Below, in pieces: positions 1 to 41,406 of a stretch of DNA of 41,406 bases. The position numbers were made by a program, and so were the translations under genes. Source of the DNA: Cytophagales bacterium (GTDB taxonomy: Bacteria; Bacteroidota; Bacteroidia; Cytophagales; CCMP332); contig JANQSY010000040.1 in NCBI GenBank assembly GCA_028279065.1, positions 1 through 41,406 on the forward strand. Reading direction: 5' to 3'. Numbering within the stretch: the first letter of the stretch is position 1; each line of letters begins with the position of its first letter. The notes below the pieces were generated by a model. The model was not told the DNA's origin and made no database searches. It worked only from the letters and a program-made list of their open reading frames with translations.

Positions 1-2
1 TT

Positions 3-2111
3 ATTATTAGTGAAGAGATCTATCATCCAATCTGGTTCAGATACAATGTTTTTCTAAGACATGAATGCGAAAGCCTTGGAGCTGTGGAAAAGGATCAGGG
101 CCGGAAATATTACTACCAAAGTGTTCTTGCAGGTACCATTAACAATTATGGCTACTACCACTCAAACAGGGGAAGACCAGACCTGGCCATGAAGTATTAT
201 AAGCAAAGCTTAAGGATCCTTCAGGAGATCGGGAACAGGGAGGCTTCCGGGCAATCACTTGGGAATATCGGTTTTCAGTATAACGAGATCGGTGAGGTGG
301 ACTCCGCCCTCAGTTATTATTTCCGATCGCTAAAGGTCCAAAAGGAATTCAATGATCTTTCCGGAATGGGTACAGCCTACAACAATATTGCTTCCGTTCA
401 AATGGACCGGTCAGATATCCAATCCGCCCTTTCCTATTATGACTCGGCCATGAAGATATATCAGGAGATCGATGACCAAAGCGGCCTGGCATTGATCATG
501 AATAATATGGCGATAAGTTATATCGACCAAGGAGAGGATTCCATGGCAAGGGTGTACCTTATGCGAAGCCTGGATTTCAGGGAGGAATTGGGAGATAAGC
601 GGGGATTAGCAGGAGTCCTGAACAATATGGGTTCTCTTTTTAACAAACCCGAAACCCGAAATGACGCAATGGATTACTTCCAGCGAAGCCTGGAGATCTC
701 TACGGAATTGGAAGACCTTGATGGCATGGCGACCTCTTTAAGTCACCTGGGCGGGGTCTATTACGACTTTGGGGATCTGGACAAGGCAAGGGAATACCAT
801 GAAAAGGCATACAAGATCCGCCAGACGACAAAGGAAAAAGAAGGTATCACCTTTTCTCTTGCTGCCTTGTCAAGGATCTATTTTGACCTGGGAATGAACC
901 AAAAAGCACTTGAAACCGGGTTAAAAAGCTTGCAATTCGCTCAGGAGCTTGGATTTCCGGAAAACATTGAAACAGCGGCTTTTGTCCTTCACAATGTTTA
1001 TCACGATCTGGGCAAATGGGAAGATGCCCTGGATATGCATAAGCTCTACATTCAAATGAAGGACAGCATCTCCAACCAGAGTACCAGAAAAGCTGCATTA
1101 AAACAGCAGATGAAGCATGAATTTGAAAAAAGGGAGGCGATCAAAAACGCTGAGAATGCCAAGCAGCTTGAGATCATGGCTGAGAGAGAAGAGAAACAGA
1201 AGACCATAAGCCTGTTGGCAGGAATGGGCCTTGTGATCGTCATATTCTTTTCGATGTTCGTTTATAACAGACTCAAGGAAACCCAACGTCAGAGAGCCGT
1301 AATAGAAAGCCAGAAACAACAGGTTGAGGAAGCCCACCAATTATTGGAATCACAAAACCAGCAGATCATAGATAGTATACAGTACGCAAAAAGGATACAA
1401 CAAGCCTTGCTGAAAAGCGAGGAGCACGAAACCAAGCACCTTCCCGACCACTTCATTCTCTTCATACCAAAAGACATCGTGTCCGGTGATTTTTATTGGG
1501 CTATGGAAAAGGAGGATTACTTTTATCTGGCAGCAGCGGATTGTACCGGGCATGGTGTTCCAGGAGCATTCCTCACTATGCTGGGGACTAGTTTTCTCAA
1601 TGAATTGAATGCCGGAGAGGAGGTCCATACACCAGCCCATCTCCTTGACGACCTCAGGGAAAAGATCATAAAGGAACTATCACAAACCGGGGGAGAAGAA
1701 GCTACCAAGGACGGAATGGATATCTCCATGATCCGTTTGAATCTCAAAAACCTTGAACTCCATTGGTCTGGTGCCCATAATCCCCTATATCATATCGGTA
1801 AGGATGGACTGGAAATCATCAAGCCGGACAAGCAACCCATTGGTTATCACGAGTACATGACCAGATTTACCGACCATAGCCTCCAATTGGAAAAAGGGGA
1901 TCTGATCTACCTTTTCACCGATGGCTATGCGGATCAATTTGGAGGACCCAACGGGAAAAAATTCATGTACAAGCGATTCAAGGAAAAGATCATGGAAATT
2001 CATAATAGGCCGCTGGAAGAACAAAAAGATGAACTTATGCAGGTTTTTAACACCTGGAAAGGAGAAGAAGACCAGGTCGACGATGTCTGCATAATCGGAT
2101 TAAGGGTCTGA
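3..2111 (+). CDS. TPR / transmembrane / SpoIIE-PP2C phosphatase, 5' truncated
   Basis: The gene enters from the left edge: the frame is open back to base 3, and a GTG at 84 is only an internal codon candidate. The N-terminal half is a run of TPR repeats (to about nt 1050) with recurring G-x-A-x-x-Y-x-x-A-L spacing. A charged coiled coil, one membrane helix (about nt 1205-1270, LLAGMGLVIVIFF) and a second coiled coil follow. The C-terminal SpoIIE/PP2C domain (about nt 1446-2105) keeps the metal-binding acidic motifs SGDFYW, ADCTGHGVPGAF, FTDGYAD and the final DDVCII. The family dephosphorylates serine/threonine, often on anti-sigma antagonists. I infer that the TPR part senses or docks a partner and the phosphatase faces the cytoplasm. 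The substrate is unknown. The domain assignment is firm; the true start lies outside the window. Confidence 0.9.
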   Translation: MISEEIYHPIWFRYNVFLRHECESLGAVEKDQGRKYYYQSVLAGTINNYGYYHSNRGRPDLAMKYYKQSLRILQEIGNREASGQSLGNIGFQYNEIGEVDSALSYYFRSLKVQKEFNDLSGMGTAYNNIASVQMDRSDIQSALSYYDSAMKIYQEIDDQSGLALIMNNMAISYIDQGEDSMARVYLMRSLDFREELGDKRGLAGVLNNMGSLFNKPETRNDAMDYFQRSLEISTELEDLDGMATSLSHLGGVYYDFGDLDKAREYHEKAYKIRQTTKEKEGITFSLAALSRIYFDLGMNQKALETGLKSLQFAQELGFPENIETAAFVLHNVYHDLGKWEDALDMHKLYIQMKDSISNQSTRKAALKQQMKHEFEKREAIKNAENAKQLEIMAEREEKQKTISLLAGMGLVIVIFFSMFVYNRLKETQRQRAVIESQKQQVEEAHQLLESQNQQIIDSIQYAKRIQQALLKSEEHETKHLPDHFILFIPKDIVSGDFYWAMEKEDYFYLAAADCTGHGVPGAFLTMLGTSFLNELNAGEEVHTPAHLLDDLREKIIKELSQTGGEEATKDGMDISMIRLNLKNLELHWSGAHNPLYHIGKDGLEIIKPDKQPIGYHEYMTRFTDHSLQLEKGDLIYLFTDGYADQFGGPNGKKFMYKRFKEKIMEIHNRPLEEQKDELMQVFNTWKGEEDQVDDVCIIGLRV

Positions 2112-2172
2112 AAATCAAATTCCTGGCACGTCCATTGCCGTTTTACAATTACTAAACGATTTTTTTACATTT

Positions 2173-2835
2173 TTGAAATCGCATTTGATTTTTTATCAGG
2201 CTTTGCTTTTCTACCAACAGCTATATCTCACTATAGGCATAATTCTTTTTCCTTTGGTATCGCCTGTTCTGGCCCAGGAAGAACATGATTATGCTTTCGC
2301 ACTTATCGGAACGGGGAATGGAGCCTATTGGGTATATACCAAGGAGGAGAATTCATTCTATTTCCACATTGATTCAGATTCGATCTTTTCAACTGGGGCG
2401 GAAACCCTTTTCCTTGTAAAGGATAGAGTGTTTGAATCCACAGTCGTTCTTGCAGAAGAAGGCATGCCGGAGAAAATGCCTACGACAGAAAAAACCGAAG
2501 AGATCCTTCTGGACTATATGTTCCATGAGCTGAAATTCCTGAAAAACAAGCAGCAACTGGAAATACCGGATGTCCAGTACAAGTTTGTCGACCTGGGCAG
2601 ATATCATTTTATGGAATGGTGGTACCAAATCAAGAATAGCGAAAACGAGATCTGGTCAAAAACCAATCTCAGCGTTCTATGCTTTGATGGGATCCTGAAC
2701 ATTAATGTTGCTGTCAAAAAACACCAAACGATGGAGGAGGAAAAAGAATTCCTAAGAGGGGCCGGATCCAACCTGGTCAAGGTCCTTGGGTCCGTAGATA
2801 TAGATGCGATGGCGGAAAAACTCCAGAAAAAATAA
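2173..2835 (+). CDS. exported hypothetical protein
   Basis: A 220-residue protein beginning at a TTG. No ATG lies near the N-terminus, and TTG codons at 2185 or 2203 are alternative starts. It has a long hydrophobic N-terminus ending in SPVLAQ, a convincing signal peptidase I site, so it is probably periplasmic or surface-located. I do not recognise the family. Residues from about 55 onward (SFYFHIDSDSIF, FLVKDRVFES, LSVLCFDGILNINV) align by eye with the protein at 10113-10769 (CFYFTVYSDNVG, FLVDNKIFRA, LSTICFNRILTLNR), so the two are distant paralogues. Its stop codon overlaps the ATG of the next lipoprotein by one base, suggesting translational coupling. Confidence 0.75.
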   Translation: MKSHLIFYQALLFYQQLYLTIGIILFPLVSPVLAQEEHDYAFALIGTGNGAYWVYTKEENSFYFHIDSDSIFSTGAETLFLVKDRVFESTVVLAEEGMPEKMPTTEKTEEILLDYMFHELKFLKNKQQLEIPDVQYKFVDLGRYHFMEWWYQIKNSENEIWSKTNLSVLCFDGILNINVAVKKHQTMEEEKEFLRGAGSNLVKVLGSVDIDAMAEKLQKK

Positions 2836-3275
2836 TGGGAACAAGTCGGGCGATTCTTTTTCTTTTGCCCCTCTTCATTTTTGCCTGCAAATCAGCAAAG
2901 CATTATGACAATCCTGAAAGGATCTACTCCTTCGATGAGTTTATCATGGGATGGGGCGGTGGATTCACCGGGGAGTATGAGGAGTATCTTATCCGAAGGG
3001 ATGGTATTGTCCTACAAAAGAACTTCGGAGATGATAAGTTCTACCCCTTTGGCCGCTTTTACGAATCTTCAGTCTCAGTGATTTTCGGAGAACTTGATGA
3101 CCTTAAACCCTGGGACATTAACTGGGATAAACCCTCCAACCTTACTCAGTACGTAGAGGTGCGCAAGGATGCATCAAAGAACAGGATCATCTGGGGAGGG
3201 CATGACTCGGATCATCCACCTGGGATCCAGGAATTCTTCGTGAATACGCGAAGAAAGATCCGGGACCTGAAATAG
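2835..3275 (+). CDS. small exported lipoprotein, hypothetical
   Basis: A 146-residue protein whose ATG shares its A with the TAA of the preceding gene, so it is probably co-translated with it. The N-terminus is a classical lipoprotein signal, with a hydrophobic stretch ending IFAC and the lipidated Cys at residue 18. The mature part is rich in aromatic and acidic residues with a Gly run (GWGGGF) and several W/Y/D positions, consistent with a small beta-rich domain. I do not recognise the family. A base-composition oddity is absent and it matches its upstream neighbour in codon use. Function unknown; envelope location is inferred from the lipobox. Confidence 0.75.
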   Translation: MGTSRAILFLLPLFIFACKSAKHYDNPERIYSFDEFIMGWGGGFTGEYEEYLIRRDGIVLQKNFGDDKFYPFGRFYESSVSVIFGELDDLKPWDINWDKPSNLTQYVEVRKDASKNRIIWGGHDSDHPPGIQEFFVNTRRKIRDLK

Positions 3276-3659
3276 GATTTTTTACAACAACTCTTTTGGA
3301 ATTGTTGGTTCCAATTTTCCTTTCCCTTGTAAGTTAAAAAATTGGACACCTGATTAGGCTTAACTAAGATCCCGAGGGATTCCAACAAGAATAATCCAGA
3401 ATACCATCGTATGGGAGGTCTCCCCTTGTCGGATCCACACATTGACGACGGACTATATCGTTTTGTGATTCATAAAAATGTTCAAATGGAGCCAGCCCTC
3501 ACATAATCCAATCCAAGAGGCAGGGAAGAAAGTTATTTTTGTAAGTCCTTGGTTTTCTTGGACTATGCGTTGTCGGCTTCTTGATAAAAATCAGACCAAA
3601 AAGGATACGGCATCATAATTTGCAAGAGTAAAGGCCAATTGATTTGAAGAAAAAAGATC
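3276..3659 (+). other. 384-bp intergenic stretch
   Basis: No convincing gene on either strand. Near the left end is a short hairpin, TTGGAA (3296-3301) and TTCCAA (3309-3314) with a 7-nt loop and a T-rich run after it, which could be a weak terminator for the lipoprotein gene. A TAnnTTTG-like element (TATTTTTG, 3534-3541) lies about 120 bp before the next start, but I see no matching -33 box at normal spacing. The rest shows nothing I can name. Confidence 0.4.
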
Positions 3660-4253
3660 ATGCCTCAATTTTTGATTGATCTCAGAGATCTGATCGCCCA
3701 ACCCTGGCCATGGTACGTGGCTGGTCCGATGATCTCTTTGATCGTTTTTACCCTCCTGTTCCTGGGTAAGGAGTTTGGAATATCAGGGAACCTGAGGGCG
3801 ATGTGTGCCGCTGACGGAGCTGGCCGTTTTTCTGACTTTTTCAACTATGATTGGCAAAAGGAAGGATGGAACCTGATGGTGGTCCTTGGAGCTCTTTTTG
3901 GTGGATATATAGCCTCGCACTACTTTGTTGGAGAGGATGGAAATACCGCTCATATCTCCCAGCAGACCGTACAATCCCTGAACGATTTGGGAATTGAAGG
4001 CCTTGCCTATAATGCAGTCCCATTGGTTCCTGAGTTCTACGCCTGGGAGTCCCTTTTCACGCTGAAAGGCATTTTCATTATAGTTGGCGGGGGCTTCATG
4101 ATCGGTTTTGGTGCCAGATATGCTGGTGGTTGCACCTCGGGACATGCAATAAGCGGATTATCGGAACTGCAGCTTCCCAGCCTTGTCGCCGTTATCGGCT
4201 TTTTCATTGGTGGTCTTATAATGACTTACCTGATCTTCCCATTAATCTTTTAA
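3660..4253 (+). CDS. YeeE/YedE family sulfur-transport protein, first half
   Basis: A 197-residue membrane protein of the YeeE/YedE (thiosulfate/sulfur transport, TsuA-like) family. I see four or more hydrophobic helices (roughly residues 20-37, 70-90, 132-150, 172-196). The diagnostic motif GARYAGGCTSGHAISG, near residues 147-162, carries the conserved Cys of the substrate path. In well-studied bacteria this family is one long polypeptide; here it is split, with the second half in the next gene four bases downstream. The pair probably forms a pseudo-symmetric inner-membrane channel moving thiosulfate or a related sulfur species. No rhodanese or persulfide dioxygenase gene sits next to it, which often accompanies the pair. 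Family call firm, substrate inferred. Confidence 0.88.
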   Translation: MPQFLIDLRDLIAQPWPWYVAGPMISLIVFTLLFLGKEFGISGNLRAMCAADGAGRFSDFFNYDWQKEGWNLMVVLGALFGGYIASHYFVGEDGNTAHISQQTVQSLNDLGIEGLAYNAVPLVPEFYAWESLFTLKGIFIIVGGGFMIGFGARYAGGCTSGHAISGLSELQLPSLVAVIGFFIGGLIMTYLIFPLIF

Positions 4254-4257
4254 AGCC

Positions 4258-4671
4258 ATGAAATACTTTAGATACATACTGGTCGGAATGGTTTTCGGGA
4301 TCACCCTTTACAAAGCTGAAGCTGTTTCCTGGTTCAGGATATTTGAGATGTTCCATTTTCAATCATTTCACATGTTTGGTATCATCTTCTCTGCAGTTGG
4401 AATCGGGATCATAGGAATGCAGATCATCAAACGCTTTCATTGGAAGAACCTTGAAGGTCAGGAACTGGATATCCGGATGAAGCAGCCCACCTACCGCAGA
4501 TACATCATAGGTGGAACCATCTTTGGATTGGGCTGGGCCCTGGCTGGGGTATGCCCTGGTCCCATGTTCGTACTGATGGGAAGTGGGTACACCGTCTTCA
4601 TTGTCTTTCTTGCTAGCGCAATGCTGGGGACCTTTGTCTATGGGCTTTTGAGGGAGAAGCTCCCCCATTAA
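4258..4671 (+). CDS. YeeE/YedE family sulfur-transport protein, second half
   Basis: A 137-residue membrane protein starting four bases after its partner stops, so the two are almost certainly one operon. It has four likely helices and the second-half signature GWALAGVCPGPMFVLMGSG (about residues 97-115), which carries the second conserved Cys. It corresponds to the C-terminal half of the fused YeeE/YedE proteins. I infer that it pairs with the upstream protein to form the transporter. Length is typical of the split Bacteroidota/Proteobacteria versions. No regulatory site is evident between the two genes. Confidence 0.87.
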   Translation: MKYFRYILVGMVFGITLYKAEAVSWFRIFEMFHFQSFHMFGIIFSAVGIGIIGMQIIKRFHWKNLEGQELDIRMKQPTYRRYIIGGTIFGLGWALAGVCPGPMFVLMGSGYTVFIVFLASAMLGTFVYGLLREKLPH

Positions 4672-4737
4672 AGAGGAAGAACTTCCGCTTACTCAATATG
4701 AAACGGATTTTGGCGTTAGGAATGAAAACCGAATGTC

Positions 4738-5349
4738 ATGATGAAGCCCCTATTAATTCTATCTGTCTCTTTTTTGATCGTCTCCTGTTCTGATGACAAT
4801 TCACCAGAACCCAGAGATATTTCCGATTATTCTAAGCTGGAGATTGGGAATTATTGGATCTATGAGGCCAAAATGATGGATACCGCTGGAATTGGAGATA
4901 CCACCATTAACATTGATAGTGTCTATATCCCTAAGGATACTTTAATTGGAAATAAAAAGCTATTCATTATGGAAGGAACACGATTCACAGCTGAATTCAG
5001 AGAATTGGTGTTTGACTCCGCCAGATCTACTTATTTTTTTCCTAGTAGAGATATCATTTTTTCTGTTGACCCCAATGTAAAATTTCATCAGGTAATTGGA
5101 GACCCAGGGAGTCCCCATGCAGTCGCTGATTTTCAAAACACAAATCAATTGGAGAGGATTGAAGTCCCAGCAGGGAAGTTTGCTTGTGAAAACTTCAGAG
5201 GAACTATCAGCGTCCCACAAGGGATTCAGGATCCTTTTGATATTTACTATTCAGCGGGAACAGGATTGATATTGGAGAGAGGTCCTATGATCCCCAACAA
5301 TTTTAAAATCTATCGAGCCCTTATCAGGCGGGGGAAGGTGATTCCTTAA
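4738..5349 (+). CDS. exported lipoprotein, hypothetical
   Basis: A 203-residue protein with tandem ATG codons at 4738 and 4741; either could start it. The signal sequence ends LIVSC with the lipidated Cys at residue 17, followed by a charged linker (SDDNSPEPRD). The mature domain begins with the pattern Y-x-x-L-x-x-G-N-Y-W-I-Y, which I associate with small Bacteroidota lipoproteins of unknown function, and ends in a segment about an ascent to a 'YYSAGTGLILERG' motif. It is AT-richer than the thioredoxin-like gene that follows 86 bp later. Function unknown; probably anchored on the periplasmic or outer-membrane side. Confidence 0.72.
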   Translation: MMKPLLILSVSFLIVSCSDDNSPEPRDISDYSKLEIGNYWIYEAKMMDTAGIGDTTINIDSVYIPKDTLIGNKKLFIMEGTRFTAEFRELVFDSARSTYFFPSRDIIFSVDPNVKFHQVIGDPGSPHAVADFQNTNQLERIEVPAGKFACENFRGTISVPQGIQDPFDIYYSAGTGLILERGPMIPNNFKIYRALIRRGKVIP

Positions 5350-5435
5350 GACCAATAGAATCATCCGCAAGAATAAAAGTGGTTTTAACAAACCCGCATT
5401 ATTACTAGTTTGCAGGTTGATAAAATCAAGAACCC

Positions 5436-6776
5436 ATGAAAAAGCTTCTAATTCTATCCCTTTCAGTTCTCTTTTTTGCCTGCAATATGGCCCCCAAGGT
5501 AGACTATGTGGTCTTCTCCGGGAAGGTCGAGAATCCCTCAGGAGACAAGGTGACCATCTCAAAGGGAACTCAGGAATTTGACTTCGAATTGGCCGAGGAC
5601 GGGACCTGGTCGGATACCATCAAAGTTGAATCGGGATACTTCCGTTTTGACGATACCAATGAGTCCAGCGAAATGTATCTGGAACCAGGATACAACCTGT
5701 ATTTGACCCTGAACACAGAACAATTCGATGAGACCATCAAGTATGAGGGAGCAGGCTCAGGACCTAACAACTTCCTGGCAGCCAAATATCTCCTGGATGA
5801 GAGCCTTGACCAGGGCGATGAATTCTATAAAATGGATGAAGGTGCTGCACAGGCATATCTGGATGACATCAAAGCACAAATGATGGACCTAATGGAAAAG
5901 CAACAGGATCTTCCCAGCGATTTTGTGGAAATGGAAAAAAGAAATATTTCCTACTCTGTTGAAGGGAAGAAAATATACTATGCCTATTACCACCCAAAGG
6001 TGACAGGAGAGGAATACGAGGCCTCAGAGGAATTCATGGCGGAAATCAATGGCCTGGATGTAAACCTGGATGTTGATTATGAGCTGGGAAGCTATAGGTT
6101 CCTGGTTGGAGAATACCATGAAAACAAAATGGATGAAATGGCCTCGGTTTCAGAAAAACTGGAATATATCGGCACCCTTCAAAACCCAAAGGTTAAGTCT
6201 TCTTTGGTTGGGAATTTTAATTATGAATTGATACCCGGAGGAGAATATAATGAGGCCATAGTCGCGGCCATCAATGAATATTCAGATAATGAAAAACTGA
6301 AGGAAATAGTGGCCGAAAAAGCTGCTGCCCTTGACAAACTGATCGCAGGAAATGCTTCTCCCCAATTCAGCTATGAGGACGTGGAAGGGAATATGGTCAG
6401 CCTCGAAGATTTCAAGGGGCAGTACGTTTACCTTGACGTTTGGGCTACATGGTGTGGGCCATGTAGAAGGGAGATCCCATACCTGAAAGAGCTTGAAGAA
6501 GAATACTCTGACCGGAATATTGCCTTTGTCGGAGTCTCGATCGACAAGAATGATGACAAGCAGAAATGGTTGGATTTTGTTGCCGAAAAAGAGCTGGTGG
6601 GCACACAGGTTTTCAGCGATTCCGACTGGAGTTCAGAATGGGTAAAGGCCTACGCTATCTATAGTATTCCCAGATTCATTCTGGTGGATCCGGATGGAAA
6701 CATTGTGGATGCCATGGCTCCAAGACCATCAGATAAATCGGGTATAAAAGCGCTCCTGGACGAGCAAAGCATTTAA
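5436..6776 (+). CDS. TlpA-like thiol-disulfide oxidoreductase lipoprotein
   Basis: A 446-residue protein. The signal peptide ends LFFAC (Cys16), giving a lipoprotein. An N-terminal beta-rich region (about 25-110) resembles the domain commonly found in front of Bacteroidota TlpA-like proteins. A helical, acidic middle follows, then a redoxin/TlpA fold (about 308-446). The active site is W339-C340-G341-P342-C343 inside VWATWCGPCRREIP, and the cis-Pro region is YSIPRFILVDPDG. It probably reduces or exchanges disulfides in periplasmic or outer-membrane proteins; the partner is unknown. The gene ends at a strong hairpin terminator within 10 bp of its stop codon, so it closes a transcription unit. 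Confidence 0.9.
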   Translation: MKKLLILSLSVLFFACNMAPKVDYVVFSGKVENPSGDKVTISKGTQEFDFELAEDGTWSDTIKVESGYFRFDDTNESSEMYLEPGYNLYLTLNTEQFDETIKYEGAGSGPNNFLAAKYLLDESLDQGDEFYKMDEGAAQAYLDDIKAQMMDLMEKQQDLPSDFVEMEKRNISYSVEGKKIYYAYYHPKVTGEEYEASEEFMAEINGLDVNLDVDYELGSYRFLVGEYHENKMDEMASVSEKLEYIGTLQNPKVKSSLVGNFNYELIPGGEYNEAIVAAINEYSDNEKLKEIVAEKAAALDKLIAGNASPQFSYEDVEGNMVSLEDFKGQYVYLDVWATWCGPCRREIPYLKELEEEYSDRNIAFVGVSIDKNDDKQKWLDFVAEKELVGTQVFSDSDWSSEWVKAYAIYSIPRFILVDPDGNIVDAMAPRPSDKSGIKALLDEQSI

Positions 6777-6782
6777 AGTTTG

Positions 6783-6814
6783 GGCCCCGGGTTACTCCGG
6801 GGCCTTTTCTTTTA
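6783..6814 (+). terminator. rho-independent terminator after the TlpA-like gene
   Basis: A perfect 8-bp GC stem, GGCCCCGG (6783-6790) and CCGGGGCC (6797-6804), closes a 6-nt loop and is followed directly by TTTTCTTTT. It starts six bases after the stop codon of the thioredoxin-like gene and 19 bases before the next gene, so the two are probably separate transcripts. Confidence 0.9.
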
Positions 6815-6832
6815 TAAATGATTAAACCTTAA

Positions 6833-7762
6833 ATGAAACAGTTCTTCTTAGCTCTTATTTTTGGTCAATTGGTCCTTTCGTCATGCCAGGATGAATCCCC
6901 TTTTGGGCCGGATGACCCTATTCCCAGCACCCCTATGACGGGCACCATCAATAATCAGGCATGGCAAATGCAAAGTGTTGGAGGAAGGTACGATTTTTCG
7001 AATGGGGGTCAGGGTGACAAAGTAGAGACCATCTCGCTTTACTTCTTTGAGGTCCCCGATTTCCAGTTCTGTTATGGAATATTGGATACTTCACTTGGAC
7101 CGTTTTTGAATCTGACCCTGGAGCCGAAGATCGGCAGACAAACAGTTGGCGTGAACACCTTTGTTACAGGCTTCTTCCTTCAAAATGTATCCTATCAATA
7201 CACCATTTCCGGTGACGTGGTGGTCGACGAATTGGATACCAGCGGTATTGGATACATAAAGGGAAGGATCTCCTACCGAAATTCATCCCAGGGAAGCCCA
7301 TCAGATAAAGTAGAGGGAAGTTTCGAGACCACCCTTTGCAGAGACCGAAGAAAACTGGAATTCCTTGACCAGGAAGCCCAGGGGATAATGAACGGCCGAG
7401 CATGGACGGTGAGCGATGGGGTAGGTTATGGCCGGGTCCTGGATCTTTTCGATTTTGCGGTCCCCTCAGATATCTGCCAGACTCAGGAGAATTATTATCC
7501 AAGCATTAGGATCTTCGTCCCCAGAACAATAGAGCTGGGTTACTTCACAACGGAGGACCAACCCTCAGGCCCGGGAAGTATATTGAGTCCCTATGCAAGG
7601 TGGGATCCGATCATTAATCCACCTTTCTTAAGTGGAGCTCTGGAGATTGTCGAAATAGATACTGCAAACGAGCTGGTATCCGGTAGGATCGATCTCTTTT
7701 CAAATACCGACAGTGGTTATGCATTTAATGGGAATTTCAGTGTGCGCTACTGCAATTACTGA
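6833..7762 (+). CDS. internally duplicated lipoprotein, copy 1
   Basis: A 309-residue lipoprotein (signal ending VLSSC, Cys18). After a Pro-rich linker it contains two related halves. The first opens with TGTINNQAWQMQSVGG and closes with GRIS...GSFETTLC. The second opens with GIMNGRAWTVSDGVG and closes with GRIDLF...GNFSVRYC. Each half therefore starts with a G-x-x-N-x-x-A-W strand and ends in an aromatic/Cys beta strand, suggesting a duplicated beta-sandwich. The protein at 9153-10085 is a clear paralogue (compare DTSGIGYIKGRI with DTIGIGWIKGRI). I do not recognise the family. A surface or periplasmic binding role is only a guess. Confidence 0.78.
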   Translation: MKQFFLALIFGQLVLSSCQDESPFGPDDPIPSTPMTGTINNQAWQMQSVGGRYDFSNGGQGDKVETISLYFFEVPDFQFCYGILDTSLGPFLNLTLEPKIGRQTVGVNTFVTGFFLQNVSYQYTISGDVVVDELDTSGIGYIKGRISYRNSSQGSPSDKVEGSFETTLCRDRRKLEFLDQEAQGIMNGRAWTVSDGVGYGRVLDLFDFAVPSDICQTQENYYPSIRIFVPRTIELGYFTTEDQPSGPGSILSPYARWDPIINPPFLSGALEIVEIDTANELVSGRIDLFSNTDSGYAFNGNFSVRYCNY

Positions 7763-7765
7763 TCC

Positions 7766-8896
7766 CTAGCGGACAATGAGTTTGGCCCTGGCTGAACTCA
7801 TCACCCCATCAAGCTGAAGGAAATAAACGCCAGGTCCGATCTCAATACCATCAGAGTTTAGCTGGATTTGGATCTGATGATCCCCGGTCTCAAGTTCTCC
7901 TGAAAAGACCCTCTTGATCATATTTCCATTGCTGGAAAACAGTTTAAGGTCAAAATATTCGGGACTTTCCAGAGAGAACTCGATGTTGGCATAATCAGAA
8001 ACCGGATTAGGGAAAATAAATACACCAATCTTGTGTAAATCCTTTCCCTCCAAACCAACCGTAGGGTTTAACACACCCGTGATCATCCTTAGACGACGAG
8101 GGTTGTATTCAGAAATATAAATTGTATCCCCAGTGGGCGTCGAGGTGATACCATTTGGACCTGTAAATCTTGCTGCCGAAACATGTCCGTCAGTGCTGCC
8201 AGCCGCCCCACCCGCAAAAACCACCTGGCCACTTCCATCTGTAGGGATCCTGTAGATCCTGTTGTTTGTAAAGGCGGTGGCATAAATATCATCTCCGACC
8301 AGGGTCATGAAGCCCAGGTTACCCGGCAGATCCCCGATCTGTGTTACCGAATCATCAGGGGTCCTTTTGAAGATCTTTCCATCCGTGAAATTTCCTACGT
8401 AGAAGTTATCCTGGTCATCGAAGAGTAGACCTATCGGGCCATTCAATCCCCCATGGGTCCAGTAAATGGAAGTGTGTCCCGCCGAGTCCATGATCCTGAT
8501 ATCATTTACGTTGTACCTGGCGATGATCAGGTATCCATTGGGGTCCAAAACAAGGGCACCGGGATCATTGATGATCAAAATGGTATCAAAGTTTCCTGCC
8601 GTATCGATCAGGTTGATCATGCCACCCTGAGCCTGTGGAACAAGTAGGTTTCCCAGTGTGTCAAAAATCAAACCGTTAGGTGAACTCATCCCATCTGCAA
8701 ATATGCTGGTCTGCCCATCGGGGGTGATCTTGGTAACTGTGGAACCTAGGTAACGGGAAGCAAAAATGTTCCCATACTTATCAACGGCAAGTCCATCGTT
8801 GAAAGTTGAGGGCCCAGGTACCAGAGTGGACACGGTTTGCGAATAGGCCAGGGATAAAGTAAAAAGAAAGGTAGCGGAAAGTATAGTTTTTAGCAT
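7766..8896 (-). CDS. T9SS-exported NHL beta-propeller protein
   Basis: I start it at the ATG at 8896 because that codon opens a clean signal peptide (MLKTILSATFLFTLSLAYSQ); an in-frame ATG 51 bp upstream adds a non-signal extension. The mature part is a series of NHL/SMP-30-like blades, each with patterns such as DGLAVDKYGNIFA, NGLIFDTLGNLLVP and NGITSTPTGDTIYISE, about six in all, consistent with a six-bladed propeller. The last 80 residues are a T9SS type A sorting domain (FIFPNPVSDYANIEF ... GVYFLQL ... AKLIVR). It is therefore probably secreted and attached to the cell surface. Propellers of this kind bind proteins or sugars; no catalytic residue is evident. It is convergent with copy 1 of the duplicated lipoprotein, three bases apart. 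Confidence 0.87.
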   Translation of the reverse strand: MLKTILSATFLFTLSLAYSQTVSTLVPGPSTFNDGLAVDKYGNIFASRYLGSTVTKITPDGQTSIFADGMSSPNGLIFDTLGNLLVPQAQGGMINLIDTAGNFDTILIINDPGALVLDPNGYLIIARYNVNDIRIMDSAGHTSIYWTHGGLNGPIGLLFDDQDNFYVGNFTDGKIFKRTPDDSVTQIGDLPGNLGFMTLVGDDIYATAFTNNRIYRIPTDGSGQVVFAGGAAGSTDGHVSAARFTGPNGITSTPTGDTIYISEYNPRRLRMITGVLNPTVGLEGKDLHKIGVFIFPNPVSDYANIEFSLESPEYFDLKLFSSNGNMIKRVFSGELETGDHQIQIQLNSDGIEIGPGVYFLQLDGVMSSARAKLIVR

Positions 8897-9123
8897 TGGC
8901 CGGAAAAATGATTGGCCCCACCAAATTGAAAACCCATCCAGTTCCATAAAAGAATTTGTTTTTCAGGGTTTTCGGCGGGCAAAGGCACCTAAATGAAGGA
9001 AAGAAATATTAACTAACTGATAATGTGAGCTATACACAGATTTTTTAATAATTCCATACTATGATATTTGCAGGGTTTTAGGTCCATTTGGTACAACTGA
9101 AATCCGCCAAAGGCCTGTTTCTC

Positions 9124-9131
9124 TATTTTTG
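9124..9131 (+). promoter_or_regulatory. candidate -7 element (TATTTTTG)
   Basis: TATTTTTG followed by CCC matches the Bacteroidota -7 consensus TAnnTTTG and lies 22 bp before the ATG of the following lipoprotein. I could not find a TTG-type -33 element at the usual 17-23 bp spacing, so this is only a partial promoter match. Confidence 0.3.
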
Positions 9132-9152
9132 CCCGATTGACCAAGAGCTACG

Positions 9153-10085
9153 ATGAAACAGCTTTTCCCCTTCCTGATGATCATCCCAATTATTTTTTCC
9201 TGCAAAAAAGATGAGGAACCTCAAACAGGAATTCCTGATTCTCCAGTTGCCGGTATCCTGGATGGAGAGGAATTCATTCCAACAGCCATCAAAGCCAACT
9301 ATCTTATTCCCCCTGGTTCCCTGAAAAAGGAACTTCTACAATTAGTCTTTCAAAGCGAAGTCGACAGCACTTTTAACATTTGCTCCACTTCCCATGCCCA
9401 CCTCAGATCTCCGTATATCCACGTTGTATTCAGGCCAAGATTAGGTCAGCAAAGAGCTGGGGGGGTTATTAGAAATACCGGCGCCTTTGTTGGAAATACG
9501 GGCCAGGCGAGCACCACTTTGGTAGATATTTACATCGAGGAAATGGATACCATAGGAATAGGATGGATCAAGGGCAGGATCAGGTATGTCAATGATGACC
9601 GGGGGTCAAGGGGAGATAGCATAACCGGGGCATTCAGTATTCCATTTTGTCGGCATTGGAGCGAAATCCAATTCGTGAATAAGCCCATAGAAGCCAACGT
9701 AATGGGAACTACTTTTGGGATCGTCGATGGTGTGGCGATCGGTGAATGTGGGAACGTCAACGATAACACCATCAATTTCTTTTTTACTCAAAAGAATGTC
9801 ACCGATTGCAATGAGGATTTTTATGGCATTACCCGCTTCACTGTGTTTTTCTCTGATACCATCAAACGCGGCTATTATCACACTGTCGACTTTCCCTGGC
9901 TGGATATTGATATTGCTTATAGAGATACTGCTGCAAACACCTATTTCCCAACAATTCAGGGTGGATTGGAGGTCCTGCGAATAGATCGTTCAACAAAAAG
10001 CCTGAAAGGCCGCATAGATGCCTTTGCCGTTGGTGGCAATTATCTTGACCTTTCAGGCGATTTTGAGATCAAGTACATTGAATAA
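9153..10085 (+). CDS. internally duplicated lipoprotein, copy 2
   Basis: A 310-residue lipoprotein (signal ending IIFSC, Cys17), paralogous along its length to the protein at 6833-7762. Shared landmarks are the Pro-containing linker followed by SPVAGILDGEEF, the central TIGIGWIKGRIRY with a closing FSIPFC, and a second half that opens around NVMGTTFGIVDGVA and closes with LKGRIDAF...GDFEIKY. The final Cys of copy 1 is not kept here. The two copies flank the minus-strand NHL propeller gene, so the block looks like a tandem duplication interrupted by, or later separated by, the T9SS gene. Function unknown. The next gene starts 27 bp downstream on the same strand and may be co-transcribed. Confidence 0.78.
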   Translation: MKQLFPFLMIIPIIFSCKKDEEPQTGIPDSPVAGILDGEEFIPTAIKANYLIPPGSLKKELLQLVFQSEVDSTFNICSTSHAHLRSPYIHVVFRPRLGQQRAGGVIRNTGAFVGNTGQASTTLVDIYIEEMDTIGIGWIKGRIRYVNDDRGSRGDSITGAFSIPFCRHWSEIQFVNKPIEANVMGTTFGIVDGVAIGECGNVNDNTINFFFTQKNVTDCNEDFYGITRFTVFFSDTIKRGYYHTVDFPWLDIDIAYRDTAANTYFPTIQGGLEVLRIDRSTKSLKGRIDAFAVGGNYLDLSGDFEIKYIE

Positions 10086-10112
10086 ATCTGTATTTGGAAT
10101 ATCTTGGCCTTA

Positions 10113-10769
10113 ATGAGAATAAGGCTTTTTTATTTGTGCATTGGGATAGGTTTTGCATTTGAAAGCTATTCTCAGGACTCTTCCATACGTCCGGCCTTCG
10201 ATATGGAGTACGATCCAAATGTTGTGGAATTCAATCAGGGAGCGGCATGGTTATGGAATAACCCTGAACGCTGCTTCTACTTTACAGTGTACTCCGACAA
10301 TGTAGGCGGCACCTCCAATCCCCATGTTTTCTTGGTGGACAACAAGATCTTCAGGGCCTTCCTATATAATCCTGAAGAAGCCATTCCCATGGGCGAGATC
10401 GATTCTGCCAGGACTGACAATATATTTCGGGAGTACATCAAGGGAAGGATGGAAGTATTTGGTGCCAACCAGGAAGTAGGCTCTCCAAAACTCCGAATGC
10501 GAAAGCTGATGGGAAATCGCTGGACCATGGAATGGTCATTCCCAACCCCCAACAACGAGTTCACCATTGGTCATGCCTTCTTAAGTACCATTTGCTTTAA
10601 CCGTATCCTCACCCTTAATCGTCCTTTGCGCCAGGGGGAAGATCTGGGCGCTGCCAGGATCTGGCTCCGGAAAACCGCCAATACGCTGGAGCAAAAAGAT
10701 GAATCAATAGGACCCAAAGCCCTGAAGGACAGACTGGAGGGAAATGATATGAGGAGGAAGAAGAATTAA
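10113..10769 (+). CDS. exported hypothetical protein, paralogue of 2173-2835
   Basis: I use the ATG at 10113; a TTG nine bases upstream is in frame but adds little. The protein (218 residues) has a signal peptide ending SYSQ. Its mature part aligns by eye with the exported protein at 2173-2835: CFYFTVYSDNVGG, VFLVDNKIFRAFL, WTMEWSF, FLSTICFNRILTLNR and a C-terminal R-K-T-A-N-T-L-E helix. The family is not known to me. The conserved Cys-Phe near residue 168 is shared between the two. It follows the second duplicated lipoprotein by 27 bp and is likely in the same transcript. The C-terminus is strongly charged (DMRRKKN). Confidence 0.74.
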   Translation: MRIRLFYLCIGIGFAFESYSQDSSIRPAFDMEYDPNVVEFNQGAAWLWNNPERCFYFTVYSDNVGGTSNPHVFLVDNKIFRAFLYNPEEAIPMGEIDSARTDNIFREYIKGRMEVFGANQEVGSPKLRMRKLMGNRWTMEWSFPTPNNEFTIGHAFLSTICFNRILTLNRPLRQGEDLGAARIWLRKTANTLEQKDESIGPKALKDRLEGNDMRRKKN

Positions 10770-10861
10770 AAAAGATCCTACTTCGAAAAAACCATTGACG
10801 GTTAAGACCTTTCATTAACGAACAGGACTCAATGCCAACCAAAAGGTCTCATCTGAGATTG

Positions 10862-10880
10862 AATAGATCTAGATTGCCTT
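10862..10880 (+). repeat. direct repeat, left copy
   Basis: The 19-nt sequence AATAGATCTAGATTGCCTT recurs with one mismatch at 12032-12050 in the same orientation. The two copies bracket the minus-strand T9SS type B gene almost exactly, 22 bp beyond its stop and 19 bp beyond its start. Confidence 0.6.
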
Positions 10881-10902
10881 TGCCAGCCCCAAATAAGTAA
10901 GG

Positions 10903-12012
10903 TTACTTTATGACCTCAATAAATCCGGTATAGGGCTGACTGAATAGTTCGGATTTAAGTTTGTAGAAATAGATCCCCTTTGGCAAGGATCTTCCATTTG
11001 TCTCTTGGCCATTCCAGGAATTATCATAGAAGTCCTTTGAGTAAACCAGTTTTCCGGACCTGTTGAAGATCTCCAATTTACTGCGGTCCGGAAGGCCCCG
11101 TATTTCAAAATGATCATTGGCGCCATCCCCGTTTGGGGTTATCAGATTTGGAACGAAAAGAAGTTCCGGATCATACCTGATCTCGACCATGAACTCCTCA
11201 AAGAAATTGCAACCATAAGCGTCTTCAATTTCAACCACATAAGAACCAGATCCCTTTACAACAAGCAGCTGTTCCCTGCAATCTGAACAGGATAATTGGT
11301 TTTCAGATGACCATTTATACGCATCCCCTGAAGATGCACTTAAATGAAGAGTATCACCAAAATCCACTATGGTATCCATAGCTATTGTGTAAATGACCTT
11401 TTCAGTATAAGTCTGAATATTGTCTATCAGGATATTCCCGTAATAGGAAAAAGCATTATGATAATCAGCGGCCAGACGTATATATTTTATGCTTTCCTCA
11501 GTGGGTCTGAGCGTAAAAAATAAGGTCTCCCAATTTGAATTCGAGATAGGATCTGAAAGCCAAAGGAGTTCCGCCTCCTCACAATTTATATTTCCGCCAT
11601 AGATCTTTAATACAGCTGGAGTATCATAATTGATCCACCCAATGGAGGATGTATGGCCAAACTTTGTAGACATTGAGAGGTCTATAGAAAAAGAATAGCA
11701 ATGCCCTGCTAGAAGATCTCGATTTAGTTTGATATTAATATCCTCCGGAGTATTTGAAGCAGGACCATGGGTCCCCCGAGCAATTATACTGATATAAGAG
11801 TTTCCATCCGTGGGCAACTTGGTCACTTCCCATGCCCCTGGTTGGGTATCAGGAGTACTATTTCGTTCGCATGGTTTCCAAGGTGGTGGGCTTAGATGCG
11901 ATCCTCGAGGACCCTCGAATGAGGGGTTTGGAAAAAACTGTCCGAAAAGCCAATTAGGGAATAAAATGGCAAGGAGAAAAATCAACAAAAAGGACAGGCT
12001 CAGATCATGCAT
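10903..12012 (-). CDS. T9SS type B (gliding-motility-type CTD) secreted protein
   Basis: I start it at the ATG at 12012 rather than the TTG at 12024. The signal peptide ends WLFGQ, followed by FFPNPSFEG, a common opening of Bacteroidota carbohydrate-binding-like beta-sandwich domains (about residues 20-200). A short Cys-bearing PKD-like segment follows (LSCSDCREQL), then the C-terminal gliding-motility-associated domain: ITPNGDGANDHFEIRGL, LEIFNRSGKLVYSKDFY, WNGQETNGRSLPKGIYFYKL and a final FIEVIK. Type B domains direct secretion through T9SS. There is no obvious catalytic motif, so an adhesin or matrix role is likely. It is the only minus-strand gene in this stretch and is bounded by a direct repeat. 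Confidence 0.86.
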   Translation of the reverse strand: MHDLSLSFLLIFLLAILFPNWLFGQFFPNPSFEGPRGSHLSPPPWKPCERNSTPDTQPGAWEVTKLPTDGNSYISIIARGTHGPASNTPEDINIKLNRDLLAGHCYSFSIDLSMSTKFGHTSSIGWINYDTPAVLKIYGGNINCEEAELLWLSDPISNSNWETLFFTLRPTEESIKYIRLAADYHNAFSYYGNILIDNIQTYTEKVIYTIAMDTIVDFGDTLHLSASSGDAYKWSSENQLSCSDCREQLLVVKGSGSYVVEIEDAYGCNFFEEFMVEIRYDPELLFVPNLITPNGDGANDHFEIRGLPDRSKLEIFNRSGKLVYSKDFYDNSWNGQETNGRSLPKGIYFYKLKSELFSQPYTGFIEVIK

Positions 12013-12031
12013 AAGGATTACCAAGATACTT

Positions 12032-12050
12032 AATAGATCTCGATTGCCTT
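12032..12050 (+). repeat. direct repeat, right copy
   Basis: AATAGATCTCGATTGCCTT differs at one position from the copy at 10862-10880 and lies immediately upstream of the T9SS type B gene's start. Same orientation, about 1.17 kb apart. Confidence 0.6.
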
Positions 12051-12123
12051 CATCCGCTCAGGAAGCAGGCAATGAATGTTGTAAAAAGCCACAGAAATAC
12101 TCAATTTTGGTGAAAACATTGAC

Positions 12124-13245
12124 ATGCGCCATCTAATCCTACCCCTCATTCTTGTCTTTTTTTGCTGGAGTTGCTCAGATAATAACCCTGGACCTCAACC
12201 TGATCCGATCCCCACTCCGGATATCGATGTTGGCGATACGGAATCAGTGGAGGGTGCCTTCCTGGAAGCCAATCCGGGATGGGAAAAAAAAGACGGGGAC
12301 CTGCCTGCAAGTTCCGGGAGCAGATATATTTCTATTGCCCAATACGGGCCCCTAAACTGTTTTAACGGTAGAGAGACGAGCATAGGGTTTAACGATTATG
12401 ACAGTGATCCTGCTACGGGATTTTATGTAAAAATTGTCGGATCTGACTCCTACTTTGTAGTTCAATCCGATGAGAACCTGCGAGTAGGTAGGGACACGGA
12501 AAGAGCTCAACGATTGATCAAAGGAAATCCCCTTGTCATTGAGCCAAGAGATCCGGCAGAAGCCAACAATCAACATTTTCAGGAATTGTATTTCTTTAAG
12601 GCGATAGTTCCAGCCAGCATAAAACCTGGGATGATGGAACTGGAGATCAAGGCCTTTTTCTCGAATGGCGATGTGAGCGATAGCAGACCAGGGCAGTTGG
12701 AGATCTTCCAACTGGGCGGTGGTTCAAATTCCAATGGATATTTAATTACCCGTAACTGGAATATTAAAAAACTGGAATATAGTGAGCGATACTTTGGACC
12801 CCGGGAGATCATCTTTGGCAGCGAACAAAGCCTGCTAAGCTTGCTGCCTGCCCAATGTAAGGATGGTAGCATTGAAAATATCCTGGTCGACATTGTGTAC
12901 ACTTACGTGGGAGGGAGCAATATCTCAGCCAAGGGTTCTTATAGATCCGTCTTAACCCTCAAGGCAAGGACAGCTGATTTCAATGCCCCGAACTGGGACT
13001 GCGGGGATCCGATCATCTATACGGACATTGAGGAGATCATAGAGGACAATGGTGGCTGGGGGATGAGTGAAGATGGTACTCAAATAATCACCATTTTGGA
13101 TCCATATTTTGATGAGAATGGATATTACTATTCTCAAAGAACGGTCTATTCAAAGATCATGGATAGTTCCCCAGGCCGTTTGGTCCTCAGGGAATATGAA
13201 GTGTATGATCCTGCTTATTATGTGGACATAACCATGGAGCATTAA
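12124..13245 (+). CDS. two-part exported lipoprotein with lipocalin-like C-terminal half
   Basis: A 373-residue lipoprotein whose signal ends FCWSC (lipidated Cys17), followed by a Pro/Asp-rich linker. The first part (about 40-205) is beta-rich and ends in a Gly/Ser linker (GGGSNSNG). The second part (about 208-373) has the rhythm of the lipocalin-like domains of Bacteroidota: an opening NWNIKKLEY, a central YRSVLTLKA, then W-G-M-S-E-D-G-T-Q-I-I-T-I and a closing GRLVLREYE. I would call it a probable small-ligand or structural envelope lipoprotein. The resemblance is by pattern only. It stands alone on the plus strand, with a minus-strand gene on each side. Confidence 0.73.
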   Translation: MRHLILPLILVFFCWSCSDNNPGPQPDPIPTPDIDVGDTESVEGAFLEANPGWEKKDGDLPASSGSRYISIAQYGPLNCFNGRETSIGFNDYDSDPATGFYVKIVGSDSYFVVQSDENLRVGRDTERAQRLIKGNPLVIEPRDPAEANNQHFQELYFFKAIVPASIKPGMMELEIKAFFSNGDVSDSRPGQLEIFQLGGGSNSNGYLITRNWNIKKLEYSERYFGPREIIFGSEQSLLSLLPAQCKDGSIENILVDIVYTYVGGSNISAKGSYRSVLTLKARTADFNAPNWDCGDPIIYTDIEEIIEDNGGWGMSEDGTQIITILDPYFDENGYYYSQRTVYSKIMDSSPGRLVLREYEVYDPAYYVDITMEH

Positions 13246-13342
13246 AGAAATTTTTTATCAGTAAGAATTGCTCTTTTGGATCTCACAAGAACCCTGGTAT
13301 GTTCTGATTGCTAACCGAAAAGCAAGAATTTCCTCCCCTAGC

Positions 13343-14179
13343 CTACCTACCGTATATTTTATCCCAGGCATCCTTGGTCATGGTGAATACTTCACTGGAC
13401 TTACAATTCCAAACGGTAACATATTCATCGGACATAATAATATGTTGCTCCCAATTGGCAGATTCCTGATAAAGAAGGAGAGTCATAATATCGGTGACTG
13501 TGGCCAGGTTACTTGTAGGTGATTTATGTTGATGAATGGTAAGCAGCACCTGGGTCGAATCTTCCAGATTTGAATAGTTTACCGGTATTAGATTGTTGTG
13601 AAGTTTGATCTTTTCTTTCAGTTTGAGGCTCTTGGAAAATCTATATTCATAGTCATTCCCAAAAAGGACCGCACCTGTAATGGTAGGGGCAGTAACTACA
13701 TATACCTTGAATTCCCCTTCATACCTTATCGGAATAAGATTTACGTTGGTATTGTTATAAAGGGTGAAGTTTTCATCCGAATTTAGGTCTTCCAAAACAA
13801 CCTTCCTGATCTGATAGAGCTCCGACTCCTCTTTTGTCAATTCCCTGGGCGAAATATCGATGCTGGGATCGTTATCAAAATCATCCCCTAAAAAGGTAGC
13901 GGAAACAACCACCTTCATTGACTCCTGATCATTAAAAAAAACCAAGGTGTAGGATCCGTTATTTTCAATAGAAAAATATCCGGTGATAGGTCCATTTTGA
14001 TCCTGATACCTTTCAAGGACGTAATCGGTACCAACCCATGAACATCTTTCAAGCTTGTAAAGGGCCATAGCTTCCTTCTTTATTTTGGCATTTTCCTTAC
14101 TCAGGTCAAGCCTGAAAACGCTTGTACTAAGTGCTAAGGGAATAAGAAATAAAAAGCTTAGGAATAAAGGCTGTCTCAT
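13343..14179 (-). CDS. exported hypothetical protein
   Basis: A 278-residue protein beginning MRQPLFLSFLFLIPLALSTS, a signal peptide with cleavage likely near residue 20. The mature part is rich in beta-forming residues and contains LERCSWVGTDYVLERY near its N-terminus and a C-terminal VTVWNCKSSEVF, so two Cys lie far apart. I do not recognise the family. It is convergent with the lipoprotein at 12124-13245 and marks the right edge of the normal-composition block; the DNA beyond it becomes AT-richer. Confidence 0.68.
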   Translation of the reverse strand: MRQPLFLSFLFLIPLALSTSVFRLDLSKENAKIKKEAMALYKLERCSWVGTDYVLERYQDQNGPITGYFSIENNGSYTLVFFNDQESMKVVVSATFLGDDFDNDPSIDISPRELTKEESELYQIRKVVLEDLNSDENFTLYNNTNVNLIPIRYEGEFKVYVVTAPTITGAVLFGNDYEYRFSKSLKLKEKIKLHNNLIPVNYSNLEDSTQVLLTIHQHKSPTSNLATVTDIMTLLLYQESANWEQHIIMSDEYVTVWNCKSSEVFTMTKDAWDKIYGR

Positions 14180-14263
14180 GAAGGTTAGAATTCAGGTCAA
14201 ATATCAAAAACAAGAAGCATAACTACCATCTTCATAAGTCCTCTAAAATTGCCTACATTAATC

Positions 14264-14463
14264 TTAGTGTATTATTTTCTCAATCAGATTTCCATTTACA
14301 TCAAAGCATTTCCAGCTACCTGTTTTATAGTAATCAATTTCAATATCCACTCCATACAGGACCATTCCACTTTTAGGTATCCACTGGAGTAGAAAAACTG
14401 AATATAGGAAGTAAATTTTGGAATCATTTCTACGCCTGAGGAATTGGTCAATTACAATATCAA
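14264..14463 (-). pseudogene. 3' remnant of an unknown gene
   Basis: Read on the minus strand, a frame ends at a TAA (14264-14266) with a protein-like tail containing WIPKSGMVLYGVDIEIDYY and SWKCFDVNGNLIEKIIH. The frame is closed upstream by a stop near 14463, and the only ATG (within SGMVLYG) would give a 33-residue peptide without a signal or known fold. The tail has a plausible amino-acid pattern (W/Y/D-rich with a short DVNGN turn), so I read it as the 3' remnant of a gene that lost its front end. It overlaps the start of the small plus-strand ORF at 14444. Identity unknown. Confidence 0.3.
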
Positions 14464-14707
14464 TCTAGGCCTTGAGAAAGATGGAGGACAGGATGCCTTC
14501 AGAAAGAAAACCAATCAACTTAAGAAAAGAGGGATTAATTCCACAGCCTTTATGAGGACGGTTAGCCAAGCGGTTGAAGCTGCTCCTCAATGTGAAACCA
14601 TACTAGAGGACCCACCGGAACTTAGGGAAATAGAATCTACGCTCGAGAAGAAAGTTAAGCTTGGGAAACAGGACAAATTGAACTATTTGAGCTATCCCCA
14701 TTTATAG
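14444..14707 (+). CDS. small hypothetical protein, possibly a gene remnant
   Basis: An 87-residue frame with only a TTG start; the frame is open a further 12 codons upstream to a TAG. The product is charged and helical, with LKKRGINSTAFMRTVSQAVE and a Lys-rich end. No signal peptide or recognisable domain. It sits in the AT-rich segment between the exported protein and the 322-residue unknown protein, and it overlaps the end of a convergent minus-strand frame. It may be a fragment of a longer former gene. Low confidence that it is expressed. Confidence 0.28.
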   Translation: MVNYNINLGLEKDGGQDAFRKKTNQLKKRGINSTAFMRTVSQAVEAAPQCETILEDPPELREIESTLEKKVKLGKQDKLNYLSYPHL

Positions 14708-14949
14708 GGATTTTTCACAATTTTTGGCTCTTTTTTGCTCGTATTTGCCCTTGTTAAAAAGATAACCTCATGATTGGTAGGATGTTGCCTTGAAAGTTTA
14801 GATTTTGGGTAAGAATCTATTCTTAGTACAAACTGTTTCCAGATCCCCATAAATGAGGATTTTTTGGAAATAAATCCATGTAGATTTTCTAACTCCGAAA
14901 AAGAGTAGTAATTTTTTTGGGAGCTTGAATAAAATTCCCAAAGAATCAT
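14692..14949 (-). CDS. small hypothetical protein, uncertain
   Basis: An 85-residue frame from an ATG at 14949. The product is aromatic- and Lys-rich (SELENLHGFISKKSSFMG) with a basic C-terminus and no signal or known motif. Its start lies only five bases from the divergent ATG of the 322-residue protein, which leaves no room for two normal promoters, so one of the two starts is probably wrong or this frame is decayed. Retained because the composition looks protein-like and the frame fills a gap of about 250 bp. Confidence 0.22.
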   Translation of the reverse strand: MILWEFYSSSQKNYYSFSELENLHGFISKKSSFMGIWKQFVLRIDSYPKSKLSRQHPTNHEVIFLTRANTSKKEPKIVKNPYKWG

Positions 14950-14954
14950 AAATC

Positions 14955-15923
14955 ATGAATAAAACAAGAGGAGTAATATCCAGTACACAGGTAGATTCCC
15001 AGGGGGAAAGCCTTGCGTTAGAGGCTCTAGAAATGATTGCTGAAACAATAAATGGCCCAATAAAGCCAAGGCTAGGTTTGGAACACGATATGTCTCTTCC
15101 TCCTTTGGGGATAATAAATGACGCTGAAATAATCGAAGGCGATAACGGAATTCATGAGTTGGTAGCTAGCCAAGAATACTTTACAGATTCTGAGGAAACA
15201 TTAATCGGGGGAGAAAAATTTATTATTGAATTTTTTAAGGATAAAAAATTTTCGTTTGTCGAAAGTTCACAGGATACCCTTGAAAAAATGGAAATAGCAG
15301 CTGATCGACATAATTTTCAAAGTGTGGGAGATTCTGTAAGGTTTTTCAATGAATTGAAGGGCCAAACTAAAATTGAATTCGAGGATAAAGCAATCTCAAG
15401 GAAGGCTCAATTAAGTGATCCTGAATTCGTCTACAGATTATCAGAGACCTACATTTATGCTTATTGGGGTTCGAAATTGGCAAAATATATTCTTAAAAAA
15501 ACCGGCAAAAAGGTTGCTAAGAAGATCTCCGATGATCTGTCAGAGTTCTATGATCTAATAAAGAGGTCTGCTAAAAATGCTATTCAGTATTCGACCCCGA
15601 AGAATAGACCTATTACGCACATTGTTGAGTTTCCAGCAAAGATTAGTGTCTCCCTAATAATGGTAGGCAAAAGTCCAGAAGAAATCGCATCTGCTTTAGA
15701 AAAAAGGAGAATTGGAAATCTTAGAAATCAAATAGAAGATATTATCGAAAGATTTGGTGCTGAAAAAATTCAGTTTATCCTTAATGATGGCAACAGGTGG
15801 GAGTTGAACTATTTTCTTACAAGTGATGGGAAAAGTATTGGTGCTGAGAGGGCCCATAAAAGGAGGGATGTTGTTTTAGAAAATATGATTGAAAAAGCAA
15901 AAAAGAAGAAAAAGAGAAAGTAG
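14955..15923 (+). CDS. unknown protein with prohead-protease-like N-terminal stretch
   Basis: A 322-residue cytoplasmic-looking protein (no signal). Residues about 5-72 follow the pattern of the N-terminal part of HK97/XkdF-type phage prohead proteases: GVISSTQVDSQGE, then P-R-L-G-L-E-H-D, P-P-L-G-I-I, and a D-x-G-I-H-E-L-V strand. I do not see the downstream catalytic Ser motif expected of an active member. The middle is helical (AYWGSKLAKYILKKTGKK) and the end is a Lys/Arg run. No capsid, portal or terminase gene is nearby, so it is not an obvious prophage. A 7-bp inverted repeat (14916-14922 / 14936-14942) ends 12 bp before the ATG. The similarity is pattern-based and needs a profile search. 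Confidence 0.6.
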   Translation: MNKTRGVISSTQVDSQGESLALEALEMIAETINGPIKPRLGLEHDMSLPPLGIINDAEIIEGDNGIHELVASQEYFTDSEETLIGGEKFIIEFFKDKKFSFVESSQDTLEKMEIAADRHNFQSVGDSVRFFNELKGQTKIEFEDKAISRKAQLSDPEFVYRLSETYIYAYWGSKLAKYILKKTGKKVAKKISDDLSEFYDLIKRSAKNAIQYSTPKNRPITHIVEFPAKISVSLIMVGKSPEEIASALEKRRIGNLRNQIEDIIERFGAEKIQFILNDGNRWELNYFLTSDGKSIGAERAHKRRDVVLENMIEKAKKKKKRK

Positions 15924-16072
15924 TCAAATTGCCTATGGACAGACTTTTTCATCGCCCGCTGTTTCTAAAAGGCTCTTTAATACTACAAAGTTTCTTTCCC
16001 AAAATAAGTGGCAAGGAGATGTAAGCTTTCCAAATAACAACATTCGGTGACAGTGTTTAAAGGAATTGAAAA

Positions 16073-17077
16073 GTGAGCTTGGTTTTTGGGAGGTTATTGT
16101 CAAATAATTTGGATATGAGGATTAGCAAAGAAGAACAAGAAAAACTAAGAAATTATTGTTCAGCGACATGGAGATTGAATAGCCTTGAGGCAGCAGAAAG
16201 AATGTTTAAACATGTCTTACAATTTCATTTTTATATACTGCTACAAACGAAGGGCAAAAACTATCCAAATAGAGCATATATGGATGCAAGTATGCTGCAG
16301 CAAATGATTTTTGCAAAAACTTTACATATAAGAAAGATGTTTGAGGGAATTGATTATGATGGAGGAAAGTTGGGAAAGCTAAACACCATCATTGATCCTA
16401 CAAACATTGGTATTCTTATTCGAAACGTTTATGAGACCATTTCAACATTCCATTTGATATATGTCAAACCTAATAGTGATGAGGAAAGAGAGCTGCTTTA
16501 CAATTTGTGGGTGATTGCTGGATTGAAATATAGGCAAAGATTTTCCTATACAACAGAAGAGAATGAGGCAAAAAAACGTGAGGAAGGACAAGAAATTGAG
16601 ACAAAGAAGCAATGGATATTGAATTCTTCAATCTTTAAAAATCTTGATGAACAAAATCAGAAAAAAATTTTGAATGTAATTAGGCAAAAGGATTACAAAA
16701 TCATATTCGAAGATGCGGAAGTAAAGGTTTATAACTGGTCCAATATACACGAAGTCCTACAATTAAATCAGGTACTATATGAGAATATGTATACATATTT
16801 TTCCCTATTCTCCCATCCTTCAAATGTTTCAGTCTTTCAATTTAATGCACTATTTAGCCCTAAGTCCGAAGATTATAAAATCGTTGCACTAACAGGCATG
16901 GAATATCTGTTCTCATTTCTTTCAATCTTCCTTGCAGACTTTATTCGAGTTTTTCCTGATATTGGAGAGCTATACAATAAAATTCCTGAAGTCGATCAAA
17001 TCCTTTTAAATTTTCATAATACCCAGGCCAGAGGGCGTCAATATAGTATTAATGACACTTGGAAAATTTTGGATTAA
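16073..17077 (+). CDS. helical protein of unknown function, DUF5677-like pattern
   Basis: A 334-residue soluble, mostly helical protein. I take the GTG at 16073 because an AAAGGAA stretch precedes it; the ATG at 16115 is the alternative. The central segment DPTNIGILIRNVYETISTF followed by an acidic Y-N-L-W helix, and the later YTYFSLFSHPSN, resemble the R-x-x-x-E ... S-x-x-x-H-P pattern of DUF5677-type proteins, which are often found singly in accessory or defence islands. The codons are AT-rich, as in its upstream neighbour 149 bp away. No nuclease or transposase motif is visible. Function unknown. Confidence 0.6.
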   Translation: MSLVFGRLLSNNLDMRISKEEQEKLRNYCSATWRLNSLEAAERMFKHVLQFHFYILLQTKGKNYPNRAYMDASMLQQMIFAKTLHIRKMFEGIDYDGGKLGKLNTIIDPTNIGILIRNVYETISTFHLIYVKPNSDEERELLYNLWVIAGLKYRQRFSYTTEENEAKKREEGQEIETKKQWILNSSIFKNLDEQNQKKILNVIRQKDYKIIFEDAEVKVYNWSNIHEVLQLNQVLYENMYTYFSLFSHPSNVSVFQFNALFSPKSEDYKIVALTGMEYLFSFLSIFLADFIRVFPDIGELYNKIPEVDQILLNFHNTQARGRQYSINDTWKILD

Positions 17078-17467
17078 ATCACAATTATGCCCCTGCCAAT
17101 GCCCGCAACTTTTCATCTCATTCCCTAAATTGCTTCAATGCCAACGAGTTGCGCTTATACCTTATATTCGAGAGAAGAATGTATGCTGGAATTAAAGGGA
17201 AAACTTCTATAGACCCCCTATTCTATGAGAGTGTATCAGGAAGACTGAATGATACGAATAGAATGTTACCATACTAAACCAGGGACAACATCGTCAATCT
17301 CCTTTTTACAAAAACTAACGCTTAAGTATATCTCCATTCTTTGATATTCTGAAAATAGATATTGAACCAGAAAAATCAACAATCTCGAAATCTTCACACT
17401 CTCTAAAGACATTTTCTACAACCACAGAATTCTACGAAGCATAATTCCTTCTTTAGACACCAGATTT

Positions 17468-17830
17468 TTACTTAAGATTGAAACTTACAACATGACAAAT
17501 TGAAATTTTTTCAAAATTTCCAGGTGTTTGCAAATTCATATTACAAAAAATAGAACTAGAGTAAATCAGAAATTCTCCTTCGTAAAATCTTATAGAGCCA
17601 TCAAGCAGTGAATCTGGAAGGTCTAAAGGCTTGAGTTTCGTTTTTGGCCTTCCTGGTTGTAATTCTGCATAAATAATTGGCCCACAGCCACCAGTATCTG
17701 GATCCCCCTTAATATCAATAAAAAACTTTTCTACAAAAATCCTTCTGGATTCAAAAATTGGTTCTGGCGTTTCTTCAGAACAACTACAACTGAAAATTAG
17801 TACGAGTATTAGCCAAGAATGCTTCCTCAA
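17468..17830 (-). CDS. small lipoprotein, GGCG family, copy 2
   Basis: A 120-residue lipoprotein starting at a TTG that directly follows the TAA of the upstream gene (zero spacing), which fits translational coupling. Its signal ends LIFSCSC, with Cys15 the better lipobox. It is clearly related to its upstream neighbour: both have a D-x-G-G-C-G-x-I-I/V-Y motif, a K-P-[IL]-[ED]-[IL]-P-D segment and a C-terminal extended strand with further Cys. The family is unknown to me. It is last in a four-gene minus-strand cluster headed by a tail-fibre-like gene and a T9SS metallopeptidase. Confidence 0.66.
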   Translation of the reverse strand: MRKHSWLILVLIFSCSCSEETPEPIFESRRIFVEKFFIDIKGDPDTGGCGPIIYAELQPGRPKTKLKPLDLPDSLLDGSIRFYEGEFLIYSSSIFCNMNLQTPGNFEKISICHVVSFNLK

Positions 17831-18220
17831 TTATTGAGATTCTTTCCAATTAATTATTTCAATTAACCTTGGAAACAATCGGGGTATCGGTTGACCAGGC
17901 ACCGGATCTCCAAGGTGGTCTTCACATTCGTACGTGTCCGGGAAAATGACAATAGTTGCATCATAACTTACCGGTCCAATAGCCTGCATACCGTCTGGAA
18001 TTTCAATTGGCTTATATCTGTAAAGTGTATCTCTGATGACATAAACAATCAAATGACCACACCCTCCATCCTGTGTATTGCCATAATTAGAAAATTGAAA
18101 CCTTTCAAGTTGAATAGTATCATTCTCCAAGGGTTTTGATACTGGCTTTATTACACCTTCCTCTCCATGAGAGCAAGAAAACAAAAAGTATATCGAAAGC
18201 AAACACAAAACCACTCTCAT
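17831..18220 (-). CDS. small lipoprotein, GGCG family, copy 1
   Basis: A 129-residue lipoprotein (signal ending FLFSC, Cys16). Its ATG overlaps the TGA of the T9SS metallopeptidase gene by four bases (ATGA), so the two are translationally coupled. The core QDGGCGHLIVYVI and YKPIEIPDGMQ are shared with the next gene, and both have a pair of later Cys that could form disulfides in the periplasm. Coupling to a secreted protease raises the possibility of an inhibitor, chaperone or immunity-like role, but that is inference. No family recognised. Confidence 0.68.
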   Translation of the reverse strand: MRVVLCLLSIYFLFSCSHGEEGVIKPVSKPLENDTIQLERFQFSNYGNTQDGGCGHLIVYVIRDTLYRYKPIEIPDGMQAIGPVSYDATIVIFPDTYECEDHLGDPVPGQPIPRLFPRLIEIINWKESQ

Positions 18221-19983
18221 AACAATATAATTTTTTCCAATCCCTTTAGTTTTGAATCTGAAAATATCTTTAGATAGTAAGTACCAGCATTTAGCCCCTG
18301 GGGCAGGATAAGGCTTTTTTCCCGCCGGTCAATACTCTTCTTCAACACCCTCTTTCCATAGCCATCATAAAGCATCAAATCAATTCTATTTCCTTCGTAG
18401 GATTCCAAATTTAGCGAAAATATCCTTTGATGGTTTGGATTCGGAAACAGCTCTCGAGAGTCTGAAATATCAACACCGATATTAAAATTACCAAATTTGT
18501 TTGGAGCTGCTCTGCATGTCTCATTGTCTGGAACTCCACAAACAGTTTCATCGTTATATGCCCTAAATTCTGCACCCTGATGGACTTCAAAGCCAGGGTT
18601 TAGGTAAATATCTTTGCCACTAACAATGGTCCAAGGCTCAGATAGTGGCACCCAAACAGAACCAACGGTCTCAATTTTATCTTGATTATAAATTAGGGGG
18701 AGTTGAATACTTGGAAACAACCAAACCATATCGGCTTGGACCACTTGCCTTGTCACTCCGTCCTCCCTAAAAGACATAATGTTTTGAAAGTAGTTATTCC
18801 AAAGGAAAGCAACATTACTTACCCCACTGACTCCTGTTGGGCTGCTCCATGGATCTCCATTGGATAACAATCCCCCAATTGTAACATTTGGATTAGACCA
18901 ATAATTAAGTCTTGGGACCCCTTGAACGTTTGTTCCCATTATAGTTCTAAAAAGGTCATCCTCATGTCGGAATCCCTGAGCCCAAGGATAATAATCTATC
19001 ACGCCATCGTGATGAGCACCCAACAAATGGCCAATTTCATGCCCAAAGGTTGATTGGGAGATTGCGCATGTTGCATTGACAACCGCGAAGGCATTATCGG
19101 CGCAAACTTTTGTGTTTGATGCCTTTCCGCAAAGATCCATATTGGTAATTAACAAGACAACCACGTCAGCCTGATGTTTAGATCTGAGTGAGTGCACAAT
19201 ATCCAAATGCCCATCATTTGGGTTTCTCAATCTTGCTACATCTAAATCATATCCCCCAGAGAGGTATTGCACCTTTTCTGCGTGCACAATATCAACCCAT
19301 GCGTTTATAGCACTAAAAACAAACGATTGATTAAGAGTAAATGCCATATTCGCCAAGTAAGCATCCATATTATTATTGCTATGAGCTTCAGTAGCACCAT
19401 TATATACAACAAGGGTCCTAAGAATGCATGAAAAAACAGGAGGATCCAAAGGAGATGAGGCACTATTATCAACTTTGAACGCTATTTCCTCTCTTTCCGG
19501 ATAAGAATCAAAATGAACAGCGGGAGTTAATTCATCACTCCTTTTCTCTAATGCACAGCTTTCTGGAGGAAATTTTGATTGATCTAACTTGGAAATTGAA
19601 TATTTTCCATTTTTTCCTTCTAAAATGTACTTTTCAAATGAATGAACAATAACACCGTAAAGGTTTGATCCGACGACAGATATTGCCGCTGAACTCAAGC
19701 CCTGTGCTCCAGACCAGTTTATTTGGTCTTCCCCGACTGTCTCAATATAATTTCTTTCTAGCAACAAAGAATTTCCAAAGAAATTGAATTCAAGCTTTTC
19801 ACTTTCGATCTGCGACAAATCAACTTGTGCAGGCCGTAATTCTTTGTAGGCAAAACGACCGCTCTTCAAAGCTTCTTTCTCCACATTATCTTTTAATCCA
19901 TGGTCAGTTAAAAATGATTGCCCTGAACAAACTCCGATAACAAAAAATAGGCTAATAAATAATGTTGTTCTGATCCTAATCAT
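18217..19983 (-). CDS. M12B-like zinc metallopeptidase with T9SS sorting domain
   Basis: A 588-residue protein with a signal peptide ending GVCSGQ. The zinc motif HEIGHLLGAHHD gives H315, E316, H319 and H325, with D326 following, and a Met-turn TIMGT (M349) lies at the right distance, as in reprolysin-type (M12B) metzincins. Upstream is a long propeptide-like region; downstream (about 455-500) is the motif LNPGFEVHQGAEFRAY, a beta repeat I have seen in Bacteroidota exported proteins. The C-terminus is a T9SS type A domain (FPNPNHQRIFSLNLES ... GTYYLKIF). It should be exported as an extracellular or surface protease. Its start overlaps the end of the tail-fibre-like gene by eight bases. Codons are AT-rich. 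Confidence 0.87.
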   Translation of the reverse strand: MIRIRTTLFISLFFVIGVCSGQSFLTDHGLKDNVEKEALKSGRFAYKELRPAQVDLSQIESEKLEFNFFGNSLLLERNYIETVGEDQINWSGAQGLSSAAISVVGSNLYGVIVHSFEKYILEGKNGKYSISKLDQSKFPPESCALEKRSDELTPAVHFDSYPEREEIAFKVDNSASSPLDPPVFSCILRTLVVYNGATEAHSNNNMDAYLANMAFTLNQSFVFSAINAWVDIVHAEKVQYLSGGYDLDVARLRNPNDGHLDIVHSLRSKHQADVVVLLITNMDLCGKASNTKVCADNAFAVVNATCAISQSTFGHEIGHLLGAHHDGVIDYYPWAQGFRHEDDLFRTIMGTNVQGVPRLNYWSNPNVTIGGLLSNGDPWSSPTGVSGVSNVAFLWNNYFQNIMSFREDGVTRQVVQADMVWLFPSIQLPLIYNQDKIETVGSVWVPLSEPWTIVSGKDIYLNPGFEVHQGAEFRAYNDETVCGVPDNETCRAAPNKFGNFNIGVDISDSRELFPNPNHQRIFSLNLESYEGNRIDLMLYDGYGKRVLKKSIDRREKSLILPQGLNAGTYYLKIFSDSKLKGLEKIILL

Positions 19984-21025
19984 TTTCTTGAATTTGACCA
20001 GAAATCTTCTTATCTAATTCAATCAATTGTAAGGTTAGAACTTCAATCCTTTCCAACAAAATCCTGTTCATTTCGTGGACATTATATCCATTCTCATTTA
20101 CCTCTTTTTCTGAGGGCACATTCGGTAAGTGACCATTCTCCTTTATAAATCTTTCAGTTGACTCTAGGCTCGGCACATCAAATTCTTCATTAAATACGTA
20201 ATCCGACCAATTTTGTGCTGCAGTTACAATTACTTCCCTGGCGGCTATTTTACCATCAACAGCAAGCAAAAAATCGTTGTGATTGGACGAGGCATTTGGA
20301 GACTCTTGTCCAATTTGTACTGGACCAGGCATAGATAGCAAATCATTCCCCTTTAAGTCACCATTTATTATCACGTCATTATTAAACTCGCTTTCTGAAT
20401 CCACCCTAAGAGCTTTGTCCGATCCCGTAGGAGCTGAGCCTGTTCCTATTCCTATTTTCGCTCCTGATTTTATCCACAAGGCATCTTCAATATGAGTTAG
20501 CTGGTTAAATTGTGATTCTAAATTAACAGTGAAATCAAATTCTTGAACGATTGGAATTGACCCAAAGCCAACCTTATTCCCATTTCTAACCCATAAATCA
20601 GTAGATAAATCTGCCATTCCTCCGGAAACTGCGAGGCCATCAAGTCCTTCAATTCCAAAATTGAATTTTACTGATCCGTTCTTTGAAAACTCCGCTATTG
20701 TTTTGGTGTAATTATTTTCTTCCTCTGCCCAAATAAAATCTAATGTTTCATGACTATTTCGGATGCCAAAAATGGATGTTTCATCTTCTCCTGAGGCCGG
20801 TTGGCTTTCCGGTTCACCACCTCCTCCACCACTACCAGATTCTTCCGGGGCAGTGTACTCCAGTTCAATAATTGGTGTATTTTGTTCTCTTTCCCCAGTA
20901 TTTTGGTTTACTTGATCAATTTTTGTGGTTACTTCATTATTGTCTACAACCCAAACCTTATTTGTCTGCCCCAATGCAGAAAACCAAAAAAATAGTAGAA
21001 CTAAAAATGGAATGTGATTTTTCAT
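19976..21025 (-). CDS. tail-fibre-like exported coiled-coil protein, copy 1
   Basis: A 349-residue exported protein (signal ending SALGQ). A Gly-rich linker (SGSGGGGGEPES) follows a short N-terminal domain. The middle has repeated short beta strands with S-G-x-K-I-G-I-G-T-like turns, as in phage tail-fibre shafts. The C-terminal 75 residues, DYVFNEEFDVPSL, HLPNVPSEKEVNENGYNV and a final heptad helix from about HEMNRILLERIEVLTLQL, form the conserved tail seen in Bacteroidota tail-fibre-domain proteins. A second copy of that C-terminus, more than half identical by eye, is at 26584-27435. It overlaps the metallopeptidase gene by eight bases, so it heads that operon. Probably a trimeric surface fibre; no enzymatic motif. 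Confidence 0.76.
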   Translation of the reverse strand: MKNHIPFLVLLFFWFSALGQTNKVWVVDNNEVTTKIDQVNQNTGEREQNTPIIELEYTAPEESGSGGGGGEPESQPASGEDETSIFGIRNSHETLDFIWAEEENNYTKTIAEFSKNGSVKFNFGIEGLDGLAVSGGMADLSTDLWVRNGNKVGFGSIPIVQEFDFTVNLESQFNQLTHIEDALWIKSGAKIGIGTGSAPTGSDKALRVDSESEFNNDVIINGDLKGNDLLSMPGPVQIGQESPNASSNHNDFLLAVDGKIAAREVIVTAAQNWSDYVFNEEFDVPSLESTERFIKENGHLPNVPSEKEVNENGYNVHEMNRILLERIEVLTLQLIELDKKISGQIQEND

Positions 21026-21216
21026 AACTTAAGATTAATTTGATTAAACTACCAATAATAATATTTTGCCATTTGTCCTCGGTTTTGTGATTGATCTCAA
21101 TTATATATCCTAAAAAAAACAGGAAAAAAATTGTTCATATAATCATGTCAAACCGAGAAAGTACAAAAAAAAAGTGCTATATCCTAATTTTCATTTTGAT
21201 AATAGTAAATGTGGGT

Positions 21217-22152
21217 TTACTGATTCTTCGGTCGAGGATTATACATGAAGGATGGATACCAGGACACGACCTCCGTTCTAGGTGTGATCACCTTGGCCAA
21301 TTCCTCCCTGATCGGATTCCCTAAATCAAACCAGGAAAACGCCTTACAAGGCATCAGTCGGTACCTTTTTACTACAATTGAATCAGTGCAGTTCCTAAAG
21401 GGCTTTCCCATTGGAAAAACAGAATCACGGGAAACGCATACTGTATCAAGAACTAAGATGGTGTCCCTGTCCAAGCAATCCTTATACCTTGAATCAAGCC
21501 GATTATTCGATGCTGCCCAAAGTTTCTTTTGCATATAATCAAAGACATAAGTTGTTCCATCATCCAATTTGACCGTCCAAACGGTTCCCTGAAGCTGTGC
21601 TTCTAAGTACTTTTCAAACTTTTCCGGTATGAATACCGCCTTGTTTCCCACTATTTCCTTTAGTATCAACCTCCCTGAAAAATGTCCGGGAAGCTCAAGA
21701 AAGGGAGCATAATAGAAGACCTCCCCTTCATCTGAGAGAGAATCATTGGAGAAATTTTTTCTCTTCACTCCCCATCCATACTCCCTATAGGGCAAAGAAT
21801 ATCGCCTTGATACGGTTTGGACAGTTATTCTTGGGATCGAAACATTCCAGCCTTCTCCATAGGGAATACCGTCGAGATGCGGAAGATTGTTTCCGGTGTG
21901 ATTCTTGGAATTGTAATTCAGATCAACGCTGTATGAAAGCCCTCCCGGAGTAGAGACGGTTCCGAGGTTAACCGAAGACTGAAAATCTCCTGTGAAGAGG
22001 TTTACATTCCCATTTACAGAGCCGATGCTCAACTCATTGGGCTTGACCTCACCCGGGGTCGCTTTAAAGGGCTCAGTACCTCCAAGGATCTGGGAATATA
22101 GTGGGATTGAAAAAAGAAAGGGAAGAAGAAAAAAGACGCTGAAATGCCTCAT
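21217..22152 (-). pseudogene. 5' fragment of an Rhs/SpvB-type protein gene
   Basis: A 311-residue product that reads as the beginning of a large Rhs-like protein: a signal peptide ending IPLYSQ, then GEVKPNELSIGSVNGNVNLF, LYSVDLNYNSKNH-type strands and a GEGWNVSIPRI motif, which is the usual N-terminal beta region of SpvB/Rhs-family proteins. Complete members are commonly over 1000 residues and carry YD repeats and a core domain. Here the frame stops shortly after TPRTEVVSWYPSF, with no YD repeat at all, so the gene is almost certainly truncated. Its promoter end is intact. Its 3' end meets a plus-strand membrane-helix frame at about 21145-21235. Confidence 0.72.
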
Positions 22153-22540
22153 CGCTAATACATTTAAGTAGGATTGCGATAAAGCTATTCTTTGGATTCT
22201 CTTAACCTGATATTATATCCGAATAATTTCGTTAATAGATTTTCAATTCAAACATTGTATTTTTATACTAATAAATTGAATGCAAGGTTTTATCTTTAAA
22301 TTCTTTATTATCAATACGATAAGTCCTTTTTTCGATTCCACTAGTTCTGATATATTGCGTTTTTGTTTATCAATAAATACAATATTTCTATTAGGTTTAT
22401 TGCATCTATAATCAATTAATTCAAGAACCTTCCCGATTGGCTGGTATTATCAAGCGAATTCTGATGTTCAGGCTTATGCTGATGACCAAAGTGGCTGATT
22501 CATAACAAGTTGAAATCAAAAAGCTCCGGACTATCAGAAC
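22153..22540 (+). other. 388-bp AT-rich divergent intergenic region
   Basis: Separates the Rhs fragment (minus strand) from the cyclase gene (plus strand). It is strongly AT-rich with runs of A and T and no credible gene. TTATCTTTA near 22290 is a one-mismatch TAnnTTTG-like element but too far from either start to assign. I see no clear operator or terminator. Confidence 0.35.
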
Positions 22541-22549
22541 TTGAGAAGC

Positions 22550-23677
22550 ATGAATAGATTCTTTTTCTTTGAGCCTATGAAGCTTTCAAGCACGCTAAGA
22601 GGGGATATCAGCAAGGTAGGGGTCATCACCGCAGCCTTCATGATGATCTCCATGTTCTTTACCTTCTACAACGAGGCCCTCTTCCTGAGCGATTATAGCC
22701 TGGGCACCACAGAGCTCTATGATTTTTCATTTGCATTGTGGATGAACGCTTTTTCAGGCTTAGTAGCCGGCATCCTCGGGGGTTCTACCCTTGTGGTCGT
22801 CAACCGTCGGATCTTCAGGAGAAAGTCCTATGGCTACGCTCTCAGGGCCACATTTGTGGCGTACTCCCTTGCTTATTTGGGTGTTACAGTAGTCATGTCC
22901 ATTACCGCCGCCCTGGCTTATGTGGGTCTGGACTCCGGCATTAAGGAGTTTTGGGAGCATGCCATCATGTACATCACCAGCGAGATGGCATTGGTCTATT
23001 ATGTTTTTTGGGGAAGCATCAGTTTTGCAACCCTTTTCTTCCTGCAAATGGTCGATAAATTCGGACCGAGCATGTTTGGCAAGTTCCTGGCGGGCAAATA
23101 CAACCAACCCAGAGAGGAGGATCGCATTTTCATGTTCCTGGACCTGAAATCCTCAACCACGATCGCCGAGCGCATAGGGAATACCGATTACTTTCTGCTT
23201 CTTCAGGAGATCTTCACCGACCTGACCGATCCTATACTGGCCTATGAAGGAGAGATCTATCAATATGTGGGAGATGAGATCGTGATCTCATGGGACCTGC
23301 GAAAGGGGATCAGGAACGCCAATTGCTTCCGCTGCTTCCTGGGGATCCAGAAAAAACTGGAAGGGGTGGCTGATCGTTACCTGGAAAAGTACGGGGTCAA
23401 GCCCCAATTCAAGGCAGGTCTGCATTACGGTAAGGTGACCGCGGGAGAGATCGGGACCATCAAAAGGGATATCGTTTATTCCGGAGATGTGCTCAACACC
23501 ACTTCACGTATACAAGAGCAATGCAATCAATACGATGTAAATCTGATCGTTTCTTCTGAGACCCTGGAGCTTCTGAAAGACCCACTCCCCTATGAAGTGG
23601 TCCCCCTGGGAAACATAGAACTACGTGGTAAGACCAGGGGGGTGGATCTGAACACCCTCAAACTTGAGGAAAACTAG
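22550..23677 (+). CDS. membrane-anchored class III adenylate cyclase
   Basis: I start at the ATG at 22550 (a TTG nine bases upstream and an ATG at 22577 are alternatives). The N-terminal half has about four membrane helices (for example VGVITAAFMMISMFF and FSGLVAGILGGSTLVVV). The C-terminal class III cyclase domain runs from FMFLDLKSSTTIAERIG to the end. The two metal Asp are in FLDLKSST and YVGDEIVISW. The transition-state Asn and Arg are in SGDVLNTTSRIQEQC, and a Lys before it with that Asp suits adenine specificity. It should make cAMP at the inner membrane. The stop overlaps the convergent gene by four bases. No receptor or effector gene lies next to it. Confidence 0.88.
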   Translation: MNRFFFFEPMKLSSTLRGDISKVGVITAAFMMISMFFTFYNEALFLSDYSLGTTELYDFSFALWMNAFSGLVAGILGGSTLVVVNRRIFRRKSYGYALRATFVAYSLAYLGVTVVMSITAALAYVGLDSGIKEFWEHAIMYITSEMALVYYVFWGSISFATLFFLQMVDKFGPSMFGKFLAGKYNQPREEDRIFMFLDLKSSTTIAERIGNTDYFLLLQEIFTDLTDPILAYEGEIYQYVGDEIVISWDLRKGIRNANCFRCFLGIQKKLEGVADRYLEKYGVKPQFKAGLHYGKVTAGEIGTIKRDIVYSGDVLNTTSRIQEQCNQYDVNLIVSSETLELLKDPLPYEVVPLGNIELRGKTRGVDLNTLKLEEN

Positions 23678-24426
23678 TTGTGCGTCAGGAACTTCGCGAT
23701 CTTGTGTGAATCATGCTCTACATTCTTTTTCATGATCTCAAAAAGCGGATCAAGGGTCTTTGCAAGCTCCTCCATGGTCACATCAGCATCGGGCGGGGCC
23801 ATCAATATGGCATCCTGAGAATCTGAAGGGATCTCTACAAAGGTGGTGAAATAGAGTTTTTTATGGGCTTGGTTAGAGGTCCTCCTGAACTCAAGGATCA
23901 ATACCGGAGAAATGCTGGGATCGGAATCGATGATATAGGAGAAGCCCAGCTCAGCCGTAACGAAAATATCCACTTCGGGAAAGAGTTCCTTTACGGCGGG
24001 GAAATCATCGTAGCCATCGGTTAGAGGGGTCTTATAGGTCCATGGCACATAGCCATTTGCCCAGTTATAGGCACCGGTAAGGGCATTGTTTCTATGTTGT
24101 CCGGAAGCATCTGTACCCGAGTTCCTTTCCTTGAAATAAGGGCTTTTGAACTCCTGGAAACCCTTGTTTTCGAGCAACTGGCTTTTTGACAACAGCTTTA
24201 AAGCATAATTGGGAAGATATTCCTCCCGGAGAAATTGATCCAGGCTTTCAGCCTGCGGCGTCAGATTGAAGCCCGGGAAGAAGGCCAGGTTGGCCATATC
24301 CTTGGGTGTGCCGGCCTCTCCACTGATCCCGATCTGTTTGCCCACCTCTACGTTGACCAATTGTGCGGTATGGGTCTGGGAAAAGGAAAGAAGGGGTAAA
24401 AAGAAAAGCAGACTAAGGAATTTCAT
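23674..24426 (-). CDS. exported hypothetical protein
   Basis: I choose the ATG at 24426 because it opens the signal peptide MKFLSLLFFLPLLSFSQ; an in-frame start 99 bp upstream would bury it behind a non-signal sequence. The mature protein (about 233 residues) is mixed alpha/beta with AYNWANGYVPWTYKTPL in the middle and a C-terminal charged helix. Motifs do not match any family I know. It is convergent with the cyclase, overlapping by four bases, and its codons resemble those of the core genes. Probably periplasmic. Confidence 0.7.
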   Translation of the reverse strand: MKFLSLLFFLPLLSFSQTHTAQLVNVEVGKQIGISGEAGTPKDMANLAFFPGFNLTPQAESLDQFLREEYLPNYALKLLSKSQLLENKGFQEFKSPYFKERNSGTDASGQHRNNALTGAYNWANGYVPWTYKTPLTDGYDDFPAVKELFPEVDIFVTAELGFSYIIDSDPSISPVLILEFRRTSNQAHKKLYFTTFVEIPSDSQDAILMAPPDADVTMEELAKTLDPLFEIMKKNVEHDSHKIAKFLTHN

Positions 24427-24561
24427 TGTGGAAGGCTTGGCCGCTTTAAAGTAAGAAACCTTTTCCAAGGTTATAATTCTAAACAGATCTTGTTTAAAAT
24501 TTGTGAAGATCAATCTTAAAACCAAAAAAATCTTTCCGGTATCCAGACATTAACTTAAAGA

Positions 24562-26547
24562 CTACTGAATGACAAGTTTCTTGGTGACTTTCTCATGCCC
24601 AAAATCAACAGTCACGAAATACAGTCCTGGAACAAGATTGAAGATATCAATGCTAAACCTGCCATTGTCCAGATCCGCTTGCCTGATGTAAACGGTTCTT
24701 TGGTTTTCACCCAAATGATTCAAAATCTGCACCTGCCTTGGGAACATCTCACCAATTGTTCTAACGGTGACCTTTGAAGTTGCAGGATTTGGATACAGAT
24801 CAAAACTCGTTGAATTTTTCTCTTCGGTCACTTCATTCTTGAATATCCCATGCCTTAAATGGCTTGGTGTAGGATCATACACCCTGAAAACAACATGACT
24901 TCCTTTATGTGCATGTAAATTCTCCTGAATGCTAAAGTCTATCGCATAATGCTCTACATCCGCTCCACTCCAATAATCAACATCACAGTTGGGACCAGCA
25001 ATGGTCATGTTTGAGCCAAAGATATCCCTTATTGAAGTGGAAACTGAAGCATTACATAGATTTCCATATGGAACATTAAAATAACTGAATTGAAATAATT
25101 TTCCTTCGGCCTTATTCAATTCAATTAGGTGCGAATCGTCAAAGTCATAAACCTCTTTGTCAAGAATATCCACAATTCCATAATCATTGTTAAAGTTGAC
25201 TTGAATTTCTTTACTGTCATGTAGGCTTTTATTAAATAACCAGAAATAATGATCACCCTTACTATCCTCCATCAAGGATATAACTATATGATCCAGTGAT
25301 CCAGTTACTTGGTCGATTGGAGCACTCAAATCAAAATATTTATTTGTAATGTAATTATCAAAAAAATCATCTTGATTCGTATCAGGGCTTGAAACCAACA
25401 TATCATTAAACAATGGTTCCTCAAAATCCAATCCATTTTCATCCATTCTTCCCGACCATTCCGAAAAATGGTATGCACCTTTGTATTTTAGATCAAATAA
25501 AACACTACCCACTTCAAGGAGCTTCTTATGAAGATCAGAAATTTCTTCTTTAGTATTTGAAGTTAATTTGGTGTCCCACCTATTATCTCCTAGATCAACA
25601 GCCGAATTGCAATTTTGGTAGTAATGAAGTTTGCAACCAGAATTTTGCCTTTCCCTAGCCCAATAAAACAAACCCTTGGACCCATATACTAAGCTAGAAA
25701 AGATCTGGTAGGAGGCTTCTTCAAAATTTAATGGAAGAATAGTTCCCCCATTTGAGCCATAAGCTGTAAACACATGAAAGTAATCTATCCCCTTTTGGTT
25801 AGATATTTTTGATAATGCATGCAATTCCTGAAAGTATCTTGTATAAAAACTATCATTTCTTTCAATATTTCGAAAAGGATAAGCATCCGTGGACACCAAA
25901 TTAATTGCTGCATTATCAATCAATTGATTTAGTCCATTGGAGAGTCGATCAATGGCTGCAGTTGTATATTTTGGTAAGTTATCGTCAGGTTCATGAAAAA
26001 TTCCGTAATTATTTACATATCTGATTTTTTGCGGATAGTACTTTGAGATTGTATCAGCATAATCACTTATTAACCAAATATCAACTAAATCTGGTTCATC
26101 AGTAATACTCCAACCCAGTACCGCAGGATGATTTGAGTAATAATTTAATGCACCAACAACATTGGAATGAACTCCACTTGGCAAAGGATTTTTTGAATCA
26201 AACCCCACCTCAGGACAAACCAAGATTACATCAATTCCAAGACCATGAGCTCTGTCTAAAAAACCTAAACTAGGAGGATGAGAATTGGCAACCCATTGAG
26301 TGCCATTTTGAGTCAGATGATTATATGGAATAATCAAATTAAAATTAAGGTCCGCAAGGCTTTGTAGATAAAGTGCATCTAATCCCACAGCAGGGTCATT
26401 ATAAGCTTGATCCGCCTGGGAAACAAAATTAGGGTTTGCAAAATCCATTACTCCAATACCAACAAAAAACTTATCTAGTTGTCCATAAGAAGCTGAAAAC
26501 AAAAACAAAAATGCAACTACAAAAAGAATCTTATTCAACCCTTTCAT
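24562..26547 (-). CDS. glycoside-hydrolase-like TIM-barrel protein with T9SS sorting domain
   Basis: A 661-residue secreted protein (signal ending SASYGQ). The N-terminal 400 residues look like a clan-A-type glycosidase barrel: NFNLIIPYNHL, a central HPAVLGWSITDEPDL with the likely acid/base Glu151 after a beta-strand Trp, and later YGSKGLFYWARE. A beta-sandwich accessory region follows, then a Cys-bearing segment, and finally a T9SS type A domain (YPNPATSKVTVRTIG ... GLYFVTVDF). It probably acts on an extracellular polysaccharide. I cannot name a GH family or the nucleophile. It follows the second tail-fibre-like gene by 36 bp on the same strand and shares its AT-rich codons. Confidence 0.8.
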   Translation of the reverse strand: MKGLNKILFVVAFLFLFSASYGQLDKFFVGIGVMDFANPNFVSQADQAYNDPAVGLDALYLQSLADLNFNLIIPYNHLTQNGTQWVANSHPPSLGFLDRAHGLGIDVILVCPEVGFDSKNPLPSGVHSNVVGALNYYSNHPAVLGWSITDEPDLVDIWLISDYADTISKYYPQKIRYVNNYGIFHEPDDNLPKYTTAAIDRLSNGLNQLIDNAAINLVSTDAYPFRNIERNDSFYTRYFQELHALSKISNQKGIDYFHVFTAYGSNGGTILPLNFEEASYQIFSSLVYGSKGLFYWARERQNSGCKLHYYQNCNSAVDLGDNRWDTKLTSNTKEEISDLHKKLLEVGSVLFDLKYKGAYHFSEWSGRMDENGLDFEEPLFNDMLVSSPDTNQDDFFDNYITNKYFDLSAPIDQVTGSLDHIVISLMEDSKGDHYFWLFNKSLHDSKEIQVNFNNDYGIVDILDKEVYDFDDSHLIELNKAEGKLFQFSYFNVPYGNLCNASVSTSIRDIFGSNMTIAGPNCDVDYWSGADVEHYAIDFSIQENLHAHKGSHVVFRVYDPTPSHLRHGIFKNEVTEEKNSTSFDLYPNPATSKVTVRTIGEMFPRQVQILNHLGENQRTVYIRQADLDNGRFSIDIFNLVPGLYFVTVDFGHEKVTKKLVIQ

Positions 26548-26583
26548 AATAAATGAAATTAAATTAGCAAGAAATAATAGAAC

Positions 26584-27435
26584 CTATTTTAATGCTTTAA
26601 ATTGTTCTTCAAGTTGAATTATATAAAGCGTTAATTCTTCAATTTTCTCCAACAACATTCTATCCATCTCAGAGACATTGTATCCATTTTTAGAGAAATG
26701 GGAGGCAGACGGAACTCCGGGCAAATGCTTGTTATTTTTTATATAATCATTTATTTCAGAGATGCTCATCATTTCATAAGATTCCTCAAAGACATAATCA
26801 GGCATTGGAACCGGATCAACAACTTCAATTTCGTTCACTGTTGCTTTCCCCGAAAGGAACAGCTCACCATGGACCTGCACAGATGATGGATCTAACAGTT
26901 CCGAACCAAAGATGAACTCCCCCTCGTCATTTTGGTAAAATGATCCCATTGAAGAGCCAGACCCTGTCTTTATGAAATATTCAGTAGTTCCGTTGAAGCC
27001 AAAACTCCTGTTTCCATTTGGAGAAACAATTGGGGTATGAATAACTATTTCGGGAGGGGTTTCTGCCCCGGTAAGTGGCTGGACCAATTCTAAGACAGGG
27101 TTCAAAGTTCCTTGAATATCATAGGAAAAAATCAAAGACTCTTTTCCAATAATATCCCAAAAATATACCCCATCAGACCCGACTTGGTCGCTATCGTCAA
27201 ACTCAAATCTGAGTATGCCAATATCATTTACCGCGGTATTTCTTCTTCCAAAAATATGAAGCGGGTGTGTGATAACGGATGATCCCCAGGCATTAATGCC
27301 AATATTGTAATCGCGGTGGTGCTTTAAATCCGAAGTGACATGCGAACCTCCACTTCCCGTGGATTCAAAAAACTCCTGAGCTGTTACCGAATTAATAATA
27401 AAAAGGAGAAGGAAAAAAAAGGATAGTTTCATCAT
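26584..27435 (-). CDS. tail-fibre-like exported coiled-coil protein, copy 2
   Basis: I use the first ATG (27435); a TTG just upstream and a second ATG at 27432 are alternatives. The signal peptide ends NSVTAQ. The body is a series of short strands with G-S-G-S-S-M-G-S-type turns, and the C-terminal block DYVFEESYEMMSI, HLPGVPSASHFSKNGYNV and a heptad helix from SEMDRMLLEKIEELTLYI copies that of the protein at 19976-21025 almost position for position. The N-terminal domains of the two are not obviously related, so only the fibre tail is conserved. It precedes the T9SS glycosidase-like gene, mirroring the other cluster. Probably an oligomeric surface fibre. Confidence 0.75.
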   Translation of the reverse strand: MMKLSFFFLLLFIINSVTAQEFFESTGSGGSHVTSDLKHHRDYNIGINAWGSSVITHPLHIFGRRNTAVNDIGILRFEFDDSDQVGSDGVYFWDIIGKESLIFSYDIQGTLNPVLELVQPLTGAETPPEIVIHTPIVSPNGNRSFGFNGTTEYFIKTGSGSSMGSFYQNDEGEFIFGSELLDPSSVQVHGELFLSGKATVNEIEVVDPVPMPDYVFEESYEMMSISEINDYIKNNKHLPGVPSASHFSKNGYNVSEMDRMLLEKIEELTLYIIQLEEQFKALK

Positions 27436-27635
27436 CAATAGATTTTCTTATACCATAAAAAATAGACGAGCAAGAAGTATATTACCCGTATAAAACCAGA
27501 TCATAGTTTGTGAACAGCGGCCTTCTCGGCATGAGCAAGGGGTTTTGGTTTATGAGCAAGCTCAGATTTGAACGAGCCCTAGGCAATTATGAATTTGAAC
27601 ATCATCCTTTTGTGATTCAAGCAGGAAACAAAAAA

Positions 27636-27667
27636 CCCAACGCCATCCTGAAACAGGATGGGTTGGG
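27636..27667 (-). terminator. rho-independent terminator (minus strand)
   Basis: Two arms, CCCAACGCCATCCTG (27636-27650) and CAGGATGGGTTGGG (27654-27667), pair along 14 bp with one bulge and a 3-nt loop. On the minus strand the hairpin is followed by TTTTTTGTTT. It sits 48 bp past the stop of the 104-residue gene and fits it as terminator. Confidence 0.85.
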
Positions 27668-27714
27668 CGACCATGCATGTAAGGGGCTTTCAAATCAACT
27701 AAGAAACATAGCCC

Positions 27715-28029
27715 CTAATGCTTTATGAATCGATATACCATTGGGTCTCCAACAGGACCCCAAGCCTTGGCAACATAGATACCCGGTCTGAGACCGGACA
27801 CTTCAATTTCATGACTGCCTACGCCCATCATCCTGCCGACTTCAATTCTGCCCTCTTCATTATAGATCTCGAAGGCGATGGCGAATCTCTCATCAGTGCT
27901 GTGGTGGAGTTCCACATTCAATATTTTATAAGTAGGGCTGGGATCGACCACAAACCTCCACTCTTTCTCAACAGGCTTCTCCGGTTGAGCCAAGGATTCG
28001 AACAGTTGTTGGCCTATTTGGCGTAGCAT
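27715..28029 (-). CDS. stand-alone sorting-domain-like protein
   Basis: A 104-residue product with an ATG but no signal peptide. Its last 75 residues read like a T9SS type A sorting domain: a short PSPTYKILNVELHH strand, FAIAFEIYNEEGRIEVGR, then GSHEIEVSGLRPGIYVAKAW and a closing YRFIKH. Normally such a domain is the end of a larger exported protein. Either this is a 3' remnant, or a free-standing sorting-domain protein. The strong terminator 48 bp downstream suggests it is, or was, the end of a real transcript. The upstream 170 bp carries no front half on this strand. Confidence 0.5.
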   Translation of the reverse strand: MLRQIGQQLFESLAQPEKPVEKEWRFVVDPSPTYKILNVELHHSTDERFAIAFEIYNEEGRIEVGRMMGVGSHEIEVSGLRPGIYVAKAWGPVGDPMVYRFIKH

Positions 28030-28143
28030 AAAGCAGAACTTCCTTAAAAAAGGTGATTCGAGGCGGTTTTTGCCAAATCCTTTTTGTGAACAGGGGTTCT
28101 GGGTTTATAAAGCCTCCAATATTTGGAACAGAACAAAAAAAAT

Positions 28144-28174
28144 CCCGTCATTCTCAATGATCTGGAACGACGGG
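28144..28174 (-). terminator. rho-independent terminator of htpG
   Basis: On the minus strand, CCCGTCGTTC pairs with GAATGACGGG (one G-U pair, 11-nt loop) and is followed by TTTTTTTT. It lies 26 bp past the htpG stop codon. Confidence 0.85.
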
Positions 28175-28199
28175 AATTATCTACAAAAAGGCTTTTAGA

Positions 28200-30182
28200 C
28201 TACTTTTTTGCCGCTTCGGGCTTTTTCTTAGCTGTCTTTGAAGTAGTTTTTGTCGATTTTGTGGTTTTTGCGGCTTTTTTTGCCGTTGAGGGTTTTTTTC
28301 CAGCAAGGATCTCCAAAGATCTATTGATAAAACCGGTTAATCCTTCCCCTTTTAATAATCCAACCCCCAGCAAGGCCAGATCAAATGCCTGTTTGCCTAA
28401 TTCCTTGCCTGTTTTTGCATTATTCAACACCTCAGAATTCAAAGGGTGATTGGAATTTACGACCACATTGAAGCTCTCTGGCATATCACCGAAGGCCATC
28501 ATGCCTCCTCCACCCATCTTCTGCATTTCCTTCATCCTCCTCATGAACTCGTTCTGGGTGATGCTCACCGGTAATTCATCAGGACTCAGACTTTCCACCT
28601 GGACGGTATAAAGCTTGTTGTAGATGATCCCCTCATAAACCTCCTTCAGCTTATTGGAATCATCTTCATTCAATGCGCTTTCCAGCTTCTCCTCCTTCTC
28701 AATAAGCTTATCCATGGGATCGCTATCTACCCTCTTGACCCTGGTCTTTTCCAGCTTGGCTTCGATATGCTGAACAAAATGATTGTCCAGAACCCCGTCG
28801 AGGATCAACACATCATATCCTTTTCTTTTTGCGCTTTCGATGTATGAATGCTGTGCTTCGGCATCGGTTGAATAAAGCCAAACCACCTCCTTGTTCTTGT
28901 CCGTCTGGGAGGGGCCTACCAATTCACCATACTCCTTCAAGGTGAACCACTTATCCTCCAGGTTCTTGACCATAGTGATATCCCTTACCTTTTCATCAAA
29001 TTTTTCCTCAGACACCAACCCATATTTCACAAAGAGCTCAATGTCAGCAAATTTTTCCTCAAAGTTTTTGCGGTCTTCCTTGAACATCTCATTTAACCTG
29101 TCCGCCACCTTTTTGGTGATGTAGGAGTTGATCTTTTTGACATTGGCGTCGCTTTGCAAATAGCTACGGCTGACATTCAATGGGATATCAGGGCTGTCGA
29201 TCACACCGTGCAATAGCAAAAGGAACTCAGGAACCACATCCTTGACCTCATCGGTGATGAAGACCTGACGGCTATAAAGCTGGATCTTATTCCTTTGAAG
29301 CTCCAGTTCATTTTTCACCTTTGGGAAATACAAAACCCCGGTCAGATTGAATGGATAATCCACATTCAAATGGATCCAGAACAATGGATCCGGCGAAAAT
29401 GGGTAGAGCTCCTTATAGAACTTCAGGTAGTCTTCATCCTTAAGCTCGTTTGGAGACCTTGTCCAGATCGGGCTGGTATCATTGATGATATTATCGACCT
29501 TGATGCTCTTGTACTCGGGATTCCCATCCTTATCCTTGCCGTCTTCCTTGCTCTCCTCCCGGGTTCCGAACTTGATCGGAATTGGGAGGAACTTACCATA
29601 CTTGTCTAGGATGGTCTGGATACGATTGTCTTCCAGGAATTCCTCACTGTCCTTGTTCAAATGCAGGATTACGGTCGTACCCCTTTCCTTGCGTTTACCG
29701 TCTTTGATCTCAAATTCGGTCTCTCCCTTGCAGATCCAATGAGCAGGCTCTGAACCTTCCTGATAGCTCAAGGAGTCGATCTCAACCTTGTCGGCAACCA
29801 TGAAAGCGGAATAAAACCCAAGACCGAACTTTCCGATGATCTCCTGGGCATCCTTGGCATCCTTGAATTTCTCTATGAACTCCTCCGCGCCTGAAAAGGC
29901 TATCTGGTTTATGTATTTCTTGATCTCTTCCGCGGTCATCCCGATACCACGGTCTGAAACGGTGATGGTCTTTTTCTTCTTATCCACACTGACCTCGACC
30001 AAAAGTTCCCCAAGTTCATCCTTGTACTCCCCAAGGGAGGCGAGTCTTTTGATCTTCTGGCTTGCATCCTGTGCGTTGCTGACCAGCTCTCTCAAAAAGA
30101 TCTCATGATCCGAATAGAGAAACTTTTTGATGATCGGAAAGATGTTTTCCGTATGTATGCTGATCGTTCCTTTCTCCTGCAT
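28200..30182 (-). CDS. htpG: molecular chaperone HtpG (Hsp90) with lysine-rich tail
   Basis: A 660-residue Hsp90 family chaperone. The GHKL ATPase domain carries E32, N36 and D39 within ELVSNAQDAS, then SDRGIGMT, GKFGLGFYSAFMV and the RGTTVILHL strand. The middle domain has NVSRSYLQSD, and the C-terminal dimer region has FMRRMKEMQKMGGGGMMAF. The body is close to the usual bacterial length (about 625); the last 33 residues (628-660) are an added low-complexity tail of Lys, Ala and Thr (13 Lys, one acidic residue), which looks like histone-H1/AlgP-type basic tails. It is transcribed away from a universal stress gene and ends at a clear terminator. It should assist folding of stress-sensitive clients. 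Confidence 0.97.
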   Translation of the reverse strand: MQEKGTISIHTENIFPIIKKFLYSDHEIFLRELVSNAQDASQKIKRLASLGEYKDELGELLVEVSVDKKKKTITVSDRGIGMTAEEIKKYINQIAFSGAEEFIEKFKDAKDAQEIIGKFGLGFYSAFMVADKVEIDSLSYQEGSEPAHWICKGETEFEIKDGKRKERGTTVILHLNKDSEEFLEDNRIQTILDKYGKFLPIPIKFGTREESKEDGKDKDGNPEYKSIKVDNIINDTSPIWTRSPNELKDEDYLKFYKELYPFSPDPLFWIHLNVDYPFNLTGVLYFPKVKNELELQRNKIQLYSRQVFITDEVKDVVPEFLLLLHGVIDSPDIPLNVSRSYLQSDANVKKINSYITKKVADRLNEMFKEDRKNFEEKFADIELFVKYGLVSEEKFDEKVRDITMVKNLEDKWFTLKEYGELVGPSQTDKNKEVVWLYSTDAEAQHSYIESAKRKGYDVLILDGVLDNHFVQHIEAKLEKTRVKRVDSDPMDKLIEKEEKLESALNEDDSNKLKEVYEGIIYNKLYTVQVESLSPDELPVSITQNEFMRRMKEMQKMGGGGMMAFGDMPESFNVVVNSNHPLNSEVLNNAKTGKELGKQAFDLALLGVGLLKGEGLTGFINRSLEILAGKKPSTAKKAAKTTKSTKTTSKTAKKKPEAAKK

Positions 30183-30246
30183 TTTTCTGATAGTTTTTTC
30201 AAGCCCCTCTCAAACCCTGTTCCATTTGAATTTTTAACAGTTGAAT

Positions 30247-30261
30247 CTGACAGCCTGTCAG
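30247..30261 (+). promoter_or_regulatory. inverted repeat in the htpG/usp divergent region
   Basis: CTGACA-gcc-TGTCAG is a perfect 6-bp inverted repeat with a 3-bp centre, 65 bp upstream of the htpG start and 78 bp from the usp start. Its size and place suit an operator for a dimeric regulator. It does not resemble CIRCE. Confidence 0.35.
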
Positions 30262-30277
30262 TGTAGTGGAAAAACCA

Positions 30278-30289
30278 GTAAATATTTAC
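30278..30289 (+). promoter_or_regulatory. 12-bp palindrome in the htpG/usp divergent region
   Basis: GTAAATATTTAC is a perfect palindrome 49 bp before the usp start and 17 bp from the first inverted repeat. AT-rich palindromes of this length can occur by chance, but the place between two stress genes makes it worth noting. Confidence 0.3.
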
Positions 30290-30338
30290 AGGCCTATGAT
30301 TATTAAAGCCGAATGAATAATTTGCCTTTTTATAGAAA

Positions 30339-31253
30339 ATGGAGGAATTCAAAAGGATAATCGTCGGGCTGGATCTCAGTGACCTTGACAAGGAGTTGAT
30401 CCCCTACGCAGCTTATCTGGACAAGGTGATCGGCTTTGAGCACATCACCTTTATCCATGTGGCAAGAAACCTTCAATTGCCCGGACAGCTGGTTAAGGAT
30501 TATCCCGATCTGATGTCCCCCCTTGATGAGACCTTTGAAAAGGAGATGATCGATGAGATCAATGGGCATTTTTTGGACAGCAAGGCCGAAATTGAATTCA
30601 AGGTGGAGGAAGGGCACCCCGAGACCGAACTTTTGAAATGGGTGAGGATTAAGGAAGCAGACCTGCTGATACTAGGGAAAAAAAGGAATGAAAATGGAGC
30701 CGGTGTGGTCCCCAGCAAGGTTGGAAGGGCAGCCAGATCTTCGGTTCTGATAGTCACTGAGGGTGCGAGGTTGCCCATCAAGAAAATCCTTGTTCCCGTT
30801 GATTTCTCCGTTGATTCAGAACATTGCCTAAAAACGGTCCTGGGCTTCTCCGGTCCTCTCGATGCCGAATTGATGCTGGAAAATGTCTATTCTGTACCCA
30901 CCGGATACACAAAGACCGGAAAGTCCTTTGAAGAGTTTGCTGAGATCATGCTTAGAAATGCGACAGGGGAAATGAATGAGTTCCTGAAAAATTCCGAACT
31001 CGAAACCCTCTCCGATAAGGTGATCTACCGGCTGGACAAGGGTCATGATGCCTCTGATGAGATCATGGAATCCGCTGAGGAAAAGGATGCAGACCTGATC
31101 GCCATTGGCTCTAAGGGAAGAAGTGATCCGGCAGCTTTCTTTCTGGGCTCCCTTGCCGAAAAGCTGATCCAAAGGAATTATTCCATCCCCGTGTTGGTGA
31201 ACAAGAACAAGGGCAAGGTGATGAAATTCCTTGAGGCCCTAATGAACATTTAG
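30339..31253 (+). CDS. tandem-domain universal stress protein A
   Basis: A 304-residue protein of two UspA domains. The first starts FKRIIVGLDLSD and ends near SSVLIVTEGA; its loop (GKKRNENGAG) keeps only a rough form of the nucleotide-binding signature. The second starts IKKILVPVDFS and has a full G-2x-G-9x-G-S motif in IGSKGRSDPAAFFLGSLAEK, so it probably binds ATP. It is divergent from htpG across 156 bp with two palindromes, which suggests shared stress control. A starvation or stress adaptor role is typical of the family; the partner is unknown. Confidence 0.9.
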   Translation: MEEFKRIIVGLDLSDLDKELIPYAAYLDKVIGFEHITFIHVARNLQLPGQLVKDYPDLMSPLDETFEKEMIDEINGHFLDSKAEIEFKVEEGHPETELLKWVRIKEADLLILGKKRNENGAGVVPSKVGRAARSSVLIVTEGARLPIKKILVPVDFSVDSEHCLKTVLGFSGPLDAELMLENVYSVPTGYTKTGKSFEEFAEIMLRNATGEMNEFLKNSELETLSDKVIYRLDKGHDASDEIMESAEEKDADLIAIGSKGRSDPAAFFLGSLAEKLIQRNYSIPVLVNKNKGKVMKFLEALMNI

Positions 31254-31282
31254 TCAAAGAGGTCTCCGGGATAAAATTTTAG

Positions 31283-31290
31283 TACTTTTG
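31283..31290 (+). promoter_or_regulatory. candidate -7 element (TACTTTTG)
   Basis: TACTTTTG followed by CCC fits the Bacteroidota TAnnTTTG -7 element and lies 34 bp before the GTG of the small exported protein that precedes secDF. No clear -33 element was found. Confidence 0.4.
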
Positions 31291-31324
31291 CCCTCCCAAT
31301 TTTTGTGGGTCAATTTCTGAACAA

Positions 31325-31672
31325 GTGACCAATCGTTTTCTTATAGCCTTTTTTGCAGTCTTGCTCTTTGGCATCTCCTCGGCTAATACCCTTGCTCCAG
31401 ACATGGAGCTGAGAGAAGAGTTGAAGGGTCCAATTGAGCAAGGTGAAACCGAAGATGCAGGAGATGAAAAGGAAGAGTTAAATGTCTCCCTGAGCTATGA
31501 GGCGGTTTTTCAGGTCTTTCATTTTTTTCCAAAGACCTGGCAATCAGGGATCCTGACCTTTGTTACCCTCGAAAACTTTCAGAGTGTCAGCCATGAATTC
31601 AGGATCCGGGATTTTCTTGTTCCAAGGAATCTGACCCTTTTTCGACAGATCATTTCGAGAAACGCCCCCTAG
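31325..31672 (+). CDS. small exported hypothetical protein upstream of secDF
   Basis: A 115-residue protein from a GTG start, chosen because a -7-like element lies 34 bp upstream and the codon opens a good signal peptide (FLIAFFAVLLFGISSA). The mature part is acidic at first (EQGETEDAGDEKEE), then hydrophobic and aromatic, ending FRQIISRNAP. I recall small Bacteroidota exported proteins ending in a similar NAP tail, but this is an impression. It shares a direction with secDF, 96 bp downstream, and may be in its leader transcript. Function unknown. Confidence 0.6.
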   Translation: MTNRFLIAFFAVLLFGISSANTLAPDMELREELKGPIEQGETEDAGDEKEELNVSLSYEAVFQVFHFFPKTWQSGILTFVTLENFQSVSHEFRIRDFLVPRNLTLFRQIISRNAP

Positions 31673-31689
31673 GCAAAGCATTTTCTCTG

Positions 31690-31731
31690 GGCTGGAGGAT
31701 CTTAAATCCAGCCATTCCGGGAAAGCCCGGA
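31690..31731 (+). promoter_or_regulatory. two hairpins in the leader before secDF
   Basis: GGCTGGA (31690-31696) pairs with TCCAGCC (31707-31713), and TCCGGG (31716-31721) pairs with CCCGGA (31726-31731) around an AAAG loop. Neither has a T tract, so they look like RNA structure between the small exported gene and secDF rather than a terminator; processing, stability or expression control are possible. Confidence 0.4.
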
Positions 31732-31768
31732 TCATTCCAATTAACAGCTTCTTAGAAAAAATAATAAA

Positions 31769-34700
31769 ATGAAAAATAAAGGTTTTGTAGTAGCCTTGAC
31801 CCTGGTGGTCACACTACTTTGTATCTATTATCTGTCCTTCACATTTGTTTCCAGAAATGTTGCCAAGGACGCCACAGCATATTCAACAGATGTCCAGGGG
31901 AACCAGGACTTCACCAAAAAACAACGCTACCTGGATTCGCTTTGGGCGGAACCGGTCTATAATCTTGCGGGGATCGAATTCAGCCTGAAGGAAGTTAAGC
32001 AAACAGAGCTAGCCTTTGGACTTGACCTTCAGGGTGGGATGCATGTTGTCCTTGAGGTCTCTCCTATAGAGATCCTGAAGGCGATGGCCGGAAACAATCT
32101 GGAACCCGAATTCCTGCAGGCCATAAACGAGGCCCGGGCAGAGCAAAGAAACAGCCAGGAGGAATTCCTTGACCTGTTCTACGCAGCCTATCAAAGGATC
32201 AAACCAGATGGAAGATTGTCTGAGATCTTTTCGAATACCGCCAATAAGGATAGGATCAGCTTCCAAAGTACGGATGAAGAGGTGCTGAAAGTTCTTCGTT
32301 CCGAGATCAATGACGCGGTTGACCGGACTTATACCATCTTGAGGACTCGTATCGATAAATTCGGTGTGACCCAGCCAAATATTCAGAAGCTGGAAGGAAC
32401 CGGAAGAATACAGGTGGAATTGCCTGGGGTTGAGAACCCGAGCAGGGTAAGGAATTACCTCCAGAGTGTTGCAAAACTCGAGTTCTACGAGGTATTCGAA
32501 CCCAATGAGTTCCTGGACTTCCTGGTTCAGGCAAATGATTACATCATCGAAAAGGAAAAAGCAGAAAAGGCTCTGGCCGCTGGAGAAGATACCAGCGATA
32601 TTGGAGGCGGCTTGGATGCTCTATCACTGGAACCGGTTGAGTCTTTGGACCCAGTGGATGAAAGTTCCGATGACCTGAGCCTTGAACCGGAACCGCTGGT
32701 TGACGACCTGTCACCGGTAGATGACCTGAGTCCCCAAGGGGATACTGGCTCCTCAGCCGATGATCTGGCTCTTATTGATGATACTTCGACCGCATCCAGC
32801 GATTCGGCTGCTGCACCCACAGAATACTCCATTTTGCTCACCGGAGTCACCCAACAGGGTCAACTGATCTTCGCTGGTTCTGATACCATGAAGGTGAACA
32901 AGTATCTGAGTGATCCAAAGGTCAGATCGTTCTTCCCCAAAGACCTTACCTTCCTGTGGTCGGTCAAAGCACTTGGAACGGAAGAGCAGGTTACCGACTA
33001 TTTCGAACTGTTCCCTATAAGAATAGGTAGAAAAGGAAAGGCACCTTTGGAGGGAGATGTGATCACGGATGCCAGGCATGATATCGCCCAGGATGGAAGG
33101 GGCTATGAGATCGCAATGGCAATGAACGCCCAAGGCGCAAAAAAATGGAAAAGACTTACCGGGGAGAACGTGGACAGGAAGATCGCTATAGTCCTTGACA
33201 ACCGGGTCTATTCGGCACCAACGGTCCAGGGAGAGATCCCCGGCGGAAGGTCTTCGATCACCGGGAACTTCACCTTTGAGGAAGCAAAGGACCTTGCAAA
33301 TGTCCTTAAGGCTGGAGCACTTCCTGCTCCCGCAAGGATAGTTGAAGAGGCAGTTGTGGGATCTACACTAGGAGACAAGTCGATACGTCAGGGAGTGTTC
33401 TCTATTCTGGCAGGATTGGTCCTTGTCATCCTATTCATGATGATGTATTACAACAAGGGTGGTGGGGTTGCAGACCTTGCTCTTTTGATCAATATCTTTT
33501 TTATCCTGGGGATCCTTGCCCAGCTAAATGCTGCATTGACTCTTCCAGGTATTGCGGGTATCGTTCTAACCATCGGTATGTCGATTGATGCAAACGTGCT
33601 GATCTTCGAGAGGATCAGGGAAGAATTGAGGGGCGGAAGAGGTCTTCTCAATGCCATAAAAATGGGGTATGATAAGGCATTCAGCTCTATCATTGACTCC
33701 AATGTAACCACCTTCTTGACAGGTGTGATCCTTTATTCCTTCGGTTCAGGTCCGGTTAAAGGATTTGCAGTGACCCTTATGATAGGTATCGCATGTTCCT
33801 TTTTCTCCGCGGTATTCATTACCAGGGTTATCGTAGAGCGGATGACCAAGAAGAACAAGGAAAGCGGGATCAGCTTCGTAACGGGGATCTCCAGGGGATT
33901 CCTCGCAAACTCGAATCTCAATATTATAGGAAGAAGAAAAATGGCCTATATCCTTTCCGGGATTGTGATCGTGATAGGAATGAGTTTGATCTATGCCCAG
34001 GGTGGCCTGAACCTTGGTGTGGATTTCACGGGTGGACGATCATATGTGGTCCAGTTCAACCAACCTGTGGTTGCTTCTGACATTCGTTCTTCTTTGTCCG
34101 ATGACTTCGAGGACAAGGCGGTTGAGGTCAAGACATATGGTTCAAACAATACTGTCAAGATCACAACCGGATATCTTGTCAATGATGAATCAGAGGAAGC
34201 AGATGCAACGGTTCTTGGAGCCCTGAATTCGGGATTATCCAGTTTTCAGGACCTGGAGCCTGAGATCCTTAGCTCAACTAAGGTCGGAGCAACCATAGCT
34301 GATGATATCAAAAGCACAGCATTAGAATCCATAGTGTTCTCTCTGGCGGTCATCTTCCTTTACATTCTTGTTCGATTCCGGAGATGGCAATTCGGATTGG
34401 GTGCGGTGGTCGCACTGTTCCATGATGTGCTGATCGTTTTTTCAGCCATTGCAATCGCGAGAGCCTTTGGGGTGGCCTTCGAGATCGACCAGGTATTCAT
34501 CGCGGCCCTGCTAACCATAATCGGTTATTCCATCAATGATACCGTGGTTGTATTTGACCGGGTGAGGGAATACCTCAGGGAACATTACCATCCCGAAGTG
34601 GCGGTTACTCTGAACAACTCGATCAACTCAACTCTGAACAGAACAGTGATCACCTCTTTGACCACATTGCTGGTGATCCTGGTGCTTCTGGTATTTGGTG

Positions 34701-34870
34701 GAGAAGCTCTGAGAGGGTTTTCTTTTGCGCTTTTCATCGGAGTAATGATAGGAACCTACTCGTCGATTTTCATCGCAACTCCGGTTGTATTGGAAACCAG
34801 TAGAAAGGACCTTGCCAAGGAAGCTTCCGCTGCCAAGACCCAGCCTAAGCCGGTGCCAGCAGGGGCCTGA
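31769..34870 (+). CDS. secDF: fused protein-export membrane protein SecDF
   Basis: A 1033-residue fusion of SecD and SecF. The SecD part opens with a membrane helix, then the D1 motif LDLQGGMHVVLEV. The periplasmic P1 domain is interrupted by an acidic repeat-rich insert (about residues 274-350). The first RND bundle has GMSIDANVLIFERIREE. SecF follows with GVDFTGGRSYVVQF and its D4-like SINDTVVVFDRVREYL. The protein uses the proton gradient to help release translocated proteins on the periplasmic side of SecYEG. The fusion is usual in Bacteroidota. A strong terminator follows the stop. Confidence 0.97.
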   Translation: MKNKGFVVALTLVVTLLCIYYLSFTFVSRNVAKDATAYSTDVQGNQDFTKKQRYLDSLWAEPVYNLAGIEFSLKEVKQTELAFGLDLQGGMHVVLEVSPIEILKAMAGNNLEPEFLQAINEARAEQRNSQEEFLDLFYAAYQRIKPDGRLSEIFSNTANKDRISFQSTDEEVLKVLRSEINDAVDRTYTILRTRIDKFGVTQPNIQKLEGTGRIQVELPGVENPSRVRNYLQSVAKLEFYEVFEPNEFLDFLVQANDYIIEKEKAEKALAAGEDTSDIGGGLDALSLEPVESLDPVDESSDDLSLEPEPLVDDLSPVDDLSPQGDTGSSADDLALIDDTSTASSDSAAAPTEYSILLTGVTQQGQLIFAGSDTMKVNKYLSDPKVRSFFPKDLTFLWSVKALGTEEQVTDYFELFPIRIGRKGKAPLEGDVITDARHDIAQDGRGYEIAMAMNAQGAKKWKRLTGENVDRKIAIVLDNRVYSAPTVQGEIPGGRSSITGNFTFEEAKDLANVLKAGALPAPARIVEEAVVGSTLGDKSIRQGVFSILAGLVLVILFMMMYYNKGGGVADLALLINIFFILGILAQLNAALTLPGIAGIVLTIGMSIDANVLIFERIREELRGGRGLLNAIKMGYDKAFSSIIDSNVTTFLTGVILYSFGSGPVKGFAVTLMIGIACSFFSAVFITRVIVERMTKKNKESGISFVTGISRGFLANSNLNIIGRRKMAYILSGIVIVIGMSLIYAQGGLNLGVDFTGGRSYVVQFNQPVVASDIRSSLSDDFEDKAVEVKTYGSNNTVKITTGYLVNDESEEADATVLGALNSGLSSFQDLEPEILSSTKVGATIADDIKSTALESIVFSLAVIFLYILVRFRRWQFGLGAVVALFHDVLIVFSAIAIARAFGVAFEIDQVFIAALLTIIGYSINDTVVVFDRVREYLREHYHPEVAVTLNNSINSTLNRTVITSLTTLLVILVLLVFGGEALRGFSFALFIGVMIGTYSSIFIATPVVLETSRKDLAKEASAAKTQPKPVPAGA

Positions 34871-34892
34871 TCCCAAAAAGCTGTAGATCAGA

Positions 34893-34932
34893 ATCCCCCG
34901 GGAGGATCTTTCCTTTCGGGGGATCTTTTTTT
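34893..34932 (+). terminator. rho-independent terminator of secDF
   Basis: AT plus CCCCCGGGAGGA (34893-34906) pairs fully with TCCTTTCGGGGG plus AT (34911-34924), including two G-U pairs, around a TCTT loop; TTTTTTT follows at 34926-34932. It lies between convergent secDF and the lytic transglycosylase gene and overlaps the latter's stop by two bases. Confidence 0.9.
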
Positions 34933-36412
34933 AGAAATGGATAGGGTTGAGCAACTGAGAATAGATCTTATGCAGCTCGAGGATATCCTGGACATAGAGA
35001 TAAGGCTCTATCCCCCTGCAATAACCGAATTGGACCACGGGATCCGTATAATATTTCCGGTAGGATTTCTTCTTTATCCATTCAGCTACATTTCCATCCC
35101 AAACCTCCGGATCATCCCCATATTTTGAGGCAAGCCTACGGGCATCCAATACATGGCCCTGGCCAACATTATAGGATGCAAGAACAAACTTTAACCTTTC
35201 AAGGCTGTCGGGGACCTTTTCAGCCCAAATGTCCGCTAAGAATTCGATGTGCTTGGTCCCGGCCAACAGGTTCTTTTCAGGATCGAAAAGATTGGCTGCA
35301 CTAACCCCATATTGTTCGCCTGTTGCCGGCATCACCTGCAGAAGTCCTAGGGCTCCCCGGTTGGATCTGGCTTTTGGGTGGAACCTGGACTCCCGATAGA
35401 TCTGTGCTGTGAGCAGCTTCCAGTCCCATTCCACTTTTCCTGCATATTCCTTTATCAAACCGTCGTAGGGAGAGATCACCTTGATCGAATCTTTGAAATG
35501 CTCTTCCTTGTATCTCTGAATATTTCCCGGACTGAAGTATTTCTTATAGAGAACATTGAAGATCGGTCCTGTTTTCAGAATCCTTAGATTGCTGTTCAGT
35601 TCTCTGAGGAGGTTTTCGGCATTGGGTCTTACCGCCCAGGCGATCTGTTGGTCCGTGGTCAGCTCGGTTTTCACATCGATCTCCCTGTAAATTCCGGAAC
35701 TCATACTGGCTACATTCTTATCGGCAATGGTGAGATCGATCATTCCAGTCGCAACCCTTTCGATCAGTTCTTCAGTCTCGACGCCGGGTTCGGATTCAAC
35801 GATCTGAATCTCTCCTCCAACTTCATCAGAGAGGTTGACCAAGCGGTTGTAAAAGGATGATCTACGCCTGACCACAACCTCTTTTCCGATCAGGTCCACA
35901 GCATTTCTGATCAATCCCTTCTCGATCTCATGGGCTTTCATGGTCTTCCATCCTCCGGGTTTGCGTTGAATAAGTACCTGCCTTGTATAAATGAAGGGGT
36001 CGGTGAAGTCTATGAATTTTTTTCTATCCCTTGTGACAGTAAGATTGTGGGCGATGACATCCCCTTCTCCATTCAAAAGCCTTTCAAAAAGTCTATTCAG
36101 ATCCTTTTCCACTATGATCTCAAGCTTGACCCCGAGTCGATTTGCCATGGTAGCCAGGAGCTCATATTCGAATCCCATGGGCTTCCCCTTATACAGGAAA
36201 TAGCTGAAGGAATTGTTATCGATCAAGGCGATTATGCTTCCCCTTTCCTTGATCCTATCAAGGTCAAAATCCACCGGATCGGGCAGGATCTCAGATAGGT
36301 CTTCTGAGGAATCGGCATTCGAAACATCCTCGCTCTCCCCGCAGCTGCCCAATGAAAGGAAAAGCATCAATAAAATAATTTTGGCTAGATTGGTTTGGCA
36401 GGATAATTCCAT
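34931..36412 (-). CDS. mltF: MltF-type membrane-bound lytic transglycosylase
   Basis: I use the ATG at 36412; a GTG two codons upstream is in frame. The signal ends LSLGSC (Cys24), so it is a lipoprotein. Residues about 55-290 form an extracellular-solute-binding-3-like domain (RGSIIALIDNNSFSYF, GKPMGFEYELLATMANRLG). The C-terminal SLT domain begins near 330 with TAQIYRESRFHPKA, catalytic Glu341, then GALGLLQVMPATGEQYG and a closing N-V-G-Q-G-H motif. This two-domain order is that of MltF, which cleaves peptidoglycan to 1,6-anhydro-muropeptides; the first domain regulates it. Divergent from the TonB receptor gene across 60 bp. Confidence 0.93.
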   Translation of the reverse strand: MELSCQTNLAKIILLMLFLSLGSCGESEDVSNADSSEDLSEILPDPVDFDLDRIKERGSIIALIDNNSFSYFLYKGKPMGFEYELLATMANRLGVKLEIIVEKDLNRLFERLLNGEGDVIAHNLTVTRDRKKFIDFTDPFIYTRQVLIQRKPGGWKTMKAHEIEKGLIRNAVDLIGKEVVVRRRSSFYNRLVNLSDEVGGEIQIVESEPGVETEELIERVATGMIDLTIADKNVASMSSGIYREIDVKTELTTDQQIAWAVRPNAENLLRELNSNLRILKTGPIFNVLYKKYFSPGNIQRYKEEHFKDSIKVISPYDGLIKEYAGKVEWDWKLLTAQIYRESRFHPKARSNRGALGLLQVMPATGEQYGVSAANLFDPEKNLLAGTKHIEFLADIWAEKVPDSLERLKFVLASYNVGQGHVLDARRLASKYGDDPEVWDGNVAEWIKKKSYRKYYTDPVVQFGYCRGIEPYLYVQDILELHKIYSQLLNPIHF

Positions 36413-36472
36413 GTGCACTCAAGTCCAATTTAACCATTCGATGGAATTCCATGCAAGAATACCTGGAAAGTA

Positions 36473-38860
36473 GTGTTTTCAACCCGATTGAGAAATACAG
36501 GATTTGCTCTCGCTCTGATTCTTTCATTTACTGCCCAGGCACAGCCAACACAAAGCATTCGGGGCACGGTAACAGAAAAGGGGACCCAACAACCCCTACC
36601 TGGTGCTGCGATAACGGTCCTAAAGGGAGATAGTCTGATCAAAGGAGGAATATCTGACATGAATGGGAAATTCCTTATCGAGGGGCTTTCTCCAGGCAGG
36701 TATGACCTGGAATGCAGGTTCATCGGATTCAAGGAATGGAGGATAGACTTTCAGGAACTGACCTCCGCAAAGGAGTTGGTTATCCTCATCCAAATGTCGG
36801 AGGAGGCTCTTCAGGGAGAAGAGGTGGTTATCCAGGGCCATAGGCCGGACTACTTTGCGGATAATGAATTCACCACCTTGAGCGCAAGATCCTTTGCCGT
36901 GGAGGAAACCCAGAGGTACGCCGGCTCCATCAATGATCCGGGTAGAATGGCAATGAGCCTTCCCGGGGTACAAATGGGAGCCCAGGATAATGAAAATACA
37001 ATGATCATCAGAGGGAATTCGGCCATTGGGATGAGTTGGAAACTTGAAGGTGCAGAGATCCCAAATCCCAATCATTTTGCTGATCGTGCATCCAGTGGTG
37101 GAGGCTTAAGTTCCCTTAGCATCTATGTCCTTGGGCACTCGGATTTCATTACCTCTGCCTTCCCGGGCGAATATGGCAATGCCTTCAGCGGGATCATGGA
37201 CCTGCGCTTTCGAAAGGGAAACAGCGAAAACAGGGAGTACAGGATTCAGGCCGGAATGCTGGGATTAGATTTTGCAACCGAAGGCCCTTTTTCAAGGAAG
37301 AAAAAAGGGAGTTCCTATGTATTCAATTACAGGTATTCAACCTTGGGTATTTTGAATGCTCTGGGAGTAAGGGTGGTGGGGCCTAATGTCGAAAATGTTT
37401 TTCAGGACCTGTCCTTCAATTTATCCTTCCCCATTTCCGATAAGCATAAGCTCACTGTTTTCGGACTTGCAGGGTTGAGCCGGGAACAAAAAACGTCTGT
37501 GGAGGACCCGAACGAATGGGAGAGTTTCAATGATACCCGAGCCTATGATTACCCGACCAAGTTGGGAAACATCGGTATGACCCATACCTGGTTGATCAAT
37601 AAAAGATCCTTCCTCTATTCCACCATTATGATTGGGGCCAATGAGGTGAAGTGGACAGAGGACACCCTAAGCTCTGATGGGAATATCTATCGAATGAAGG
37701 ACGAGAGTTTCCTGAATGGAAGGGCCAACCTTATGACCTCATTGAACTACAAGGCCAATCCTAGGCTCAGCATCAAGACCGGTGTTCAGCTATCCATCCA
37801 TTTCTATGATGTGTATTCGAAGCTTGGGATGGAATCCCTGGGGACTGATTATGTAAGGATCAATGGAAGTGGTACTCCTTTATCGGTTCAACCCTACATC
37901 CAGGCGAACCAAAAAGTTGGAACAAGGACCATATTCAATTATGGTGTGCATTGGCTGTATTTCTCGAAGACCAATGAGTTCGTTTCCGAACCCAGAGTGG
38001 GTGTCAAGTATTTGCTGAATGAAAAGAACCAGATCGGTTTTGCAACCGGATTACATAGTATGATCTTGCCATTCACATCCTATGAAAGTATTGCCAGAAC
38101 CGTAAACGGAGGGGTGACAAGCTATCAAAAACAGAATGAGGATCTGGGATTGTTCAAATCCCTACACTTTGCCCTGGCCTATGATCTCTTTCCAAGCAAT
38201 ACCTTTCATGTGAGAATTGAACCTTATTTCCAACAGCTTTTCAATGTGCCGGTGGCGGCAGATTCATTCAGCAGCTACAGCCTGATCAACCAGGGGGACG
38301 ATTTCTATACCCAAAAAATGAACAACGACGGTACAGGTCAGAATTACGGGGTTGAGATCACCATTGAGAAAAGCTTTTCCAACCGATTCTTTTTCATCCT
38401 TTCATCCTCCCTTTATCAAAGTGAATACAGCACAGAATACCTGGGACAAGAGGTGACCTTCAATACCGCTTTTGCCAGCAATTATAATATCAACCTGACT
38501 ACAGGAAAGGAATGGGCTCTCTCAAGGGAAAGGGCAATAGAAGTGGGAGCTAGATTCCTGTGGGGAGGCGGGCTCAGGTATACCCCCATCGATGACAGCC
38601 TCTCTCGAGCCACAGGTTGGGAGGTTCTGGATCAAAGCAGCCAGTTCACAGAGCAAAACCCGGATTATTTCAGGATCGACCTGAGAGCTGCATTCAGGAA
38701 GAACCGGGAGAAATATTCCTGGAGGCTCTCACTGGATATCCAAAACCTGACCAACAGGACAAATCCAAAAAGGCCATTCTATGACCCCTGGCAGAATAGT
38801 ATTGTTTTTGACCCTATGTCGGGGCTTGTGCCGGTATTGAGTTATATACTGGATTTCTGA
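36473..38860 (+). CDS. TonB-dependent outer-membrane receptor
   Basis: A 795-residue outer-membrane protein starting at a GTG and a signal peptide ending FTAQAQ. It has a carboxypeptidase-regulatory-like beta domain (about 27-112; IRGTVTEKGTQQPLPGAAI, FLIEGLSPGRYDLECRFIG), a plug (about 125-240, with RMAMSLPGVQMGAQDNENT and IIRGNSAIGMSWKLEG), and a beta-barrel to the end, closing in an aromatic Phe (SYILDF). There is no SusD-like partner downstream, so it is not a standard SusCD locus; the next gene is a universal stress protein on the other strand, abutting it. The ligand is unknown. Paralogues of this type often have an unclear substrate. Confidence 0.9.
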   Translation: MFSTRLRNTGFALALILSFTAQAQPTQSIRGTVTEKGTQQPLPGAAITVLKGDSLIKGGISDMNGKFLIEGLSPGRYDLECRFIGFKEWRIDFQELTSAKELVILIQMSEEALQGEEVVIQGHRPDYFADNEFTTLSARSFAVEETQRYAGSINDPGRMAMSLPGVQMGAQDNENTMIIRGNSAIGMSWKLEGAEIPNPNHFADRASSGGGLSSLSIYVLGHSDFITSAFPGEYGNAFSGIMDLRFRKGNSENREYRIQAGMLGLDFATEGPFSRKKKGSSYVFNYRYSTLGILNALGVRVVGPNVENVFQDLSFNLSFPISDKHKLTVFGLAGLSREQKTSVEDPNEWESFNDTRAYDYPTKLGNIGMTHTWLINKRSFLYSTIMIGANEVKWTEDTLSSDGNIYRMKDESFLNGRANLMTSLNYKANPRLSIKTGVQLSIHFYDVYSKLGMESLGTDYVRINGSGTPLSVQPYIQANQKVGTRTIFNYGVHWLYFSKTNEFVSEPRVGVKYLLNEKNQIGFATGLHSMILPFTSYESIARTVNGGVTSYQKQNEDLGLFKSLHFALAYDLFPSNTFHVRIEPYFQQLFNVPVAADSFSSYSLINQGDDFYTQKMNNDGTGQNYGVEITIEKSFSNRFFFILSSSLYQSEYSTEYLGQEVTFNTAFASNYNINLTTGKEWALSRERAIEVGARFLWGGGLRYTPIDDSLSRATGWEVLDQSSQFTEQNPDYFRIDLRAAFRKNREKYSWRLSLDIQNLTNRTNPKRPFYDPWQNSIVFDPMSGLVPVLSYILDF

Positions 38861-39778
38861 TCAGACCTTTTTGAGGGCAGATATCAGGTTGATCTCTTGT
38901 TTGGAATCTTTTACGATCAATACTGGTATGTCATTGGAGTAGTTGAGGATCTTTTCAGTGACGCTTCCCAACAGCATGGTGGCAGGTCCGGTCTTTCCTT
39001 TTGAACCGATTATGATGAGATCCGCCCCTTCTTTGCGGGCATCATCAACGATGGTCTTGGCAATATTATGGCCGGGATCCATCACCACATCCGATTTATA
39101 GTTCAATTCTCCAAGGTCGATTTGAGAAAGGAAGCTGTCAACCTCCTCTTTGGCAGACTTTCCTGCGATCTTGGCAAAATCATCGAAGTTCATTCCGCTT
39201 TCATAAAAAGCACTGGGCCTTGGAAAAACATGAAGGAACTGAACCTGGGAATCCTTTCTTCGGGGCGATGCAAGAAGAACCTTGTTCAATATGAACTGGC
39301 TATGGTGGGAGCAATCGATAGGAACCAGAATGCGAGAGAACTTCAAGGACCTTACCCTATTGAGCATCAATACCGAACAGGGGCTATGCCGAACAAACTG
39401 GGGGTTGTTCAATCCACCCTCATTGTCATCATGGGTGGAGAGTATCACAAGGTCGATCTCCTCCTTGATCACTATTTTGACAAGGTCATTTACAGGGTGC
39501 CCTTCGGAGACCATTAGGTCAAAATCAAAATCCTCGCCAAGACTGCTTCTTATCTTTTTCGAAAGGGAGTTTTCCAAAGCAGTCAGGACTTTTTTCTCTG
39601 AAAACCCAACAGCATTGAATCGGATATGGGGGAGGTTCAGGTCTTCAGGCACATGGGCAAACAACACTTTTTCATGGTCCGGATCCTCCTTCAGAAAATC
39701 CTTGAGTCCATGAAGGACAGCCTGGTCGTCACTATGGTTATTTAGGACGACTAAAATATTCTTAAAAATCGGTTCCAA
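38861..39778 (-). CDS. tandem-domain universal stress protein B
   Basis: A 305-residue protein of two UspA domains. The first (from FKNILVVLNNHSDD) has a decayed nucleotide loop (STHDDNEGGLNNPQFV). The second (from FSRILVPIDCSHHS) has a full signature, IGSKGKTGPATMLLGSVTEK, for ATP binding. Its layout matches the protein at 30339-31253, degenerate first and canonical second. It is convergent with the receptor gene with no space and divergent from a third universal stress gene across 114 bp, so the last two may share a control region. Confidence 0.9.
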   Translation of the reverse strand: MEPIFKNILVVLNNHSDDQAVLHGLKDFLKEDPDHEKVLFAHVPEDLNLPHIRFNAVGFSEKKVLTALENSLSKKIRSSLGEDFDFDLMVSEGHPVNDLVKIVIKEEIDLVILSTHDDNEGGLNNPQFVRHSPCSVLMLNRVRSLKFSRILVPIDCSHHSQFILNKVLLASPRRKDSQVQFLHVFPRPSAFYESGMNFDDFAKIAGKSAKEEVDSFLSQIDLGELNYKSDVVMDPGHNIAKTIVDDARKEGADLIIIGSKGKTGPATMLLGSVTEKILNYSNDIPVLIVKDSKQEINLISALKKV

Positions 39779-39892
39779 ATCGCTCCAAATTACGTTTTAT
39801 GTGGAACTTTCCAAGTTGATTATTATCATTGAACAAAAGAATTTTCATCAGATATTTTTCCCAAGAAAAAGGGGATTTTTAGGGAGATAAAA

Positions 39893-40747
39893 ATGTACAA
39901 ACTAGAAGAAATCCTTGTGCCCATCGACTTCTCGCCGAGGTCGTTGAGAGCCCTTGAGCAGGCAGGGCAGATTGCCCTCAAACTCGGGGCTAAGGTATTT
40001 GCATTCCATTCATACAAAAGGCCTCATGCAGGTAAGAAATCAACCGCTGTCCACAACAAGGGTTTATTCGAACATAAGACGAAGGAGCTAAAGAAAAAGT
40101 ATTCTAGAATCGTTTCCGGATTCAAGGAATTCAAAAAGATCGAAAACGAGATATTCCTTTTTGCTGGCATTTCGGATGAAAAGATCATCGACCTGATCCA
40201 AAAAAAGAAGATCGACCTGATAATAAGTGCCACGCATGGCACAAGCGGGATAGATCTGGTACTCGGAAGCAAGACACAAAACCTGATCCATGCCCTGAAA
40301 GGGCCCATTCTGGTTTTACCCGATGGGGCCGATGTAACCAAGTCAAAAAAACTTGCCTTAGCGATGAAGTTCCATGCTAAGTTTCCAATCGAAGCTGTCG
40401 AACCAATGCTGGTGTTTGCAAAGATGCTCAATGCCAAGCTTTATATTTTCGAAGTACTAGCCCATAATGAGCCGCCCGACAAGGCAAGAAAGAAACTTGA
40501 AAAGAAGATCCTTGATTTATCAGGAGGGGAGGTGAACATTACTTTTGATACTCAGGTTGATAGAAGTGTGGAAAATGGAATGAAAAAGTTTTGCAAAACC
40601 TTCGACATAGACCTGATTGGATTGATTCCATTGCATAGAAATCCTATTGTGGACATCTTCCATGAAAGCCTAACGGAAAAAATGGCCGGAATAGCGAAAA
40701 TCCCTGTTCTGAGCCTCGCCGAAAATTATGAATCAAGAAAGCTTTAA
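39893..40747 (+). CDS. tandem-domain universal stress protein C
   Basis: A 284-residue two-domain UspA protein. Here the first domain (from LEEILVPIDFSPRS) carries the usual signature, in the form ISATHGTSGIDLVLGS, and the second lacks it (PLHRNPIVDIFHESLTEKM). This is the reverse of the other two proteins in the window. The start has a rare clear Shine-Dalgarno-like AGGGAG about 9 bp upstream. It is followed after 58 bp by the ATPase E-subunit gene on the same strand; co-transcription is possible. Stress adaptor role inferred from family. Confidence 0.87.
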   Translation: MYKLEEILVPIDFSPRSLRALEQAGQIALKLGAKVFAFHSYKRPHAGKKSTAVHNKGLFEHKTKELKKKYSRIVSGFKEFKKIENEIFLFAGISDEKIIDLIQKKKIDLIISATHGTSGIDLVLGSKTQNLIHALKGPILVLPDGADVTKSKKLALAMKFHAKFPIEAVEPMLVFAKMLNAKLYIFEVLAHNEPPDKARKKLEKKILDLSGGEVNITFDTQVDRSVENGMKKFCKTFDIDLIGLIPLHRNPIVDIFHESLTEKMAGIAKIPVLSLAENYESRKL

Positions 40748-40804
40748 GGGCCTAAAAAGCCTGATAATTATAGTAAATTCGCCATCTATTTTTTAGTCTG
40801 ATTT

Positions 40805-41401
40805 ATGGAAAATATCAATGTTCTGGCCGAAAAAATCTATCAGGAGGGCATACAGAAAGCCCAGATAGAAGCCGAAGAACTGATCAGTAAAACCCAGAAG
40901 GAAGCCGAGGAGATAATAACCAAGGCCAAGAAGGAGGCAGAAGAGATCGTGGAGAAAGGAAAAGCCCACGCAGATAACCAGGGAAAGATCATACAATCCG
41001 AGCTGAGGTTGACCGCTCAGCATAGCATAGAAGAAGTTCGAAATAAGGTCCGTGAGCTGGTGATCTTCCAGGCGCTTCACAAGCCAACAGCCGAGCTATT
41101 CTCAGACCCAAAGTTCTTATCAGGGTTATTCATGGAAATGGCCAAGAACCTTGATGCTGAAAAAGGCTTTGTGGTCAAGATCTCTGCTGAGCTTGATAAG
41201 GAAGTCGAAAAAAGACTCAAGGAAGAGGTTTCCAAAACTCTCAAGGACGTAGCATTTGAGATCGACACGAGGTTGGGAGCAAAAAGCTTCAGGATAGGGG
41301 AAAAGGGAAAGAACTTTGAGATCTCATTCTCGGAAGAGCAATTCGTTGAATTCTTCCAATCCCAATTAAAAGAAAAGACCAGGAAACTCTTATTCGAATA
41401 G
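40805..41401 (+). CDS. V/A-type ATPase subunit E-like protein
   Basis: A 198-residue protein. The first 75 residues are a long, charged coiled coil with repeated K-E-A-E-E-I heptads, as in the peripheral stalk E/NtpE subunit. A globular C-terminal part ends in SFSEEQFVEFFQSQLKEKTR, a pattern common to V/A-type E subunits (a strand followed by a final amphipathic helix). The frame ends five bases before the window does, so the rest of the operon, if present, lies beyond the right edge. It is probably the first gene of a rotary V/A-type ATPase operon. An F-type b/delta-like stalk is the alternative, less likely. Confidence 0.8.
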   Translation: MENINVLAEKIYQEGIQKAQIEAEELISKTQKEAEEIITKAKKEAEEIVEKGKAHADNQGKIIQSELRLTAQHSIEEVRNKVRELVIFQALHKPTAELFSDPKFLSGLFMEMAKNLDAEKGFVVKISAELDKEVEKRLKEEVSKTLKDVAFEIDTRLGAKSFRIGEKGKNFEISFSEEQFVEFFQSQLKEKTRKLLFE

Positions 41402-41406
41402 ATCCC

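Follow-up and report, generated by a model that had tools for sequence, protein, structure and literature searches.

A candidate phage sensor or decoy with a prohead-protease-like domain in a small, mobile bacterial protein family

The gene at 14955-15923 encodes a two-part protein whose N-terminal domain moderately resembles the prohead proteases of phages, keeps their histidine and displays no conserved serine. Our tentative reading, to which we grant slightly less than an even chance, is that of a sensor or decoy associated with defence, based on a prohead-protease fold that is catalytically dead and belonging to a small, horizontally moving bacterial family. The window, i.e. the whole stretch of 41,406 nucleotides that was analysed, carries 35 genes. 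The features discussed below are the following.

14955-15923, + strand: whole gene of a two-part protein of 322 aa (ORF list; ATG start; relatives at 9 further loci, full-length at 8 and N-terminal at one)
14955-15212, + strand: prohead-protease-like domain, residues 1-86 (hhalign to the phrog_16618 family and to S78/S78_2; model; VIA-align)
14994-14996, + strand: Asp14, invariant (10/10), aligned to the D in the prohead-protease turn D-x-x-G-D (alignment)
15084-15086, + strand: His44, invariant (10/10), aligned to the column of the catalytic His in S78 and S78_2 (alignment)
15297-15305, + strand: Ala115-Ala116-Asp117, read as the S-x-G strand position (register inferred from the gp59 alignment; low model confidence)
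15399-15422, + strand: linker motif R149-K150 ... D155-P156, with D-P invariant (10/10; alignment)
15423-15530, + strand: hydrophobic or helical segment after the linker (hydropathy; weak in the window protein)
15600-15920, + strand: C-terminal alpha/beta part with motifs PxNRP, EKIQF, WExNY and G-x-x-IG (no database match)
16073-17077, + strand: downstream gene, 334 aa, candidate partner (weak match to DUF5677, PF18928; 149 bases on)

Single-sequence Pfam and NCBIfam scans of the 322-aa protein gave no match, and PADLOC-DB 2.0.0 held no family at E <= 1 for it or for its downstream neighbour. The motifs from which the likeness to prohead proteases had first been proposed (GVISSTQVDSQGE, LEHD, PPLGII and D-x-G-I-H-E-L) were all present in the ORF translation. 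Among PHROGs, phrog_16618 was matched over residues 1-95, with E 9e-4 for the whole protein and E 1.1e-4 for the N-terminal piece alone. A seven-sequence N-terminal profile aligned with five proteins of T5-like Vibrio phages from this family (AG74 gp59 type) at an hhalign probability of 94% and E 1e-7; the score was 48, against 18.4 at most for shuffled controls. The link between the bacterial N-terminus and the T5-like Vibrio phage proteins is solid. Both share the N-terminal 95 residues, with the succession I-x-S-S/T ... D-x-x-G ... E-A-L ... PP-x-G, but the phage protein stops at 122 aa, without the C-terminal part. Its conservation is also the reverse of that of the bacterial family, since Tyr or Phe occupies the His site in 5/5 phage sequences while S-x-G (MSYGL) is kept in 3/5. 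The gp59 gene of AG74 (L031:2486-2854) occurs as a stand-alone prohead-protease-like gene whose surroundings are D2/D3 and DNA ligase genes rather than head genes.

AG74 gp59 in turn matched the head maturation protease family phrog_7015 (E 0.015), and so did HK97 gp4 (E 0.0057). Direct comparisons of thin bacterial profiles with the proteases reached E 0.02-0.03, or E 0.48 with a three-sequence S78_2 profile, at probabilities of about 2% or less; in the deeper one of these tests, 0/100 shuffles scored as high for S78 and likewise for S78_2. An improved profile, combining the 10 family members with the 5 phage proteins, gave hhalign E 8.4e-4 against S78 (17 sequences) and E 7.8e-4 against S78_2 (44 sequences), at probabilities of 24-25% and with 0/60 column shuffles as high in either case. 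In both alignments the protease His coincided with His44 and the D-x-x-G-D turn with D14-G17. Pfam Peptidase_S78_2 (PF14550) also appeared at the matching place, below cut-off, in 2/5 N-terminal pieces of relatives (E 0.03 and 0.044). T4 gp21 compared by sequence did no better than column shuffles (18/60 and 6/60 as high). The domain compares with HK97-type Peptidase_S78 (PF04586) and XkdF-type Peptidase_S78_2 by its D-x-x-G-D turn, helix, His strand and P-x-G turn, all in register; it differs from them by the lack of a conserved Ser, an extra C-terminal part of about 200 aa, the absence of observed capsid or portal neighbours and scores below the Pfam cut-offs. Another genome (G194, L029:1477-1896) encodes a lone protein of 140 aa that clearly matches Peptidase_S78_2 (E 6e-14) and keeps both NHD and GFSIEG, apparently with no head genes in the 3.4 kb seen.

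The full-length AlphaFold model built from three sequences was poor (pLDDT 53) and uninformative in structure searches; its PDB search gave no assemblin-type match at the top, and VIA-align placed a single assemblin-type protease, that of PRV, in its best 50 rows, at rank 38. A model of residues 1-142 from seven sequences displayed ten-residue block means of 74-92 over residues 1-80, except for two at 54 and 68; the dip to 54 fell in block 41-50, which holds His44, and the model was poor after residue 80. With Foldseek, nothing in PDB or BFVD matched this model at E <= 0.001; by rank, T4 gp21 (5jbl) was 8th in PDB and named prohead proteases were 5th and 9th in BFVD. With VIA-align on 996 solved chains, T4 gp21 came first (Z 5.6, rmsd 2.5 over 76 residues), followed by the varicella-zoster protease (Z 5.5), the pseudorabies protease twice (5.0 and 4.9) and, in fifth place, an unrelated protein (3.8). 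The superfamily supplied 15 rows in the top 20 and 18 in the top 50, many of them repeats of one herpesvirus protein. T4 gp21 and the herpesvirus assemblins are therefore the best solved-structure matches of the domain, with alignments limited to residues 1-86, so that the Ser strand falls outside their coverage, and, for gp21, no sequence signal. The catalytic residues of gp21 are His85 and Ser140; the aligned range (model 1-81, 5jbl chain 37-122) would place His44 near His85.

These matches were read as support rather than proof, since values of Z below 8 may stem from an arrangement that many proteins share; a missing structural match, for its part, was not counted as evidence for different folds. 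The strand and turn order of prohead proteases claimed in the preliminary description stood up moderately, the S78 and S78_2 profile matches lying above all shuffles and T4 gp21 being the top structural match. Profile and structure together amount to a moderate-strength match (E ~8e-4 for each protease family; Z 5.6 for T4 gp21), with His kept and Ser lost. We consider it quite unlikely that the resemblance is due to chance, i.e. that the domain is a generic beta-alpha-beta-beta unit which bears a PPxG turn and has no relation to prohead proteases. The HHalign probability of about 24% against S78/S78_2 even with the best profile, the range of Z and the failure of T4 gp21 to match by sequence would agree with such a coincidence. 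It is opposed by two separate protease families which beat all shuffles and share one register, where the catalytic His falls on His44, by the top four among the 996 solved chains aligned, all proteases of the prohead-protease/assemblin fold, and by the intermediate phage family, which links independently to the head maturation proteases.

Ten positions were invariant in the 10 sequences: D14, L25, N33, H44, P49, G52, D117, N120, D155 and P156. The best-fit S-x-G site reads [ILV]-x-x-D, where residue 115 is A4/S4/K1/Q1 among the 10 members and A in the window protein, in line with the initial remark that no catalytic Ser was visible, and where Asp117 does not vary. No Ser after His44 was invariant in any register among the 10 sequences; the most frequent one, in the RK linker motif, occurred in 7/10. 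Ser was therefore lost in at least some members by any register, while His was kept in all, and the bacterial protein is thus probably not a serine protease. The unchanging His and D117/N120 suggest that the pocket still does something, and a pure decoy would not obviously need an invariant His. The domain may then not be dead: a changed active site, with His44 accompanied by Asp14, Asp117 and Asn120, could perform another hydrolysis or bind a ligand, in which case the protein would be an enzyme or a ligand switch in its own right. This we hold to be unlikely. Invariance of D14, H44, D117 and N120 in 10/10 sequences, down to 23% identity, goes beyond what a pure bait needs; against it, no known family matches, and no model was confident enough to show these residues meeting, Asp117 and Asn120 lying in the low-confidence part.

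The domain is followed by a linker (RK...DPE) and, in most members, by a hydrophobic segment; beyond these comes an alpha/beta part that carries the motifs PKNRP, EKIQF, W-E-x-N-Y and G-x-x-IG. The best 19-residue hydropathy of the segment was 0.8-1.9 in most members and membrane-like in some relatives (1.7-1.9 in L022 and L205); the window and Litoribacter proteins had their best stretch elsewhere, near residues 210-220. The conserved C-terminal part measures about 200 residues, and neither a family nor a solved structure was matched by it. A prohead-protease fold used on its own, as the protein had been described, fits the 122-aa phage relatives instead. Nor was the protein Lys-rich overall, as its remainder had been described: K+R and D+E were 52 and 51, and only the last dozen residues are rich in Lys.

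The family comprised 10 loci, the window included, from two classes of one phylum (tblastn and profile searches). The nine relatives and, where recorded, the neighbours of interest are listed here.

Emticicia oligotrophica, conjugative plasmid pEMTOL01 (typed conjugative): one copy; RloA/RloB-AbiL type pair, of which RloB and an ATPase matching AbiL families, with KwaA/KwaB within 6 kb
Litoribacter ruber (G310): one copy; AbiEi/AbiEii and a type IIG restriction enzyme
UBA5008, a Flammeovirgaceae genome: one copy; TIR-TM protein
G677: two copies in two places; TIR effector at the second
G750 and G454: one copy each
G892, from another class of the same phylum: N-terminal relative
G1016, from another class of the same phylum: NucC-like PD-DExK protein

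Full length was observed in 8/9 relatives, at 24-38% identity to the window protein; the G892 relative had the N-terminal domain in common (E 1.4e-12, positions 1-95) and a shorter C-terminal part. Distribution was rare and patchy, since tallies were low at every level: 3/395 genomes in the class with a single-protein query (own genome and one false row included), 9/390 in the order with a three-row profile (own genome and three false rows included), 3/296 in the phylum, 2/81 in the family of G892 and 1/3 in the family of the window genome, whose two other genomes lacked it. On reading of the ORF sequences, G252 (stress-protein type), G275, G072, G631 (histidine kinase), G553 (GMP synthase) and G700 (MarR-type regulator) were dropped as unrelated. 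Microbacterium phage matches were also rejected; they run antisense to the annotated gene (checked for one of 33). With the window protein as query, tblastn of phages found no relative and the plasmid search found Emticicia only; nor did a relative turn up when viral contigs were scanned for patterns of the family.

The Emticicia, first G677 and UBA5008 copies were 92-96% identical in DNA within unlike surroundings, and the pEMTOL01 copy displayed 96% nucleotide identity to a chromosomal copy in another genus. Among these three close copies dN/dS was 0.335, 0.163 and 0.102. Near-identical DNA in unlike surroundings, together with dN/dS of 0.10-0.34, therefore characterises the protein as mobile and under purifying selection; the same ratios and the conservation over 10 loci contradict the initial suggestion of a relic. 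The Litoribacter ruber copy (L025:7989-8951) displayed one in-frame TGA at codon 204 and may therefore be a pseudogene or encode two shorter proteins.

Nearby genes matched known defence families at 5/10 loci, a count that is descriptive because neighbours were chosen by eye from ORF lists, without matched control regions. PADLOC matches at the first G677 copy and in G750 were weak or generic (a HIT-family protein and a trypsin-like protein), in G454 0/3 neighbours tested in PADLOC had a defence match, and no known defence gene was found among the tested neighbours of the window gene, G892 and G454. Two trypsin-like serine protease lookalikes were seen upstream of the G750 member (L020:4313-5362 and 7722-8381), one of them matching the PADLOC RT-protease model (E 2e-12). 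By eye, the ORF lists of relatives displayed no portal or capsid genes. We judge it improbable that the family is an exapted phage or plasmid protein serving competition between elements, or host take-over, rather than host defence. The fold does occur as a small non-capsid protein in T5-like phages, where gp59-type proteins (51 phage records) are stand-alone genes of 122 aa among D2/D3 and DNA ligase genes, and in Emticicia the family member rides on a plasmid typed conjugative. That copy, however, adjoins defence genes and not conjugation genes, and the other copies displayed no phage or conjugation genes by eye, plasmid status being readable from named records only.

The window gene was the single copy in its genome (3.59 Mb, 191 contigs). 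It had been called lone, which holds for copy number but not for its setting, where a DUF5677-like gene follows at 16073-17077 on the same strand, a pairing that recurs in G892. GC of the two genes was 0.362 and 0.329, the fourth lowest and the lowest among the 35 window genes, for 0.429 in the window as a whole; this fits import of the pair, but two other stretches, 17468-17830 and 24562-26547, were also low in GC. No convincing flanking repeats marked island borders around the gene. A genome of the same genus (G419) had just one nearby gene in common, on a 4.7-kb contig, where an empty site was not demonstrable. The early statement that capsid, portal and terminase genes were not close agreed with the Pfam scan of 10 window proteins (the 322-aa protein, its neighbours, secretion-tail proteins, a metalloprotease and a cyclase), among which there was none. 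PADLOC gave one match only among ten other window genes: the product of 22541-23674 (+ strand), with an adenylate/guanylate cyclase domain (Pfam E 1e-12), matched Pycsar cyclase models (E 5e-9) and is probably an ordinary cyclase.

The DUF5677 match of the downstream gene (19.7 bits, E 0.001) was below the Pfam cut-off of 27.1 bits. In G892 the corresponding gene, 32 bases downstream on the same strand, was above it (73.2 bits, E 3e-20). Among eight genomes searched for DUF5677, the window genome and G892 had one match each, in both cases the neighbour of the family gene; of the other six, G310 had one weak match elsewhere and five had none. The two genes displayed no similarity to each other by BLASTP, and they are tied together by their position and by the Pfam match that each of them has. 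We take the pairing as real but not obligatory (2/10 loci).

In the explanation that we tentatively favour, that of a defence-associated sensor or decoy, the N-terminal domain would be a catalytically dead relative of the phage prohead protease fold, with the pocket His and nearby Asp/Asn kept and the Ser nucleophile lost. The target of this domain would be a phage component of late infection: the prohead protease of the phage, with which the domain would pair as a decoy subunit, or those segments of capsid or scaffold that prohead proteases bind. Recognition would free or activate the conserved C-terminal part, in which there is a hydrophobic or amphipathic helix; this part, together with the DUF5677 partner where present, may stop growth of the infected cell. 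The analysis shows the gene and its family, the likeness in fold, the kept His and lost Ser, mobility, purifying selection, DUF5677 pairs at two loci and defence-type neighbours at 5/10; in the scheme above we infer what is sensed, that an effector step exists and how the effector acts. Z-scores of 5-6, the single assemblin-type row of the full-length model, the absence of a Foldseek match at E <= 0.001 and of a T4 gp21 sequence signal speak against the defence reading, as do the presence of DUF5677 at only 2/10 loci and the absence of a tested defence neighbour at 3/10, with weak or generic matches at two more.

A sensor or decoy role is consistent with the defence genes at 5/10 loci and with a published case, in which the prohead protease of phage Bas13 binds and activates the CBASS cyclase CdnD (Richmond-Buccola 2024, as cited in PMC12409349 and PMC11312562). 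According to these secondary accounts (PMC12409349, PMC11312562), CdnD is a bacterial defence protein responding to a prohead protease, one of the roles proposed here for the window protein; in CBASS, however, the protease comes from the phage and a cyclase does the sensing. Here the protease-like domain is inside the bacterial protein. In the literature library searched, no title or abstract described this family. The domain superfamily is known; its Ser-less version with a C-terminal part and, in some lineages, a DUF5677 partner is named in no library searched.

Integrated decoys operate in plant immunity. A bolder form of the favoured reading, which we regard as doubtful, is a bacterial family of immune receptors that captured a dead capsid-maturation protease as bait, would pair with or mimic the invader's protease, and would fire a C-terminal effector, with a dedicated DUF5677 partner in some lineages. 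If true, it would explain a family that has no name in Pfam, NCBIfam or PADLOC and would provide a first handle on DUF5677; capsid maturation, common to tailed phages and herpesviruses, would then be guarded by a bacterial protein derived from the enzyme behind this step, much like the integrated decoys of plants.
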